This document shows positions 1 through 64,000 of a stretch of DNA of 64,000 nt, in pieces. Each line of letters opens with the position of its first letter. Position 1 is the first letter of the stretch. The stretch is from Daucus carota subsp. sativus (lineage: Eukaryota; Streptophyta; Magnoliopsida; Apiales; Apiaceae): contig NC_030381.2 in NCBI RefSeq assembly GCF_001625215.2, positions 37,074,689 through 37,138,688 of the forward strand, read 5' to 3'. The translations under genes were made by a program, and so were the position numbers. Below the pieces are notes generated by a model. The model was given only the letters and a program-made list of their open reading frames with translations. It had not been told where the DNA came from and did no database searches.

Positions 1-880
1 TTTATATTATATATATATATGTTCTTTTATATTGTTTTAATACATTATTATGCTTAAAGTTTCAATCTTTTTGATGGTGGATCTGATTATAACCCTCATC
101 TATGATTTAGATCTATGCTCAAATTCTTGAATTTGTTATATGCATTGTTGATTAACCAAAGACAAGATATGTGGGGTGTTTAGTAAGCTTAAAAAACCTT
201 CTTATTTAAAGTAAAGGAAAGAAATAGATTAAAAATGAGAAATAAATTAAGAAGTAAGGGATCTTTTGATTTGCGGAACGATGCGAGGTTGAAATGAGGA
301 ATTGGGTTGAGGAGATATGAGTTTTAGCCTTGAGGTATTAAATCTAATACCATGCGTTTGTGTTTGGTTGAGTACCGGAACTAATCTATTCAATTTTTAA
401 CAACTAAGTTATTAATTTATATTAATAAATTATTATTATTATATAATATTTAGGTATCATCAATTTAATTTTGTATCAAAAACTAATATTTAATTATTTA
501 AATAGATCAAGAAATCAAAAACGAAAATAATTCTCATACCTCCTTATACCCAAACTGTATCAAAAATCTATACCTTAAAAGTTGAAATTTTATTGGAAAT
601 AAACAAAACTCATCGCGGATTCTTGATTCCTATAAATCAAACGGTTCTTAAAATATTTGGAAAACAAATAAAAAGGTGGGGAGAGCACGATTCCTAAAAT
701 ATTTGCAAAACAAATAAAAGGCGGGGGAGAGAAAAGTACCCAAAGGGCCAAAGTGATCAAGAAAAGGAGAAATATGCGAAAAGGAAGCAGAAGAGTCACA
801 TGGGTTTCCAATACACAGCGACCAAACGAGCCTAAAAGCTTTGAATTACTCAACCAAAACCCTAATGCTAAAAGCTCTTC
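1..880. other. intergenic, no gene recognised
   Basis: AT-rich sequence with a short TA run near position 10-20 and no open frame that resembles a known protein. Two similar G-rich stretches around 660-735 repeat the words for 'aaaatatttg-aaaacaaataaaa' at about 55-bp spacing, a small local duplication. Nothing else can be supported. Confidence 0.5.
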
Positions 881-921
881 AACCAGTTACGAGCCCGGGC
901 GAAGAAACTCTCATCGGACAC

Positions 922-1500
922 GTTAACAGAAGCTTTAGGCTTTGGTTTTGATTGCTTACATTATGATTTCAAGGTTGTTAGACTTGTATCGTGCTCTGTT
1001 CCTGTTGAAATTTATTCTGCAATTAGGAATTCCTGGGAAATCATTAGGCATAATCCCACGGATACTCCTTATGCCTATGAAGAGGTATGATGGCTTTTGA
1101 TCTACACAAGGAGGCCTTTATTTGTAACATTGGGCTGCCTATCAGCTCTCAAATTGCTGTTATTGTTGACTTGGAGAATTCTGTTGCTGTTTGTAACCTT
1201 GATCAATTGCATAATCAGTTTAGCTTGTGGACATTAGACGATGAGGCATGCCTTAGTGGTGGAGGTGGAAGTAAGGCATCATGGACGACGAAGTTCATTG
1301 TTGATTTAGGCGTGCCACTAGATCTTGGGGAAGGTGTTTTCAACATTGTTGAGTTCTTGATACAACCTCAAGAACTTGGACGTCTATGGTTTTCATACAA
1401 CTCTGAGAAGAAAGTGGGCAAAAATGTCAATGTCAATTCTTATTCTGAGAAGTATACAGAGAGCTTGCTTTCTGTTGCAGGACCCGAACTAATCAGGTGA
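922..1500 (+). pseudogene. F-box protein pseudogene (C-terminal fragment)
   Basis: This stretch is a decayed relative of the intact F-box gene at 3377-4930. The DNA around 922-1085 matches the part coding for the 'ALGFGFD..DFKVVR' segment of the intact gene, and the open part from about 1087 reads MMAFDLHKEAFICNIGLP and later LWTLDDEACLSGGGGSKASWT, both close to the intact copy (MIAFDLNKEVFVCDIKLP, LWTLDDEACLRGGGVQASWT). The F-box itself and the first ~200 residues are absent, there are small deletions, and no acidic tail follows; the frame stops at 1498-1500. It would lack the SKP1-binding F-box, so it should not act as an E3 ligase adaptor. I infer that it is the older, broken half of a tandem duplication. 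An unspliced short gene is possible but unlikely. Confidence 0.72.
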
Positions 1501-1859
1501 CCTAATCTGATTACGAAGATGATGAGAGATGTATTATTTCAGCTTTTTACTAATCTACATTAGTTTAGTTTCTTAAGTCTCGTTGTATTTCCTTTGTCAT
1601 TGTTATCCACGAGAATTGACCTGTTTGACTTATCTTATTTTTCAGAAATTAAAAAAGTACGTAAATATAAAGTTGTTTCTCGACCCACTCGTAAACATAC
1701 TAAGAATTGTAAAGAGATTGCTCAATGCCCAGAACTCAACAAACTGTAATAATCTTGTTAGCAAAACCCTAGACTTCTAAATTCTAATTTGCATTAAGGT
1801 GCATTAGAGCAACCATAACTGGGCTCAGAATCTCATGTTGTTGCTATAATTGAGAGCAG

Positions 1860-2560
1860 GATAGCGAGGATCATCTTCCGGACTTGTAGTTGGCTCTCCA
1901 AAAATTCTCAACAAATCTGGCGAGGTAACCTCTCTCCCCTATCTCTATATTTTGTTACTTTAATCTTTACTTTTTGTTTTTACTACACCTGTTCTCCTAA
2001 TTATTGTTATCTTTCCGGAATGGCAGCAATATGAAGTACTAAAGCCTGGTGGATAATCAAGGCTGTTGTGTTGATACAAGTCTGTATGAATAGATATGAA
2101 AGATTCTTCGCAAGCCAGGTACACATCCTCATATATGTTGAATGTCTAGGTTAGTTACTATATTTTTGTTTGTTGTGTTCCATGAAATGCCTGAATGAAA
2201 TTTAGCAACAAAAGAATTCTTCTGGCTGAAACTGAGTATTTGTCATCAATGTGAAATTTGGTAAAACCAACTGAGTTAAATCTATATAATATCTTCGAAA
2301 ATAAAGTAATCAAATAGTTACTTGATTTAGCTACTATGGTTGGAGCAAAACCTTTTCTTTTGTTTAGGAAGGTTAGCGATGATGTCATACCTTTGTTGCC
2401 ACTGATCTTCTCTCCAATCTCCACTTGAAGCTGTAACCACTTCCATTAAATACTAAAGTGTACAACTGTGTAGCAGTCAAGTGCTTCTCCTAATGCAAAA
2501 GCAGCCATGCTGGTCAATTTTTACATTCAGTATTGTAAGATTTATCTGATAATCAGGGGC
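1860..2560. repeat. duplicated 3' flank of F-box locus, copy 1
   Basis: Non-coding segments here recur downstream of the intact F-box gene. 'gcgaggatcatcttcc' at ~1865 returns at ~5562; 'ccggaatggcagc' and the following ~90 bases at ~2015 return at ~6990; and 'gcagtcaagtgctt' at ~2472 returns at ~7970. Order and orientation are kept. This shows that the F-box gene and about 1.5 kb of its flank were duplicated as a block. No function is visible; some pieces end at GT-like donors and could be 3' UTR exons. Confidence 0.65.
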
Positions 2561-2598
2561 ATAACTTCTAATTTAACACCATTTTTTTTTGTTCCATA

Positions 2599-2991
2599 AG
2601 AGCATCTTCGACGGTGTTGACTAAAAATGGTTGGCGAAATTGGACTTGTAAGACATTATGTAAAATTAGTCGAACCAGTAAGGTATTTTACTTTGATGGT
2701 ATTGGCTATGTTGGCTGATTATATTCCAAAAATGGTATGTTATTATTATTTCAAGTTGTTATAAATAGAATATATTATTTTAAAATGGTAATAGATATGT
2801 GGAATCTTGTTACAGGTATCTAGAGGTTGGCCTAATATAGCCAATATCAAGAGGTTGGCTATAATTATAGACAAGGGTTTTGTACAATTGGAGTGGTGAA
2901 ATTTATACACATTCTCTATAAATTTTATTTTTGGCATTCCAATTGCCACCTAGATATTTAGCTAAGGGCTTTATAAGGTTGAAAATGCTCT
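2599..2991. mobile_element. MITE with AGAGCAT-type terminal inverted repeats
   Basis: The left end AGAGCATCTTCGACGG and the right end, read on the opposite strand as AGAGCATTTTCAACC, form imperfect inverted repeats. The interior is AT-rich and non-coding. A shortened version of the left end occurs at ~8100 at the equivalent place in the second F-box flank, so the insertion predates the block duplication. The target duplication is not clear, and the superfamily is left open. Confidence 0.6.
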
Positions 2992-3376
2992 AGTATATTA
3001 ATGGTTATTATCATTGATATATTTCTCTAGATTCTGTTAAGCATGTTTAATTAACCGATTGATTAATAATTAATATTTTTATATCGTATCCTTGAGGTAC
3101 CGATCTCATCACTATTGACATTGACATTATTTCATATTTATTATTCGAAGTGTATTTCTATCACATAAAAAAAAAAATTAAAAACAATTATTTTGACAAT
3201 AATATGATTTCAGTTTATTTTTAATTTTATTTCTAATTAAAATTATTACAGTTTTGGTATTCGAACTAATTTGGATTTGATATCGAAATATCTAAATGTT
3301 GGGACTATAACTATTTAACCACATTTGCAAAACCGAATCCATCATAGATTAGAAGCCCTTAATTTGAAATCGAGAA

Positions 3377-4930
3377 ATGGGGACGAGAGCCGACAAGGGC
3401 GAAAGGTTGACAGAAGTGGACTTGTTAATTGAGGTGCTTTCGAGGCTTCGTGTGAAGCCCTTGCTTCGTTGCAAATCCGTGTCTAAATCATGGTACGCTC
3501 TCATTTCAAGCCCTAATTTTATCAAATCTCATCTTCAACGTGCAATCACAAGCTGTGCTGTAGATGATGAGGATGAAAATAATCTCATAGTTCACTACCA
3601 TAGACATTGGGATCGTCTTGAATATAAAGAAGCAGACGGCTCATTCAAACTCTTTAACCTCGGTATTGGTTATACTACGACAAATCTTAAATTTCCTTAC
3701 CCTCAAGGTGAGTATCCCATCGATCCTCCCTCTCTTCTCGTTGGTTTTGTTTGCGGGATTGCTTGTGTTTGTGTTGATGACTCTGATGATTTCAATAAAT
3801 TCTTTGTGCCTACTGCTAATCTTCCAAGTAATATATACCTTTGGAATCCCGCGATTAAACAATCTAAACTTATTCGTCCGCATACTATACATGCTGATGA
3901 CAAGACAGAAGTTGCTTTAGGCTTTGGATTTGATCCCATTGATTTTGATTTTAAGGTTGTTAGAGTTGCTAGAGATATTTCGAGTGCCATTTTGCCCGAG
4001 GTCTATTCTACAAACAAGGATGCTTGGAGAAATATTGATTCTAACTTGACTGATGTACCCTACAGCAGAAGTTTACAGATATGCCTCCACGGATTTTTGC
4101 TTACGACTGGAAATAATGGTATGATAGCTTTTGATCTAAACAAGGAGGTGTTTGTTTGTGATATTAAGCTTCCTGTCAACATTAGTGGTGGTGGTCATCG
4201 TTTCTTATATGATGCTCGTGTCGTTGTCTTCAAGGATTCTGTTGCTTTTATTACCTCTACGTTTTCTAAACCGCATAGGATGAACTTGTGGACATTAGAT
4301 GACGAGGCATGCCTTCGTGGTGGTGGAGTCCAGGCATCATGGACTCTAAAGCTTAATATTGGTCTTGATGAAGACTTTTACTATTTCCAGGGCCTTTATA
4401 ACAGCATTGACTTATTATTCCTTTATATGGGAAAGTGCTTCCTGTACAATTTAGACATGAATTTGAGCAGATATAAATATCCTAGAGAGTTTAGTTATTT
4501 TGAAGAAGACGCTTTCAAGTATTCGGAGAGCCTGCTTTCATTTGCAGGATCTATACCAGTCAACTGGCCTGCTGATAAAGAAGATAATTATGAAAGTGAA
4601 GTGGATCTGGAAGATTGTAATTATGATAGCGAAGTGGATCTGGAAGATTGTAATTATGATAGCGAAGTGGATCTGGAAGCTGGTAATTATGAAAGAGAAG
4701 TGGATCTGGAAGCTGGTAATTGTGAAAGCGAAGTGTATCTGGAAGTTGATACCGAGGAAAGCAATGTTGCCTCTGAAGATGATAAGGAAAGCAGTGAAGA
4801 TTCCGAATATGATCCTGAGGAGAGCATTACTGATTCCGAAGATGATAATGTGGAGAGCTACGAAGACGATATTGAGGAAAGCTCTGAAGCTGATAATGGG
4901 GAATGCAGTGATGATTCTGCTAGTGAGTAA
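3377..4930 (+). CDS. F-box protein with F-box-associated domain and acidic repeat tail
   Basis: An intronless 517-residue protein. Residues ~11-56 are an F-box (LTEVDLLIEVLSRLRVKPLLRCKSVSKSWYALI, in pieces), the helix trio that binds SKP1 in SCF ubiquitin ligases. Residues ~100-390 resemble the F-box-associated interaction region of large plant F-box families, with a 'LWNPAIKQSKLI' motif and 'LWTLDDEA' as in kelch-like/FBA proteins; this part would choose the substrate, which is unknown. From ~residue 404 there is a very acidic tail of ~110 residues rich in E, D and S, including five 11-residue units of NYDSEVDLEDC type. The start is the first ATG, just before the F-box. Nucleus or cytosol is expected. 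The tail is unusual; most relatives end soon after the FBA domain. Its nearest relative in the window is the fragment at 922-1500. Confidence 0.88.
   Translation: MGTRADKGERLTEVDLLIEVLSRLRVKPLLRCKSVSKSWYALISSPNFIKSHLQRAITSCAVDDEDENNLIVHYHRHWDRLEYKEADGSFKLFNLGIGYTTTNLKFPYPQGEYPIDPPSLLVGFVCGIACVCVDDSDDFNKFFVPTANLPSNIYLWNPAIKQSKLIRPHTIHADDKTEVALGFGFDPIDFDFKVVRVARDISSAILPEVYSTNKDAWRNIDSNLTDVPYSRSLQICLHGFLLTTGNNGMIAFDLNKEVFVCDIKLPVNISGGGHRFLYDARVVVFKDSVAFITSTFSKPHRMNLWTLDDEACLRGGGVQASWTLKLNIGLDEDFYYFQGLYNSIDLLFLYMGKCFLYNLDMNLSRYKYPREFSYFEEDAFKYSESLLSFAGSIPVNWPADKEDNYESEVDLEDCNYDSEVDLEDCNYDSEVDLEAGNYEREVDLEAGNCESEVYLEVDTEESNVASEDDKESSEDSEYDPEESITDSEDDNVESYEDDIEESSEADNGECSDDSASE
4586..4750 (+). repeat. 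five 33-bp in-frame tandem repeats in the F-box tail
   Basis: Five consecutive 33-bp units (starting 4586, 4619, 4652, 4685, 4718) each encode an 11-residue block of the form N-Y/C-[DE]-[SR]-E-V-[DY]-L-E-x-x. Units 2 and 3 are nearly identical in DNA and the last is most divergent. The unit length is a multiple of three, so copy number can change without breaking the frame. Further irregular acidic repeats follow to the stop codon. Confidence 0.9.
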
Positions 4931-5063
4931 TGAGAATAATTGTCACAATTATTTTATTTCTGTAGCCTTCAATTTTCTCAATCAAATTTACTATCACAAA
5001 ATCATGTGCATTGACATTGTTAAACTTTTACTATATATTAAAGTTGTCAAACTTTTGTTTTGA

Positions 5064-8000
5064 TTTAATATCTTTTTACTCCAATTTTATCTGTGATCTT
5101 TCCATTGTCAAACTATCTGACGCTTAATAGTACCTTCTATCAATACTTATATTGCTACTGTTCTTATAAAACTTAACTGAATGACTAAAATCACAAATTT
5201 TTGTAACGTTGGTGATGACATTTAGTAAAATAATTGTCTGGTTATGTTTCTAATGGAGGTAGCAAAAAATAAATTTAGCTACTATTGGAATTAAACAAAG
5301 CAAATTGGACGTGCAATTCTATCTTGTGATTGGTCAATTTCTTCCTTTTGCAATTTGGTGATTTCAAAAATGCAGTTCCTGCTGTCTTTGTGGTTGCTGG
5401 CTTGAACCTATCAGTTGAAGCTAATTTTTAATTTTCATGGAATATGTGTGCAAATGTAGTAATCCTTGTTTTATTGTTGGATATGAAGAGTGTCCGGAAA
5501 GAAGTGACAGCGGCGTTGTACAGTTTACTTCTTATAACTTCTTTAGGAAATCATTTAATAGCGAGGATCATCTTCCAAGACTTGTAGCCGGCTCTCCAAA
5601 AATTTAAAAAATGTGGCGAGGTAACTTCTCTCCCTATCTCTATATTTTATTAATTCAATCTTTACCCCTTTTCTCTTCTTCTACACCCGTTCCCCAACGT
5701 GCTATATCTTGCACATCCTTTTCCTCAACTATCAGTCTCCTAGTTATTGTTATATTTCCGCAATGGCATATATGAAATACAGGTAGATACTCTGACTTAT
5801 GAGTCACTTTACAAGTAATATAGGTTGTGACTCTGAGCGAGGCAAATTGCAAACCTTAATAATCGAAGAGATTGTATGATGTACCGGAATCTTAATATTT
5901 AAGATCCTTACATATTAATTTTCTAATATACCTGTATCTGTGTTGCGCATGTTCCATTCAGTGACCGACATCTTAGTTTGATGGTGGAATGTAACATCGA
6001 GTCTAGCAAAGCTGTACGGGATGAATGTTGTGTCAGCTGTCCCAGTGGTGGAAGAAAATACTCCAGAAGATCAATATTACAAATAATAATTTCACTGATT
6101 CGAAGTGAATCTGTAAAGTTGAGATGAAGTTATCAATTGCGATAGCAATCGATCTTATTGAACTGAAAAAATGAGAATTTGATGCTTGCGCAGGGACGGA
6201 ACCAGAAAAAAAAAATATGGAGGGGCGAAATTTATTTATGCAAAAAATACATTCCGACAATCTAGATTTTATTGACAAGTTTATGAATTTGTATGTACAA
6301 AATCCAAATTTACATGAGATTCTTATATATATTTGAAGGGACCATCAAGATTTATTAGTTTGAGGGGAGTGGGGACCAAATGAACTCTCTGGTCAATTCC
6401 TATACTCAAAATTGAATAAATACAAGCTTTTTGGGAGATTTTTTGGGGGGACAGAATGACTATATAATCAATTTTTATACTCTAAATAGAATCAATTTAA
6501 GTTCTTAGGGGAGGTTTTGGGGGGACCATGGTCAATCCATGCCCTCCCCTTTCCTTCCCTGTGCTTGCGATAGCTTCATAGCGAGCAACAATGGCGGAAC
6601 CGTGTTGCAGGCTCTCATACCATATAAAGAGATGAAGATAAGAACAAACTGGAAAAGAAAATTGTATTGACTACTTGCTTCTGTACATTGTATTGTCCAG
6701 TTATACACATGATCTAGCTAGTGGAAAAGAAAGAATGAGAGTAATAATTCCTAACTAACTTTCTCACCTAAGTTCTCTAATTTAATTTGCTATTTATGTA
6801 CATGTGTGCCCTCTGAACTTTGACTTAATTTATCTGTTTGCTTTCAGTGTGTTACATTGTTTGATATATCCTCAATATCTAGTTACTCTCATTCTTTCTT
6901 TTACCGGGTTTTTTTTCCTTCTGCTACACCTGTTCCCCAACCTGCCATATTTGCACATCTCTTTCCTCAACTATCAGTCTCCTAATTATTGTTATCTTTC
7001 CGGAATGGCAGCTATGAAGTACTAAAGCCCGGTGGATAGTGAAGGCTGTCGTATTGATACAAGTCTGGATGAATAGATATGAAAGATTCTTCACAAGCCA
7101 GGTTAGTTAATTAATCTTGTTTGTTGTGTTTGATGAAATGCCTGAATGAAATTTAGCAACAAAATTTTTTTTACTGACCGAAACCGAGGAGTACTAGTCA
7201 TCAATGTGAAATTTAGTAAAACCAAATGAGTCGGATCTATATAAAATTTTGAAAATAAAGTAATCAAATAGTTAACTTGATTTAGCTACTATGGTTGGAG
7301 CAGAACTTTTTTTTTTTTGTTTAGGAAGGTTAATGATGCTGTCATACCATTGTTGCCACACTGATCTCCTCTCCAATCTCTACTCTAAGATGTAATCACT
7401 TCCGTTATCTACTAAATTTAGGCATGAATTTCGATTTTTAATAAGAAATTGAGTCTTAAAAATTTATTGTTGATGTACACATTACATTTTTGGACATTTA
7501 ATAATAAATGAATATTGATCGACTTATATATGGTAAAATCTAAATCCCGACTTGAAATTAACATCAAGCCATAACCCAAACTGGACCTGAACGTTTGGAC
7601 ATTTGGAGAGATTCAGTTATTTATTTGAGATTTAAGTGGACATTTCTTGACATAAAACTTTTCAATATAACTGCTCATAATTTATATTTATCTTCATATT
7701 AAAAAATCATGTGTTCTAGATGTTTATATCCATGAATTTGCTCTATCATTTAAATGTTTTTTTTCCATTTATCAACTTCAAGACTTCGTGAGAAAATAAA
7801 AAAAATTCTAATGATTATTTATTCCGACATTAAAGAGAGCTATCTTTTATGTATTCTTAAATCAGGAAGAAGAGACTGGCAATGCTAATAACAAGACGTG
7901 GATAGTTTGTATCGACCTATGAGATCTAGAGCTATTTTCTTGAATGAAGTACAAGTGTACAACTGCGTAGCAGTCAAGTGCTTTCCTAACGCTAAAGCAG

Positions 8001-8100
8001 CCATGCAGGTCAATTTTTACATTCGGTATTGTAAGATTTATCTCAGAATCAGGGGCATAACTTCTAATTTAACACCATATTCTTTTTCTTTTTGTTCCAT
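5064..8100. other. gene-free flank of the F-box gene with repeated segments
   Basis: No protein is recognisable. The region holds the second copy of the F-box 3' flank, in pieces at ~5560-5660, ~6920-7100 and ~7950-8090, matching 1860-2560. The word 'ctatcagtctcctaattattgttat' family occurs both at ~5725 and at ~6970, so part of it is itself duplicated. Between the pieces lie unmatched AT-rich inserts (~5850-6900, ~7420-7930). Short open frames here look like chance. Confidence 0.6.
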
Positions 8101-8217
8101 AAGAGAATTCATAAGGGTGTTGGCTAAAAATGGTTGGTTAAATTGGATGTCACAATTAATATTTCATTATTTTACCATTTTCTTTATTATATAATTCTGG
8201 CTTTACTGATTTTATAC

Positions 8218-8365
8218 AATTTAAACTCTTATCAACCTTTTTTAATAATAATTCATTCATGTGAATGAATAATTTTTAAAAAAGTCTGATAAGAGTTTAA
8301 ATTACTATGCATTATCACGTGAATGAATTATTTTTAAAAAAGGCTGATAAGAGTGTATTAAATTA
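8218..8365. repeat. small foldback plus extra direct copy
   Basis: About 40 bp at 8218-8258 (…aactcttatcaacctttttt…attcattca) is repeated in inverted orientation at 8262-8302, giving a hairpin-forming structure, and the second arm occurs again in direct orientation at ~8320-8365. It is non-coding. It may be the end of a short foldback transposon; no target duplication was seen. Confidence 0.55.
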
Positions 8366-8399
8366 GTAAACACAAAAAAAAGGATGAAAAATTAATTGG

Positions 8400-9920
8400 G
8401 ACATAGAAGGAATTAATGCATTGTTTTTGTGAAAGAAGAGAAGGATAGAATTGAAATTAAAAAAATCTAAAAATTACACAAAATTCGGTGTAATTTTTGG
8501 TGTCACACCAAAATGGTGTGATTTTTAGAGTTGGGTTGGAGATGGTCTTGTTGTGTTCGTTTAAGGGAGAACGGAATGAGTAAAAACAAAAGAAAACATT
8601 AAAGTAGAACATAAGTTCGTTTTTTTGGTTGGGGAGAATGGAATGGTGGAATAGAATGAGTAAAAACAAAAGAAAATAAAAAATTAGTGCAAAGTTATTG
8701 TGGTGCGATTTGAGAAAAGAGTGGAAATAGGAGAGAATGGATCATTCCTTCTCGAGTTGGGGGGTGACATCTAATTAATGGTTTAAGAGAATGAATTAGG
8801 AAGGAAGGAAAGTTTTGAACAAGTGTCGATAATATAGTTCAAATCTATACCCTTACTTTTAAATTCATTCACCCCAACCAACCACAACATAATATGCTAA
8901 TTAAGTGAACTTACGAATTTTGGTACTCTGTCCAAACAATTAACATTTGGGACGATGTAAGATTCGCCAATATAGTAATGGCAACTTAGATCTTGCAGAT
9001 GAACAGTAGGGCGTAGGTCATTCCTGTTATTGTTTTCTTAGTTTTGGTCAGGACAAGTTATTGTAACATTGTAACGCTCCCATCTGCATTTTGACTAGTG
9101 GATTTCATTGTATATATCAGCCTTCAAGTTTGACCTGTGCTTGCTCTCAATCTTGTATCTGAATTTATCATAAATAATTTTAAATACCTAATTGAATCAT
9201 TGGAAATTTTCTTTTTCTCTCATTTTATATGGTTGATTGGTTGTTTAAATTTGGTTAGTCAAAGCTGTGCTTGCATGTATGTGCAAAAACATTTGTACAT
9301 GGTTTTATTAATAAATAGTTGGAATGAACTGTTTTAAACATAAGGACAGCGACTGGGATTTCGATTTTTGGTTCATAGTTATGGCAAGTTTTCAAATTGC
9401 CGAGTATATTGCAAAGTGATAATAGTTGGAAACCTCGAGCTGGGTGTCGAGAATGGAGTCATATCTTTTTTAATCATGCTGCTATGAGTGGAGTGGGATT
9501 CTCGTAGATAATTACTATCTTTGTTATTATTATTATTATTTTATTATTTCTTTTTTACTGCTAGGCATGTCTTCTTACTATTTTCTGTGGGATATCTAGT
9601 TTTGTGTATGCGTTATATAAGGATTATGGAATATGGTGCACTTCTAAATTAATTGTTACAACTCATCACTCATGCATTGAGCGCCAGTTTTATGCTTGTA
9701 TGGGGTTTTTTGAAGTACAAACCTAAGATTTTATTAGGACGTGCAAATTCAAATTTATCACTGCAATTATAGATGCCAGTATGCCCCTAAAAAATTGGTT
9801 GTACATGGTTCAGTTCAGTATCTAGATTAGATTGTTACTATATAAACATGCATAAAAATTTAAACAGATGAAAGAGTTGTTTTCAAAATGCTCAAAGAAT
9901 AGAATGCTTACTGTACCAAA
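8400..9920. other. intergenic, no gene recognised
   Basis: AT-rich sequence. A local duplication of 'gaatgagtaaaaacaaaaga' occurs at ~8574 and ~8656. No exon of a recognised family was found. The right end runs into the CPSF100 fragment. Confidence 0.45.
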
Positions 9921-9924
9921 TATT

Positions 9925-10539
9925 TCCAAATGATAGCTTGGGGATTACGACATAGCCCTGGGTAGCTGAAGTGGGAAAAACAGAAAATGATATGTTGTCT
10001 TTGCTTCCTCTTTCAACCCCTGCACCTCCACATAAATCAGTTCTCATTGACGATATTAAAATGCCAGATTTCAAGCAGTTCTTTGAAAGCAAGGGTATCC
10101 AGGTACATCAAAATGTCTATAGTTTATAATTATTGAGTTGTTTATATTTGATCAAGTCCCATTCCTGAGAAGCCCTTATCCGCTTACTAGGAATGGTCAT
10201 GGATGTTGCTAATGGGTAGATTCTTGACATCCTTTTCAGGTGGAATTTGCTGGAGTTGGGGCGATGAGATGTGAGGAGCATGTGACACTGCGAAAGGTTG
10301 GGGATGCAAGTCAGAAGGTAAGAAGAACTTTACCATTATTGTATATTACTAACCCTAGAGGTTCACATTAGGGAAATTGCTATTCATGTCACCATTGTGT
10401 TTGACTCTGGCATAAAAATTTTGTGTAGGATGGTGGTGCTACCATTCAACAAATCGGTGATTGAAGGTCCCTTGTCGGCTTGTCAAAGGAATATCACTTT
10501 ATCAGAAACTATATATATTCACAATTTTATTTACTTTGA
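9925..10539 (+). pseudogene. CPSF100 (cleavage/polyadenylation factor subunit) 3' gene fragment
   Basis: Three exon-like blocks encode the extreme C-terminus of the plant 100-kDa CPSF subunit. The block ending at 10102 reads WVAEVGKTENDMLSLLPLS then TPAPPHKSVLIDDIKMPDF and KQFFESKGIQ. 10240-10317 reads VEFAGVGAMRCEEHVTLRKV plus GDASQK. From 10429 the blocks GGATIQQI, VIEGPL and EEY..IRNYIYSQFYLL* can be found only by changing frame, ending at the TGA at 10537-10539. Donor and acceptor sites (AG|gt, ag|G) are preserved between the blocks, so this is a genomic copy, not a retrocopy. Upstream, 9925-9955 is broken by stops and a frameshift. CPSF100 acts with CPSF73 in pre-mRNA 3' cleavage; this piece lacks the metallo-beta-lactamase and beta-CASP domains and cannot do so. 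Confidence 0.8.
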
Positions 10540-10627
10540 TCCTGAGCACCATACGAAATTGTAATTTTCTGTAGAATGTTAGCAGTCCTCACTCTTCAGC
10601 CGTCTGTTGTTTATCTTTAGTGTATGT

Positions 10628-11114
10628 GAGCATTCACGTCGGGAACCCAATCCATATCCCTATATATTTACTAAAAACAGCAAGTCCTCAAAAATTTCCC
10701 TAAAATTATTAGCTCTTAGAGGACTCTCATTGGGAGCCCCATTCCCAACCCCAAAATCATACTAAATATAGTAAGTCTCTAAAATAATTTTTAGAATTTA
10801 GTTTTCTGTTCAAAAGTTCCTGCATTCCCTTCCCCATCTTCATCTTTATTTTCATTTTTTATTAGTTTGTTTCTCTTTCTTTGTCAGAATTTGAAAAGTT
10901 TTAGATAAAAAAGAGTAAAGTACTGGTGGAGCTGTGTGTGCATGTTCAGGTTGGAGGTGAAATGGGGATATACAGTGTAACCGCATATCTGGGGGCTTGA
11001 TTGTAGTCCCTAACCCTATACCCCATTTTGAGGCTCCGGATGGAAGATGGATTTTAGTAAAAAGTTAGATATTTCCTCAAATATTTGAAGATGGGGATCC
11101 CATTGGGAATGCTC
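10628..11114. mobile_element. MITE with GAGCATTC-type ends
   Basis: The left end reads GAGCATTCACGTCGGGAACC and the right end, on the other strand, GAGCATTCCCAATGGGATCC. The interior is non-coding and contains further partial repeats of 'cattgggagccccattccc'. These are typical features of plant MITEs inserted near genes. The target duplication is not certain. Confidence 0.5.
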
Positions 11115-12600
11115 TAAAAGAGAACGATTTCCATCCCATTCCCTATCCCCATCCTCATATTCCTTTTACTTGCTTCTTTATCTTTATTATATCTGAAAAA
11201 CAGCCGGGTTTACATGTAATATGCGATGCGGGATGTACTGTATGTCTCCATATATGGGGATCCAATTTTGAACTGTATAATTCCTCATTTGGGGTTTCCA
11301 ATGGAGCACTGCCTTTGCACAAATTAGTATAAATATCCGTAAATAATGAAGATAAGATGCAGATGAAGAACTGGATTTGAATGCTTATGCTACTAGAGAC
11401 TTGCATAGGTCATCACTCGGTGATAAATTCGATCAATCCATAGTTTTGCATATAAATAACAAATGAGGGATTTTGGTTCAAATTCATTAATCATATCTGG
11501 ATTTTGTCACTTTTTTGTTTTGTCTTAGACTCTTGATAGTGTATTGACTTTGTTTTCTCAACCTCGCAGTTGCACTTTCAACGTTTTGCGGCTGTGGTTT
11601 GGTTTTGCTTGGTTATCGATTCTAGTTTTATGCCGTGCGAGTTAATGTTTGTTACCGATATTAGTATATCGCTTTTGCAAAGAAAGTTCTTTGTTAGGAG
11701 GATTAGGGCCCGCACAGGATATTAGGACAAGGCAATACATGTGCCTGTTTGGGGTTAAGAAGCAAGGGCTTCATTTGAGCGGAAGCCCGAAAGAGAAGCT
11801 GGGCTTGCCTTTGGGAAAAAAAGTCTAGCGCTTAAAGTTGACTCCGGAAGAGAAAAAACAGAAGTCAGGAATCCATGCTTTTTTTATTCTCTTCTCACCT
11901 TCCAAAACACCACCTCACTAACTAACAGAAAAACACAGCAGTTGTGCTCTTCTTTAATGAGCCTTCATTATCTGTGTATCTCCTAGGCGTGCTGGATTTA
12001 TTTAATTTATAAGTCATATTTAATGTGAAATTAATATAATTTTATTCGTAGAATGCATTTACTTGATTAAAGTTTAATACTTCATTTATCAAAACTTATT
12101 TCATATGCAATATTAAAGTGTGCGCTTGTATTTTTCAAGTTTTTTTATATTAAAGACAATAATATTGCTCGTTTTACGATTCAAAACCTGAAGTTAAATC
12201 TGAATTGATCTTGATGAGAATAAATTTAATTTTCTATGAATGATTTTTTTACCATTTTTATCTAATTATATACAATAAAACTTAAGTATATATATCCGTA
12301 ATTTTGTTAGTTTTACACAATAAAAAATGATCCTTAATTGTTACATTATTTTTATTTAAATTATCTGTGTTTAGTATTTTGTATTTAAATTTCTAAGCAA
12401 GTTTATCTATTATCAATTTATATTCTTTTGAAAATAAATCACTTCTTTTAAATTTAGCCAAACAACCCCCATAGTTGTTGTATTATAATTTGGATTTGGA
12501 TTAAAATCTGGATTTGTTTCCGAGGACAGGCTTAATTATTAACACAAATAACTTGTTGCTGCCATTTCACTACAACAATCATACAACATTGTTTGAATTT
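11115..12600. other. intergenic; segment shared with 25.7-26.1 kb
   Basis: No gene is seen. Parts at ~11550-11710 and ~12480-12600 resemble, in the same order, ~25745-25890 and ~25995-26130 downstream of the Deg-like gene. Shared words include 'ttttctc-aacc-cgcagt', 'tttggttttg', 'tttttgcaaag-g-gttct' and 'aacacaaat--cttgttgct'. The match is interrupted here by a likely MITE at 11741-12470. Confidence 0.45.
11741..12470. mobile_element. probable MITE, GCCTGTTTGG-type ends
   Basis: The left end GTGCCTGTTTGGGGTTAAGA and the right end read backwards as GGGGGTTGTTTGGCTAAATT form imperfect inverted repeats. The block interrupts a sequence that is continuous at 25.7-26.1 kb, which supports an insertion. 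The interior is AT-rich and non-coding. Confidence 0.45.
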
Positions 12601-13096
12601 CCATCGAGGTTTAGCTACTTGGGTGATTGACAGGAAAGCGGGAATTTTTTTGAATACGAGATGGGGATCATGGAAGGTTTTATAATAAATTTGGGATTGG
12701 GGTGGATTTTGGGATTAGTATCGGTCTGTTTCGAAATTTTTTCGATTTTTATGATAAATATAATATTTATATATTAATATTTTATAAAATATTAGTGATA
12801 AATATTTTATATATGTAAATTTAAATGATTCCCATCATTTTGTTGATTAAAGTGTTTCATGTATAATACAAATTAATTATAATAATCTAATTTTATCTTT
12901 TACTATTATTATTAATACGTGTTAGTTTGAATTGGTGCTTAAAATATTATATAAAAACAGAAGAATATTATACATCATGATTCATGATTTACAAATATAG
13001 TTATAATTAAAAGTTATATTATTTAACATATATTATTATAATACTTTTGAAAAGAAGATAAATTTCTTGAATGTTCGCGGGGATTCGTGTTAAAGC

Positions 13097-13470
13097 CAGT
13101 GTTACAGAAATCGGGAATCGGACCTAATCGGTCGAGCTACCGATTTAAGGATTAATCGGAAATCGGGGATTAATCGGAAGGATTAATCGGAGTTAAAATC
13201 GGGTTTCTTTTAATATTAAAATATTATTTAATATTTAGTTATTATTATATTAGCTATTTAGTAACTAATATATTTACTATATTCATAAACTCTATAATTA
13301 TTCATATTTAAAGTAATATAGTATTTTAATTTTAATAATTTATCACATATACTTCGATTATTGAATATATATATAAGGATTAATCGGATTTCAAAAATCG
13401 GATCGATGGCCGACCTTGCAGAGGATTAATCGGGGATTTATCGGTTAAATCGGAGATTTTTAGAACACTG
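13097..13470. mobile_element. hAT-type MITE with 8-bp target duplication
   Basis: The element begins CAGTGTTACAGAAATC and its other end, reversed, reads CAGTGTTCTAAAAATC. It is flanked by the perfect 8-bp direct repeat GTTAAAGC (13089-13096 and 13471-13478), the hallmark of hAT transposition. Both subterminal regions hold many copies of 'aatcgg'/'ggattaatcgg', candidate transposase-binding words. At 374 bp it has no transposase and is non-autonomous. Confidence 0.85.
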
Positions 13471-13666
13471 GTTAAAGCAGGGATCGCGGGGCAAAATATT
13501 CCTCTCTGGAATCGGGATGGATTCGAAAGTTGATATTCGGTTCGGGATTCTGGGAGAAGAATAGCATTTTGCCATTTTCCCATCCCCAAGTAACCCCATG
13601 CGCCTATAAGTTTCATCTAATGTGTGATTGTATTCTTTTCTTTGCACACAGTGACACACTTGCCAG

Positions 13667-14638
13667 TAGGGGTGAGCAAAAAACCGAATAAATCCGAAAC
13701 CGAAACCGAAACCGTCAAAAACCGCTAGAATCCGAACCGTATAAAACCGAACCGAACCCGAAACCGAAAATTTTAAAACCGAACCCGAAACCGATTATGC
13801 GGTTCCGGTTATAGCTAGGAACCGATCCGAAAAAAACCGAACCGATCCGATTTTTAAAATAATTATAATATTTATATAATATTTTATATTTATAATATTT
13901 ATAGTATTATTTATATTTTAAAAATACAAACTTATATATATATCTACTAGAAATCTAGAGTTTCTGGGATAAATAGGACTTGGGTCTGTGCTAGTAGTTT
14001 GGGCTCTTGATATGCTGCTTGCCTGCTTCTGTTTCTTCTTGTTTGCTATTTTATTTTTTAGTTGCTTCTTTTTTTGCACGTAAATTCTCTCTCTTTGCTA
14101 GTGATCCTAATGCTTTTTATTTTATTTCTCTGCTAGTCCTTTACTCCAGAAAGAGACTTCCTTCAACTCCATCCTGAGTCTCCTGACTAAACATACACAT
14201 TTTAAATAGCATTTGATGAGGTTTACAATACACTAGCAAGACTTCTGGATTTGTTTATTGCCTGTAACTTGATTTAGTGCTAGTGCTGGTTCACAGAATG
14301 TTCTACCTAGCAGGCAACATGCAATAGCGTGACTGAACTAAATTTGTATTAATACCTATGTAGACTTATGAATTTTTATGTTTTCTATGTTTAAACTTCG
14401 GATGGATGCATAATTTTAAGTTAAGTTTAATTATTTATGTATAATTTTTCTTTTTTTCTTTCATGCGGTTTTATAACCGAAACCGAACCGATAGAAACCG
14501 AATCCGAGGTTTTGGAACCGAAACCGAAACCGAGGATGAGATTGCGGTTGAGGTTTTTGATTTCTAAAACCGAGGGCATGCGGTTCCGGTTGCGGTTTTA
14601 TCCAAAAACCGCACCGAACCCGCATCCGCTCTACCCTA
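13667..14638. mobile_element. hAT-type non-autonomous element rich in 'accgaaaccg'
   Basis: The left end is TAGGGGTGAGC and the right end reversed is TAGGGTAGAGC. A perfect 8-bp target duplication CTTGCCAG lies at 13659-13666 and 14639-14646. About 200 bp at the left end and 170 bp at the right end are dense arrays of 'aaccgaaaccga' words in opposite orientation, with an AT-rich, non-coding centre. The open frame at 14437-14649 (PKPKPRMRLRLRF) is only a translation of this array. Confidence 0.9.
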
Positions 14639-14692
14639 CTTGCCAGTGATCACTTGTGAGGACATCTGATGGAGTAACATTTAACTGTCTAA

Positions 14693-15511
14693 GAGCAAGT
14701 CCAACTGGTTACCTATCTCGTTAATTATTATTAATAATATAAAAGAATAAATTCTAGTGAGTTTTAAAGGGGTGTATTGGATTGGAATTTTAAAGTAATT
14801 TTTTGCATTAATAAAATCCGAGGGTATTCGATTGGAATTGTTTGAAATCCTGAGGTATTCGATTGAGATTTTAAATTATGCTACAAAATCTGGTGGTATT
14901 CAATTGGGATTTTAAATTATGTTTTAAAATCTGATGGTATTCAATTGGGATTGTTTAAAATCTATTAAAATCTGATGGTATTCAAATGTTGATGGATTTT
15001 TTTGGATTTCATAAAATGATAGATTTTGTGGCATTCTTCAGTGTATTATAAATTTTTTGAAATCTCATTAAAATCAATGGAATTTTGAAGCATTTTGCTT
15101 AAATCCTATCAACTCTATGACATTTTATCAAGAATCCACACAAAATCAAAATCACATGCAATTTATTAAAATCCATAGACTAAAAACAATCCATTAAAAT
15201 TCCAATCGAATATAGTGTCAACTCCAATAGCAATCTCTATATTTGTTCTCTTAAGATTATTTTAATAATAAATTTGAGAGAGAGAATGAAAAAGGAGGGA
15301 AAAGACAAAGAAAGAAAGAGAGATGATTATTTTATTCATAAATATTGAATATGTAATGGCTAGGAGTTACTTATAAATAGGTAATGGCTAAAAGATTTAA
15401 GGTTATGATAGTAATTTAGATAACCATTAAAATAATGTTAGAGTACATTTTTTTGACAAATTATCTAAATGTGAGTTTACGACCTGATATAGTAATTTAT
15501 TGAACTTGCTC
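14693..15511. mobile_element. outer MITE with GAGCAAGTCCAAC ends, carrying a nested element
   Basis: GAGCAAGTCCAACTGGTTAC at the left pairs with the right end, which reversed reads GAGCAAGTTCAATAAATTAC. This end sequence is a common plant MITE type. The interior is interrupted by a second element at about 14769-15217. Confidence 0.65.
14769..15217. mobile_element. inner MITE, TTGGATTGGAATTTT ends
   Basis: The left end TGTATTGGATTGGAATTTTA and the right end reversed TATATTCGATTGGAATTTTA form inverted repeats. The interior contains several direct repeats of 'tctggtggtattcaattggg' at ~40-60 bp spacing. It lies inside the 14693-15511 element and is therefore the younger insertion. Exact ends and target duplication are uncertain. 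Confidence 0.6.
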
Positions 15512-17329
15512 TGAATCCCGAATTAACTGGAATATACAATCTAAAAACAGGGCCGCCACGATCTCAAATTTTGGCTCCAGCATAAAATTATTTTCAAATG
15601 ATGTAGTGGACAAGTAATTTTGAACATTTGCTACCGTATACCAGAAACCTCACTTCACTTGTAAACTCAATTTCAGTATATCTTATCTCTATCTTAAACT
15701 AGAATCTCAAAAATGAATTGACACATAATATTAGGTATTTTGGCTGATTTGTTTTTTTTCCTGAATAAAATATTATATTTTATTTCTATTAAGAAAATTA
15801 AAAATCAATATTATTATTATATGATTAAAATAATTAAAATTACGTATAAACATTCAAAAAATTTATGAATAGACATATATACTCGTTCAATTTGCTAAAA
15901 CCAAAATCAAGCTTTCCAGAGTACTTCTAATGGGAGGTCTTAATGTGGCATGAGGTTACTTGGCACCTTCTTCAATATTCTATAGGAGTCTTTGGGTACT
16001 GAGTTTGGCAAGGAGTGCTAATCTGGGTGTTAAAGTTCGGCATTCATAAAGTAGGGATTCAATTTGTTTTTATAACATGTTTTCCACACTATCACTAGAA
16101 TATTTTTGTGATGAGATTAACACTTGATATCATGAAATGTCAATATTGGAGTGTTTTAAAAATAAGGGTATCTCCATTTAATAATGTGTCAAAGTTAACA
16201 CCCTTCTAACCAAATGTACTCATTTAACCGGGATGCAAATTTTGAGACAAATCTTGAATTTTCTGGTTCTTAGGGTCCTCATTTTTTTGGGTAAAATTTA
16301 CAAATTCATATGAATTATTTTATCATGTTTAATAAATGAAACACATAAAAGAAAATAAATATACATATTATCATATATTTTAGTAATTCGTTCAATCAAT
16401 TTTTTAATAAAATAATTTTGATTCATCCTGTAGTCAATATCATATGAAATCAAATCGTATAAACTTAAATTTACACCAAAAATATTAAATGAGGATACTT
16501 TAAAATATATCTCATCTCTATCTGGTTAGATTATTAAAAAATAATCATTATATATTATAAGCCCAAATAACAAAAGTATGTCTATTATGATATTTAAATT
16601 CTATTGCTCCTTATACAAAGTCCATGCATATTTATCTGTATAAATATAAAGAATCACATAATAATGTATATAATTATGATGTTAATATGTTTATTTAGTA
16701 TAAATTTGTGAATTTTATGTAAGCAGAGTTTTAAAGATGAGGGTGTTTGAACAGAACATAAAATATTCAAATTGAATTGAGTTCGAGTATTTCATGAAAA
16801 TTTAAGATGTATATATTTTTTAATATTTATAAAAATATTCCTTACCATCCAACTATATTCAAATTTTAATAGTATTTTTCTTATGAGTCATTAAGATTAA
16901 ATCATGGGCTTAAGTTAATATTTTTTTCTTAGTTATTTTTATATAGTTAGATAATTTGTAATTATATATTTTATTGAAACATTATTATGTAATAACATTT
17001 TCAAGTGAATTATTATTTACTAATAATATGAACAAATTAAAATATGCGAGACTCTTTACGTTCACTATTTTTTGTCAACTTATTTTAAACACATAACACA
17101 TACATGTACATTTTTACATAATTTTTTTGAAAAATAAGTAAACAAAAAGAATTGACATTAAATATTTCAACTCTTATAAATATATGTATATATTTTCAGA
17201 AAATACTACTATACTTATTTATTTGTGATTAGTATAAATAATCCAACCGGTTCTATATATGGATTATAATATTATCGGTTTTCTCACTATTGCACACGAT
17301 TGCTAGAATAAATACTTAACCCGACCAAA
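15512..17329. other. AT-rich intergenic, no gene recognised
   Basis: Low-GC sequence with no coherent open frame, RNA gene or transposon end that I can defend. The segment ~15925-16060 has MITE-like wording (agtacttctaatgggaggtc) but a partner end was not found. Confidence 0.45.
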
Positions 17330-17470
17330 TATAAAAATTTAGGGCTTAACATAACGTATATAACCCTGGAAGAAGTGGCCCAATATTATTGCCCTCTTAG
17401 TTTTGTTCGGAGTCGGCGTTCTCTCTCATCCATAACCTCAATCAAACGAGATAGCGAAGGCTATACTAAG
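17330..17470 (+). promoter_or_regulatory. putative TATA box and non-coding first exon of Deg-like gene
   Basis: A TATAAAAA box at 17330 is followed by pyrimidine-rich leader sequence (gttctctctcatccataacc) and a possible donor after 17470 (AAG|gttaaa). A matching acceptor, cttgcag, ends at 18326, just before the first coding ATG at 18343. This suggests a 5' UTR intron of about 856 bp. It is inferred only from signals. Confidence 0.35.
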
Positions 17471-17639
17471 GTTAAATAGGTTCGAATTATGATCTTTTGT
17501 TGTTGCTGTGTGTTTTATGTTCTTGCATTGGGTTACCAGATATATGTTTACTAGTCCTTAACTGTTTTGTAAAATTCCTCAATCGAAATAATATAACTGT
17601 GTGATCTTTTTTAGAACTCCTACAAAACTTTAGTAGTGT

Positions 17640-17850
17640 GCTAGTCATACTAAAGCTTGTACAAATTAGTATTTCCGCGTGAGGAATCCATCTTGGCGGA
17701 AGATGTCTGTGTAGGCTAAGCGAAAGCTTATACCGGAACCCGAGTTTGCAATGCACTGGTGATATGTTGTGTACTTCTATTATGAACCCAATTGATCCCT
17801 AGAAGAATCTTATTCATTTGCTAGAGCACCCAGTAAAATACGTAGTTGCA
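17640..17850. repeat. segment repeated inside intron 4 of the Deg-like gene
   Basis: The words 'gtgctagtcatact', 'gaagatgtctgtgt-ggctaag', 'tgcaatgcactggtgatat' and 'acttctattatgaacccaattg' occur here and again, in the same order, at ~20355-20690. The upstream flank and the intron therefore share a duplicated ~200-340 bp segment. It is non-coding. Confidence 0.7.
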
Positions 17851-18342
17851 TGTATTTTGAACCTTGTTACAATTTGAGGTACCGGCTGAAGTATGCCCCC
17901 AAACAAAGCCCTAGTATAAAGAGGCTTGCAGTAGTAATCGGTGAAGTTATTACCAGGTGCCATGTGCTCTGTCGAATTTTCACTACTAGATTTTTACATT
18001 TAGATAATTTAAAACAAATATTTGTGACATTAATGTATAATGTATTGATCTCATTCTCAGCTTGTTAAACTTGTTCGTTATATGTTTGATGACGAGAATT
18101 ATACTAGTGTCTTTTAGATGTTTGTCTGATGCATTACTATCGAGTGGAACAGTTTTCTCTATTCTTGTTGATACCTTGTTATAACTTTCTCTACATTTTT
18201 TATCTTTTCTAGAACTATCTACGGAAGCTCTAGCATGTTGATAGTCATTTAGTCTTGGCATTTTTAGTATAAATATCTGCTCACCCTGAACATAGATTCC
18301 GGCTCTGTCACTGGTTTTGCTTGCAGGTAAGATTTTTTAATC

Positions 18343-21300
18343 ATGCAAAGCCTTGGTGGAAAGAGGAAGACAGTTTGGGAACGTGAGCCTGCATTAAACG
18401 ATATAAGTGAGTGCATTATTATTGTTGACTTATATATTTTATTGTCGTCGTACTTTTAACTTGATATGTGTAAAAGGAAATAGTCGTCAAAATTTAGCTC
18501 CGCTTCTTCGTACACATTACATACTTCTTCACATTGAAGGAGAATCAGAATGCCAACCAAACAATCTTTTTAGCTTGAGGAATTACAACAAGAAAATTTC
18601 CTCAAACTTTACTCTACTCAAGTAAAAGATAATTCTATACTAGCTTTTGTATGTATTGGGAACCAATTTTCGGCACAGATGTGGTACAAAAATGAGATTT
18701 AATTTCCGAGGAAAAGGTATTGATATAGATGACTTTATCAGAATGCCAACCAAACAATCTTTTTAGCTTGAGGAATTACAACAAGAAAATTTCCTCAAAC
18801 TTTACTCTACTCAAGTAAAAGATAATTCTATACTAGCTTTTGTATGTGTTGGGAACCAATTTTCGGCACAGATGTGGTACGAAAATGAGATTTAATTTCC
18901 AGGGAAAAGGTATTGATACAGATCCTGCCTGTGGTGGTAATATAAATTCACCAGAAATGAATAAATTTTGTGGTGATGTTTGAACCTATAATTAGCCTGT
19001 ATATATAGTCATGTAGTCCAACTACTATGCCGCGAGTCCTTTCCAATGACATTTGATGATAGGATTGATATTTTTAACATTACAGACACTGAAATAAATT
19101 GGGCACTGTTTATTTTGATGAATACAAATTAACTCTTATGTATCAGAGCATTAAACCTTCATATATATGCTTCTAAATTCAATGGGAGTAACTTGTAGTG
19201 GGAGGAAAATACTTATACTTACTAGTAAAACCATGACTTGGTTCGGTAATTTAAGAACTTCTTTAGTATTTTTGGTCTGTCATAATTATCAATAGCAATC
19301 ATTTGTGTATGATTCTTGTTGATTATAATATTATCATTTCTATCTTGTTTCCATCACTTAATTGATGTGCCATTTCACATGTTGGATATATATACAGGTC
19401 CACGTGATATGGAATATTTCCATAAGTTAGGTAGCAAGCGACCAAAATACAAGGAAAAAGATTGTAATTTGCATCTGGATGTTTATACCAAGATAGCTTT
19501 GTTAAAGGCTTCTCCTTCGGTTGTTGGCCTTGTATCTTATTCTGGTACTCAATTTATCCCATTCTATTAACTATATGATTTTATCTTTCGTATATATAAT
19601 GTATTGTCAACCTATTATAAAAGAGACTGTTTTACACAATTGTTTATGGTTTAGGTGATGAGGAGATCATTCAGGGTTCAGGGACCATCATTGAGAGTAA
19701 TGATAGTTGGACCATTATTCTGACTTCTGCAAATTTACTTAGACGCCCCTCACGTGGAGAGTTTGTAGAAAACAGTTTGGTTGATAATCTCAAGGTAAAT
19801 AGTCTTTTTATTACTCAGAATTCAATGATATTAGTGTTTAGGACATCAATTTACTTTAATGCTAGTGGTACCATGTTCCTCATGTTGTTAGTTATTTCAA
19901 ATTTTCTTTATTTGTAGATCACTGTGCACACATGTCATGGTAATTCCTACCATGGAGAAGTTGTTGCTCATGATTTTCACTACAACCTAGCTGCCATAAG
20001 ATTCAAGTCGGAGATGCCACTTGCAGCTGCAATATTGGCACATGTGGATGACTCCATTAGTCTTGCTTCTGTTCCATCTTCATTTCAGCTACGTGCACAT
20101 TCGAAGTCATCAAATCTTGTCCCTGGTGATAAAGTGATTGCTCTAGGGCGTTACTTTGCCGGTGACTATGACATAATGGCTGCTTATGGAGAATTTTGGT
20201 AAAATGCTAACTTATGAAATTGTGCTCTATGTCCAGTTACTGGACATGCTCGCTATAAATTGTTACGTCATTGTGGTTGGCAAGAGTGACTAAACTATTT
20301 CAGTATCATCTAACAAAAGTTTGATAGAAATGTAAATCATATACACTTTAGTACTGTGCTAGTCATACTGTAGTTCAACACATTCTTTCCATAAAGCTCA
20401 TATGAATTAGTACATTTGCGTCAGGCCTCAAGACCTTGCAGAGCGGAAATCGGTTACTCTCTTGGTTTATGCAAAATGCAAATATTAGCTGCATGTGCAC
20501 CTTCTGTTGTTTCAGCCATACATGTACCATCTCTGCAGAAGATGTCTGTGTGGGCTAAGTAGAGCTTATACCGAAACCTGTTGCAATGCACTGGTGATAT
20601 ATGGTGTACTTCTATTATGAACCCAATTGGTCCGTAGAGGAATCTTAGTCATTTGCTAAAGTGCCTAGTAATATACATAGTTGAACTTTGTTAGAACACC
20701 AATTAAGATTATTGGCAGAATACGTAGAGCAAATATGCTCCTTTTACTCCAGTTTTATATATATTCTGGTTCCTTCTTATTTTGATTATATATATATATA
20801 TAGATTAGTGTTGTTGCAACTTTGGAGGCTAATGTTTGTCTACTCTACCATACTGTTTTAGTTGTATTGCATCAGATTATGTTTGTTTGTCCATGATAAT
20901 AAGATATTTGATCTGTGTGTTATCAGAATAAATACTAATTTTAATGCACTAGTAAATTAAGAGTAAGCACAAGGCCGATTACATATTCTTGCTCTCTTTG
21001 CCTTTTGTCAGCCTTGAACGTCCGGAGCCCGAATATGACTGTAGAGAGCTTTTCATGGCCAATTGCATAATCACAAGGGTACGTTCTTCTTTGCCTCTTG
21101 ACAGTAATAACATTTTTTTTCTTATAAATCTATATTGTTGATATATATTAGTTACTAGGATGTCCTCATCCTACCATAGTTAGCTTTAGCAAATATTAAG
21201 AAAAAATATAAGAACTTAGCAAAAATCATGGAACCTTATGAAGAAAGTAAGATTGTGTTGTTGGTTGGTTAATGCTCATCTTTATGAGCGCACTGTACAA

Positions 21301-24300
21301 AGCGAGTCATAATGATAGCCAATGCTAGCTAATCAAAGTTTATAATAGGTTCCTATTAAGGATGCTGATAACGATCATAGCTTGACTATCAAATAGTGGA
21401 ACACGTAACAAATGATATGGTTCTTAGACATGTTACAATCTTTCATCATCTAGATCTGTTTATGTTAGTACTTGCATATTATGTTATTATTTGCTTAGCT
21501 AGGCACCTCATCAGGATTGTTTTTATGTTAGTACTTGCATCTTATGTTATTATTTGCATATTGGCCTGGCACTTTCAGTATTGTTTTACTGCCTTCTTTT
21601 GATTGTGTAGTCTGGTGATGGCGGTCCACTTGTGAATTATAATGGGGAGGTGATTGGAGTCTCCTTTTATGATTATGGATTGATACCATGGATTCCGATT
21701 AACATAGTCGGCAAATGGTGGGCGCACTTCAAGAGATCAGGGTAAGTAAAAGGACTAGCTCAATATTATAATATGCTATTGATCTTACATTTATTAATAA
21801 TATTTGAAATGTGGTTTGTTGATTGTATGATGCACTTTCCTGGTTTGTTGATTGTATGGTGCAGCTTTATTCGTTCACCTAGTTACACCGATGGTTAGAT
21901 GCCTAACATTTGAAATTATGGGGTTTCATGCAAATGGGGTTGGTTTTTATTAAAAACCATAATCAGTTTTCTTTTTGATTCTAGAATGCGAATATTCATT
22001 AAAATTATTTGTACTTAAATGTCAATTGTTCCCTGTTGCCTTTTTTAATGCCCATGTCTCTATTACTGTGTGTTTGTAAACATGTAATTTTTTTTGCCTA
22101 CACACACACACACACACACGCACACACACACACATATACTTATAAAGCAATTGTTCAGTTACTTTTTCAAGTTCGTACGTACTATGACCTATGACTATGA
22201 GTGTGTTAAATACTTGAACAAATAAAACGTATTGTAATTCATGTCACTTGTTGGCTGTTGCTAAATATATAGTGTTAGTGTTTATGTGCGGCATGACTTT
22301 TATGTGAACTTAATCATTCAAGTTGTAACAAATCGTTACTTGCAATAGGGAATACTGCCGCCCTGCTCTCGGATTTGAAGCAACAAATCTCTATGCAGCT
22401 GATTCATGCATTTTGGAGAGGGTGATGCTGAAGTTTCCTAGCATTTGCAAAGGTGTTCTAATAGAAAAGGTAACTTACATCGAGTAGTTAAAATTACAGT
22501 TAATTTTATTGATTTTATTACTACAAATAAGTGACAATATAATGTCTCACTGATCAAAGTGTGTTTCTTAAATGCACACTATTGTGCAGGTAGAACCAGG
22601 TTCATCTGCTGATTTGTCCGGGCTCCATGCAGAAGACATTATTGTTCAATGCGGTGGGAGAACAGTTCAAAGTTTCCTTGAGGTATGAGTATGTTTTTTA
22701 GAGTATATTTTTTTTAATGATTTTATGGTTAATGCCTTCATGAACGGAATGTGGGTATAATGCGAATTGTGAGATGGAACTTACTATATGTATGATCGAA
22801 GTCTTTTTTTTGCTTTAATTTAATGTCTCTTCGTGTTATGAAAAGGTCTATAGCTAATATAATGCTATGTTGGGTCTAACCATATCCTCTGGTCTATAGA
22901 TTTTTATTTTTATTTTGGTATTTTTTGGTGGTGGTGGTGGTGGTTTGGGGGGGGGGGGGGGGGGGGGGGGGGATGGGGTTTTATCAGCTACCTGATTGTT
23001 GGTGTCCACATATACAAGACTGATCTGTAACGGCGGTGTATCTATAGTTGTTCTACCCTATACACTGATAAGATTTGTAGATAGAACATTCCTAGGCACT
23101 TTATATTATGCCTTCTCCAGATATAACAGATATAACAGGGAATAGATTGGGTGTTTGTAGAGCCCACATTGTACATTCTTTCATCAGCTTACTAGAGTAG
23201 ATGACGGGGCGTCTTTTACGTTACAAACTTAAATGTTATTTAACATCAGTTAACAAATTTGATCTTTAGCAGCTACCTGATTGTTTGTGTCCACATATAC
23301 AAGGGTGATCTTAACTGTGGCGTTTGTCTATGTTACCCGGACTCGGCTGAAAGTGTCCAAACCGGATACGTGTCCGAGTGTCGGACTCGGCAATATTTTG
23401 AAAAAATTTCATGTTTTTGGCCTAAAATAAGTGTCGGAGTGTCCATACCCATGTCCGAGTGTCGAGTGTCGAGTGTCCGACACGGGTACTCGAGGCAAAA
23501 TGAAGAGTCCGGGTAACGTAGGCGTTTGTCAGAAAAGCTTGTGCTCCCTGCTGATTTACAGCTTTGTTACTGCAAAAAAGTTTCATTAAGCTGAAAAAGT
23601 GATATGAGTTATCTATCAAAAGGTCACTTATATCCAGCAAAAGGTTGAAATCACCTTATAAAAATGGATTCATAAAAAAATTAGATTTAAAGTATGATAG
23701 AGAGTTGTTACTGATTCTGTTAAGATGTTATGTATAGTGGTATTGGGGGTTTGTTTTCTCATACATGTTTCAATGTTAATCTATCTGTAGTGTTGCCTTC
23801 TGTTGTGTCATCGACTACAACAATATGATTCGTAATCTACTGAAAGGTTTGGACAAAAGCTGCAATTGGTCTAACTTAATTTTAATATAAAACTGCTATA
23901 TATGTTAACCTGTTGCCTTGAAACTAGTTATAGCTCATTCTTTTTAGTTTTTATATATCTGATATATTGAATATTAGCACAAATACTCTTTTGATATCCT
24001 AGCAGCTCCATAATGCATCTATAGCTGTTTTACCTTATACATTGATAAGATTTGTACATAGAACATTCCTAGGCACTCTATATTATGCCTTCTCCAGATA
24101 GACACAGGGGCTGGATTGGGTGTTTGTAGAGCGCACATTGTACATTCTTTCATCACCTTACTAGAGCAGATAATAGGGCGTCTATTTGCATTACAAACTT
24201 AAATTTATTTAACATTATTTTACTTATTTGATCTTTTATCTGTACGGCATAGTGATATTGCTGCAATGATAAAGTCGATAGCTCAGAAATATGTTTGTAT

Positions 24301-24939
24301 GGTTGTTCTTGGAATATTCTCAAATCCTTCTAGTGGAAAACAATTTTAAATTTATTTTATATGTGCTATGTATCTGCCTATCAGTTTCAGTTGTTGAGTG
24401 TAATCAGCATACTAATGTCATGCTTCTGAAATGTTTTTGAAGCTACATCATATTACTGTACTGGCGACTAATTTTTGTGATAAACAACTTGTGACCATAA
24501 TTTATCAATGTTTATATATTTGTTATATTGCATGGGTAATGCATTTTAGTAGTTACCTTGGATGTGGTGTGTTTATAGTTCTTTCTTGTGGTTCTTCTCT
24601 GCGTAACTGAGTTTATGAGATAATTAGTTATGGTCTGCATTCTCTCACTCATCTGAAGAAATTACTCCCATATACTTGACGTGGTCTATATACTGTTTCT
24701 TTCTTCTCTGTTATTAGTTTTTTGAGGCAATATGGGACAAAGTTGGAAATCTTGTAGATTTAGTCGTGGTACGTCAAGGGAGTGATACTCTCTTGAATCT
24801 TAATATGCATGTTGAAGCGACATCAGATCGCTTGAATAGGTCAGTTTTTTTCATGCATTGACCAACATCCACTAGTAGCACTCCGATTTTTTATTGAATA
24901 TCTTGATGTTTCAGGTGGCCTAGTCGGACCTACAAATGA
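18343..24939 (+). CDS. Deg/HtrA-like trypsin-fold + PDZ protein, catalytically dead
   Basis: Ten exons fit one frame: 18343-18406, 19398-19544, 19655-19794, 19918-20198, 21012-21078, 21611-21741, 22349-22469, 22590-22682, 24718-24839 and 24915-24939, giving 396 residues; every junction has GT-AG and matching phase. Residues ~60-275 have the double-barrel fold signature of DegP-like proteases and ~278-388 a PDZ domain (VEPGSSADLSGLHAEDIIVQ). At the catalytic positions, His is Asn97 (ILTSAN), Asp is Asn140 (FHYNLA) and Ser is Asp236 (SGDGGPL). The fold around them (GG-PL, GEVIGVS) is well kept, so it may bind peptides or regulate active Deg hexamers/trimers rather than cut; that is inference. 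No transit peptide is obvious, so nucleus or cytosol is likely. Intron 8 is 2.0 kb and repeat-rich. A paralogue lies at 46205-47544. Confidence 0.85.
18545..18922. repeat. 193-bp tandem duplication in intron 1
   Basis: The segment starting 'tcagaatgccaacc' at 18545 is repeated from 18738 with only a few differences (for example tgtattggg versus tgtgttggg, and tgatatagat versus tgatacagat). The high identity implies a recent event. It is inside intron 1 and has no visible coding role. Confidence 0.9.
21460..21590. repeat. short tandem duplication in intron 5
   Basis: 'tttatgttagtacttgcat-ttatgttattatttgc' occurs at ~21460 and again at ~21523, just before the acceptor of the exon that carries the dead Ser position. 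It is non-coding. Confidence 0.75.
22099..22133. repeat. (CA)n microsatellite in intron 6
   Basis: A run of CA dinucleotides with one G interruption lies in the intron between the exons at 21611 and 22349. It is a simple-sequence repeat, likely polymorphic. Confidence 0.9.
22946..22972. repeat. long poly-G tract in intron 8
   Basis: After a (GGT)n stretch there is an uninterrupted run of about 25 G residues. Such a tract could form G-quadruplex structure and is difficult to sequence, so its length is uncertain. Confidence 0.85.
22984..24240. repeat. duplicated segment within intron 8
   Basis: A ~250-bp sequence at ~23040-23265 (ctatacactgataagatttgtagatagaacattcctaggcact and following, in pieces) recurs at ~24030-24240 with the same order and about 90% similarity by eye. 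A shorter word, 'agctacctgattgtt-gtgtccacatatacaag', appears at ~22987 and ~23270. The intron has grown by internal duplication plus the insertion at 23329. Confidence 0.8.
23329..23520. mobile_element. 192-bp MITE with 10-bp target duplication (Mutator-like)
   Basis: The left end TATGTTACCCGGACTC and the right end reversed TACGTTACCCGGACTC are near-perfect inverted repeats. The direct repeat GGCGTTTGTC flanks it at 23319-23328 and 23521-23530. The interior is GC-richer than the surroundings, with repeated 'gagtgtcg'. A 9-11 bp target duplication points to the Mutator superfamily. It sits in intron 8 of the Deg-like gene. Confidence 0.88.
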
Positions 24940-26300
24940 TAAGAAACTGATTAGCTTGGCACCTTGATTAACAGGTAAGACTTGAGAGAACTTTTTCATC
25001 AATATCATTTCTTGTGACCATGAATACAATTGTTATTCACTGTTGTGGTATTATTGTATCAAATGCCCGCACTTCTGTGAACATGAATCCTGTTGTATTT
25101 CAGTACTCTTGTCGTACTAGAATTTCATGCTATACGTGATATTTAAAATAGTTCATTAGTGTGAGACAGATTGGGGACATGCATTATTAAATTTATATAT
25201 CTGTTGTGGACACCTCTTCTTCTCAATCGTCACTGGTAATTATTATTTCTAGACAGTCCTGTAAAAATATATTTTTTGGTGATTCTTTTAATTCAAGACT
25301 CCTGTTTTTAGAGTAAGATATAGGGTTTTGTATCTGAGAAGACTTCTTAATTTGATGTAGCGCTTAAATCTATCCAATCCACTTAGAGAATCACAACTTA
25401 CAAATATCGTCTAAAGATAACCTACAGTATTACAAGTTATACATGTATAAAATGCGGCAAAAACTATACTGACTAAACTCAAGTGAACCATGCCCCCAAA
25501 CAATCGGAACTGGACATATGTGTGAACTGGTCATAATCATATGTAATGCCCTAGAATACGGAGACTCGCCATAAATATCAAACTAATGAACTCGTATCAT
25601 GTTCTCTGACTGGTCACGTGGTTTAGCAATTTCTATAGCTTTGTTTTAAATAATCAATGAAGGTTTTGAGTTCTATTATTTTAATGATATCTTGGGCATG
25701 GAATTTGTTTTTTTTATGCCACTTGTTTTTGGTCTCAATCACCTATTGTCTTGTTTTCTCCAACCCCGCAGTCACACGCTTTCTAGCTGGGATTTGGTTT
25801 TGATTGCTTATTTAAAATAATTTTATGCATTGCAGGGTGAACTGTTAACAATTTTACAACATCCTTTTTGCAAAGTGTGTTCTCCGTTTTTAGGATGAGA
25901 TCCTGACAGGGAATTTAGCTTGGGGCAACCAACTAACATGGACAAGTTTTCAGATGACGAGAAAAAGTAATGCAGTTTTTGACCCGTCTTTGGGGATAAA
26001 CATGGTTATCTGTAACACAAATGCCTTGTTGCTATGATTATTTATAACACAATATATGTTATTTTCCTACGACAATCACACATCTTTTGAATTTCTGTCA
26101 GTATTATTGTTTGCTACTTGGTGTTCTATGGTTCCAACTTGGGCCATTATTTGTCATTAAAAAAAATCGTTTTACTCAGTAAAGTTTGTATTATGTAAAC
26201 ACATGTTTGGTTTATCTTGCTTTTAAAAAATTAATCAGTAATTTATGGAGGCATGTACTTTTCCTTAGAGAGCAAGTACTTATATCTAAATATACATATT
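24940..26300. other. 3' flank of Deg-like gene, no further gene
   Basis: Probable 3' UTR and intergenic sequence. Segments at ~25745-25890 and ~25995-26130 resemble 11550-11710 and 12480-12600. No open frame matches a known family. Confidence 0.5.
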
Positions 26301-26308
26301 ATTAAAAA

Positions 26309-26861
26309 GGGTTAATTATCTAGTTGGTCCCTGAAGTGGGCTTAATGTATCAAATTGGTCACTGAACTCAAAACGGTATTAAGATAGCCACTGAAGTGGC
26401 CATAAATATCAAACAAATAACTTGAAATATAAGTTCAAGCAGTAAAATATTATTTATAAAGTTTTACACATTATTTTTGAATGTTACCAAAACCAAGTAA
26501 AAGGTTACGACTTCTAATATTTATGATAATATATTTAGATTTTATCAAGTTTATTTATTATTTATTTTTAATTAAAACAAAGAAAATAACTATATAATAA
26601 AATATAAATAATAAATAAACTTGATAAAATATAAATATATTATTTTAAATACTAGAAGTCATAACCTTTTAGTTGGTTGTGCTAACATTTAAAAATAATG
26701 TGTAAAACTTTATAAATAATATTTTTACTACTTGAACTCATATTTCAAGGTACTTGTTTGATATTTACGGTGACTTTTGGGACCATCTTGATACCGTTTT
26801 GAGTTTAGTGACCTACTTGATACATTAAGTCCACTTCAGTGACCAACTTGATAATTAACCC
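26309..26861. mobile_element. foldback element, GGGTTAATTATC ends, 10-bp target duplication
   Basis: The two halves are long inverted repeats: 'gggttaattatctagttggtccctgaagtgg' at the left is mirrored at the right ('ccacttcagtgacc…gataattaaccc'), and matching continues for over 200 bp to an AT-rich centre around 26580. The flanks carry TTATTAAAAA at 26299-26308 and 26862-26871. Long inverted repeats with a 9-10 bp duplication fit a Mutator-like foldback element. Related copies lie at 44207-44688 and 50307-50476. Confidence 0.88.
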
Positions 26862-27187
26862 TTATTAAAAAGTATAAAAATTTGTCTTCTTTTTGATATC
26901 AAAATGAGAATTTTTCTAACAAAATAAGTCCTTATTCCTATAAATAATTTCATAAGAACACATTTATAATCAACAAGATGAAAGTAAATATTAACACCAA
27001 ATCAATAAGTTACAATCAGTTAGGATAATTTAGTACAGTAAAAGTTTATACTGTAATAATCTAATATGCTATATTTTGGAATAGATATGGTTAATGCATT
27101 TTATAAAACTAAATTGTAAAAGTATATGTAAAGTGAAGAGAGATATACTTAATCCATTTTATAAAACTAAATTGTAAAATTTAAAAG

Positions 27188-28098
27188 GGTCATGTTCCTT
27201 ACCAGCCGATTGCCGAGAAGGGGTTATCTAACATATTGTACGAGGTCGTTAGATTTAGATTTCAAGGCTCAGATCCAATGTGAGTTTTTAATATATGAGC
27301 TATAAATATCCGCTGAATAGAAGTATGCCTGGAAATGGAGTTCTCCTTTTCACGGATAATATGTGCGGACCCGTTACAGTGTGTTAGATGATAGAGATGT
27401 GCATGGTGCGGTTTGGTGCGGTTTGCACTTAAAACCGCAACCGGAACCACATAGGTGCGGTTTCTAAAATTTGAAACCGAAACCAAACCAAATATCATTG
27501 GTGCGGTTCGGTTTATTATATAAGCGGTTTCGGTTTATATGTTGCGTTTCGGTTTTCAAACCATGAACCCTTTATATTGTATACATTTTAGAATTTTATA
27601 AAAATAGCTTAAACTTTGTTACCAAGTAGAACTATTTATATTAATACATGCAAATTAGCAAAAAACAAAGAGAAGAATTCTACAGGCAGAAAAGGCATAA
27701 CCATAGTGTAATAGTCTAATATCTTGAATTGACAATAAGGATGCTTTACATTTCTAAGCAGTAAGCAGTGTGGTCACTAGACACTAGACAGTAGGCAGTG
27801 TATCACATATCCAATTATATATTTTATAATACATATGATTTGTATATTCAATTTAAATATATAAATTAAATAATTAAATAAATATAAATATTATTGCGGT
27901 TCGGTTCGGTTTGTATTCGGTTTTAATATTGTTGAAACCAAAACCGAAACCAAAGTATCGGTGCGGTTTTTATTCGGTTCGGTTTTTATTCGGTGCGGTT
28001 TCGTGCGGTTTTCGGTTCGATTTCAATTTTCAGTTCGATTTCTGCTCATCCCTATTAGATGACCCCTTCCCGGCAATCGATTGGTAGGGAACTGGACC
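27188..28098. mobile_element. Mutator-like MITE interrupted by a hAT element
   Basis: The left end GGTCATGTTCCTTACCAGCC and the right end reversed GGTCCAGTTCCCTACCAATC continue as inverted repeats for ~45 bp (…GATTGCCG-GAAGGGGT-ATCTAA). The flanks AAATTTAAAA and AAAGTTAAAA could be a diverged 10-bp target duplication. A 663-bp hAT element (27392-28054) splits it, so its own interior was only about 240 bp. Confidence 0.75.
27392..28054. mobile_element. hAT-type non-autonomous element, 'cggtttcggt' arrays
   Basis: The ends are TAGAGATGTGCA and, reversed, TAGGGATGAGCA. A perfect target duplication TTAGATGA lies at 27384-27391 and 28055-28062, within the arm of the outer element. Arrays of 'gtgcggtt' and 'cggttcggttt' words at both ends resemble the 13667-14638 element, suggesting the same hAT family. 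No transposase is encoded. Confidence 0.88.
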
Positions 28099-28184
28099 AA
28101 AGTTAAAATATGTAAAGTGAAGTTTGCACCTAATATTTGTGATCAGTCGCTTGAACATGCATATATATTAAGTCGGTAAAAAAA

Positions 28185-28281
28185 AGCCCTAGCCCACAGC
28201 ATCAAAGTTGAAGGAGCAGTCATTCGTTGAAGGAGCAGTCATTCTCGGTTACTCCACTTGTTATCAAGCTCCGATTTAGAG
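28185..28281 (+). promoter_or_regulatory. possible non-coding first exon of the second Deg-like locus
   Basis: A leader-like sequence with a 19-bp tandem duplication (ttgaaggagcagtcattc twice, 28207-28244) ends in a good donor, TTTAGAG|gtaaga, at 28281. A TA-rich box lies about 25-40 bp upstream. It has the same layout as the leader at 17330-17470. The join to 30839 is a guess; no coding exon was found between them. Confidence 0.3.
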
Positions 28282-28289
28282 GTAAGAAA

Positions 28290-30838
28290 TTAAAAAACTC
28301 TAGGCTCAACTTACCTTTGTTCAGCTATCTCTTGTTGTATGTGCTGATGGTTGTTTAGTTTATTATTCTAATTAAGGGTAAATTGTCCTGTGAGCTTTAC
28401 TAATTTCACTGAATATTTTTGAGCATTGGGATAATGTGTTTTATATATGGAAGATGGTCACGATAACTGAATGTTGTCAGCAAATTATCATTTTTCACGG
28501 AAAGGAAAATAATATTTTAGGTTAATGTACTGGATTATATGACCCTTTATTTTCGATAAAGACTGAATTGCACTTGGAATATTTTAGCGGGATCTGGGTG
28601 GAGCTGATAGTTTGAAGTGAACGCACTGTTTGGTAATTGGTAGTTGTCTCTATGCGTGTAGCATAACTTTTGCTGCTCTGTAGGGAAGCATAAACCGAAC
28701 TGAATATCGAAACAAAGTCATAAATTGCGTCGAGTAAACCGCACTGAATATAATTGAACCGACGATTTTGTTCTAGTTTGGTGTCTGGAGTTTGCTGCAC
28801 CAGAACCAAATCAAAGCGGACTCTGTAGCAAAAAATAATATGTTCTTAAGTTGTATAACTTGATCATCATATATAGTTTTGTGATCTAGTTTGGTCTATA
28901 TAGTGAGGGGGGTTATCATATTCTATTGACAATCAGATTGCAGAGCATGCTCTAGATTCAAATGAAGTTGATGATCTATCTATAATGTAACATAAAGCAA
29001 ACATGTCCTGCACAATACACTGGTCTTATGTTTATATGTGTCTGGTGAAAGTGCAATAATGTCAATTTCTGTTGATTCTTGTTTACGCACTTTGAATTGA
29101 TAAATGATATGTTGAGTATTTACTGGTTAATTGTTATAAGGACAGAAGAGCATGCAATTCAACTTTAATACAAAATGAATCCTACTTACGAACCTGTCAA
29201 AGACTGGTTAGCAGTTATATATGTTGTTATACCATTTTGTAATCTTAACATTTTTCGTTATTAAATAGATACTGCAGCAGTTATATCAGCACTACATTGC
29301 ATCATGTTCGTCCCTAGCTACTGCTGTGTGAACTAAGAGCATCCTTAATACGAGTAACTTGGTTCATTGAACCGCTAAAATATAAAAATAGAAAACAAGA
29401 CATTTAGGATACACTAAAGGGCTCATCATCATGATTTAATAGATGTAGCCATTTAGTATAGTCGGAGATAACAAGACATGTTCAAGACAAATAAATTTGT
29501 GATACATGAAAAGTTGAAAACAAGCAGCCCACCCTTCTAAAAGTAAAGTCTAATAGGCATGATTTACTGATTTAAGCTCATTGAACACTCCTACAAAAAT
29601 CTTTAAAGATATCAATCCTATGTATTTGTATTGCTTGGTTATTGAGTCTTTTATATGTACCCTACCCTTTGATGCAATATCTGGAAAACATTTTTAAGTG
29701 TTTGGAGTCGACGTCGACGCGAGCTCTCTCTAGTTGTATGTGTTTGTATTGCGTAATTGGCTGAATTCTTTGGTCTATGAATGATGAAATTTCAGGTCAT
29801 GTCAGGTTTAACCAACCGTCGTTTATGTCACATATGGACTGATGAATTCCAGTCATTTGGTTCCACCCTAATAATTTTCGGTTCAGGGGGACACAATTTT
29901 TAAACGTTTTATCTACGCAACATGAACCTGAACCATGACCCAGTATTTCTATTGTTGTTCTAGTTACATGCGTAACATAACATGACGTACTTAACATATG
30001 GCCGCTCTTTCTTTCTCTTCTCCCTGCCTTATGTGCTGCTGCTTTTCTCTTGATTTTCTTTCTCCTCTGGCCTCTCTCGCGTCTTCCTTATTTTCGCTTG
30101 CTGTCTCTTTCTCTTCATCGTCTCTTTTTCTAGCTGGTAATTTATGATTTTTCTCTTACTACATTCATTCAAGATTATAAAATCCACACCGATGCTGTTT
30201 GTCCATTATATAGCTAGTCTGCTTACACTATAATAAATATTGTGTTTGAGGCTGGGGGACTTATCTATGGTTATTCTGTTATTATTATTTGGCAGTTAAA
30301 TATTAATAAACTAATAATGGCTTCACTTGGATTTGTTATTGATAGAACATCCACATGTCATTGATGTTAACTCGGAAAGATATAATTCCAACTTTTATAT
30401 TCTGGTTAATAGGCAATTTCTTCTAATTTGTCGACTGCACCTGGTTTCTTTCATATCAGAAATAATGAAGTTTTTTCTCGTGTTTTATGTATATGTGTTG
30501 TGTCAATTCTACTGTCCTTAAAGGATCCCCATTTCAACATGATTGCACAGCATACTGTTGCTATAAAACTTAAATCCATTCTTGTATTTGACATTGATTT
30601 GTATGTGCTATCACTATTCTTGTATTTGACATTTATTTGTATGTTCTGTCTTTGGGTGCCAGTTGCAACTAGTAAAATTGGGTGGCTGCTTTGCTCACTA
30701 CTGACTCGATGGTAATCCTTTTTTCTTTTTCTAAATCATTTCTGCAGTTTATATTACACAGCACATAAATTTATGAATCAAGTTTTTCAGTAGAGTGTCA
30801 TGGGTTAATATATTTCATTTGTATTTCTTTTATTATAG
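28290..30838. other. intron or intergenic, no exon identified
   Basis: No recognisable coding sequence. An acceptor followed by an ATG at ~29800 opens a 33-codon frame without family resemblance. Probably intronic or intergenic sequence of the second Deg-like locus. Confidence 0.35.
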
Positions 30839-31700
30839 GATGCAGTCTATGATTCCGAGCGTATTCAACTTACTCAGTTGTGTGAAAAACTAAAACCTAT
30901 TATTTGGGTCATTGAAATAACTGGCAAAACTAAGGGGCAGATGACGAAAACAGGTGCTACAGGATTTTCCGTGCACAATGATGGTTTGGTAATGACCTGT
31001 GCACACATATTCAAGGGAGTGAACTTAACTGAAATTAATGTTCGTAGACTTGATGAAGAAAATTTTAAAACTGCTAAACTGAAGGATATGCGATTAAAGT
31101 GGGATTTAGCACTCTTGAAGTTTGATGAGGTGATTGATTGTAGCTGATGGGTCGATTTGGGAAGGTCAACCCCTGTTGCATATTGGGAATCCGTTCAACT
31201 TTTTAGGATCTTATTTGATTGGGCGTGCATGTTTTCCATGCGTGGCAGATGTGAGCCCTCCGAGAGGTAATGAAACTTGTGGCAGATTTGACTCAACAGC
31301 CATGATAAAGACACCAAGATACCGAGTGATGGGACACGTGTGGAATAGCGAATATTTTTCAAGCCATCAGCATTCCAGTTTTCCCTTTGAAAAATCTCTT
31401 ACCCCTTCGGTTCCCATTATCCAATGCAATGGAATCAATGCCAGACCAGGTTGTTCTGGAGGTCCTGTATTTAATATGGAGGGAAAGATTGTAGGGATGC
31501 TGATTGCAGGAGGGAATGACTTTGACATAGTCACTCATGTGTCAGCTCTGAGGATGTATTTGGCAAACCGTTGCCAATCCGAGGTTTGTATATCCACCAG
31601 TGTGATTTGTTATGCTATTAGAATTATAATTAAACAAATCCTTAAATTACTTAATTTTACTATTGTACAGGACACTTCAAAGAAGCAAAGGACTTGTTGA
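30839..31700 (+). pseudogene. Deg-like serine protease with intact triad but frameshift
   Basis: An exon opens after an acceptor at 30838 and encodes a trypsin-like domain: MTCAHIF holds the catalytic His, KWDLALLKF the Asp and ARPGCSGGPVF the Ser, all in the expected order and spacing. The first part runs 30839-31151 and stops; the second, in another frame, runs from ~31134 to 31583. The junction contains a tandem ATTG-ATTG at ~31131-31140; counting one copy makes the two halves continuous, so a 4-bp duplication explains the break. A short last exon, 31671-31700, follows an 87-bp GT-AG intron. There is no PDZ domain, and the 5' exons with the start codon were not found. Without the frameshift this would be the only active protease of the three Deg-like copies. 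A sequencing error cannot be excluded. Confidence 0.72.
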
Positions 31701-33150
31701 AAGGACTTCATTTAGGACAAGACTGATCGTACTATCTTATTTGTTTCTGAGAACCTTTTTATGTTTAATCAAATGACAACAGTTGTATTATGTTTAGAAT
31801 CCTTTATTGATACAATTGTCTATCTTATGTCTTTAGTGTTCAAAATCCTTGTATGATATATTTGCGGCATGGCCGCATGGGCTTTGCGTTTTTTTCAATG
31901 TTTCACAAACTAATTTGACATTAGTATTTTTACTTCATTTTTTACAAAATGTAATCTTTACATTATAGTTAAAAACAATATACCTTGAAAAATAATGTTT
32001 TTTATTTATTCATAAACGTTATTAATTTGTAAAAACATATAAATCTAATTATTAAAAAAATCATGCGAAAAACACAATATTTTCTTGTAATCAGCTAATC
32101 AATTCCTTAAATTTCTCGCTTGGAAGATATAATTCCTACTAGAAATAGTGAAACTTGCAATGCATGTGACCTACAAAATCCCCCATTCTTTCTTGCTTTT
32201 CATCTCCATGCCCACTGAAAAAATTCTTGTGTGATAGATACTTAAATTTGCACAGTTACAGCAATGCATTTGTACTTGAGTGTCGCCTTGATTCAACTAT
32301 TTAAGCTTGAGCTTAGTCATTTTTGTTGATATCTTCTTGTTGGGTCAGAAGTTATGTTCAAGTAAATGTACAATTTCATTCATTATGGTACTGCTTGAGC
32401 TTAGTCATTTTTGTTGATATCTTCTTGTTGGGTCATCATTCATTGAAGTTATGTTCAAGTAAATGTACTGTTCCATTTATTGTGGTACTCAATCATGTTC
32501 ACATGGGTTATTAAATAGTTAACTTGTTAGCGAGGCTTTGTTGTCATCTTTTAATTGGAAAATTTTTGTTCTGAGTCTGATGTTAGTAGCTAGGCTACAT
32601 CGTCACATCCCAAGTCATCACCGAAACGAGCAACATATTCCGTGCAGAGTCCTTCGAGGGACTCTCATGATGAGGATAAGTCCTTGTCGATGCAGACAAC
32701 TCCGAACTTTAATAGTCTTATAGAGCAGAGCGGGTGATCAACTTGTGTAGTCAGCCCAACTGCACAGGACCCAAAATTTTCATGGCCCCCCAACATGCTT
32801 ATATATAAGACAAAATAGAAATTAGTTTTGCAAAAAACAAAAGCCACCCACAAAAATAGACATACATAGCCACAATATTCCGACTAGAAGAGCCCAAATT
32901 TTATATAGTATATGTGTGTATATATATATATATATATCAGTTTTTCAACAATGAGGTCCAAAATTTAAGTTTAGCACATGACCTCAGGCTTGCTCCCTTC
33001 ACAGTTCACACCCTTCATATGGTCCGCACTCTAGGAATTTGGAGGAATGATAAAGGGTGACCGGAGTGTAATGTGATTGTGGAAGAGGGTGATTATGATG
33101 ATGAGAATAGATTTACGCGGAGGTATCAGGCTTTTGATTGCTTTGTTGGG
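31701..33150. other. intergenic, no gene recognised
   Basis: No supported gene. It holds an 88-bp tandem duplication at ~32306-32480 (gcttgagcttagtcatttt… twice) and a (TA)n run at ~32916-32937. The reverse strand at ~32590-32720 has a short open stretch but no recognisable motif. Confidence 0.45.
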
Positions 33151-33155
33151 CTTTT

Positions 33156-34070
33156 AGAGCATCCCCAGCGCAAGCTCATTTGGTGCCTGGGGACGCGTGA
33201 AGTGGCGTGGCTAGCTATGTTTTGCGTTGGAGAAAACCTGAAAAACTAGCCACTGCCGCCATGCCCGTTTCCGAGAAACTCTGCTGCTTTGGTACTGTAC
33301 TAGTATGGCTTAGATCGTTGTTTCCTTAATAATTATACAATATTTTATTTGTAATATATTATATGTTTGTTTAAATTAAATAATATTATATATATATATA
33401 TATTCTTATTTAAATTAAATATAAAAATGTAATAATAAAACATTTATAATTATATTATAAATTAAAACAAATACTTCCTCCGTTCCTTTAGAAATGCATA
33501 TTTTTACAACTCAAAATACTTGTAAAAAGTCAAAGCGACTAATATAAAGAACAAAGAGAGAGTATCATGTAAGAAAGATAAGGGCCTTATTTGGGGATTA
33601 GCGGTTAGCGGTTAGTTGTTAGCGGATTGAATTAGATGTTTTGACTAACTGATTGAGATAGATGTTTTGACTAGCGGATTGGATTAGCGGTTTCGTGTAA
33701 AACTGTTTGGTAAATATTTGTTTCATTAAATTTTTATGACACATACCAAAACCGCTAACTCAAAAAACTCCTCAAAGTAGCTTTTTGAAAATTAGTTTTT
33801 TGAGCCCAAACTTTTATTTCAATCCGCTAACTATCAAACACTATTAGATTGAAATGGTCAAATCTCTAACTCACCCCAAACCTCTAATTTTTTTCCAAAA
33901 CCGCTGACTTCCAAACACGGCCAAGATCTGGTGAGACCCATTAGTAGACCCATTTATAAGTGGAACTAGGCTTATGTATTGGAGCAGTGACCACATATTT
34001 CTAAAACTCACTTCATGTTTATGTGACATTAAAAAGAACCTGGACTTGGACTCCCCATTTGGGATGCTCT
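33156..34070. mobile_element. MITE with AGAGCATCCC ends and nested elements
   Basis: The left end AGAGCATCCCCAGCGCAAGC pairs with the right end reversed, AGAGCATCCCAAATGGGGAG. Inside are a degenerate Stowaway-like piece (~33472-33564, left end CTTCCTCCGTTCCTTTAG) and another inverted-repeat block, ~33580-33923 (GGCCTTATTTGGGGATTAGC versus reversed GGCCGTGTTTGGAAGTCAGC). The outer element is therefore the oldest. Ends were judged by eye. Confidence 0.55.
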
Positions 34071-34752
34071 TAAGGCCGAGGTTAGTGTGAAGGTATGTCT
34101 CTGTTTGACTTTGTTTAAGATGTTCCATTAGCCCATCACAGAATGTTCAGGGTTTGAACCTTGTCACAAGACAATACGGGTGTCTGTGTGTTTAATTGCC
34201 TCTTTCTTTCTTTCTAAACCTATAAAATTCAAGAAGAATTCATGCGATTATCGTTGATGCTGACACAATGCTGCTGGACACTATCCTCCATGCCTTGCTG
34301 AATGTGCAGGTTTGTTTGTATCAGTTCAAGAACTGATTTTTTGTTGTAATGGTTCAGATGTTTCGAGTGTATCGGGTTCAGAGACCTTTGCGGGAGTTTT
34401 ATGTACTGGGTTCAGATTGTCAAGAACTCTTGATTATTATAATCTTTCAAGGTGTGTGACTTGTAAGATATGTTGAAATAAATCATATTTGTAATCAACG
34501 TTTTCAATCTTTCATAGTCGCAGGGTTTTAATCAGTTCTGAATCTTCTGATTGATGCCAAAATTGAGATATCGGATTAGTTTCCTATTGAACTGATGAAC
34601 TGAACTCTGCTTTCATGATTGTTAAGTTTATCTTTCATTCTTATCCTATATGGTTTTTAATTAGATATATAAGGCAAGCATTAAGCTCGCCTATAATTAC
34701 TTTTTTGTCTATAGATACTTTTTGCCTCAGACAAAAATAATCACGGCTTCAT

Positions 34753-34764
34753 CTTATATATAAT
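34753..34764 (+). promoter_or_regulatory. TATA box before small membrane-peptide ORF
   Basis: 'cttatatataatcc' fits a plant TATA element. It lies about 90 bp before the ATG at 34849, with a pyrimidine-rich stretch between, as expected for a short 5' leader. Confidence 0.4.
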
Positions 34765-34848
34765 CCCCCTATTATTACAAAACCTAACGATCTCTCTTAA
34801 GACACCATCGTTCAAGCCGCAGCCACCACATCACTGAAGCAGCTCGGC

Positions 34849-34956
34849 ATGTCTGGATGGGCATGGTTTTTCACTATTTTGTGCGCACTCGTGGTAATAT
34901 TTGTAGTATTTGTCATCTTCGTCCTTTATAGCTTGAAAGGGATGGATAATTCTTGA
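34849..34956 (+). CDS. possible 35-residue single-pass membrane peptide
   Basis: An ATG at 34849 opens a 35-codon frame ending TGA at 34954-34956. The product starts MSGWAWFFTILCALVV, continues with an almost unbroken run of V, I and F, and ends LYSLKGMDNS, i.e. one transmembrane helix of ~24 residues with a short polar tail. A TATA-like box lies ~90 bp upstream. I do not recognise the family. The case rests on the strongly hydrophobic, well-ordered sequence and the promoter-like context; a chance frame in AT-rich DNA is a real alternative. Confidence 0.4.
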   Translation: MSGWAWFFTILCALVVIFVVFVIFVLYSLKGMDNS

Positions 34957-35704
34957 GTTTATGTAAACACTTGTGATTTATGTTATAGTTGATTTATTTA
35001 TATAAGTTGATAAAATACTATGTAGTTATGTAATATATAATCTCGTTCTCTAGAAACCTGCAAGTTTTGCTATTTTTTAATGATGCTATGATTATCTCGT
35101 CGTACTTTTTTTTCTTCTTCTGTCATCTCTGCATGTACTAAGAAGCGGTAAGAGGTTTTTAGAGTACCGGAAACTGGTCGAATCGAATGATTTTGAGGCT
35201 AATATAAGTTCCGTTTGCCGTTGTTGATGTAGCAGACAACAATAACAGTTTTTTCAGATTTCTGGTGAAAACCTGTTTGCTAAATTTAAATTCAGCTTTT
35301 CTAAATAGTTTCCGTGTTTTTGGAAAAAGTTGTTTTTCAGCTTTTACGGGAAGCGGTCATATATTTTATCGTAAAACCTCACAAAAAACCTTATTTTTTA
35401 TATTATAACTCAAAATACGTAAATATAAAAAAAAATATCAAACAATTATCTGACAAAAGTGTTTTTCTTACCGACACTGTATACAACAACACAACAGTTT
35501 TTAACAGCACCCCAAACAAATCCTTAGTACATGGGAGAGTAAATTTTTTCTGTTCATCAACTCTTTTAGTTGGAGTTGCAGATCAAAACTGGTGTTCTCA
35601 AATTTATTTTCAACATTCAAGTTGCGCCGCTTGAAAGAAGTTGATTTTGAGGTCGTAAGAGTTGCAAACAAGGTTACACATGATTGCACCGTGTTTTTTA
35701 GTTA

Positions 35705-36006
35705 CTCCCTCCGTCTCAATTTATAGGCTCATTTTGGAATAAACACACATATTAAGAAAAAAGTGGTTAGATAGAATCTTATCTCATGGATCATTAATTA
35801 GTGCATTGATAAGTGAGAATATAGTTGAGTTTCAAAAAAATCACAATAAATATAGGGATTTAGTGCATTGAGAAATGAGAATAATGTTGAGTTTCAAAAA
35901 AATCACAATTAATATGTAGATAAATTTGTATTGAAAGAAGAGAAGGACAAGTATTTTGGGACAAATTTTTTTTCCAAACTGGACCTATAAATTGAGACGG
36001 AGGGAG
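35705..36006. mobile_element. Stowaway (Tc1/mariner) MITE
   Basis: Perfect 23-bp terminal inverted repeats beginning CTCCCTCCGTCTCAATTTAT, with the dinucleotide TA on both sides (35703-35704 and 36007-36008), are diagnostic of Stowaway MITEs. The interior contains a direct repeat of 'ttgagtttcaaaaaaatcacaat' at ~35826 and ~35888. It has no coding capacity, and the intact ends suggest a fairly recent insertion. Confidence 0.95.
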
Positions 36007-36870
36007 TATTTTTGAAAAAACCAAGGTTTTTAACCACAACCAAACGGGCTCTTGAGCTGGTGATGAGATTTTGAAGATGTTGAACTGTAAGAAAGTGACT
36101 GCTCTGTACAAGCCATGAGATGCCCCTTTATCTTCCTCATCCACATCTTATTTATACATCAAGGTCCATACAGCTCACCTCAATCCAAATTAATGGATTT
36201 AATGCACATGCACATTCATAATTTCTTCTCCAGAATGCATACAAATGAATTTGTGTAATGTGTTGCAGTGCAACAAGAACTAAGCAGTCTTTTTACAGTA
36301 AAAATAATTATGGCTGGAGCTTTGTTTTTTTTGGCTTTTGAAGTAATAACTCATAAATGGCTTTAAAAGATTTGGTGGTTGAGGTTTTACCAACCTTCTG
36401 GGCTAACTTTTCTGCATAATCAATTGCTTGCACTTTAAACAACATAGAATGTCATCAGTCTAGAGAGTATAGAGAGATAGCCTAGTGGTAACTGTTTATC
36501 TTGTGTCGTCTCAAGTCTTGCATTCGATTTTCGCTCACTCATGGTTTATTTAGATTTATTTGGACATGCTCTAATAATGTCAAGGTTTGGAGAAAGCCGG
36601 TTTTAGCACAAATTGTGAATCTCTGTAACTGACCAAGTCTTGGTTTCAATTTTCACGCACCCAAAATTTATTCAGAACATGCTCTTATTATTTCAAGGTT
36701 CGGAGAATCATGAATCATGAAAAATATTTTCTTTCTAGACCAACTCGAGCATTGTTACATAATAAAGATAAGAGAGAAAAAACGTAATCAATAGTAGAAA
36801 TCTGTTCTTTTCCTATAGACTCCAGGTAGACTTGGTGAAACTTGAGTAGTCTCTGTCTCTGTTAGCTGTG

Positions 36871-36877
36871 TATATTA
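36871..36877 (+). promoter_or_regulatory. TATA-like box of OVATE-like gene
   Basis: 'tatatta' lies about 100 bp before the ATG at 36974, a normal distance for a plant promoter with a short leader. Confidence 0.4.
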
Positions 36878-36973
36878 ATAGGCAGTTAAGAGAGCCAAGA
36901 AACTACAAAGTTTGGCATTGTTGAGAGAGTGACCTACATACAAGTTTCTTCGTAAAAGAGAAATCGGAGGAAC

Positions 36974-37561
36974 ATGGTGCTAAAGAGAAGCATTCACAAG
37001 GTCAAGAATGTGTTTCACAGAAGGCTGCTGAACATCAAGTCATTAGTCTCGAAAAGGTACAATCAGTTGTCTAGAGCCCCTTCATTCAAAAGCATCCCGA
37101 GTTGTAACAGCACCAGAAAAATACTGCAGGTGGATATTTTGTATAGGGATATATCAGAAGAATCAGAAGCTGATCATGATGAAGTAGTGGAGGCGAAAAA
37201 GAGTAGTAGTGTCACAAAGAGCATACAGAAGGTATCTAACAGAAGCGTGAGAAGTAATGCAGAAAAGAGTATTAGTAAAAGTACGCGAGAAGAGAGGGTG
37301 AAGGAAGAGAAGAAGCTTGCAAGGGGAAGGGGACGTGTATTAGCAGAGAAGATTAAAGAACTCGAGATGGTGGATGCCTATGACGATGATCATATTATGG
37401 ACATAGAAGAAGCTCTGCATCACTATTCACTCCTCACCTGTCCAGCTTACCAAGATATCGTGGACAATTTTTTCATGGACATGTACTCGGAGTTTCTACT
37501 TCCAGAGCCTTCTGCAAGCATCAACAACTCGATGAGAAGACTCCACTCTATGAGGCTGTAG
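36974..37561 (+). CDS. OVATE-like family protein (OFP17-like)
   Basis: An intronless 195-residue protein. The N-terminus is basic (KRSIHKVKNVFHRRLLNIKS), the middle is Ser/Lys-rich and disordered, and residues ~123-170 carry the conserved block AEKIKELEMVDAYDDDHIMD followed by IEEALHHYSLLTCPAYQDIV and DNFFMDMYSEF. This resembles the divergent C-terminal domain of OFP17-type ovate family proteins, from memory. OVATE proteins are plant-specific growth regulators that often act as transcriptional repressors with TALE homeodomain partners; whether this one does is not shown. The ATG at 36974 follows a short leader (ggaggaac). The TATA-like box is at 36871. A DUF761-type small protein is the main alternative. 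Confidence 0.7.
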   Translation: MVLKRSIHKVKNVFHRRLLNIKSLVSKRYNQLSRAPSFKSIPSCNSTRKILQVDILYRDISEESEADHDEVVEAKKSSSVTKSIQKVSNRSVRSNAEKSISKSTREERVKEEKKLARGRGRVLAEKIKELEMVDAYDDDHIMDIEEALHHYSLLTCPAYQDIVDNFFMDMYSEFLLPEPSASINNSMRRLHSMRL

Positions 37562-38820
37562 ATAAGAATCTGAAATCTTCTAGGCCTTCTAAGCGCGGTA
37601 TATATTATATAAAATTAAAATTTTCCAGTCTTGTTTTCTTTGATTGATCCTCCAGGTGTATCTGGGAACAAGCTATAGAATTATAGTTATGATAAACCTT
37701 TGATGGTAAAAAATTTCTCTTCTTATTATCATCTTGTTACATGTTCCTTATGATATAAAATTGAGTGCTGAGCGATACTCTGCACTTAAAACCTCATAAG
37801 CACCTTGAAATCTTTACTTAATAAGTTTGGCATGGCTGAAACATATACGAATATCAGCAAATTTCATCTCAAGACCGACTATATCATAGAAGCATGTAAA
37901 CATGAAAAATGGAGTACATTTGCAGAAAACAAGAAAAGGTATATCATCTTCTGAAATTTTAACATTCTAGGTTTCAGAACTATGTATTCCCAGAGCCCAG
38001 AGGTCCTTCTTCTGTGGATGACAATGGCACGTATCCAAGTACACGAATAGCATTAGGTAAAACAAAACTGACAAACCGACGAAAGGATGTGAAACAGACC
38101 TACAAAGCTATCATCTTAAATAGCAGAGTGAGATAGCAAGGCATTCATAACCTCTCTAACTTTGTCTAGAGTATCCTCCACCTGTTTTCCTTGAGAATTT
38201 ACGAGGTTTTTCCATCTACAGACAGACAACAGATGCTACGAAGGTTAATGCCACATCGAGCCAACTAAATGATCAATAAACGGGAGCCGTTCAAATCACT
38301 GTCAAGTACGAGTTTTAAGGCCGAATTCCTGGCCTTCAAGTCGCAAAGTTTTAACTTAAACATTCTTCTTCCTAGATGCCTTCTGCGGATGAACTCATCT
38401 GATCGGCAACCATGATGCAGGGAAAAATTCATAAATTTCGACATACAGGTCAATGGTCATGAAGATCACGTTGAAATCCACTAGTCTACTACATCTGCGA
38501 TCAGTGAATATGTTCAGATGATCCAGCATTACGATCACAAGCAAATATAAATATTTCAAATATTTTTCTAGTAAAAATTATTTTGCACTTTTTCTAATAA
38601 GGAGTATTAGATCAAATCCAATACCACAGAAAAAAAAACCTTGAGTATTCCATAAAGTATTTAAAAAGAATTTTATTTCACATTTCTTACATATTCAATA
38701 GATTACTATATTATTTTATTCTTAGTACATTTTGACAAAATGAACTAATAATGTCCATTTCCAATACAAAACCAAACCAGTTTTGTATCATCTGAACTTA
38801 ACTTTCTACAATTTTCCCGA
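37562..38820. other. intergenic, no gene recognised
   Basis: 3' flank of the OVATE-like gene and upstream region of the PDX1.2-like gene. The sequence ~38110-38460 has a mild exon-like composition (agatagcaaggcattcataacctctc) but no frame that I recognise on either strand. Confidence 0.4.
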
Positions 38821-38829
38821 AATCTTATA

Positions 38830-38842
38830 GAAACTTCTGGAA
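38830..38842 (+). promoter_or_regulatory. heat-shock element upstream of PDX1.2-like gene
   Basis: The sequence GAAACTTCTGGAA is an exact three-unit heat-shock element (GAA-nn-TTC-nn-GAA), the binding site for trimeric heat-shock factors. It ends 115 bp before the ATG at 38958, and a TATA-like 'cttatatctt' lies between them at ~38877. Arabidopsis PDX1.2 is known to be heat-induced through HSFA1 factors, so the site fits the gene. Confidence 0.65.
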
Positions 38843-38957
38843 CCCATAATCAACCACCGGCACCGCCATACTCCCCCTTATATCTTCAAACCCATCTGAA
38901 AAAAACCCTCGTTACAAGCTCAAACTCAGCGAAAAATCAAACACCTTGTGTGCAACA

Positions 38958-39870
38958 ATGGCAGACGACGAAAACGCCGTTACAATCTACACCACCACCG
39001 CAATAACCGACGCAAACAAGAACAGTTCGTTATCAATGAAGGTGGGTCTTGCCCAGATGCTGAGGGGCGGCGTGATTATCGAGGTTAATAATGCTGAGCA
39101 AGCCAAGATCGCTGAATCAGTGTGTAGTTGTTGTTGAGAGTGTTGAAAGTGGCATTTCACGGATGCCTGACCCGGGATTATTGAAGGAAGTTAAAAGGGC
39201 TATTTCGATTCCTGTAATGGCGAAAGCCCGGGTTGGGCATTTCGTCGAGGGTCAGATTCTGGAGGCGGTGGAGGCTGATTATATTGATGAGAGTGAAGTG
39301 ATTGGTATTGCTGATGAGGACCATTTTATTAATAAGCATAATTTCCGTGTCCCGTTTGTTTGTGGATGTAAGGATTTGGGAGAGGCGTTGAGGCGGGTTA
39401 GAGAAGGCGCGGCAATGATTAGGACACAAGGGGATGGGATGAAGTTAGGTGATGTTGTTGAGACGGTTGGGAGTGTCAGGAGAGTGATGGGGGATATTAG
39501 GATTTTGTCAAATATGGATGATGATGAGGTTTTCACGTTTTCAAAGAGGATTGGTGCTCCTTATGATATAGTGATGCAGACGAAACAAATGGGGAGGCTT
39601 CCGGTTGTGCATTTTGCGTGTGGGGGGATTGTGATGCCGGCTGATGCAGCGTTGATGATGCAATTGGGGTGTGATGGTGTGTTTGTTGGACTGGAGGTTT
39701 TTGGATGTGGGGATCCGTATAAGAAGGTGAGGGCGATTGTGCAGGCTGTTAGGAATCATAGTGATCCGCGTGTGCTGGCTGAGGTTAGTTCAGGGTTTAA
39801 TGAAGGAACGGCTAGCTTTAATGTTAATGAGAATAGTGTCGAACAGTTTGATGCTTCAAGGACCTATTAA
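38958..39870 (+). pseudogene. PDX1.2-like (vitamin B6 synthase pseudoenzyme subunit), frameshifted
   Basis: Intronless. The ATG at 38958 begins MADDENAVTIYTTTAITDAN and reaches SMKVGLAQMLRGGVIIEV and AEQAKIAES, then runs into TGA at 39135-39137. The rest of the protein continues in another frame from ~39118 (SGISRMPDPGLLKEVKRAIS …) to the TAA at 39868. Compared with Arabidopsis PDX1.2 the three residues between AES and C are missing and one base is left, i.e. about 8 bases lost. It is PDX1.2-like rather than PDX1.1/1.3: the loop that should read RTKGE has IRTQGDG, so the second catalytic Lys is Gln. The first Lys (VMAKARVGHF) is kept. PDX1.2 assembles with active PDX1 and supports pyridoxal-phosphate synthesis under stress. 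With the frameshift only ~60 residues would be made; an assembly error is possible. Confidence 0.85.
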
Positions 39871-40092
39871 CCGAAGGTTGTTATGTGATGTGATGTAATC
39901 TAGTCTTGTTCCGATTTTGCTTTGACTGTGTACTGATGATATTTGTAGCTAAAATTAATCAAGTTACATGTCATAATCAATAAATTTTCATGAGCCAGAT
40001 CATTGTTGTGTTCCTTAATTTGTCCATCTTCGTTAGTTCAAAAGATTTACTATGATCAGTCAAGTGCAGAAATTTTATTCTTCCATTCCATA

Positions 40093-40255
40093 TGTTTGTG
40101 CCCTGTTATTTTAGTTAAAGTTGCGGTTTTGTGTATATGTAGTTCTCTAAAGCTTGCCATTCTGACCATTCCGTGTGTTTGTACCCTGTGATTTCAGTTA
40201 AGGTTGCAGTTTTCTGTACTTGTAGCTCTTTATAGCTTGCCATTCTGACCAGTTG
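40093..40255. repeat. 83-bp imperfect tandem duplication
   Basis: 'tgtttgt-ccctgt-atttcagttaa-gttgc' and the following 50 bases occur at 40093 and again at 40176, downstream of the PDX1.2-like gene. It is non-coding and differs at several sites, so it is not very recent. Confidence 0.85.
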
Positions 40256-40616
40256 AATCATGGAATATGAATTAGTAGAGGTAATCATACATTTAGCTTG
40301 AGCAAGACTGATGTGAGAACCTTCTGCCAGTGCCAGTTCTTTATCGCAATCTGCAGACAGCCACATGTGAATTTATGTCTAAAACCGGTATGGCTTTGCT
40401 GGCAATAAGCCCTACTGTAAATTTTCTGGCAATTTAGGTGGTTTGGTTTTTGCATAACCCTAGCTTCTAGCTGTTATCTGTAATTTCTTGTTGAATATAA
40501 GAATTAGATCTGTTTTGGATCACTCTTTTTAGATGGTGAATTACCAAAGTTAACCTGTGAAAGATCACCTTATTTCATTTGAACTGAATTTGAAAGAACT
40601 TCAACTGCTAAAACTA

Positions 40617-41845
<1,229 letters not shown>

Positions 41846-42474
41846 TGTTATCTTGAGCCCGAAGAAAATATGATCAGTGTGCAGATCGGCATGCTGGTGA
41901 GTAACTATTCCATCTCATTACTAAAAACAAGAACTGAGCCTGATGTTATTAGCTGGAAGCCTAGATCTGATTAACGCAACACTTTTTATTTGTTTTCACT
42001 TTTCTTTATTTTCTCCTTTCTAATTTCCAGCTTAATACAGAGCATAAAGCTTGACTTTACACTTTTTGGTATAAACAAAGCTTTTACCCTGTAACTTTTA
42101 CAACTCTGTAACTTTCCACCAAGCAACATGTTCAAGACTCCTAATGAGTAATGGCAAAACTGTACGAAATCAAAGCACACATTTGTGACTATTATTGTTA
42201 GATGCCGAGTAGATATGAATTTGTTGATAACCTAGACAGCCAGCACAGATCATGACTCAAGCCATGATAATGTTTAACACATGAAAAACAAATGCTTTGG
42301 GAAGACAAAAAGCTTACAATCTTATTAACAGTGATACATAGGTTAAGGTAATAAAGGTCACCGAGTTTAGCACAAAGTACAAATCAAATCATTTTTCAAC
42401 CAAATCATCATATTATAAGACAGGGACGCTATGTATCTTAGACATAGAGCGTCCGCTTTAGCTGTATTGAAGCT

Positions 42475-43873
42475 TCATTTCTTTCCGCTTTTCTTTAGCC
42501 CGGAACCTCCAAAAGCGCCTTTCTGTTGAGCCTTGGCTTTGAGCTCCTTCAGTGCCTGCAGAGTACAAGAACAGCCATATTACACACTACAGCAAGAAGA
42601 CGGAGATTAATCATGATTAGGTTAAAAAGCATGCAACAAAATCTAACCTTTTCCTCTTCTTTCTTCTTCTGGAGCTTAGCCAAATCATCCTGCATGGACC
42701 AAAATATTTCAGTACCCCAGTGTTAACACGATACTTGAATTGTCCCATACCCATGTATATGTTATAGGCATAATTTTATGGAAGACACTTTAAATTTAGT
42801 TCTCATACTCACATTCACGTGACTTAGTTGATGTTATAGCAAAGAGACAATCACACTCCACTCAGGGTTTGCCTTTCTGTTTGTGCTTGGGCATAGTTCA
42901 GGCACATTAACATGGTCGAGGGTCTTGATGATTGCAACGAGAGTAAACTCAGATATGCAGTATAGTAATTTTGGAATATCATATTGTTCAATAGTTCATT
43001 ATAGACAATGTGATATATATCTTCAACTTCGAAAGATTGAGAAAATTGCACTATTCAAGGCTAATGGAGTGACGGACTTGATTACATTTAACATCAGGGA
43101 CTACTCTCGCAACACTGACAGGATTGATATCAGTCCCAACAGAAAAGAAAATTAACAATAAATTAGCTTTACTTGTGGTATAATTTTGCTGATTTACAAT
43201 GTCTTATCTAGGTTTCAATCACGTCCAAAGATTAAGAAACTGTAGTGCACTAGCTTAGTTGGAGATAAGTCCAAAAATCGTGAGCTTATGGTTTACAAAG
43301 ACTAATTCTTCTAATACCAAATCTATGCAGAGGATAACAATTATAGCCTCAAATTGTTGCAGCAAACAATCCCTCATCTAGTACATAAGCCCCAACAATA
43401 AAGAATCGATATCCTCGGCTAAACAAATCACAAATATTTTCTTACATATGCTAACGGCAAAATTCAATCTTTCCAAATTTACAGCACTTCATCCCCTTCT
43501 TATAAACACAATAACATAAATAAATTCCCATACATTCAATATCGATCCTCAAAAAAATAACACACACAAGAAGCAAGAAAGGCAACAAATTGAAAAGGGT
43601 ACCTCATCATATTCCTTCTTCTCAGCCTTGGGTGCTTTCAGAGGCTTAGCTTTTCCACCTGCATAAAAATGAAGAACCCATATAATTTAAACAATATTAA
43701 GCTTGTTGGAACCCTTTTAGAGCTAAAATCATATGCAAATTTTACATAGAAAAGCAAAAGACTATGTCCTTTTTCGAGATGTTGAGTGTTCGAACCTTGT
43801 CAATAACAAAAAAGTGCATAATTGTGTTAATTATGCAAAAAAGAATAAGAAAAATACCTTGCTTGGATGACAT
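42475..43873 (-). CDS. TMA7: TMA7 homologue (translation machinery-associated protein 7)
   Basis: Four tiny exons on the minus strand (43873-43858, 43658-43603, 42689-42648, 42555-42475) splice in phase to a 64-residue protein: MSSKQGGKAKPLKAPKAEKK, then EYDEDDLAKLQKKKEEEKAL, then KELKAKAQQKGAFGGSGLKK and SGKK. This is the whole TMA7/CCDC72 protein, a highly conserved basic coiled-coil peptide found with ribosomes. All introns have GT-AG ends; the largest is 913 bp. Its length and the GAFGGSGLKKSGKK C-terminus match the family. It is expected to be a constitutively expressed housekeeping gene. Confidence 0.93.
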
Positions 43874-44111
43874 GGTTGCTGATTTCTAGGGTTGGGATTT
43901 CTTGAAAAAGAACAATAAGCTGACAGTGTAAGAAATGAGAGCAGCCCTTTAATCTAGCTTACAATGTTTTTCTAATTACCAAGAAGAATCTTTGGTGGGT
44001 CATGTTTTGGCTTAACGGGCTTTGATGGATCGTGTTTCGGCTTAATGGGCTTGAATTGCTAAATGTAAAAAACGTAAAAAGTCTCCCAGTGAAAACAAGA
44101 ATAAATATCAA

Positions 44112-44183
44112 GTGGCTGTAGTTTAGTGGTAAGAATTCCACGTTGTGGCCGTGGAGACCTGGGCTCGAATCCCAGCAGCCACA
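44112..44183 (+). tRNA. tRNA-His (GTG)
   Basis: A 72-nt cloverleaf: acceptor stem GTGGCTG paired with CAGCCAC, D-arm with 'agtttagtggtaa', anticodon stem CCACG/CGTGG with loop TTGTGGC (anticodon GTG at 44145-44147), and T-arm CTGGG-CTCGAAT-CCCAG with the invariant TTC-like loop written here as CTCGAAT. Discriminator base A183. The box sequences for RNA polymerase III are inside. A T-run (tatttttc) at ~44193 can terminate transcription. No intron. Confidence 0.96.
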
Positions 44184-44206
44184 TGAGTTTGTATTTTTCT
44201 TCCTTT

Positions 44207-44688
44207 ATCGGTATCAAGACGGTGACTGAAGTCATCGTAAATATCAAATAAGTACCTCGAAATATGAGTTCAAGCATTAAAAATATGATTAATAGAGTTT
44301 TACACATTATTTTTAATGTTCTCATAACCAACTAAAAAATTATGACTTCTAGTATCTATGATAATATATTTAGATTTTATCGAGTTTATTTATTATTTAT
44401 TTTTATTATCAAGTTTTGTTTTCATTATACACAAATAATAAATAAATTTGATAAAATCTAAATATATTATCATAAATACTAGAAGTCATAATATTTTCGT
44501 TGGTTGTGGTGACATTCAAGAATAATGTGTAAAACTCTATAAATCATATTTTTAATGCTTGAACTCATATTTCGAGGTACTTGTTTGATATTTATAGTGA
44601 CTTCAGTGACCATCTTGATGCCGTTTTCAGTTCAGTGACTAACTTGATACATTAAACCCACTTCAGTGACCAACTAGATAATTAACCC
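44207..44688. mobile_element. truncated copy of the GGGTTAATTATC foldback element
   Basis: The sequence is close to 26309-26861 from 'tatcaagacggtgactgaagt' through the AT-rich centre to the right terminus …gataattaaccc. About 65 bp of the left terminus are missing. The break lies ~24 bp after tRNA-His. Without its left end it cannot be mobilised. Confidence 0.85.
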
Positions 44689-44869
44689 TTTATTGATTAA
44701 CAGATGGAGTTGTATGGGTGTACAAATATTATCAAAATAATTGATTTGTCATGCATGAACAGTAACCGATTGCACCAATTAATCAATCATCAATATACTT
44801 ATATAAAGGAGAAGCGAGGGGCGTGTAGTTGGCGCCTCTCAGCTTTGTTCTATTTTTCTAATATAGTAG

Positions 44870-44891
44870 GTTGCAACGACATCGTTGCAAC
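44870..44891. repeat. perfect palindrome GTTGCAACGA-CA-TCGTTGCAAC
   Basis: Ten-base arms are separated by two bases, and most of the core (TGCAACGACATCGT) is repeated at 44929-44942. The flanking DNA is unannotated. It could be a protein-binding site or a remnant of a small transposon end. Confidence 0.75.
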
Positions 44892-44959
44892 ATACCACTA
44901 CTCTACTCGTTGGTGGTGCCGTTCTAATGCAACGACATCGTAACCCGTTAAATCCTGGG

Positions 44960-45240
44960 AAGCTATCGTTCTAATAAATTTGATACACATATGCAAATTA
45001 TATGAGTGATGGAGAAGAAAAAATTTACCAAACGTTTTAAAAATTCTTTAAGTGTTGTAACATGAATACTAATGCATTGATCACCATTTCTTTCAGACAT
45101 TCTTAAAATCTCTGCTGAATTGATTATTGGATCGCTCAAATCTCTTTCACTAGAATTAAATCCATTTAACTCAATAATCGAAACATGTGCATGAAAGTAT
45201 CGTGCAAAATCAAATTCAAAACCTTCTGTATCCTCCACAT
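44960..45240 (-). other. unrecognised open stretch (possible exon)
   Basis: The minus strand from ~45238 to ~45000 reads without a stop: VEDTEGFEFDFARYFHAHVS, IIELNGFNSSERDLSDPIIN, SAEILRMSERNGDQCISIHV, TTLKEFLKRL. Its composition looks protein-like and a donor-type sequence follows. I do not recognise the family and found no start codon. It may be an exon of a decayed gene linked to the Deg-like pseudogene upstream. Confidence 0.3.
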
Positions 45241-45244
45241 ACTT

Positions 45245-46150
45245 GTCATAAACTTCCTTATTTCAAACATGTCCTAGTATTGGATATGGTATATTTTCCG
45301 ATTGTTTATCACAAGGCCACATCTTGCACTGGATGACACACTCGGCCTACATGATATGATTCATTGATCATATATCCCATGTGTAACAATATTTCTTTCT
45401 TCCTTAGTGTGCCTCAGCTGCGAAATTTTCAACGTAATTGCATCTTTTGTCACTTGGAAGTTGGAAAATAACTACATCCCAATTTTTCATCATGAAAATT
45501 GGTTGGAGATCTACCCCTCTCGATTAGACAAAACTTACTTGCAGCACTCATAATCATCTGATGATCAATAGTCAATCCAGCAAAACGCGCAACATATAAT
45601 AATGAGTGAAAAACATAATAATATGAGTTATTCACTACTTCAATAACCTAAGTTATTTTCTCTAATATACCTCGCATCTTATCATGTTGGACAACGTTTG
45701 AATCCTAGAACAAACGATACTTAATACTATAAGTCATTGACACATATGTACGTAATTCCTAAAATTAGGCAAATTATAGCATGAGAGTGATATATATACA
45801 AAATACACACATAATCATAGTAAAAGAATAATATATGATAACTAGTTTTTCAAGTGAAAGAATAATATATGATAACTAGTCGTACAATAGTTTTTGAGTA
45901 TAGTAGAGTATTAGATTTGAGAAAAACATAAAACTACCAGTATTGTAGATAATATTGTGAAAACGGTAAAAAAGTGTTGTGCAACGGTAAATAAATGTTA
46001 TAAACGGTAAAAAATTATTTAGTCTGAATATTAAATTTTTGTTCTCTGTGTTATCATTTTGGTATTGATCATTGTAATCAAGGTGGACATGACTTGTTTA
46101 TTAGTGAATAATTTAAATATTCAAAAATGATAAAATCGACATAACATTTA
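45245..46150. repeat. block duplicated at 47690-48490
   Basis: Words such as 'agaataatatatga', 'gattgtagataat-ttgtgaa', 'gcaacggtaaa-aaatgtt' and 'catgacttgtttattagtgaa' occur in the same order in both blocks. Each block also holds a minus-strand open stretch of the same type: VARFAGLTIDHQMIMSAASK here (~45600), VARFSIGAHLIMSSADRF at ~48430. The function of that small domain is unknown to me. The blocks flank the Deg-like pseudogene. Confidence 0.65.
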
Positions 46151-46204
46151 ATGGAACGAGTCAAACTAAAGCATTAACACTACAATATTTAAGTATACTT
46201 GCAT

Positions 46205-47544
46205 ATCCATATGTTTTGAAGTATTCCCACCATTTGCGAGCTATATTTATAGGAATAAATTGAGTTGAATCGATATCATAGTAACTGACACCGATTACTT
46301 CTCCGTGGCAATTGATTATGGGAGCTCCATCACCAACCTACAGTCATATACAAAGTCATCAGTAAATTTATCAACAAAAATATCATAATCTCATTATCAC
46401 CATTTACATTAATCAGGAGAATTGAGAGGGAAAGAGGGATAGAGGTACCCTCGTGATTACGCAACTAGCTGCGAAAAGTTCTTTGCAATCATATTCGGTG
46501 CGCTTAAGCCTAAAGTAATCAAACAAACCAAGAACAAGTAATCAACATGAGGTCGATGTAGTTTTACCACTAATATAAATTATTATATAGACAATAGAAA
46601 AATTAAATATGGCATTGTCATATCACAAAAATTATAATTAATATACAAAATAAAAACCAGATAAGTAAGGATGTGCTGTAGACATTTATGAAACTGAAAG
46701 TTGCTTACACATAGTAATCGGGGGCATTCATAAGAACAAAAGGCGGATCAAAATACTGGCCTACAACAATAACCCGATACCCGGGAGTCAGCTTAAATGC
46801 CTCTGAATTTGGTTTGAGTAATGGTTGTCTTGCAAAAATATCCATCGAGTCATCTACATGCGCTAATTTTGCAGGTGCATAACAAATAGTTCATGTGCGA
46901 TACTTAGGATTGCAAGATTGAAGTGGAAGTCATATGCACACACTTATTCGGCAAATGATCTACCATCATATGAGTGCATATAAACCTGCACAAAAAATTT
47001 CAAATATTATCATATTGTATCTATAAAGATAACCATATAATCTCATTTCATTCTAATATTCAACTTAAAGCTTGGAGAGTAAGTGGTGTCTGAGAACCAA
47101 ATTGACAAGATTTAAATTCACGAATAAAATTTGAATACATACACAAGACAATCAATAAACATATGTGGTATCAATAGTAATACCCTGAGTTTCCTAGCTA
47201 GCACGTTTTCCGTATCCTCAACATCATTAAGAGGACACGGAGGACGCCTAATCAAGTTGGCTGACGTTAAGACAATGGCCTTATTATGGTGCCACAACCC
47301 CGGATGACATCCTGTAATTCTACATAACAGATTAGAAATTCAGTAAAAAAAACAATAACACAAATGTAGACAAAGGTAAAAGGAAAATCAATACCACAAA
47401 AACATTCAAGTGCAACAACAGAACAGCCCGTCTTAATAGCAGCTTGTTTTGTGGTTTCATCCGGGAACTTATTATCATCATTTCCCTTTCTGAATTTTGG
47501 TAGCTTCGAAGAGTATTCATACAGGTACCTCATCTCGCTTGCAA
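46205..47544 (-). pseudogene. broken third Deg-like paralogue (N/N/D catalytic positions)
   Basis: On the minus strand, blocks 47544-47395, 47311-47184, 46985-46709, 46509-46449 and 46337-~46205 match exons 2-6 of the 18343-24939 gene. For example MRYLYEYSSKLPKFRKG, VLTSANLIRRP, FHFNLAIL, EYDCKELFAASCVITR, and GDGAPIINCHGEVIGVSYYD with PINIARKWWEYFK. Splice sites are mostly kept. It is broken: block 2 has a short deletion and shifts frame before VLTSAN, block 3 has an in-frame TAA after GRSFAE and further shifts, and no PDZ exons follow. It carries the same Asn (for His), Asn (for Asp) and Asp (for Ser) as the plus-strand gene. Confidence 0.85.
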
Positions 47545-47689
47545 CTATATATATATACACATATTAATTTACACACCACTTTTATCAATCCAACTAAACA
47601 AACACACACGGTTATAATTCAAATTTTGAAAATATATAAATAATGTTGGTAATTTTTATAGCTAAATATATACAATGTACTCACATGAA

Positions 47690-48490
47690 TTGCTCGAGTC
47701 TCCTCGCCGTTTTCAAGGGTTTACCCTCCTTTCATTCATGATATATTTCGGCAATTCAAAAAATTTTAAGTGAAAGAATAGTATATGACTAAAGTAGAGT
47801 ACCAGATTTGAGGAAAAATATAACAGTACTAGTATTGTAGATAATGTTGTGAACAGTAAAAAAAATATCATGCAACGGTAAAAAAATGTTGTGATACAGT
47901 AAAGAATTACATATTCAGAATATTAAAATTTTGTTTTCAATGCTATCATTTTGATATTGAACACTTTAATCAAAATGTACATGACTTGTTTATTAGTGAA
48001 AGATTTAGATATTCAAAAAAGATAAATTGGACATAACATTTAATGGAATCAGTCAAACTATCGTATAAAAAAATTGAATAAATAAAGATCGAACTTTGAA
48101 AATGAGACTAATTTAAGTGAAAAAATTGAAAAAAAAGTTAATATATAAAAAACGATTTTAGCATTGAGTTTAACATAACCAATTAAATTAGTTAACGTAA
48201 ACCGATTGATCGACGTTATAAAAATTATGTTCGATCCCTTACTTTAAATTTTACGCTCCTTGGAACTTGGGAAAGTATGATGTCCCAGAGTTCCATCATA
48301 AACACTGATTTAACAAGTGCCGAATCATTGTGTTTACACATACGAGCTCTAATTTTTACGGATTTATCCTCTTTGTTGATAACACGAAATCTATCGGCGG
48401 AACTCATAATCAAATGAGCGCCAATAGAAAATCTTGCAACTCGTAATACTATCTCATCACCTTCGACTACTTCGATTAGTCATGTTATTC
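47690..48490. repeat. second copy of the 45245-46150 block
   Basis: See the shared words listed for 45245-46150. The minus-strand open stretch here (48490-48225) is longer: EVVEGDEIVLRVARFSIGAH, LIMSSADRFRVINKEDKSVK, IRARMCKHNDSALVKSVFMM, ELWDIILSQVPRSVKFKVRD. It looks protein-like but is not recognised. Confidence 0.6.
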
Positions 48491-49199
48491 GTTTTCTTTT
48501 TGTGTTGCTATTGATAAAGGCGAATTCAGGATTTGATAAATGTGGATGCTTAATTAATATTAAATTATTTTTTTTGAAAGCTGATCAAGTGTCAAGTATA
48601 AATCATGCATATCAAATCTATCACTAAATACTACTAAATTCTTTTCAAGGTGCTTATTTATATAAAATTTAAATTTTAGTTATAAGTTTTTAATTTGTTT
48701 TATCACAAAGGTGCTCGAGCCCTCTACTAGATCTGCTTTTCCGATTGGTCTCTTCTAATTCATTAATTATTTATATTTTCTCCTTTTCCAAGTTTGTTAA
48801 AGGACCGGAAGAAGTGGCTGTGAAATGTGAAACGATTTGTTCACCATTTGTGGGGTAGGCATGTAGCTGAATTTTATGAGTAAAAATATAGAATATGCAC
48901 CAAAATTTTCGCTCATGTCAATCATTAATCTTACTTAAATTTCATTTATTCAAAATATCGAAAATACAAAATTCGTTGGAACAAAGTTTTTCATTTATAA
49001 AAATATACCAAAAGAGTAAGTAAGGATTCCTAGACATTTAGACGATAAGATCTTTAATGTCTAAAAATATAACTCAGCTACCGGCCCTTATTAAAAGTCG
49101 GCAGAAAAAATTTCAAGAGAACAAAAATGTCTTAAAAAAACAAAAGTATATATATTAAAAAGAGATTACATGTAAAAGCTAGTACCTTCCTATAGTTAC
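48491..49199. other. intergenic, nothing recognised
   Basis: AT-rich sequence between the duplicated block and the F-box pseudogene. No open frame, RNA gene or repeat end can be supported. Confidence 0.4.
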
Positions 49200-50255
49200 A
49201 AGAAGGTTGGGAGCAGGTTCCTATTGGCGTGTGGTCGAATTTAAGTAGGAGTTCGTATTTTGGGGAATCCGAACACCATTTGCATGTTGTTGAGGCTTGT
49301 CATTATGACACTTCATTAGGGTTAAAAATGGGGCGAGTTCGGGCGGGGACTTCATTTCTCAGCCCCACCCCATATATATTTTTCCTACCCCGTCCCCGCC
49401 CAATTCCCCGCGGGGATATATTTTTAATCCACATCCCCGCCCCGCTGGGGATTTAATATAATTCCGCCCCGCCCCGCTTCTATATGTAATATTATATTTT
49501 AAATAATTACTTACAAATTTAGTAATTTTTTCTTCAGAATTTAATAAAAATATACAATGTATGTATATTAAAAGCAAAAAACTAAGATAATGCATGCATG
49601 TTAAATTAGAATAACAATATAGTCATGCAATCTTTTTTTAATAATCACTTTGAATATAAAAAATCAAAAAGACACGTTATACATAATTGTAGTACAAGTT
49701 GATGTATTGTCTGCCAACTGCAAAGTGATAGTTTTGTGTATTATAAAATAATAATATTAAATATTATTATTTATTTATATTACATATATGCGGGGGGAGG
49801 AGAATCCCCGCAGGGATTCAACATATACCATACTCGCCCCAGAATTTCGCGGGGCGGAAAATTATTTCCCGTCACTACCCTATTTTCCATATTAACGGGC
49901 GGATCTGCCCCATTCGGGGCGGATTGGGGCGGTTTCCCATTTCCCCACCCCATTTTTAACCATACACTTCACTCAGCGTGTACGAGATGAAGAATGATTA
50001 CTCATAGTGGTGTGTCAAGTACCAAACCGATCTTGATCCAGTCTCCAAAGATTTTTCCAGAGATAAAAGAGAAAGATATCTTCGACGACGAAAATGATCC
50101 TGATCATGCAGTTAATGTGCCCTCACTTATTAGAAGGGGAAATTTCTATGAGGATTCATTCGTGGTACTGGAAATACCTGGTAAAGCTATACGTTACAAT
50201 CTCGTGGATAGAAGAGCTTCCAGTTGATACGGGATTTTGGTGTAGAATTGCACTT
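49200..50255 (+). pseudogene. F-box pseudogene fragment split by a hAT element
   Basis: 49200-49316 and 49965-50255 together match the last third of the F-box gene at 50759-51979 (YFGESEHHLHVVEA; then LIRRGNFYEDSFVVLEIPGKAIRYNL versus LIRRENFREDSFLVLEIHGQVIRYNL, in pieces). The first piece has a stop in 'aagtagg', the second has a TAG at ~50014-50016, and a 648-bp transposon separates them. The F-box itself is missing. This is a partial tandem duplicate of the downstream gene. Confidence 0.82.
49317..49964. mobile_element. hAT-type MITE with 'ggggcggg' arrays
   Basis: The left end TAGGGTTAAAAATGGGGCG and the right end reversed TATGGTTAAAAATGGGGTGG are inverted repeats. The flanks are CACTTCAT (49309-49316) and CACTTCAC (49965-49972), an 8-bp duplication with one change. 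The element interrupts the F-box pseudogene exactly where the intact gene reads 'gacacttcactcag', which proves insertion. Subterminal regions are GC-rich arrays; the centre is AT-rich. Confidence 0.88.
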
Positions 50256-50306
50256 CGATCCAATAATAAATGACTATGCGTTATGTGATTTTACGGTTTG
50301 TCAATA

Positions 50307-50476
50307 GGGTTAATTATCAACTCAATAAAAAAACAAATTTTACTTCTCGAAAAGATATTAGAGGTATTTATTTAATTTTTTTTTATGACTTTAGTGTTTC
50401 AAATGAGACCAAAAATTTCGGAGTGATTCATTTGATATTTTCTAGTGTAAAAATTGACCTAATTGATAATTAACCC
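50307..50476. mobile_element. 170-bp element of the GGGTTAATTATC family
   Basis: The ends GGGTTAATTATCAACT and …TTGATAATTAACCC are the same as those of 26309-26861. Flanks TTTGTCAATA (50297-50306) and TTTGTGAATA (50477-50486) form a 10-bp duplication with one mismatch. The interior is shorter and mostly unrelated to the 553-bp copy. Confidence 0.82.
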
Positions 50477-50758
50477 TTTGTGAATACATTACTCTGATAT
50501 GATCCTCGAGCTGTGAAATCTTTCTGATTTAAAAAATATTGTTCGGAGATCTTTTTCGTAATTGTTGATTCTTTACTCTTTTTATTCGTTTATTGACTAA
50601 CCAAAATATGGCATAACAGAGATAATTTTTAGGACAAGCTATCGTGATTGTGTCAAAGTCTCTTGTCATAATGGAGTCCTAAACAGGAGTGCATTTGAGA
50701 AATAGACTTAAAAGCAAAAACATCAATCCTCGTCCATAAGCATAATAACTGCATAAGC

Positions 50759-51979
50759 ATGGATGCGAGGCTTAAAAGCTGCACATCTAATAAATCTAGG
50801 TCTCAACTCAAATCCTTCAGGTCTCATGAAGCCGTTCTTAACAATGAGGATTTGTTAACATTGATCCTGTTTCGTGTGCCTTGGACACAACTCAAGGTAT
50901 TGAAGTGTGTTTCAAGACAATGGCATTCACTCATCACCACTTCGCTGCCTCCTCTCCGTGCCTCTGGTCTCTTCTGTAAAGGCCACTTAGGTTTTGATAA
51001 ACTCTATTTCGTTCCTCTAGATGATCCAAACTTTGCTTCCCCACTCAGAGCTCGGACTTTTAATCTTGATCATGAAAAAATTCTGTTTTTGCACTCCTGC
51101 AATGGCCTTTTATTGTGCTCTGCTGGTTTCCCCGACTCTTACAATCCACGTAACTGTAACTGGTATGTGTACAATCCTTCTACCAATCAGTTAGCTGCGC
51201 TTCCTAAACATCCTGACAATGTGTATTTCATGGATCATATTGGCTTGGCTTTTGAACCTTCGAAATCACCTCACTACAAAGTCATTGCTTTTATTATGAC
51301 AACAAGAGGAAATTTATTTGGTGACTTTCATATTTACTCCTCTGAAACAGGGACTTGGAGGGTCTCTGTACAGTCCTTTTCCACGAGGGGAATGCACTTC
51401 AAGCATGGTGTCTATTGGAATGGGTCTATACACTGGTTAAGTAGATTAGAGTCCCCGTTACATTCAAAATCTTCTCTTTCTGAATGTTTGTACTTTAATG
51501 TGGATCAAGGAAGGCTGGGAACCTTTCCAAGGCCTCCTATTCACCTGAGGTCAAGGACAGAAAGGACAGTGTATTTTGGAGAATCAGAAGACCATTTGCA
51601 TGTTACTGAGGTTCGTGTTGGTGACACTTCACTCAGTGTGTATGAGATGAAGAGTGATTACTCCGAGTGGTTTGTCAAGTACCAAATTGATCTTGATCCA
51701 ATTTTCAAAGTTTTCCCTCAGCGGCGGGCTAGATCATTTTACAAGGCTACTTCTGATGATAAAATCGCTTATGAATTTAATGTGCTCTCACTTATCAGGA
51801 GAGAAAATTTCCGGGAGGATTCATTCTTGGTTTTGGAAATACATGGTCAAGTTATACGCTACAATCTCATCAATAGAAGCTTTAAACTGGTACGGGACCT
51901 TGGTGTATGCTTGAGAGCAACTGTTAGTTATTGGCCCTTTACAACTATTCATGTTTGGCCGTACATTGAATTTCTATAG
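50759..51979 (+). CDS. F-box protein with F-box-associated domain
   Basis: An intronless 406-residue protein. Residues ~25-65 form the F-box (LNNEDLLTLILFRVPWTQLK, VLKCVSRQWHSLI), expected to bind SKP1 in an SCF ubiquitin ligase. The rest (~90-395) is an F-box-associated beta-propeller-like region: SCNGLLLCS, WYVYNPSTNQLAALPK, ETGTWRVS, GVYWNGSIHWLSR, SLSVYEMKSDYSEWFVKYQI are typical motifs. The ATG at 50759 is the first in frame. It is a different subfamily from the 3377-4930 protein and has no acidic tail. The substrate is unknown. The partial copy at 49200-50255 lies ~500 bp upstream. Confidence 0.9.
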   Translation: MDARLKSCTSNKSRSQLKSFRSHEAVLNNEDLLTLILFRVPWTQLKVLKCVSRQWHSLITTSLPPLRASGLFCKGHLGFDKLYFVPLDDPNFASPLRARTFNLDHEKILFLHSCNGLLLCSAGFPDSYNPRNCNWYVYNPSTNQLAALPKHPDNVYFMDHIGLAFEPSKSPHYKVIAFIMTTRGNLFGDFHIYSSETGTWRVSVQSFSTRGMHFKHGVYWNGSIHWLSRLESPLHSKSSLSECLYFNVDQGRLGTFPRPPIHLRSRTERTVYFGESEDHLHVTEVRVGDTSLSVYEMKSDYSEWFVKYQIDLDPIFKVFPQRRARSFYKATSDDKIAYEFNVLSLIRRENFREDSFLVLEIHGQVIRYNLINRSFKLVRDLGVCLRATVSYWPFTTIHVWPYIEFL

Positions 51980-52375
51980 TCCGTGTAGTTTAGCAGTAAC
52001 AACTATATGCAGAAGAACATTAGTGTACTATTTTTAGATGCATTAGTCATATCTCTAGAAGCGCCATGTCTTTTTACTTCAGTTTGGTCTGTGTTTGCAA
52101 TGCCATTTGTTGACAGTTCAGTTAAGTCCAAATAACTTGTTAGTTTTTTCTTCTGTCACATCCCTAAATTTAAATGCACATAAACGCAAGTAGCTGACGA
52201 CAAGAGGGTATTTATGTATAATAAATTATCATAATTATAGTTTCTCATTAGCATGTCTCCCAGGAAATTCGAAACCACCAAAAAAAAGGGAAGAAAAAAC
52301 TGCAAGCATAATATAATTACATACACTTGTATATGATTCTTGATTCTTGCCAAAGGAAATAGAGTAGTTGTATAG

Positions 52376-53563
52376 TTAGAGACTAATGAGGTTTGGGAAC
52401 TCTGTTTTATTACCATGAGCATGAATGTCAATCAAAGGTATCAATGCCTTCAAGTGTTCTTCTCTCGACTTGGCTACTTCTTCTCCCATCACAAAAAATT
52501 TTGAATGATCTTCATCGAAGGCCTCCCATTGCTCTGTCACTCTCGTCTGCAAGCTATGCCTGCCCGACTCATTTTGCTCGTCTATTTTGGACTCCAGTGT
52601 CACCATAGTTAATGATCCTTCTGCTGTATCATTGTTTTGTTCATTACCTCTATCCGTAGCTTCGCTGATAATATGCTCCAGCATCCTTATATCTTCTTCT
52701 GCAATGTGTTTCACTCCCGGGAAGTTTGCAGCATTATTAACACCTAATTCTCTGCAAAATTCAATGTACATACAGAGTTCTTTCCCCTGCACGTTTGCTT
52801 TATGCAGAATTTTGAGTCCCATTGATGCTTCCACCTTCCCAGCCGAACAAATTTGGAACAAAACTGCAGAGATACCACTGCATATTCTACTATAAACATC
52901 AAAAATCTCAATGATCACGCAATCCATAGCTTCAAGAATCAAATTCTCCACCATGGTCTCCGATCTTGGTTTGATTTCCATCAACATATCAAGCAAAACC
53001 TGCATTTCTTGAAGCCACTTAAGGCACTGCATCATCGATGTTGATGTTTTTTGTTCATCCTGATCTGCCGCAACTTTCCTGAGCTGTCCTTTATATTGCT
53101 CCTGTGAATGTGCATACAAGAATGAAGATTTACAATCAAGAAAGCAATAATAAGCCTGTACAAAAGTATCATGATCCCGCTTCTCCCCGTGCTTAAAATG
53201 CCGATCCTTGAAGCTAGACAAATCAAATGGTAACCTCCCAATCATCTGGACCGCAGGGACTCTACAAGAGAAAACCCCGTGCATTAGCATCAAGCCCTTG
53301 AGAGCAACTACCCAGCTATGAGTCTTCTGAATTCTCACAGCAATGGCTAATACCAGAGGCTTGAGGTATGCAGGTGAGACCCGAACCCATGCAAAGACTC
53401 TCTGAGCATTCCGGTAATCAACCCGGGAGTCATTGTGGCTCGTGGATTTAATGACCGCGACATCGATGTCAGGGTTCCTCTGTGATGTTCTCTTTGAGAA
53501 AGATGTTAACCAGATACTGGTCTGATCTTTCAGCACTCCAGAAGCTCTTTTCCAGAGGTTCAT
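52376..53563 (-). CDS. ANTH-domain clathrin assembly protein (AP180/CALM-like)
   Basis: A single-exon 395-residue protein. It opens MNLWKRASGVLKDQTSIWL, typical of the plant 'putative clathrin assembly protein' group resembling At1g25240. The ANTH domain covers ~residues 1-275: AVIKSTSHNDSRVDYRNAQR is the phosphoinositide-binding region (Lys39, His43), and SWVVALKGLMLMHGV and FCRELGV…FPGVKHI follow in order. The family binds PI(4,5)P2 and clathrin and recruits cargo at the plasma membrane and trans-Golgi. The C-terminal ~120 residues are charged and lack clear NPF or DPF motifs, as in the shorter, intronless members, which are often pollen- or tissue-specific. Confidence 0.9.
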   Translation of the reverse strand: MNLWKRASGVLKDQTSIWLTSFSKRTSQRNPDIDVAVIKSTSHNDSRVDYRNAQRVFAWVRVSPAYLKPLVLAIAVRIQKTHSWVVALKGLMLMHGVFSCRVPAVQMIGRLPFDLSSFKDRHFKHGEKRDHDTFVQAYYCFLDCKSSFLYAHSQEQYKGQLRKVAADQDEQKTSTSMMQCLKWLQEMQVLLDMLMEIKPRSETMVENLILEAMDCVIIEIFDVYSRICSGISAVLFQICSAGKVEASMGLKILHKANVQGKELCMYIEFCRELGVNNAANFPGVKHIAEEDIRMLEHIISEATDRGNEQNNDTAEGSLTMVTLESKIDEQNESGRHSLQTRVTEQWEAFDEDHSKFFVMGEEVAKSREEHLKALIPLIDIHAHGNKTEFPNLISL

Positions 53564-53599
53564 AGTCTGTCTTGTAGAGAAGATCAGAGCTGATGTTTG

Positions 53600-55112
53600 T
53601 GTATGTTTGTTCCTTTACTAGTTCAACCAAAAATCAATTGGCTTACAAGTCACTCATATTTGTAAATTTGGGCCACAGCCAACTACCAAGCCGGCCAGGG
53701 GTGTTTTTGCATTTAGTCAATGTTGAGTTTGATATGTGTTGCTGTCCTCGATATTTTCCAGGTTATATGATATTAAAATAAATGCATGCCTATGATACCT
53801 TTTTCAAGAAAATCTGTTTAAACGTGTTATTCCATTGAGAAATGACCTGGGTTCTTAAGAGAAAAGGCTCCGTGTATCAATTTTTTTCAAGTGATGTCCA
53901 AAATATTATAATTGTGGAAAGTGGTCTGAAATATTATTTATTAAACGTCAGATAATCCAGGTTTTGTTTTTTTAGAGAAAAACACTATATCTTGTTGCGT
54001 TTAAGTCCAAAAATTACTGTAATAACATAACACCATTTAGTGTTTTACTAGAAATAGGCATGAAATAGAGTTTAAAACTTCAAAACGCTACAAAATCCAC
54101 CATTCTGGATTGCAAACTGAAATTTAGGGTCATTTTTTCTATAGTGATAGTTAGGACATTATTGCTAAAAAAGGTGATAGATTGGACAATACCGTGTTCT
54201 TGATGGTCAAACCTTTCACATACTGGGCGTTTTGATTTCCACACTTTACAGCAACAAAAAAAATAAAAAAAAATCACCTGAGTAGAGACTAAACCAGGCA
54301 GTCAGCATGTGAGGACTTCTTATTTATCCATATGGCTCCTCTTGTAACTGGATTAACAAAAGATTCTCATTGTGTCCATACAAATACATGAAGACAATGT
54401 AGAAACCCTTAAAAACTGTCAGCAATAAGCCAATAACTCAGTAAGGACGCGTATGAAAGAATAAGTTCCATTTCCCATATGAAAGAATAAGCAACTGTAT
54501 ATTACACTCTGCGGCAAGCTGGTCCCAAAGACCTCTCTTCAGGTTTCACATTTCCAGCTTTAAACCAATTATGGTAATTTTCAAATTTATATAACGAGGA
54601 ATTGAGGGCCAAAAAATTATAGGGCACAGCTCGCGACCAACAAAAGAGAATCAATACAAAGCATCAATGCATCATCCGTATACACAACCTCCCCCTCTCC
54701 TAAAGATCTGAGGGTTTCTAATCCATCACTATACCACTAAAATTGGTATTTGACCGTATTCATATTGAACGTAAACAACATGGTACTAGAAAAGGATAAG
54801 CACCAACCGGACCAAAACCAGATAGATAGTTCAAACCACAGAAAAGAATGTAGGACCTTCCAAGTTCCTGCATCCCTCTCATATTTAGAAATAAGACACA
54901 TGAAGACCCCAGTTCTCATCCGTAAAAGGTACATGTTGACACTTATACCCAATGACACTTCCCCAGTCTCCTGGGACTGGAACCATGACAAAGCTTCACC
55001 CAAGCTTGACAGGAATTTCTTTACCACACCAAATCTGTATAAATGTGAAGTCGATCAAAAAAGAAGAGAAACTCTGTATATTGAGTAACATAATCCTTTC
55101 TGTTATCTTCAT
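53600..55112. other. intergenic and 3' UTR of the SAD2-like gene
   Basis: No further gene. The last several hundred bases before 55113 are probably the 3' UTR of the minus-strand importin gene. Short open frames here on both strands have no family resemblance. Confidence 0.45.
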
Positions 55113-58100
55113 TTAAGGAGGTACAGTTCCTTGTGCTTTCTCCAACTTTTCTTTCTCTATCTCAACTCTTCTCTGCTCAGCATGCTGAAAAACAGCATTG
55201 GCTAGTGCTTGATAATGGATGTCAAGAGCTTGTGTAAGACTCTGGAACCTCACTTCATTAGAAGCTTGCAAAACTAGAAGCAAGGAGTTGGAACGAGAAT
55301 ATAATAATGTAAGTTCCATGATCACATACAACTAAACAATGCAAGTACAATATTCAAGTTATTAAGTTTTAAAATGCCAATGTCGGATGAAGTATATACC
55401 TTTTGTAGAGTCAACAAAGAACACAAAAGGGTCGACTTCATCTATTGGTGAGTGTAGATCCTCATCATCACTGAAGTCATCATCTGTATCATCATCTTCA
55501 TCATTTGAACGGAAAGCCCTTGCCTGCATCTCATATGTTAGCTTATAAACAAATAATGCTTACATTTCTTAAACAACTGACTTTGGTTCTGCGTCCGAAT
55601 TTGTTATCAATGGGTCATATCTCAATATTTATAAAGGTATGAGCTCAAAGACACATCTACAGTTCAAAGTATTTGGAGTTTTTTTTTTTTTTTTGGCTAC
55701 ATACAATTGAATATAAGATACGAAACAAAGAACAAATAACAAGTCTAGCCATCAGGAACTGTGTTGAGAATATTTCAAAGTTATTTGAATATTTTATTAG
55801 CTGCAACTTCTTAGAAATAGCTAGATGATGCACTTGCTGAATTTTAGGAGTTCTAATTCTTTTTTTTTTTATGTATAAAGCAAAGGTTTGGTTTCTTGGA
55901 ATATACGTAGTCATCATCTATATATTATTTCTCCAACTGCTTTCTTAAGTTTTTCTCTTGTTTTCAAACCCTCAACACCAATAAGCTGATGAAAAAATAT
56001 GAAGATAATTCTTAATTTTTGAGCAACTGATAACTTTATTTTCCAAATAAAAGATATATAAATATCATGTTTTTTAGTGTACACGAAGTATATGGAAGAG
56101 GACAACACAATAATATTGCAGTTGCTTTTATCATGTTGATTGTAACACACCTGTGCTGCCAATCTTTGAAGAGTTTTGTTATTAGCTTCATCTCCATCCT
56201 CAGCATCTACTCCCATTTCTTTGTCAGAATCATCCACATCATCTTCCTCATCAGACAGCAAACCATTCATATCATCATCATCCTCGGTCTCTAATTCCTT
56301 TGCAGCTTCTATGCACATCAAGTAAGAACAGAATATAGTGTGGAATAATTGAAACTTGATCATTCCGTAGGAAGTTGCATATACGTTCACTCTAAAGTGA
56401 AATAAAGCTGAGAAAGGAAGAAAGAAAGTATTTATGGACATACCCGCTACTTGATCTTCGTAGGCAACAAGTAGATCAAGGGTGGCCTTGAAAACACGCA
56501 GCATTGCCTCCGCTGGTAACTGTTCGGCAGGAAGTTGGAGCAGTGCTGTTAAGCCCAAGCAGCAAACCTTTTTATCATGTTCTCTGAAATATGCATATCA
56601 TACATGTCATATGAAACAATCTAATGAAAGAGGTAACAAAAAAAGGAACTATCGAAGTGTTCAAAGGTAAACCATGGGAGATACTTAAGTACCTCTTAAA
56701 ATTAGATCGCACTCCACTCTTTTTAGTCTGTTGCAACATCTGGAACCAATGATTAAATATTTCTGTAGCAACCCCAAGTTTTTGCAGTATGTTGAGTGTT
56801 AAAGGTGCATTGTAGTAAAGGGCATTGGCAATCTGCAACAGAGCAGGTGCTATCGATCAACATATGTTCTGTTACACACAAGAATTGTGTCTAATGTATA
56901 ACAATTTTATGTCATGTGTAGGCAAATACTCCGTATGAGCTATCACAGAGGCATAGTTATTGTCAAGCAAGGTACCTAAAAAGATGCTTTAATATCAAAC
57001 AATGTTTGCATGCATGTTCAGACACCACACTACAGATGACATGGTAAAGAAATGCACAAATATCTTCACACTAGAAAAAACAAGAGAAGCATAAAGTTTT
57101 TCTATCATGCTGAAGTAGTTACAGGCCTAATCTGGTTTTGCATAGGATTGAAAAAAATTGCGAGTTCCTTACCACTTGCATCAAAAGACATTTCAAATAT
57201 GCTCTCTCAGTTCGACGCAACCGCTCAACTGTGATTCTAATATAAGGTTCAACCCAATGATCCACCTGCCCCCTGCAGTTTTGGAACACCACTTCAATAA
57301 GCTTAGGTGCCGGCTCAATATCACTGTCCTCCATATTCTGATCACCCATGATCTGCACGATAACAAGATATTAATATTACAAAAACAATCACTAAGAAGA
57401 AAATTTACAAAATTAATATTCGTAGCAATAGTCAACTCACGGTAGAAATCAAATTCCAAAGACTTTGCTGGTAATCTGGCTCCTTGCATGTAAGGTAATG
57501 CATTGTACCCCTCGATATAAAGTTGTCTAGAGGAACAAGAATATCTACACAAATAAAATTTATAAAAACACAGCATTAGAAAGTGTACATTGTGGATTAG
57601 CTGATGGAAAGAAAAATGTATGCTGTGGGCGTACTGTAAATTACAACATATTGAGTTGCATTCACAAGTCATATGTTCATCTTCGTTATCCTGAACGATG
57701 GGAAACCATAAATTCCTGTCCAAATGTACAATTCTAATTTTTTTTGATAATTACATATATATTCTAACTCTTAAATATGTATTTATCTGGAATAGGAATT
57801 AAGATTCTCATCCCATCAGACCACTTTAAACTGAAAATTTGAAAAAGTATCACATCTGTAGATAGTTCAAGTATAGTCCTGACAATATAATTATTAATAA
57901 TTAATGAACTTGCAAATGAAGATTAGCTACATTTGTACATTGAATTTGTGAACCATGCATTTATTTCTTAGAATAGCTTCTCTGATAAAAAATTCAAACA
58001 TATTTCTCAGCTAAGTGCATAAAGAGGTATGTGGGAGGCTAAAGAGTACCCTATTAATCGTAGACCGAAGACCGAATTAAGATGACTCATTATGGCCGGA

Positions 58101-59443
58101 CTCCCTCTTATAGTAGCTATATAAAGATGTATAATATTGATGACAAAAAAAACTACCAAGTTCAAAGATATATAGATTCAATTGGTCAAGAAGCGCGTGG
58201 CAACACAAACAGATTTGAACCTCTCGTAATCCTAAGTGATTAAAAGGCACAAGTCTAGTATATAGTTTTAATATGTTAGCGAGATTGCTCTGTAAAATAT
58301 GAATATAATAGTTATCACATTTGATTTTCTCCTACAGTCTAACCCTAATCTACCATGCACCCCTAAGAAATCATGTCCCTCTAGTAAGATCTCTATTTAA
58401 GTTCCAACATCTGCTAGAACCTGAATTCAACCTGAGGCCGTAAATGTTAATGCAACTCGTGAATTAAAGAACAAAATAGCAATTCCTAATCAAAGAGATC
58501 CAAGAGAGTCTACCAAGAACCACTAATTACATTTTGAGGAAGAAAAACATAAAATCCCTAAAAAAGGCATAGAAAGGGAGGATAGGCACTTTCATATACT
58601 TACTTGAAAAAAAATCAATAGCCCAGTCAGATAGAGCGTCGGTCAGCAATGGCCAGAGGGTCCACATGTCCATAGATATAGTTGGCGAGTAGAAAGTCAT
58701 ATATGATACAATTTCAAGAACTTCCTCAAAGACCTCTGCACATACGTGTTGATTACGTGAGTATTCATGAATTTCATTTTGTCCACTTGTGCAAGGAAGT
58801 TGATATTTAACCAAAGAAACAAAATAAACGAAACAGATGTTAAAATCAGACATTTAGCAGACTGCTGAAATGTAACTATTGCTCAAGAAAATAGTAGCTT
58901 CAGAAAGAAGCATTAAATTTTAAAATTATTTTAGGCAATAATACTTCTAGACAAGTTTATTTTATAGGGGCATGCCCTGTATACTATCTTGTTACGTGTT
59001 CTATTACAAAATAATGTACATATTATATATATATATATATGAGGAAAGTTCTATGGAGACCGCTATTTTATTGGAGACCTCGGAGACCACGTATGTTCTG
59101 CAATCAAAACACTGTAAAATACATTATTTTGTAAAATATGTTTTACAAAAATCATTTATTCATTAAAATTGTTGAAGATCATCAATGTTTAATAAGTAGA
59201 TAATGTATGTTCTGCAAGTTAAACAAATGTTCTGCAAATTAAACATATTTCATAGAACAAAACATTTTGTAATGTTCTACATGTAAAACTTATATGATAT
59301 TCAAGATTTTAAATGTAATAATGATTTTGGAGAACATGATTTGTAAAATTATACGTTTTGCGATGTTTTTATGAAATATTTTACTTGCAGAACATATGTG
59401 GTCTCCAAGTCTCCAGAAAAAATGTGGTCTCCATTGAACTTAA

Positions 59444-59500
<57 letters not shown>

Positions 59501-59928
59501 CATTGCTCATAAAAGAACACTCTTAAAAGAAGAACAACACAGAACACTTTAGAATCAAATATAGAATCTCATCTAAAACTTAATTCTTTTTTCAAATTTT
59601 AGGTTGATTAACTTTTTATTATAAATAATAATAGAATCCGTCATGCTTAACAATAAATTTGGGTTAAAAATACCATGATTCTATGTAAAATTATTCGTGC
59701 AAAAAATTATATATATGATTCTATTCTAGATTCTATTTTGGATTGTGTTCTAGATATATGTCATAGTAATAATGTGGATGAATTTGGATTTTAGATTTCA
59801 TATATTATGTTTGATTGGTGTTTAACTATATAATTATAACCTTAACAAATCATTCTTTGTGAAAAATAAAGTGTTATGATAGTGTTCTGTGTTGTTCTTT
59901 TTTTAAAGTGTTCTGTGTGGAGTGCAAC

Positions 59929-60004
<76 letters not shown>

Positions 60005-63000
60005 AGTTAAATGGAGTCCACATTTTTGGAGTCCCCCATCCTTCAAAATCAGATAAAATAGAATCTAATAGTTTCAATATTTTTTTTGTTCTACAATATT
60101 TTTAAACAATCTGCAACTTGAAGATATGTTCTATAACCTAATCAACAAATATAACAATTACTTTTACAAAAAGCAGGATACTATTTTCAACAATATAAAT
60201 ATAACTAATGAGCAGAATAATAAATTTAATGATTACTAAAGTTCAAGGATGTAATGATTAATTGGATTTTCTAGTGTACGCCCATGACAACCACTTTCTA
60301 GTTAGGTGGTGGATTTCTATTGGCTCCAATTTCATTAATAATGATGGCCCCTCTGTGTGCACAAAATCTTCACCGATCAAAATTTTCCACCTAACTAAAA
60401 AGTAGTTACCACACACTAGAAAGACCTATGATTAATTGATACCGATGTTTAAGATTACTTATAAATGATCAATTATATATAAACTTCGGTAATCAAGGGT
60501 GATATTTATAATTAAATTAAAAAATTTATGACTGGTACACTAAAAACTCCAACTTAAATGCTGACTCCATAGAACCACTCTCTATGTCTCTCTCACTCTC
60601 CCTATATATAAGATCTTACTCCAATACAAACTTCCTTAAAATACAAATTACGAACGGGATAATCGAACTAATTACAGAGAAAATTAAGTGTGATCTTGTG
60701 TGAGAGGGTTAATTTTAATTGTGTGTGACTGTGTGGTATAAAAGAAAATTTATATGAAGTCAATAAATAAGGTGGACTTTCAGAGTCCTATCCTTCTAAA
60801 TTGGATAAAATATTATCTAATGATTTCAATTTTAATTATTTTTTGTTCTACAGTATTTTTAAACATTCGACAACATATCAATATGTTCTACAATGTAATC
60901 AACAAGTATAACGATTACTTATAAATGATAAATCATACATAAATTTTGGTAATCAAAGATATTAGTTATGATTAAATAAAAAAATCATGACTAGTACTCC
61001 AAAACTCCAGCTTATATGTGGACTCCATGGAACCAATATACATACATACATATACATACATATATAAACTCATTGGGTGAGACTCAAATGAGAATTAGTT
61101 CCCCAGAGAACTAGTAGGTTTCATACCTCACATTTACGTGTCTAATAAATATTTTTAATCTATATTTTTATTCAATTACATAAGCCGTTCTCATAATTAC
61201 CTTTTTGTTTGCATAACATATCAAAACTTGATTAATACTGTCATGAAATTCATAGAACATGAATCAACAATATTTTTTTTTTAATTCTACAATCTATGAA
61301 CAAAGATATTGCAGGCACATAGTTTATGCCCTGTGTGGTCGCGCACCCCGTGCTACCCAGCCCCGCCACTGTTAATGTGTGCATATTAATACAGGTCACC
61401 AACTACATTTGCTTCAAGTAAGATGAAATGGTTTGTTAGTGCAGCTGACTTGGAACATAAAGGGCCAGTAAACATATCCAAAACATACCAGAAAACCTTG
61501 CAGATTTACTATAGAAGACAAAGTAATACTTGTAGGAGATTTTTGAATATGAAACTAGAGACTAAAGCAGTACCTTGTCCATCAGTAGTCAGCATCCTCC
61601 GCATGATTGGAAGTAATGTTGGTTCAATCTGAACAAACAGCTGAGGAAGCCTGCTCACGGACTCAAGGATTGTGCTTATGGCCCGCAAGCATCCAACTGC
61701 TGCCAAAGCACCTGGATCATCAGCTTCATCATCAGCCTCAGCAGTGTGCATACACTTCCAAAATGCAGCAGCCTAGTAAAAAATAAAGTTAATATCTTCA
61801 GAGGACAAGTTATATCACTAAGCAGTAAAATAAAAGACAAGATATTTGAGTCACCAGATTCTGACACAGTCCAAGAGCATAGGGTGCCATCTCCTCCCCA
61901 AATTTGTCCACGATAGTCTCCAGCGTAAACACAAGATCCTCATTTTCAACCTCATTCATAAGTTTGAAAAATTCTGAAAGTTATTGTATGACAAAGTTAG
62001 AAGTATCCATTAGAAGTGCATTTAGTTGTTTTAAGTTTTATATACCGTCTAGTAACTGTGGAAGAATCGGTCGGATTTCATCCAAATCTGCAAAATCGAA
62101 TTGGAAGTATTAAACAACAAAATATTTTAGGGGAGACAAAGATGAGAGAAAAACATGTACTTTACCCTTGCAGGCTTCAACAAATGAACGTAAAGCAAAA
62201 ACAGAGTCAACACGAACTGGAAGCTCTGGGTCTCGCATCCCAGCCACAACACTTTGCAATGCTCTACGAAAAATGTTTGTGTCTGAGAATTTGATATGTG
62301 CATATTGTCCAGCAACCCAGGCTGCCTGATTTAGATCATATGACAAATTGACGATGATAAGAAACTGATGGTCAAGACCCTTGCACACGTCTATTACAAT
62401 TTTGGTGAGCATGATTTTTTTCAGATCCATGCAATCCAGTTCAAGCACGTGAGAACCAATATTAATGTCCTGCCGTCTAACTTTCATTAATTTTGTATTA
62501 TGACATCAACAAATTTTGCAGGGCAAAGTAACTCGCCCATAAAAACTACAGAATAAAAATTCTCTAATATTTAAAGCAATACGTTATAACTGAATTCTTG
62601 AATATCAAACTGTACACATCACACTATTTTCAATCAACTAACTACATATTTATATATCTGGCAATACATAATATGTAATACAAATCATGAACACCATAAT
62701 TTCAGAATTTTATACCCAGCTACCAGAGGTGTTGATATATTATAAAGATCAAAGGAAGACATACTTTCTTTCTTAAATGGAAGGGAAAACAAGACACAAA
62801 TGTAAGATATAGTTGCAAGCAAACTTCCAAAATACAACAGACAGATTGAAAACAATGTAAGAAACATGACAGATTACTCATTAATAGCCAAAAAAACAAA
62901 TGCAAGTAAAAACCTTGGCTCTAAGATGGCCCACAGGACTGTTGAATTCAGGGAAAACATGTTGCAATAACATGCGTTCAAGCTCAGACTTGTAAGGTTC

Positions 63001-63625
63001 TGTTTGCTTCAGTTTATCACACAGCGCTCCAATTGCAAGCAGAGCACCATCTTTCTGTCTGTAGGGCTTATTTTCTATTGCTGCCTCATCATATCTGTAT
63101 ACTAATATATGTTAACAGTGGTGAATTTTTATTAAATTCTATTTGCTACGTATGCAACCACAACTACCTTCTAAAAATTTCCACAATGTACAGTACAAAC
63201 TTCTGAAGGTTCTCTTTCCCGCGCTTTCTTACCAACTCACTTACGAAATCCATAGCAGCAGTTCTTGGGCTGTATAAATCCTCTATGATGTCTGCACAGC
63301 AAGAAAGAAGATGAAGTAAAACAATCCAGGATAAAAACAAGCAACTTATGCATTAATTCATACTATTATAGAGTAGGGTAATTTAAACCTAGAGAAACGG
63401 TCTAAATCCTACTACCATTGGAGTAAATAACAATTTATGTGTAATATCATCAGAAATATGAGAGATCCAAATAACTTACCGTAACCCTTCCTCACATATT
63501 CATGTGGGTCTTCATCCCAAAGTTTTTGGTCATCGTCATTAAAGCACATAAGTGGAAAGATTATCTCAAAAAGTAGAGAATCCATTCTTGGTTGAAGCAG
63601 ATTGTACATGTTGGTCTTGGAAACA
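55113..63625 (-). CDS. SAD2: importin-beta-like protein SAD2 (IPO7/8 type), C-terminal part
   Basis: Fifteen in-phase minus-strand exons: 63625-63480, 63291-63168, 63094-62914, 62325-62166, 62087-62046, 61973-61855, 61772-61574, 58735-58604, 57544-57441, 57352-57173, 56832-56693, 56583-56444, 56308-56151, 55523-55400, 55273-55113. They give 702 residues, roughly the last two thirds of a ~1040-residue HEAT-repeat importin; the N-terminus lies beyond the window. Landmarks are [72 protein letters not shown], an acidic stretch ([20 protein letters not shown]), [12 protein letters not shown] and the end [18 protein letters not shown]2/EMA1 imports proteins into the nucleus and affects ABA response, trichomes and microRNA loading in Arabidopsis. 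The intron between 61574 and 58735 is 2.8 kb. Confidence 0.93.
59041..59446. mobile_element. (TA)n-flanked MITE 1 in SAD2 intron
   Basis: The left end GAGGAAAGTTCTATGGAGAC and the right end reversed GAGTTAAGTTCAATGGAGAC start exactly where the (TA)n tracts end on both sides (59024-59040 and 59447-59497). The interior repeats 'gttctgcaa' and 'acattttg' words. Elements that sit inside TA microsatellites recall the rice Micron MITEs. Confidence 0.8.
59447..60000. repeat. two long (TA)n microsatellites
   Basis: Uninterrupted TA runs of ~51 bp (59447-59497) and 70 bp (59931-60000) flank MITE 2; a shorter run is at 59024-59040. They explain the repetitive YIYIYI translations of this part. Their lengths are probably polymorphic. 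Confidence 0.95.
59498..59930. mobile_element. (TA)n-flanked MITE 2 in SAD2 intron
   Basis: The left end GGGCATTGCTCATAAAAGAA continues to 'gaacaacacagaacactt'; the right end reversed starts GGGTTGCACTCCACACAGAA and also continues to 'gaacaacacagaacact', giving inverted repeats of about 50 bp. (TA)n tracts abut both ends (59447-59497 and 59931-60000). Non-coding. Confidence 0.8.
60001..60590. mobile_element. (TA)n-bordered MITE 3, with a nested element
   Basis: It starts at the (TA)n border with 'aagttaaatggagtccacat'; the right end reversed reads 'ggttctatggagtcagcat' with TTGGAGT following in both. The interior (agataaaatagaatctaatag, ttgttctacaatatttttaaac) is repeated as element 4 at ~60745-61040. 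A 163-bp insertion lies inside it at 60265-60427. Confidence 0.65.
60265..60427. mobile_element. 163-bp Mutator-like MITE with 11-bp target duplication
   Basis: The left end GATTTTCTAGTGTACG and the right end reversed AGGTCTTTCTAGTGTG lead into matching inner words (ttagttaggtgg). The direct repeat ATGATTAATTG is perfect at 60254-60264 and 60428-60438. It is inserted in MITE 3. Confidence 0.82.
60745..61045. mobile_element. second copy of MITE 3 type
   Basis: 'gataaaatattatctaatgatttcaat', 'ttgttctacagtatttttaaac' and the right end 'ccagcttatatgtggactccatggaacc' correspond in order to MITE 3. It is shorter, lacks the nested insertion and is bordered on the right by a 'acatacatacatatacatac' tract. 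Confidence 0.65.
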
Positions 63626-63819
63626 CTGGATCAGTATAACAAGCATATATAAGAACCATAAAAGGATAGGGGAAACAGGCCAAAAGTCAACAAGTAACAA
63701 ATATTACCAGAACAGATTTTTAACTTTCTGGAAAATCAGTCAATTTCATCAACCAACCACAAATTCATCAACCAACCACAATTTCAAACCAACCACAACA
63801 TTCTGATTAGAATATTACT

Positions 63820-63910
63820 GTCATCTATGCACTATATTATTTGCAGTACAAATTTATAAACTAGTCATCTATGCACTATATTATTTGCAGTACAAGTTTA
63901 TAAACTAGTA
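63820..63910. repeat. 42-bp tandem duplication in SAD2 intron
   Basis: 'gtcatctatgcactatattatttgcagtacaa-tttataaactagt' occurs twice head to tail, with one base difference. It lies upstream (minus-strand sense) of the 63625-63480 exon and duplicates an acceptor-like 'ttgcag' on the plus strand only. Confidence 0.85.
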
Positions 63911-64000
63911 CCCAGGAACTTTCATGAGCCCGTAAACCAAGTATTGCATAAACCAATCCCAAAGTAGGATATGGCGATATATATAATTGACAATTGGTTC

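Follow-up and report, generated by a model that had tools for sequence, protein, structure and literature searches.

Can a gene of the Deg/HtrA fold be kept in working order after all three residues of its catalytic triad have been replaced, or is such a gene in decay? The question is posed by a gene on the forward strand (18343-24939) of a 64,000-nucleotide stretch of contig NC_030381.2 of Daucus carota subsp. sativus (positions 37,074,689 to 37,138,688), which we call the window. The original prediction, made from the letters alone, had proposed an intact gene for a maintained pseudoprotease. Our analysis makes it probable that the window gene encodes a functional, non-catalytic Deg/HtrA-fold protein, probably derived from plant Deg14.

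Gene structure and catalytic positions

The window gene consists of 10 exons, with a coding sequence of 1191 nt for 396 amino acids, 0 internal stops and GT-AG boundaries at 9/9 introns, and its exon chain was reproduced identically by a spliced aligner given the window protein. An in-frame stop lies four codons 5' of the ATG in exon 1 (18343..18406, + strand like all ten; MQSLGGKRKTVWEREPALNDI), and exon 2 (19398..19544) is followed by an intron (71.1) common to the paralogues. The trypsin-like domain begins in exon 3 (19655..19794), which contains the His position; the Asp position falls in exon 4 (19918..20198) and, beyond exon 5 (21012..21078), the Ser position in exon 6 (21611..21741). 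The PDZ domain begins in exon 7 (22349..22469) and extends through exons 8 (22590..22682) and 9 (24718..24839), and exon 10 with the stop codon (24915..24939) closes the frame.

Both domains of the window protein score above their Pfam cut-offs: Trypsin_2 at residues 78-250 (profile 1-144 of 144, 47.6 bits, cut-off 27.6) and PDZ_2 at residues 283-376 (29.0 bits, cut-off 27). The order, trypsin-like domain then PDZ, assigns the protein by homology to the Deg/HtrA fold, and its phmmer matches are DegP/HTRA chains (best E 1.6e-13). The proposal of ten exons joined in phase into a trypsin-like plus PDZ protein is borne out by recovery of the same exons, GT-AG introns and Pfam domains. Exon 7 encodes RPALGF, against RPWIGL in a Deg14-like carrot gene, a motif that we take to lie in the region of the peptide-binding loop. 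No organelle transit peptide is apparent by eye at the N-terminus. An AlphaFold model of one paralogue (L009, built on a 3-row alignment with two K/N/E paralogues) reached a mean pLDDT of 38.7, and 55-80 per block of ten residues in its PDZ part.

Triad columns were set by alignment with the Deg14-like gene and two bacterial HtrAs, all of them H/D/S. At these columns the window protein has Asn97 for the catalytic His (TSAN; codon AAT, 19732..19734, +), Asn140 for Asp (HYNLA; codon AAC, 19984..19986, +) and Asp236 for Ser (SGDGGP; codon GAT, 21617..21619, +), exactly the replacements that had been claimed. The His-Asp-Ser triad required of Deg/HtrA enzymes is therefore absent, and we infer from these residues that the protein would be unable to cleave peptides by the serine-protease mechanism.

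The carrot family and its relation to Deg14

The window gene is not an isolated oddity: its close family counts at least 12 loci in this genome, and loss of the triad is common to every readable close relative. The catalytic His is kept in 0/10 readable loci and the catalytic Ser in 0/10, while 9/10, the window gene included, carry Asn at the Asp position; in the relatives the His position is N, T, S, V or L and the Ser position D, N, I or V. The Asp position of the C7:40.82 locus was counted as unreadable, since exon 4, where the aligner gave Asn, has no DNA-level alignment. Half of the 12 loci (6) are broken, which marks the family as prone to decay. One broken paralogue lies within the window itself (46181..47535, - strand), about 21 kb away, and is again N/N/D (TSANLI, HFNLA, VGDGAP), with two frameshifts, one stop and only residues 25-280 found. 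Two K/N/E members (C5:42.38 and C4:25.09) have Asn at the Asp position, and their placement in the tree is weak (support 76). Weak exon-like matches were trimmed at the outer ends of C1:18.77, C1:28.07 (which removed a frameshift at residue 361), C1:28.11 and C3:14.46, as were weak upstream matches in C1:18.78 lying within a repeated stretch.

The paralogue at C1:28.33 Mb has introns at the same positions and phases as the window gene after residue 52 (8/8), one additional intron at 169.1, and five exons of identical length (140, 131, 121, 93 and 122 nt); its introns were placed by an aligner guided by the window protein, with GT-AG placement left free. These common intron positions and exon lengths rule out a chance splicing of unrelated open frames.

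About 14 kb separates exons 2-4 from exons 5-10 in the copy at C1:18.77-18.79, and this gap is flanked by identical copies of a sequence 600 bases or more in length. Such a repeat resembles the two ends of a young LTR element lying in intron 4. Frameshifts in exons 6-7 of this copy appear under one intron penalty and vanish under another, at the cost of a 4-nt exon, which leaves its state doubtful.

The Deg14-like gene (C6:20355860-20359132, locus L004) has an intact H/D/S triad; its best PDB matches are HTRA3/1/2 chains, and HTRA2 is described as a close homologue of Deg14 (PMC12344103). Its label is our own reading, and the comparison made here is with this carrot gene. The introns on both sides of exon 6 match between the two genes in place and phase (234.0 and 277.2, exactly common), and a third agrees to within one residue (211.2 in the window gene, 210.2 in L004), whereas introns 98.0 and 111.1 of L004 have no match in the window gene, which has 71.1 and 118.0. 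The two proteins are 33% identical over the aligned part. Introns held in common with a triad-intact gene suggest that the window gene descends from plant Deg14. L004 keeps the triad that the window protein lacks, and Arabidopsis Deg14 (At5g27660) is described as mitochondrial (PMC4130198). In a small tree with few outgroups (supports 45-100), L004 sits on a long branch together with the bacterial HtrAs. Scans sensitive to close relatives only returned two bacterial H/D/S HtrAs at 24-25% identity from genome contigs and no relatives of the window protein from viral contigs.

Selection on the window gene and its sister pseudogene

The nearest relative of the window gene is a wrecked pseudogene on contig 7 with alignable introns, which we took as a neutral yardstick. 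Its 226 aligned codons contain 6 stops, and it has lost exons and acquired gaps that shift the frame; the 396 codons of the window gene hold 0 stops and 0 frameshifts. Codon fits to the sister pair used the 220 of 396 codons aligned in the pseudogene, stops excluded. Under equal divergence times, dN/dS was 0.156 for the window gene (95% 0.06-0.28, 100 bootstraps) and 0.71 (0.49-1.08) for the pseudogene, and a value of 1 was rejected for the window gene (2dlnL 31.0, p = 3e-8); three other outgroup sets gave 0.153-0.198 (2dlnL 22.7-31.5). Given equal times for the sister copies, amino-acid change on the window lineage has thus run at about 0.16 of the neutral rate. When the window branch was tested alone, with the pseudogene rate and times free, dN/dS = 1 was not rejected (2dlnL 3.59, p 0.058), nor was it in a 4-taxon fit without the equal-time assumption, in which the window gene reached about 0.8.

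Polarisation of the replacements points the same way as the equal-time fits. Among 67 amino-acid differences from the pseudogene, 46 could be polarised (21 could not), and 40 of these fall on the pseudogene side against 6 on that of the window gene (binomial p 3e-7). A neutral branch of 0.1, the neutral-fit length, would be expected to gather 4.7 stops (probability of none 0.009) and a branch of 0.185 would gather 8.8 (1.6e-4), where the window gene has none. Divergence between the two copies is 0.185, 0.139 and 0.250 at codon positions 1, 2 and 3 and 0.168 in alignable intron; that coding divergence is not below intron divergence is due to the pseudogene branch, and these figures are not a strong signature alone. 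Four family members fitted jointly gave dN/dS of 0.28 overall, and the division into domains that had been proposed as a check yielded 0.29 for the trypsin part and 0.23 for the PDZ part, each far better than 1.

A decaying gene is ruled out as the main reading by the polarisation and the equal-time dN/dS, and together these make a maintained pseudoprotease probable. The core of the original prediction, an intact, maintained and non-catalytic gene, is supported: the unbroken frame, the equal-time estimate and the family-wide triad loss favour it, with the qualification that dN/dS = 1 is not rejected for this branch alone once equal times or a neutral pseudogene are no longer assumed.

Possible roles and comparable proteins

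That last result, together with six broken loci in the family and a broken copy in the same window, is what speaks for a gene whose function was lost lately and whose disabling mutations are still to come. We regard this as improbable, because, under equal times, dN/dS is low over all of the branch that leads from the separation of the contig 7 copy to the window gene, replacements fall so unevenly and 396 codons have stayed free of stops; relaxation would fit only a recent, minor part of the branch. Far less probable still is a cryptic enzyme with an active site rebuilt around Asp236 or other residues: near-fixation of Asn in place of the catalytic Asp is a hint that this residue has a role, but the variable His and Ser positions of the relatives are what one expects if no chemistry is conserved.

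On the favoured reading of a maintained pseudoprotease, the trypsin-like and PDZ domains would have been retained while catalysis by the serine-protease mechanism was lost, and a role in peptide binding or regulation is plausible. The protein would most likely bind C-terminal or unfolded peptides through its PDZ domain, join or regulate oligomers of active Deg-type proteases, or both. As its N-terminus does not look by eye like a transit peptide, it would probably reside in the cytosol or nucleus and not in mitochondria. A stand-alone PDZ protein that binds unfolded peptides (chaperone, decoy or scaffold), its trypsin-like domain an inert or peptide-holding shell, is a tentative possibility: RPALGF presumably lies at the peptide-binding loop, and constraint on the PDZ part is, by its point estimate, no weaker than on the trypsin part. 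The trypsin-like domain is constrained too, however, so it is not obviously inert. Rather unlikely, in our estimate, is a heteromeric subunit that inserts into active Deg trimers, Deg14-like or other, and tunes the protease, in the way that MamO activates MamE. The shared fold, the probable Deg14 ancestry, the trimers formed by HtrA proteins (PMC12344103) and the MamO precedent (PMC4794232) favour it, but the apparent lack of a transit peptide sits badly with a mitochondrial Deg14 (PMC4130198), and the L009 model is too poor to give an interface. A broader scenario we hold to be quite improbable: a Deg14-derived plant clade would have changed Asp to Asn first, with His and Ser drifting later, and been kept as peptide-binding regulators of the cytosol or nucleus; in carrot it would have expanded into clusters where its genes are interspersed with those of short trypsin-like proteases (C1:28.05-28.33 Mb and the window), the inactive and active proteins perhaps acting together.

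A non-catalytic protein of this build is not novel in kind, as inactive Deg-like proteins are already tabulated in poplar and rice. By its published description, poplar PtDeg17.1-17.3 (298-364 aa, one a fragment) resembles the window protein in having an inactive protease domain and one PDZ (PDia-PDZ) in about 300-400 aa; two of its gene models bear consecutive numbers (POPTR_0018s04140 and 04150), and the group reportedly lacks a close Arabidopsis counterpart (PMC1780054; PMC3473262). Rice OsDeg-like 1, 2 and 4, listed as inactive (PDia), are longer by description (470-593 aa); 1 and 2 have a PDZ, and 4, with two inactive domains and no PDZ, is unlike the window protein (PMC3473262). In AtDeg7 an inactive second protease domain has also been retained, reportedly for trimerisation (PMC3473262), but it is fused with an active domain and four PDZ in one chain. 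MamO of magnetotactic bacteria is likewise a trypsin-like protein whose active site is degenerate and which has been retained for noncatalytic functions (PMC4794232); it is bacterial, its inactivation is of separate origin, and metal binding and partner activation are features of MamO. The inactive plant relatives were omitted from the published Deg tree, according to PMC3473262, and the open-access literature that we searched held no study of the window gene. With one copy on which purifying selection appears to act and a wrecked sister to set against it, this overlooked plant class becomes a testable case, and the window gene a concrete one for asking what the HtrA fold does once its ability to cut has been lost.

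Gene structure and catalytic residues

The original prediction of a ten-exon gene (18343–24939, + strand) was borne out: all nine introns are GT-AG, the joined frame runs to 396 codons with no stops, and protein-guided spliced alignment recovered identical exons. An in-frame stop lies four codons upstream of the ATG, and the N-terminus, judged by eye, does not resemble an organelle transit peptide. The window protein has a full-length Pfam match to Trypsin_2 (residues 78–250, 47.6 bits) and a match to PDZ_2 (residues 283–376, 29.0 bits), both above the cut-off, and its phmmer matches among PDB chains include DegP and HTRA proteins. Alignment also upheld the predicted replacements, placing N97, N140 and D236 in the three catalytic columns, where two bacterial HtrAs and L004, a putative Deg14-like carrot gene (contig 6, 20355860–20359132), carry H, D and S. 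Intron 8 contains a run of 26 G (22947–22972), and intron 1 a 187-nt tandem duplication (18544–18923) with copies 97% alike; because both copies match one single stretch in the contig 7 pseudogene at 40.82 Mb, the gene's nearest relative, the duplication is probably newer than the split between the two.

Selection measured against the contig 7 pseudogene

The contig 7 pseudogene is a built-in, roughly neutral yardstick. Parts of its exons and introns align with the window gene at 71–87% identity, yet six of the 226 aligned codons are stops, exons 2, 3, 5 and 9 carry gaps or insertions (4, 7, 1 and 7 nt, respectively), and exons 4 and 8 could not be aligned. Exon divergence within this pair is not below that of the alignable introns, which counts against constraint; we ascribe this pattern to change along the pseudogene branch and to a bias of local alignment towards the more similar portions of the introns. 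At the 67 nonsynonymous codon differences, relatives agree with the window gene in 40 and with the pseudogene in six, the other 21 being ties or matching neither.

We fitted a home-made MG94-type codon model to 220 codons in six sequences. The free fit put dN/dS at 0.159 in the window gene, 0.694 in the pseudogene and 0.28 across the remaining sequences; dN/dS = 1 was rejected for the first two jointly (2dlnL 17.3) and was not rejected at 5% two-sided for the window gene alone (2dlnL 3.59). The single-gene test was weaker still with four taxa (lnL –2433.34 vs –2433.75). The weak point of the free fit lies in the poor polarisation of synonymous changes, which lets rates and times trade off. An equal-time fit imposed the same neutral time on both sister lineages, a premise that is true for two copies from one split, local rate differences aside. 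The proposal of a maintained rather than decaying gene was sustained under equal times: dN/dS was 0.156 (0.06–0.28) for the window gene and 0.71 (0.49–1.08) for the pseudogene, a value of 1 was rejected (2dlnL 31.0), and the window gene had the lower value in 100 of 100 bootstraps. Omitting the row for the contig 1 locus at 18.7 Mb gave 0.198 (1 rejected, p 7e-7), splitting it 0.153 (p 2e-8), and keeping only contig 1 28.33 Mb and contig 7 8.00 Mb as outgroups 0.197 (p 2e-6). On a neutral branch of 0.1, the length from the neutral fit, 4.7 stops would be expected (P0 0.009), rising to 8.8 at a length of 0.185; the window gene has none. Across four family members dN/dS was 0.29 for the trypsin part and 0.23 for the PDZ part, with synonymous change near saturation; both domains are constrained.

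Close family, origin and neighbouring genes

We searched the carrot genome (11 contigs, 441,086,747 bases) with the window protein and the contig 1 paralogue at 28.33 Mb, read by a spliced aligner; family counts are lower bounds. The close family has at least 12 loci: on contig 1, where the window occupies 37074689–37138688, the window gene, a minus-strand copy in the window (46181–47535) and loci at 18.77–18.79, 28.07, 28.086, 28.11 and 28.33 Mb; elsewhere, contig 3 (14.46 Mb), contig 6 (27.93 Mb) and contig 7 (0.47, 8.00 and 40.82 Mb). Each catalytic position was readable in 10 of the 12. The His position holds N in six, T in two, S in one and V or L, depending on the alignment, in one, with no H (the broken contig 6 copy has a His two residues off); the Asp position holds N in nine and S in one; the Ser position holds D and N in three each and I and V in two each, never S. 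Six loci are broken (the minus-strand copy, contig 1 28.086, contig 3, contig 6, contig 7 0.47 and 40.82), and another five are free of disabling changes as far as they were read (the window gene, contig 7 8.00, contig 1 28.33, and parts of 28.07 and 28.11, whose last PDZ exons were not found in the flanks examined). The state of the 18.77–18.79 Mb locus is doubtful; its intron 4 holds a segment of about 12 kb (contig 1, 18772320–18784284, between search loci L036/L045 and L033) that is bordered on either side by the same sequence, 600 bases or more in length, and is probably a young LTR element. Two more distant loci, L020 (contig 5, 42.38 Mb) and L027 (contig 4, 25.09 Mb), are trypsin-like genes, each a long single frame, that read K/N/E in the triad columns, likely a second set of pseudoproteases.

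After residue 52, all eight window-gene introns share position and phase with the 28.33 Mb paralogue, which is assigned one further intron at 169.1; five exons are of equal length in both. L004 matches the window gene exactly at introns 234.0 and 277.2 and has 210.2 where the window gene has 211.2, whereas its two upstream introns differ. Its best matches are HTRA3, HTRA1 and HTRA2 chains (158–170 bits), in agreement with Deg14, termed a close homologue of HTRA2 (PMC12344103). Together, these introns and matches suggest descent of the window gene from plant Deg14; the protein tree, being sparse, does not prove it. The contig 7 copy at 8000244–8004257 has lost all introns, or all but one, and keeps an intact frame with V or L/N/N at the triad; it looks like an old retrocopy.

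About 6 kb downstream of the window gene lies a short trypsin-like gene (30839–31565, + strand; Trypsin_2, 51.8 bits) with all three motifs (TCAHIF, KWDLALL, GCSGGP) and no PDZ match; it is read in two adjoining frames, which may reflect a small intron or a frameshift. Short trypsin-like and pseudo-Deg genes are similarly intermixed in a second cluster (contig 1, 28054686–28330629; L001, L003, L005, L019, L021, L022, L034, L049), where one of three short genes has all three motifs and two have changes. A PDX1-family open frame (39076–39867, + strand) has PDX1.2, a noncatalytic PDX1 relative, as best PDB match and shares its Gln in MIR(T/I)QGD. The window also holds an F-box protein (3368–4927) whose tail carries an acidic 11-residue repeat coded by a 33-nt tandem repeat (4545–4775, + strand), and two long fold-back elements with inverted arms (26299–26871 and 44209–44691; 88–89% alike where matched), likely copies of a mobile element, one of them adjoining a tRNA-His gene (44112–44183).

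Possible function and relation to known proteins

With its triad missing, the window protein would lack serine-protease catalysis, and the retained PDZ domain suggests peptide binding. Since HtrA proteins form trimers (PMC12344103), it is possible that it joins or tunes an active Deg oligomer. Trimerisation is the reported role of the inactive protease domain in AtDeg7 (PMC3473262), and in bacteria the trypsin-like pseudoprotease MamO both binds metal and switches on proteolysis that depends on MamE (PMC4794232). We found no functional study of any plant protein with an inactive protease domain plus PDZ (PDia-PDZ) in the open-access literature searched.

An inactive plant Deg-fold protein is a kind already known: PMC3473262 tabulates such proteins from Arabidopsis (Deg6, Deg16), poplar, rice, moss and Chlamydomonas, among them the PDia-PDZ poplar PtDeg17.1–17.3 (298–364 aa), proposes non-proteolytic roles and omits them from its Deg tree, and PMC1780054 treats Deg17 as a group confined to Populus that Arabidopsis may have lost. 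What our analysis adds to these is a carrot member, the selection history of that member and the near-fixed Asn.
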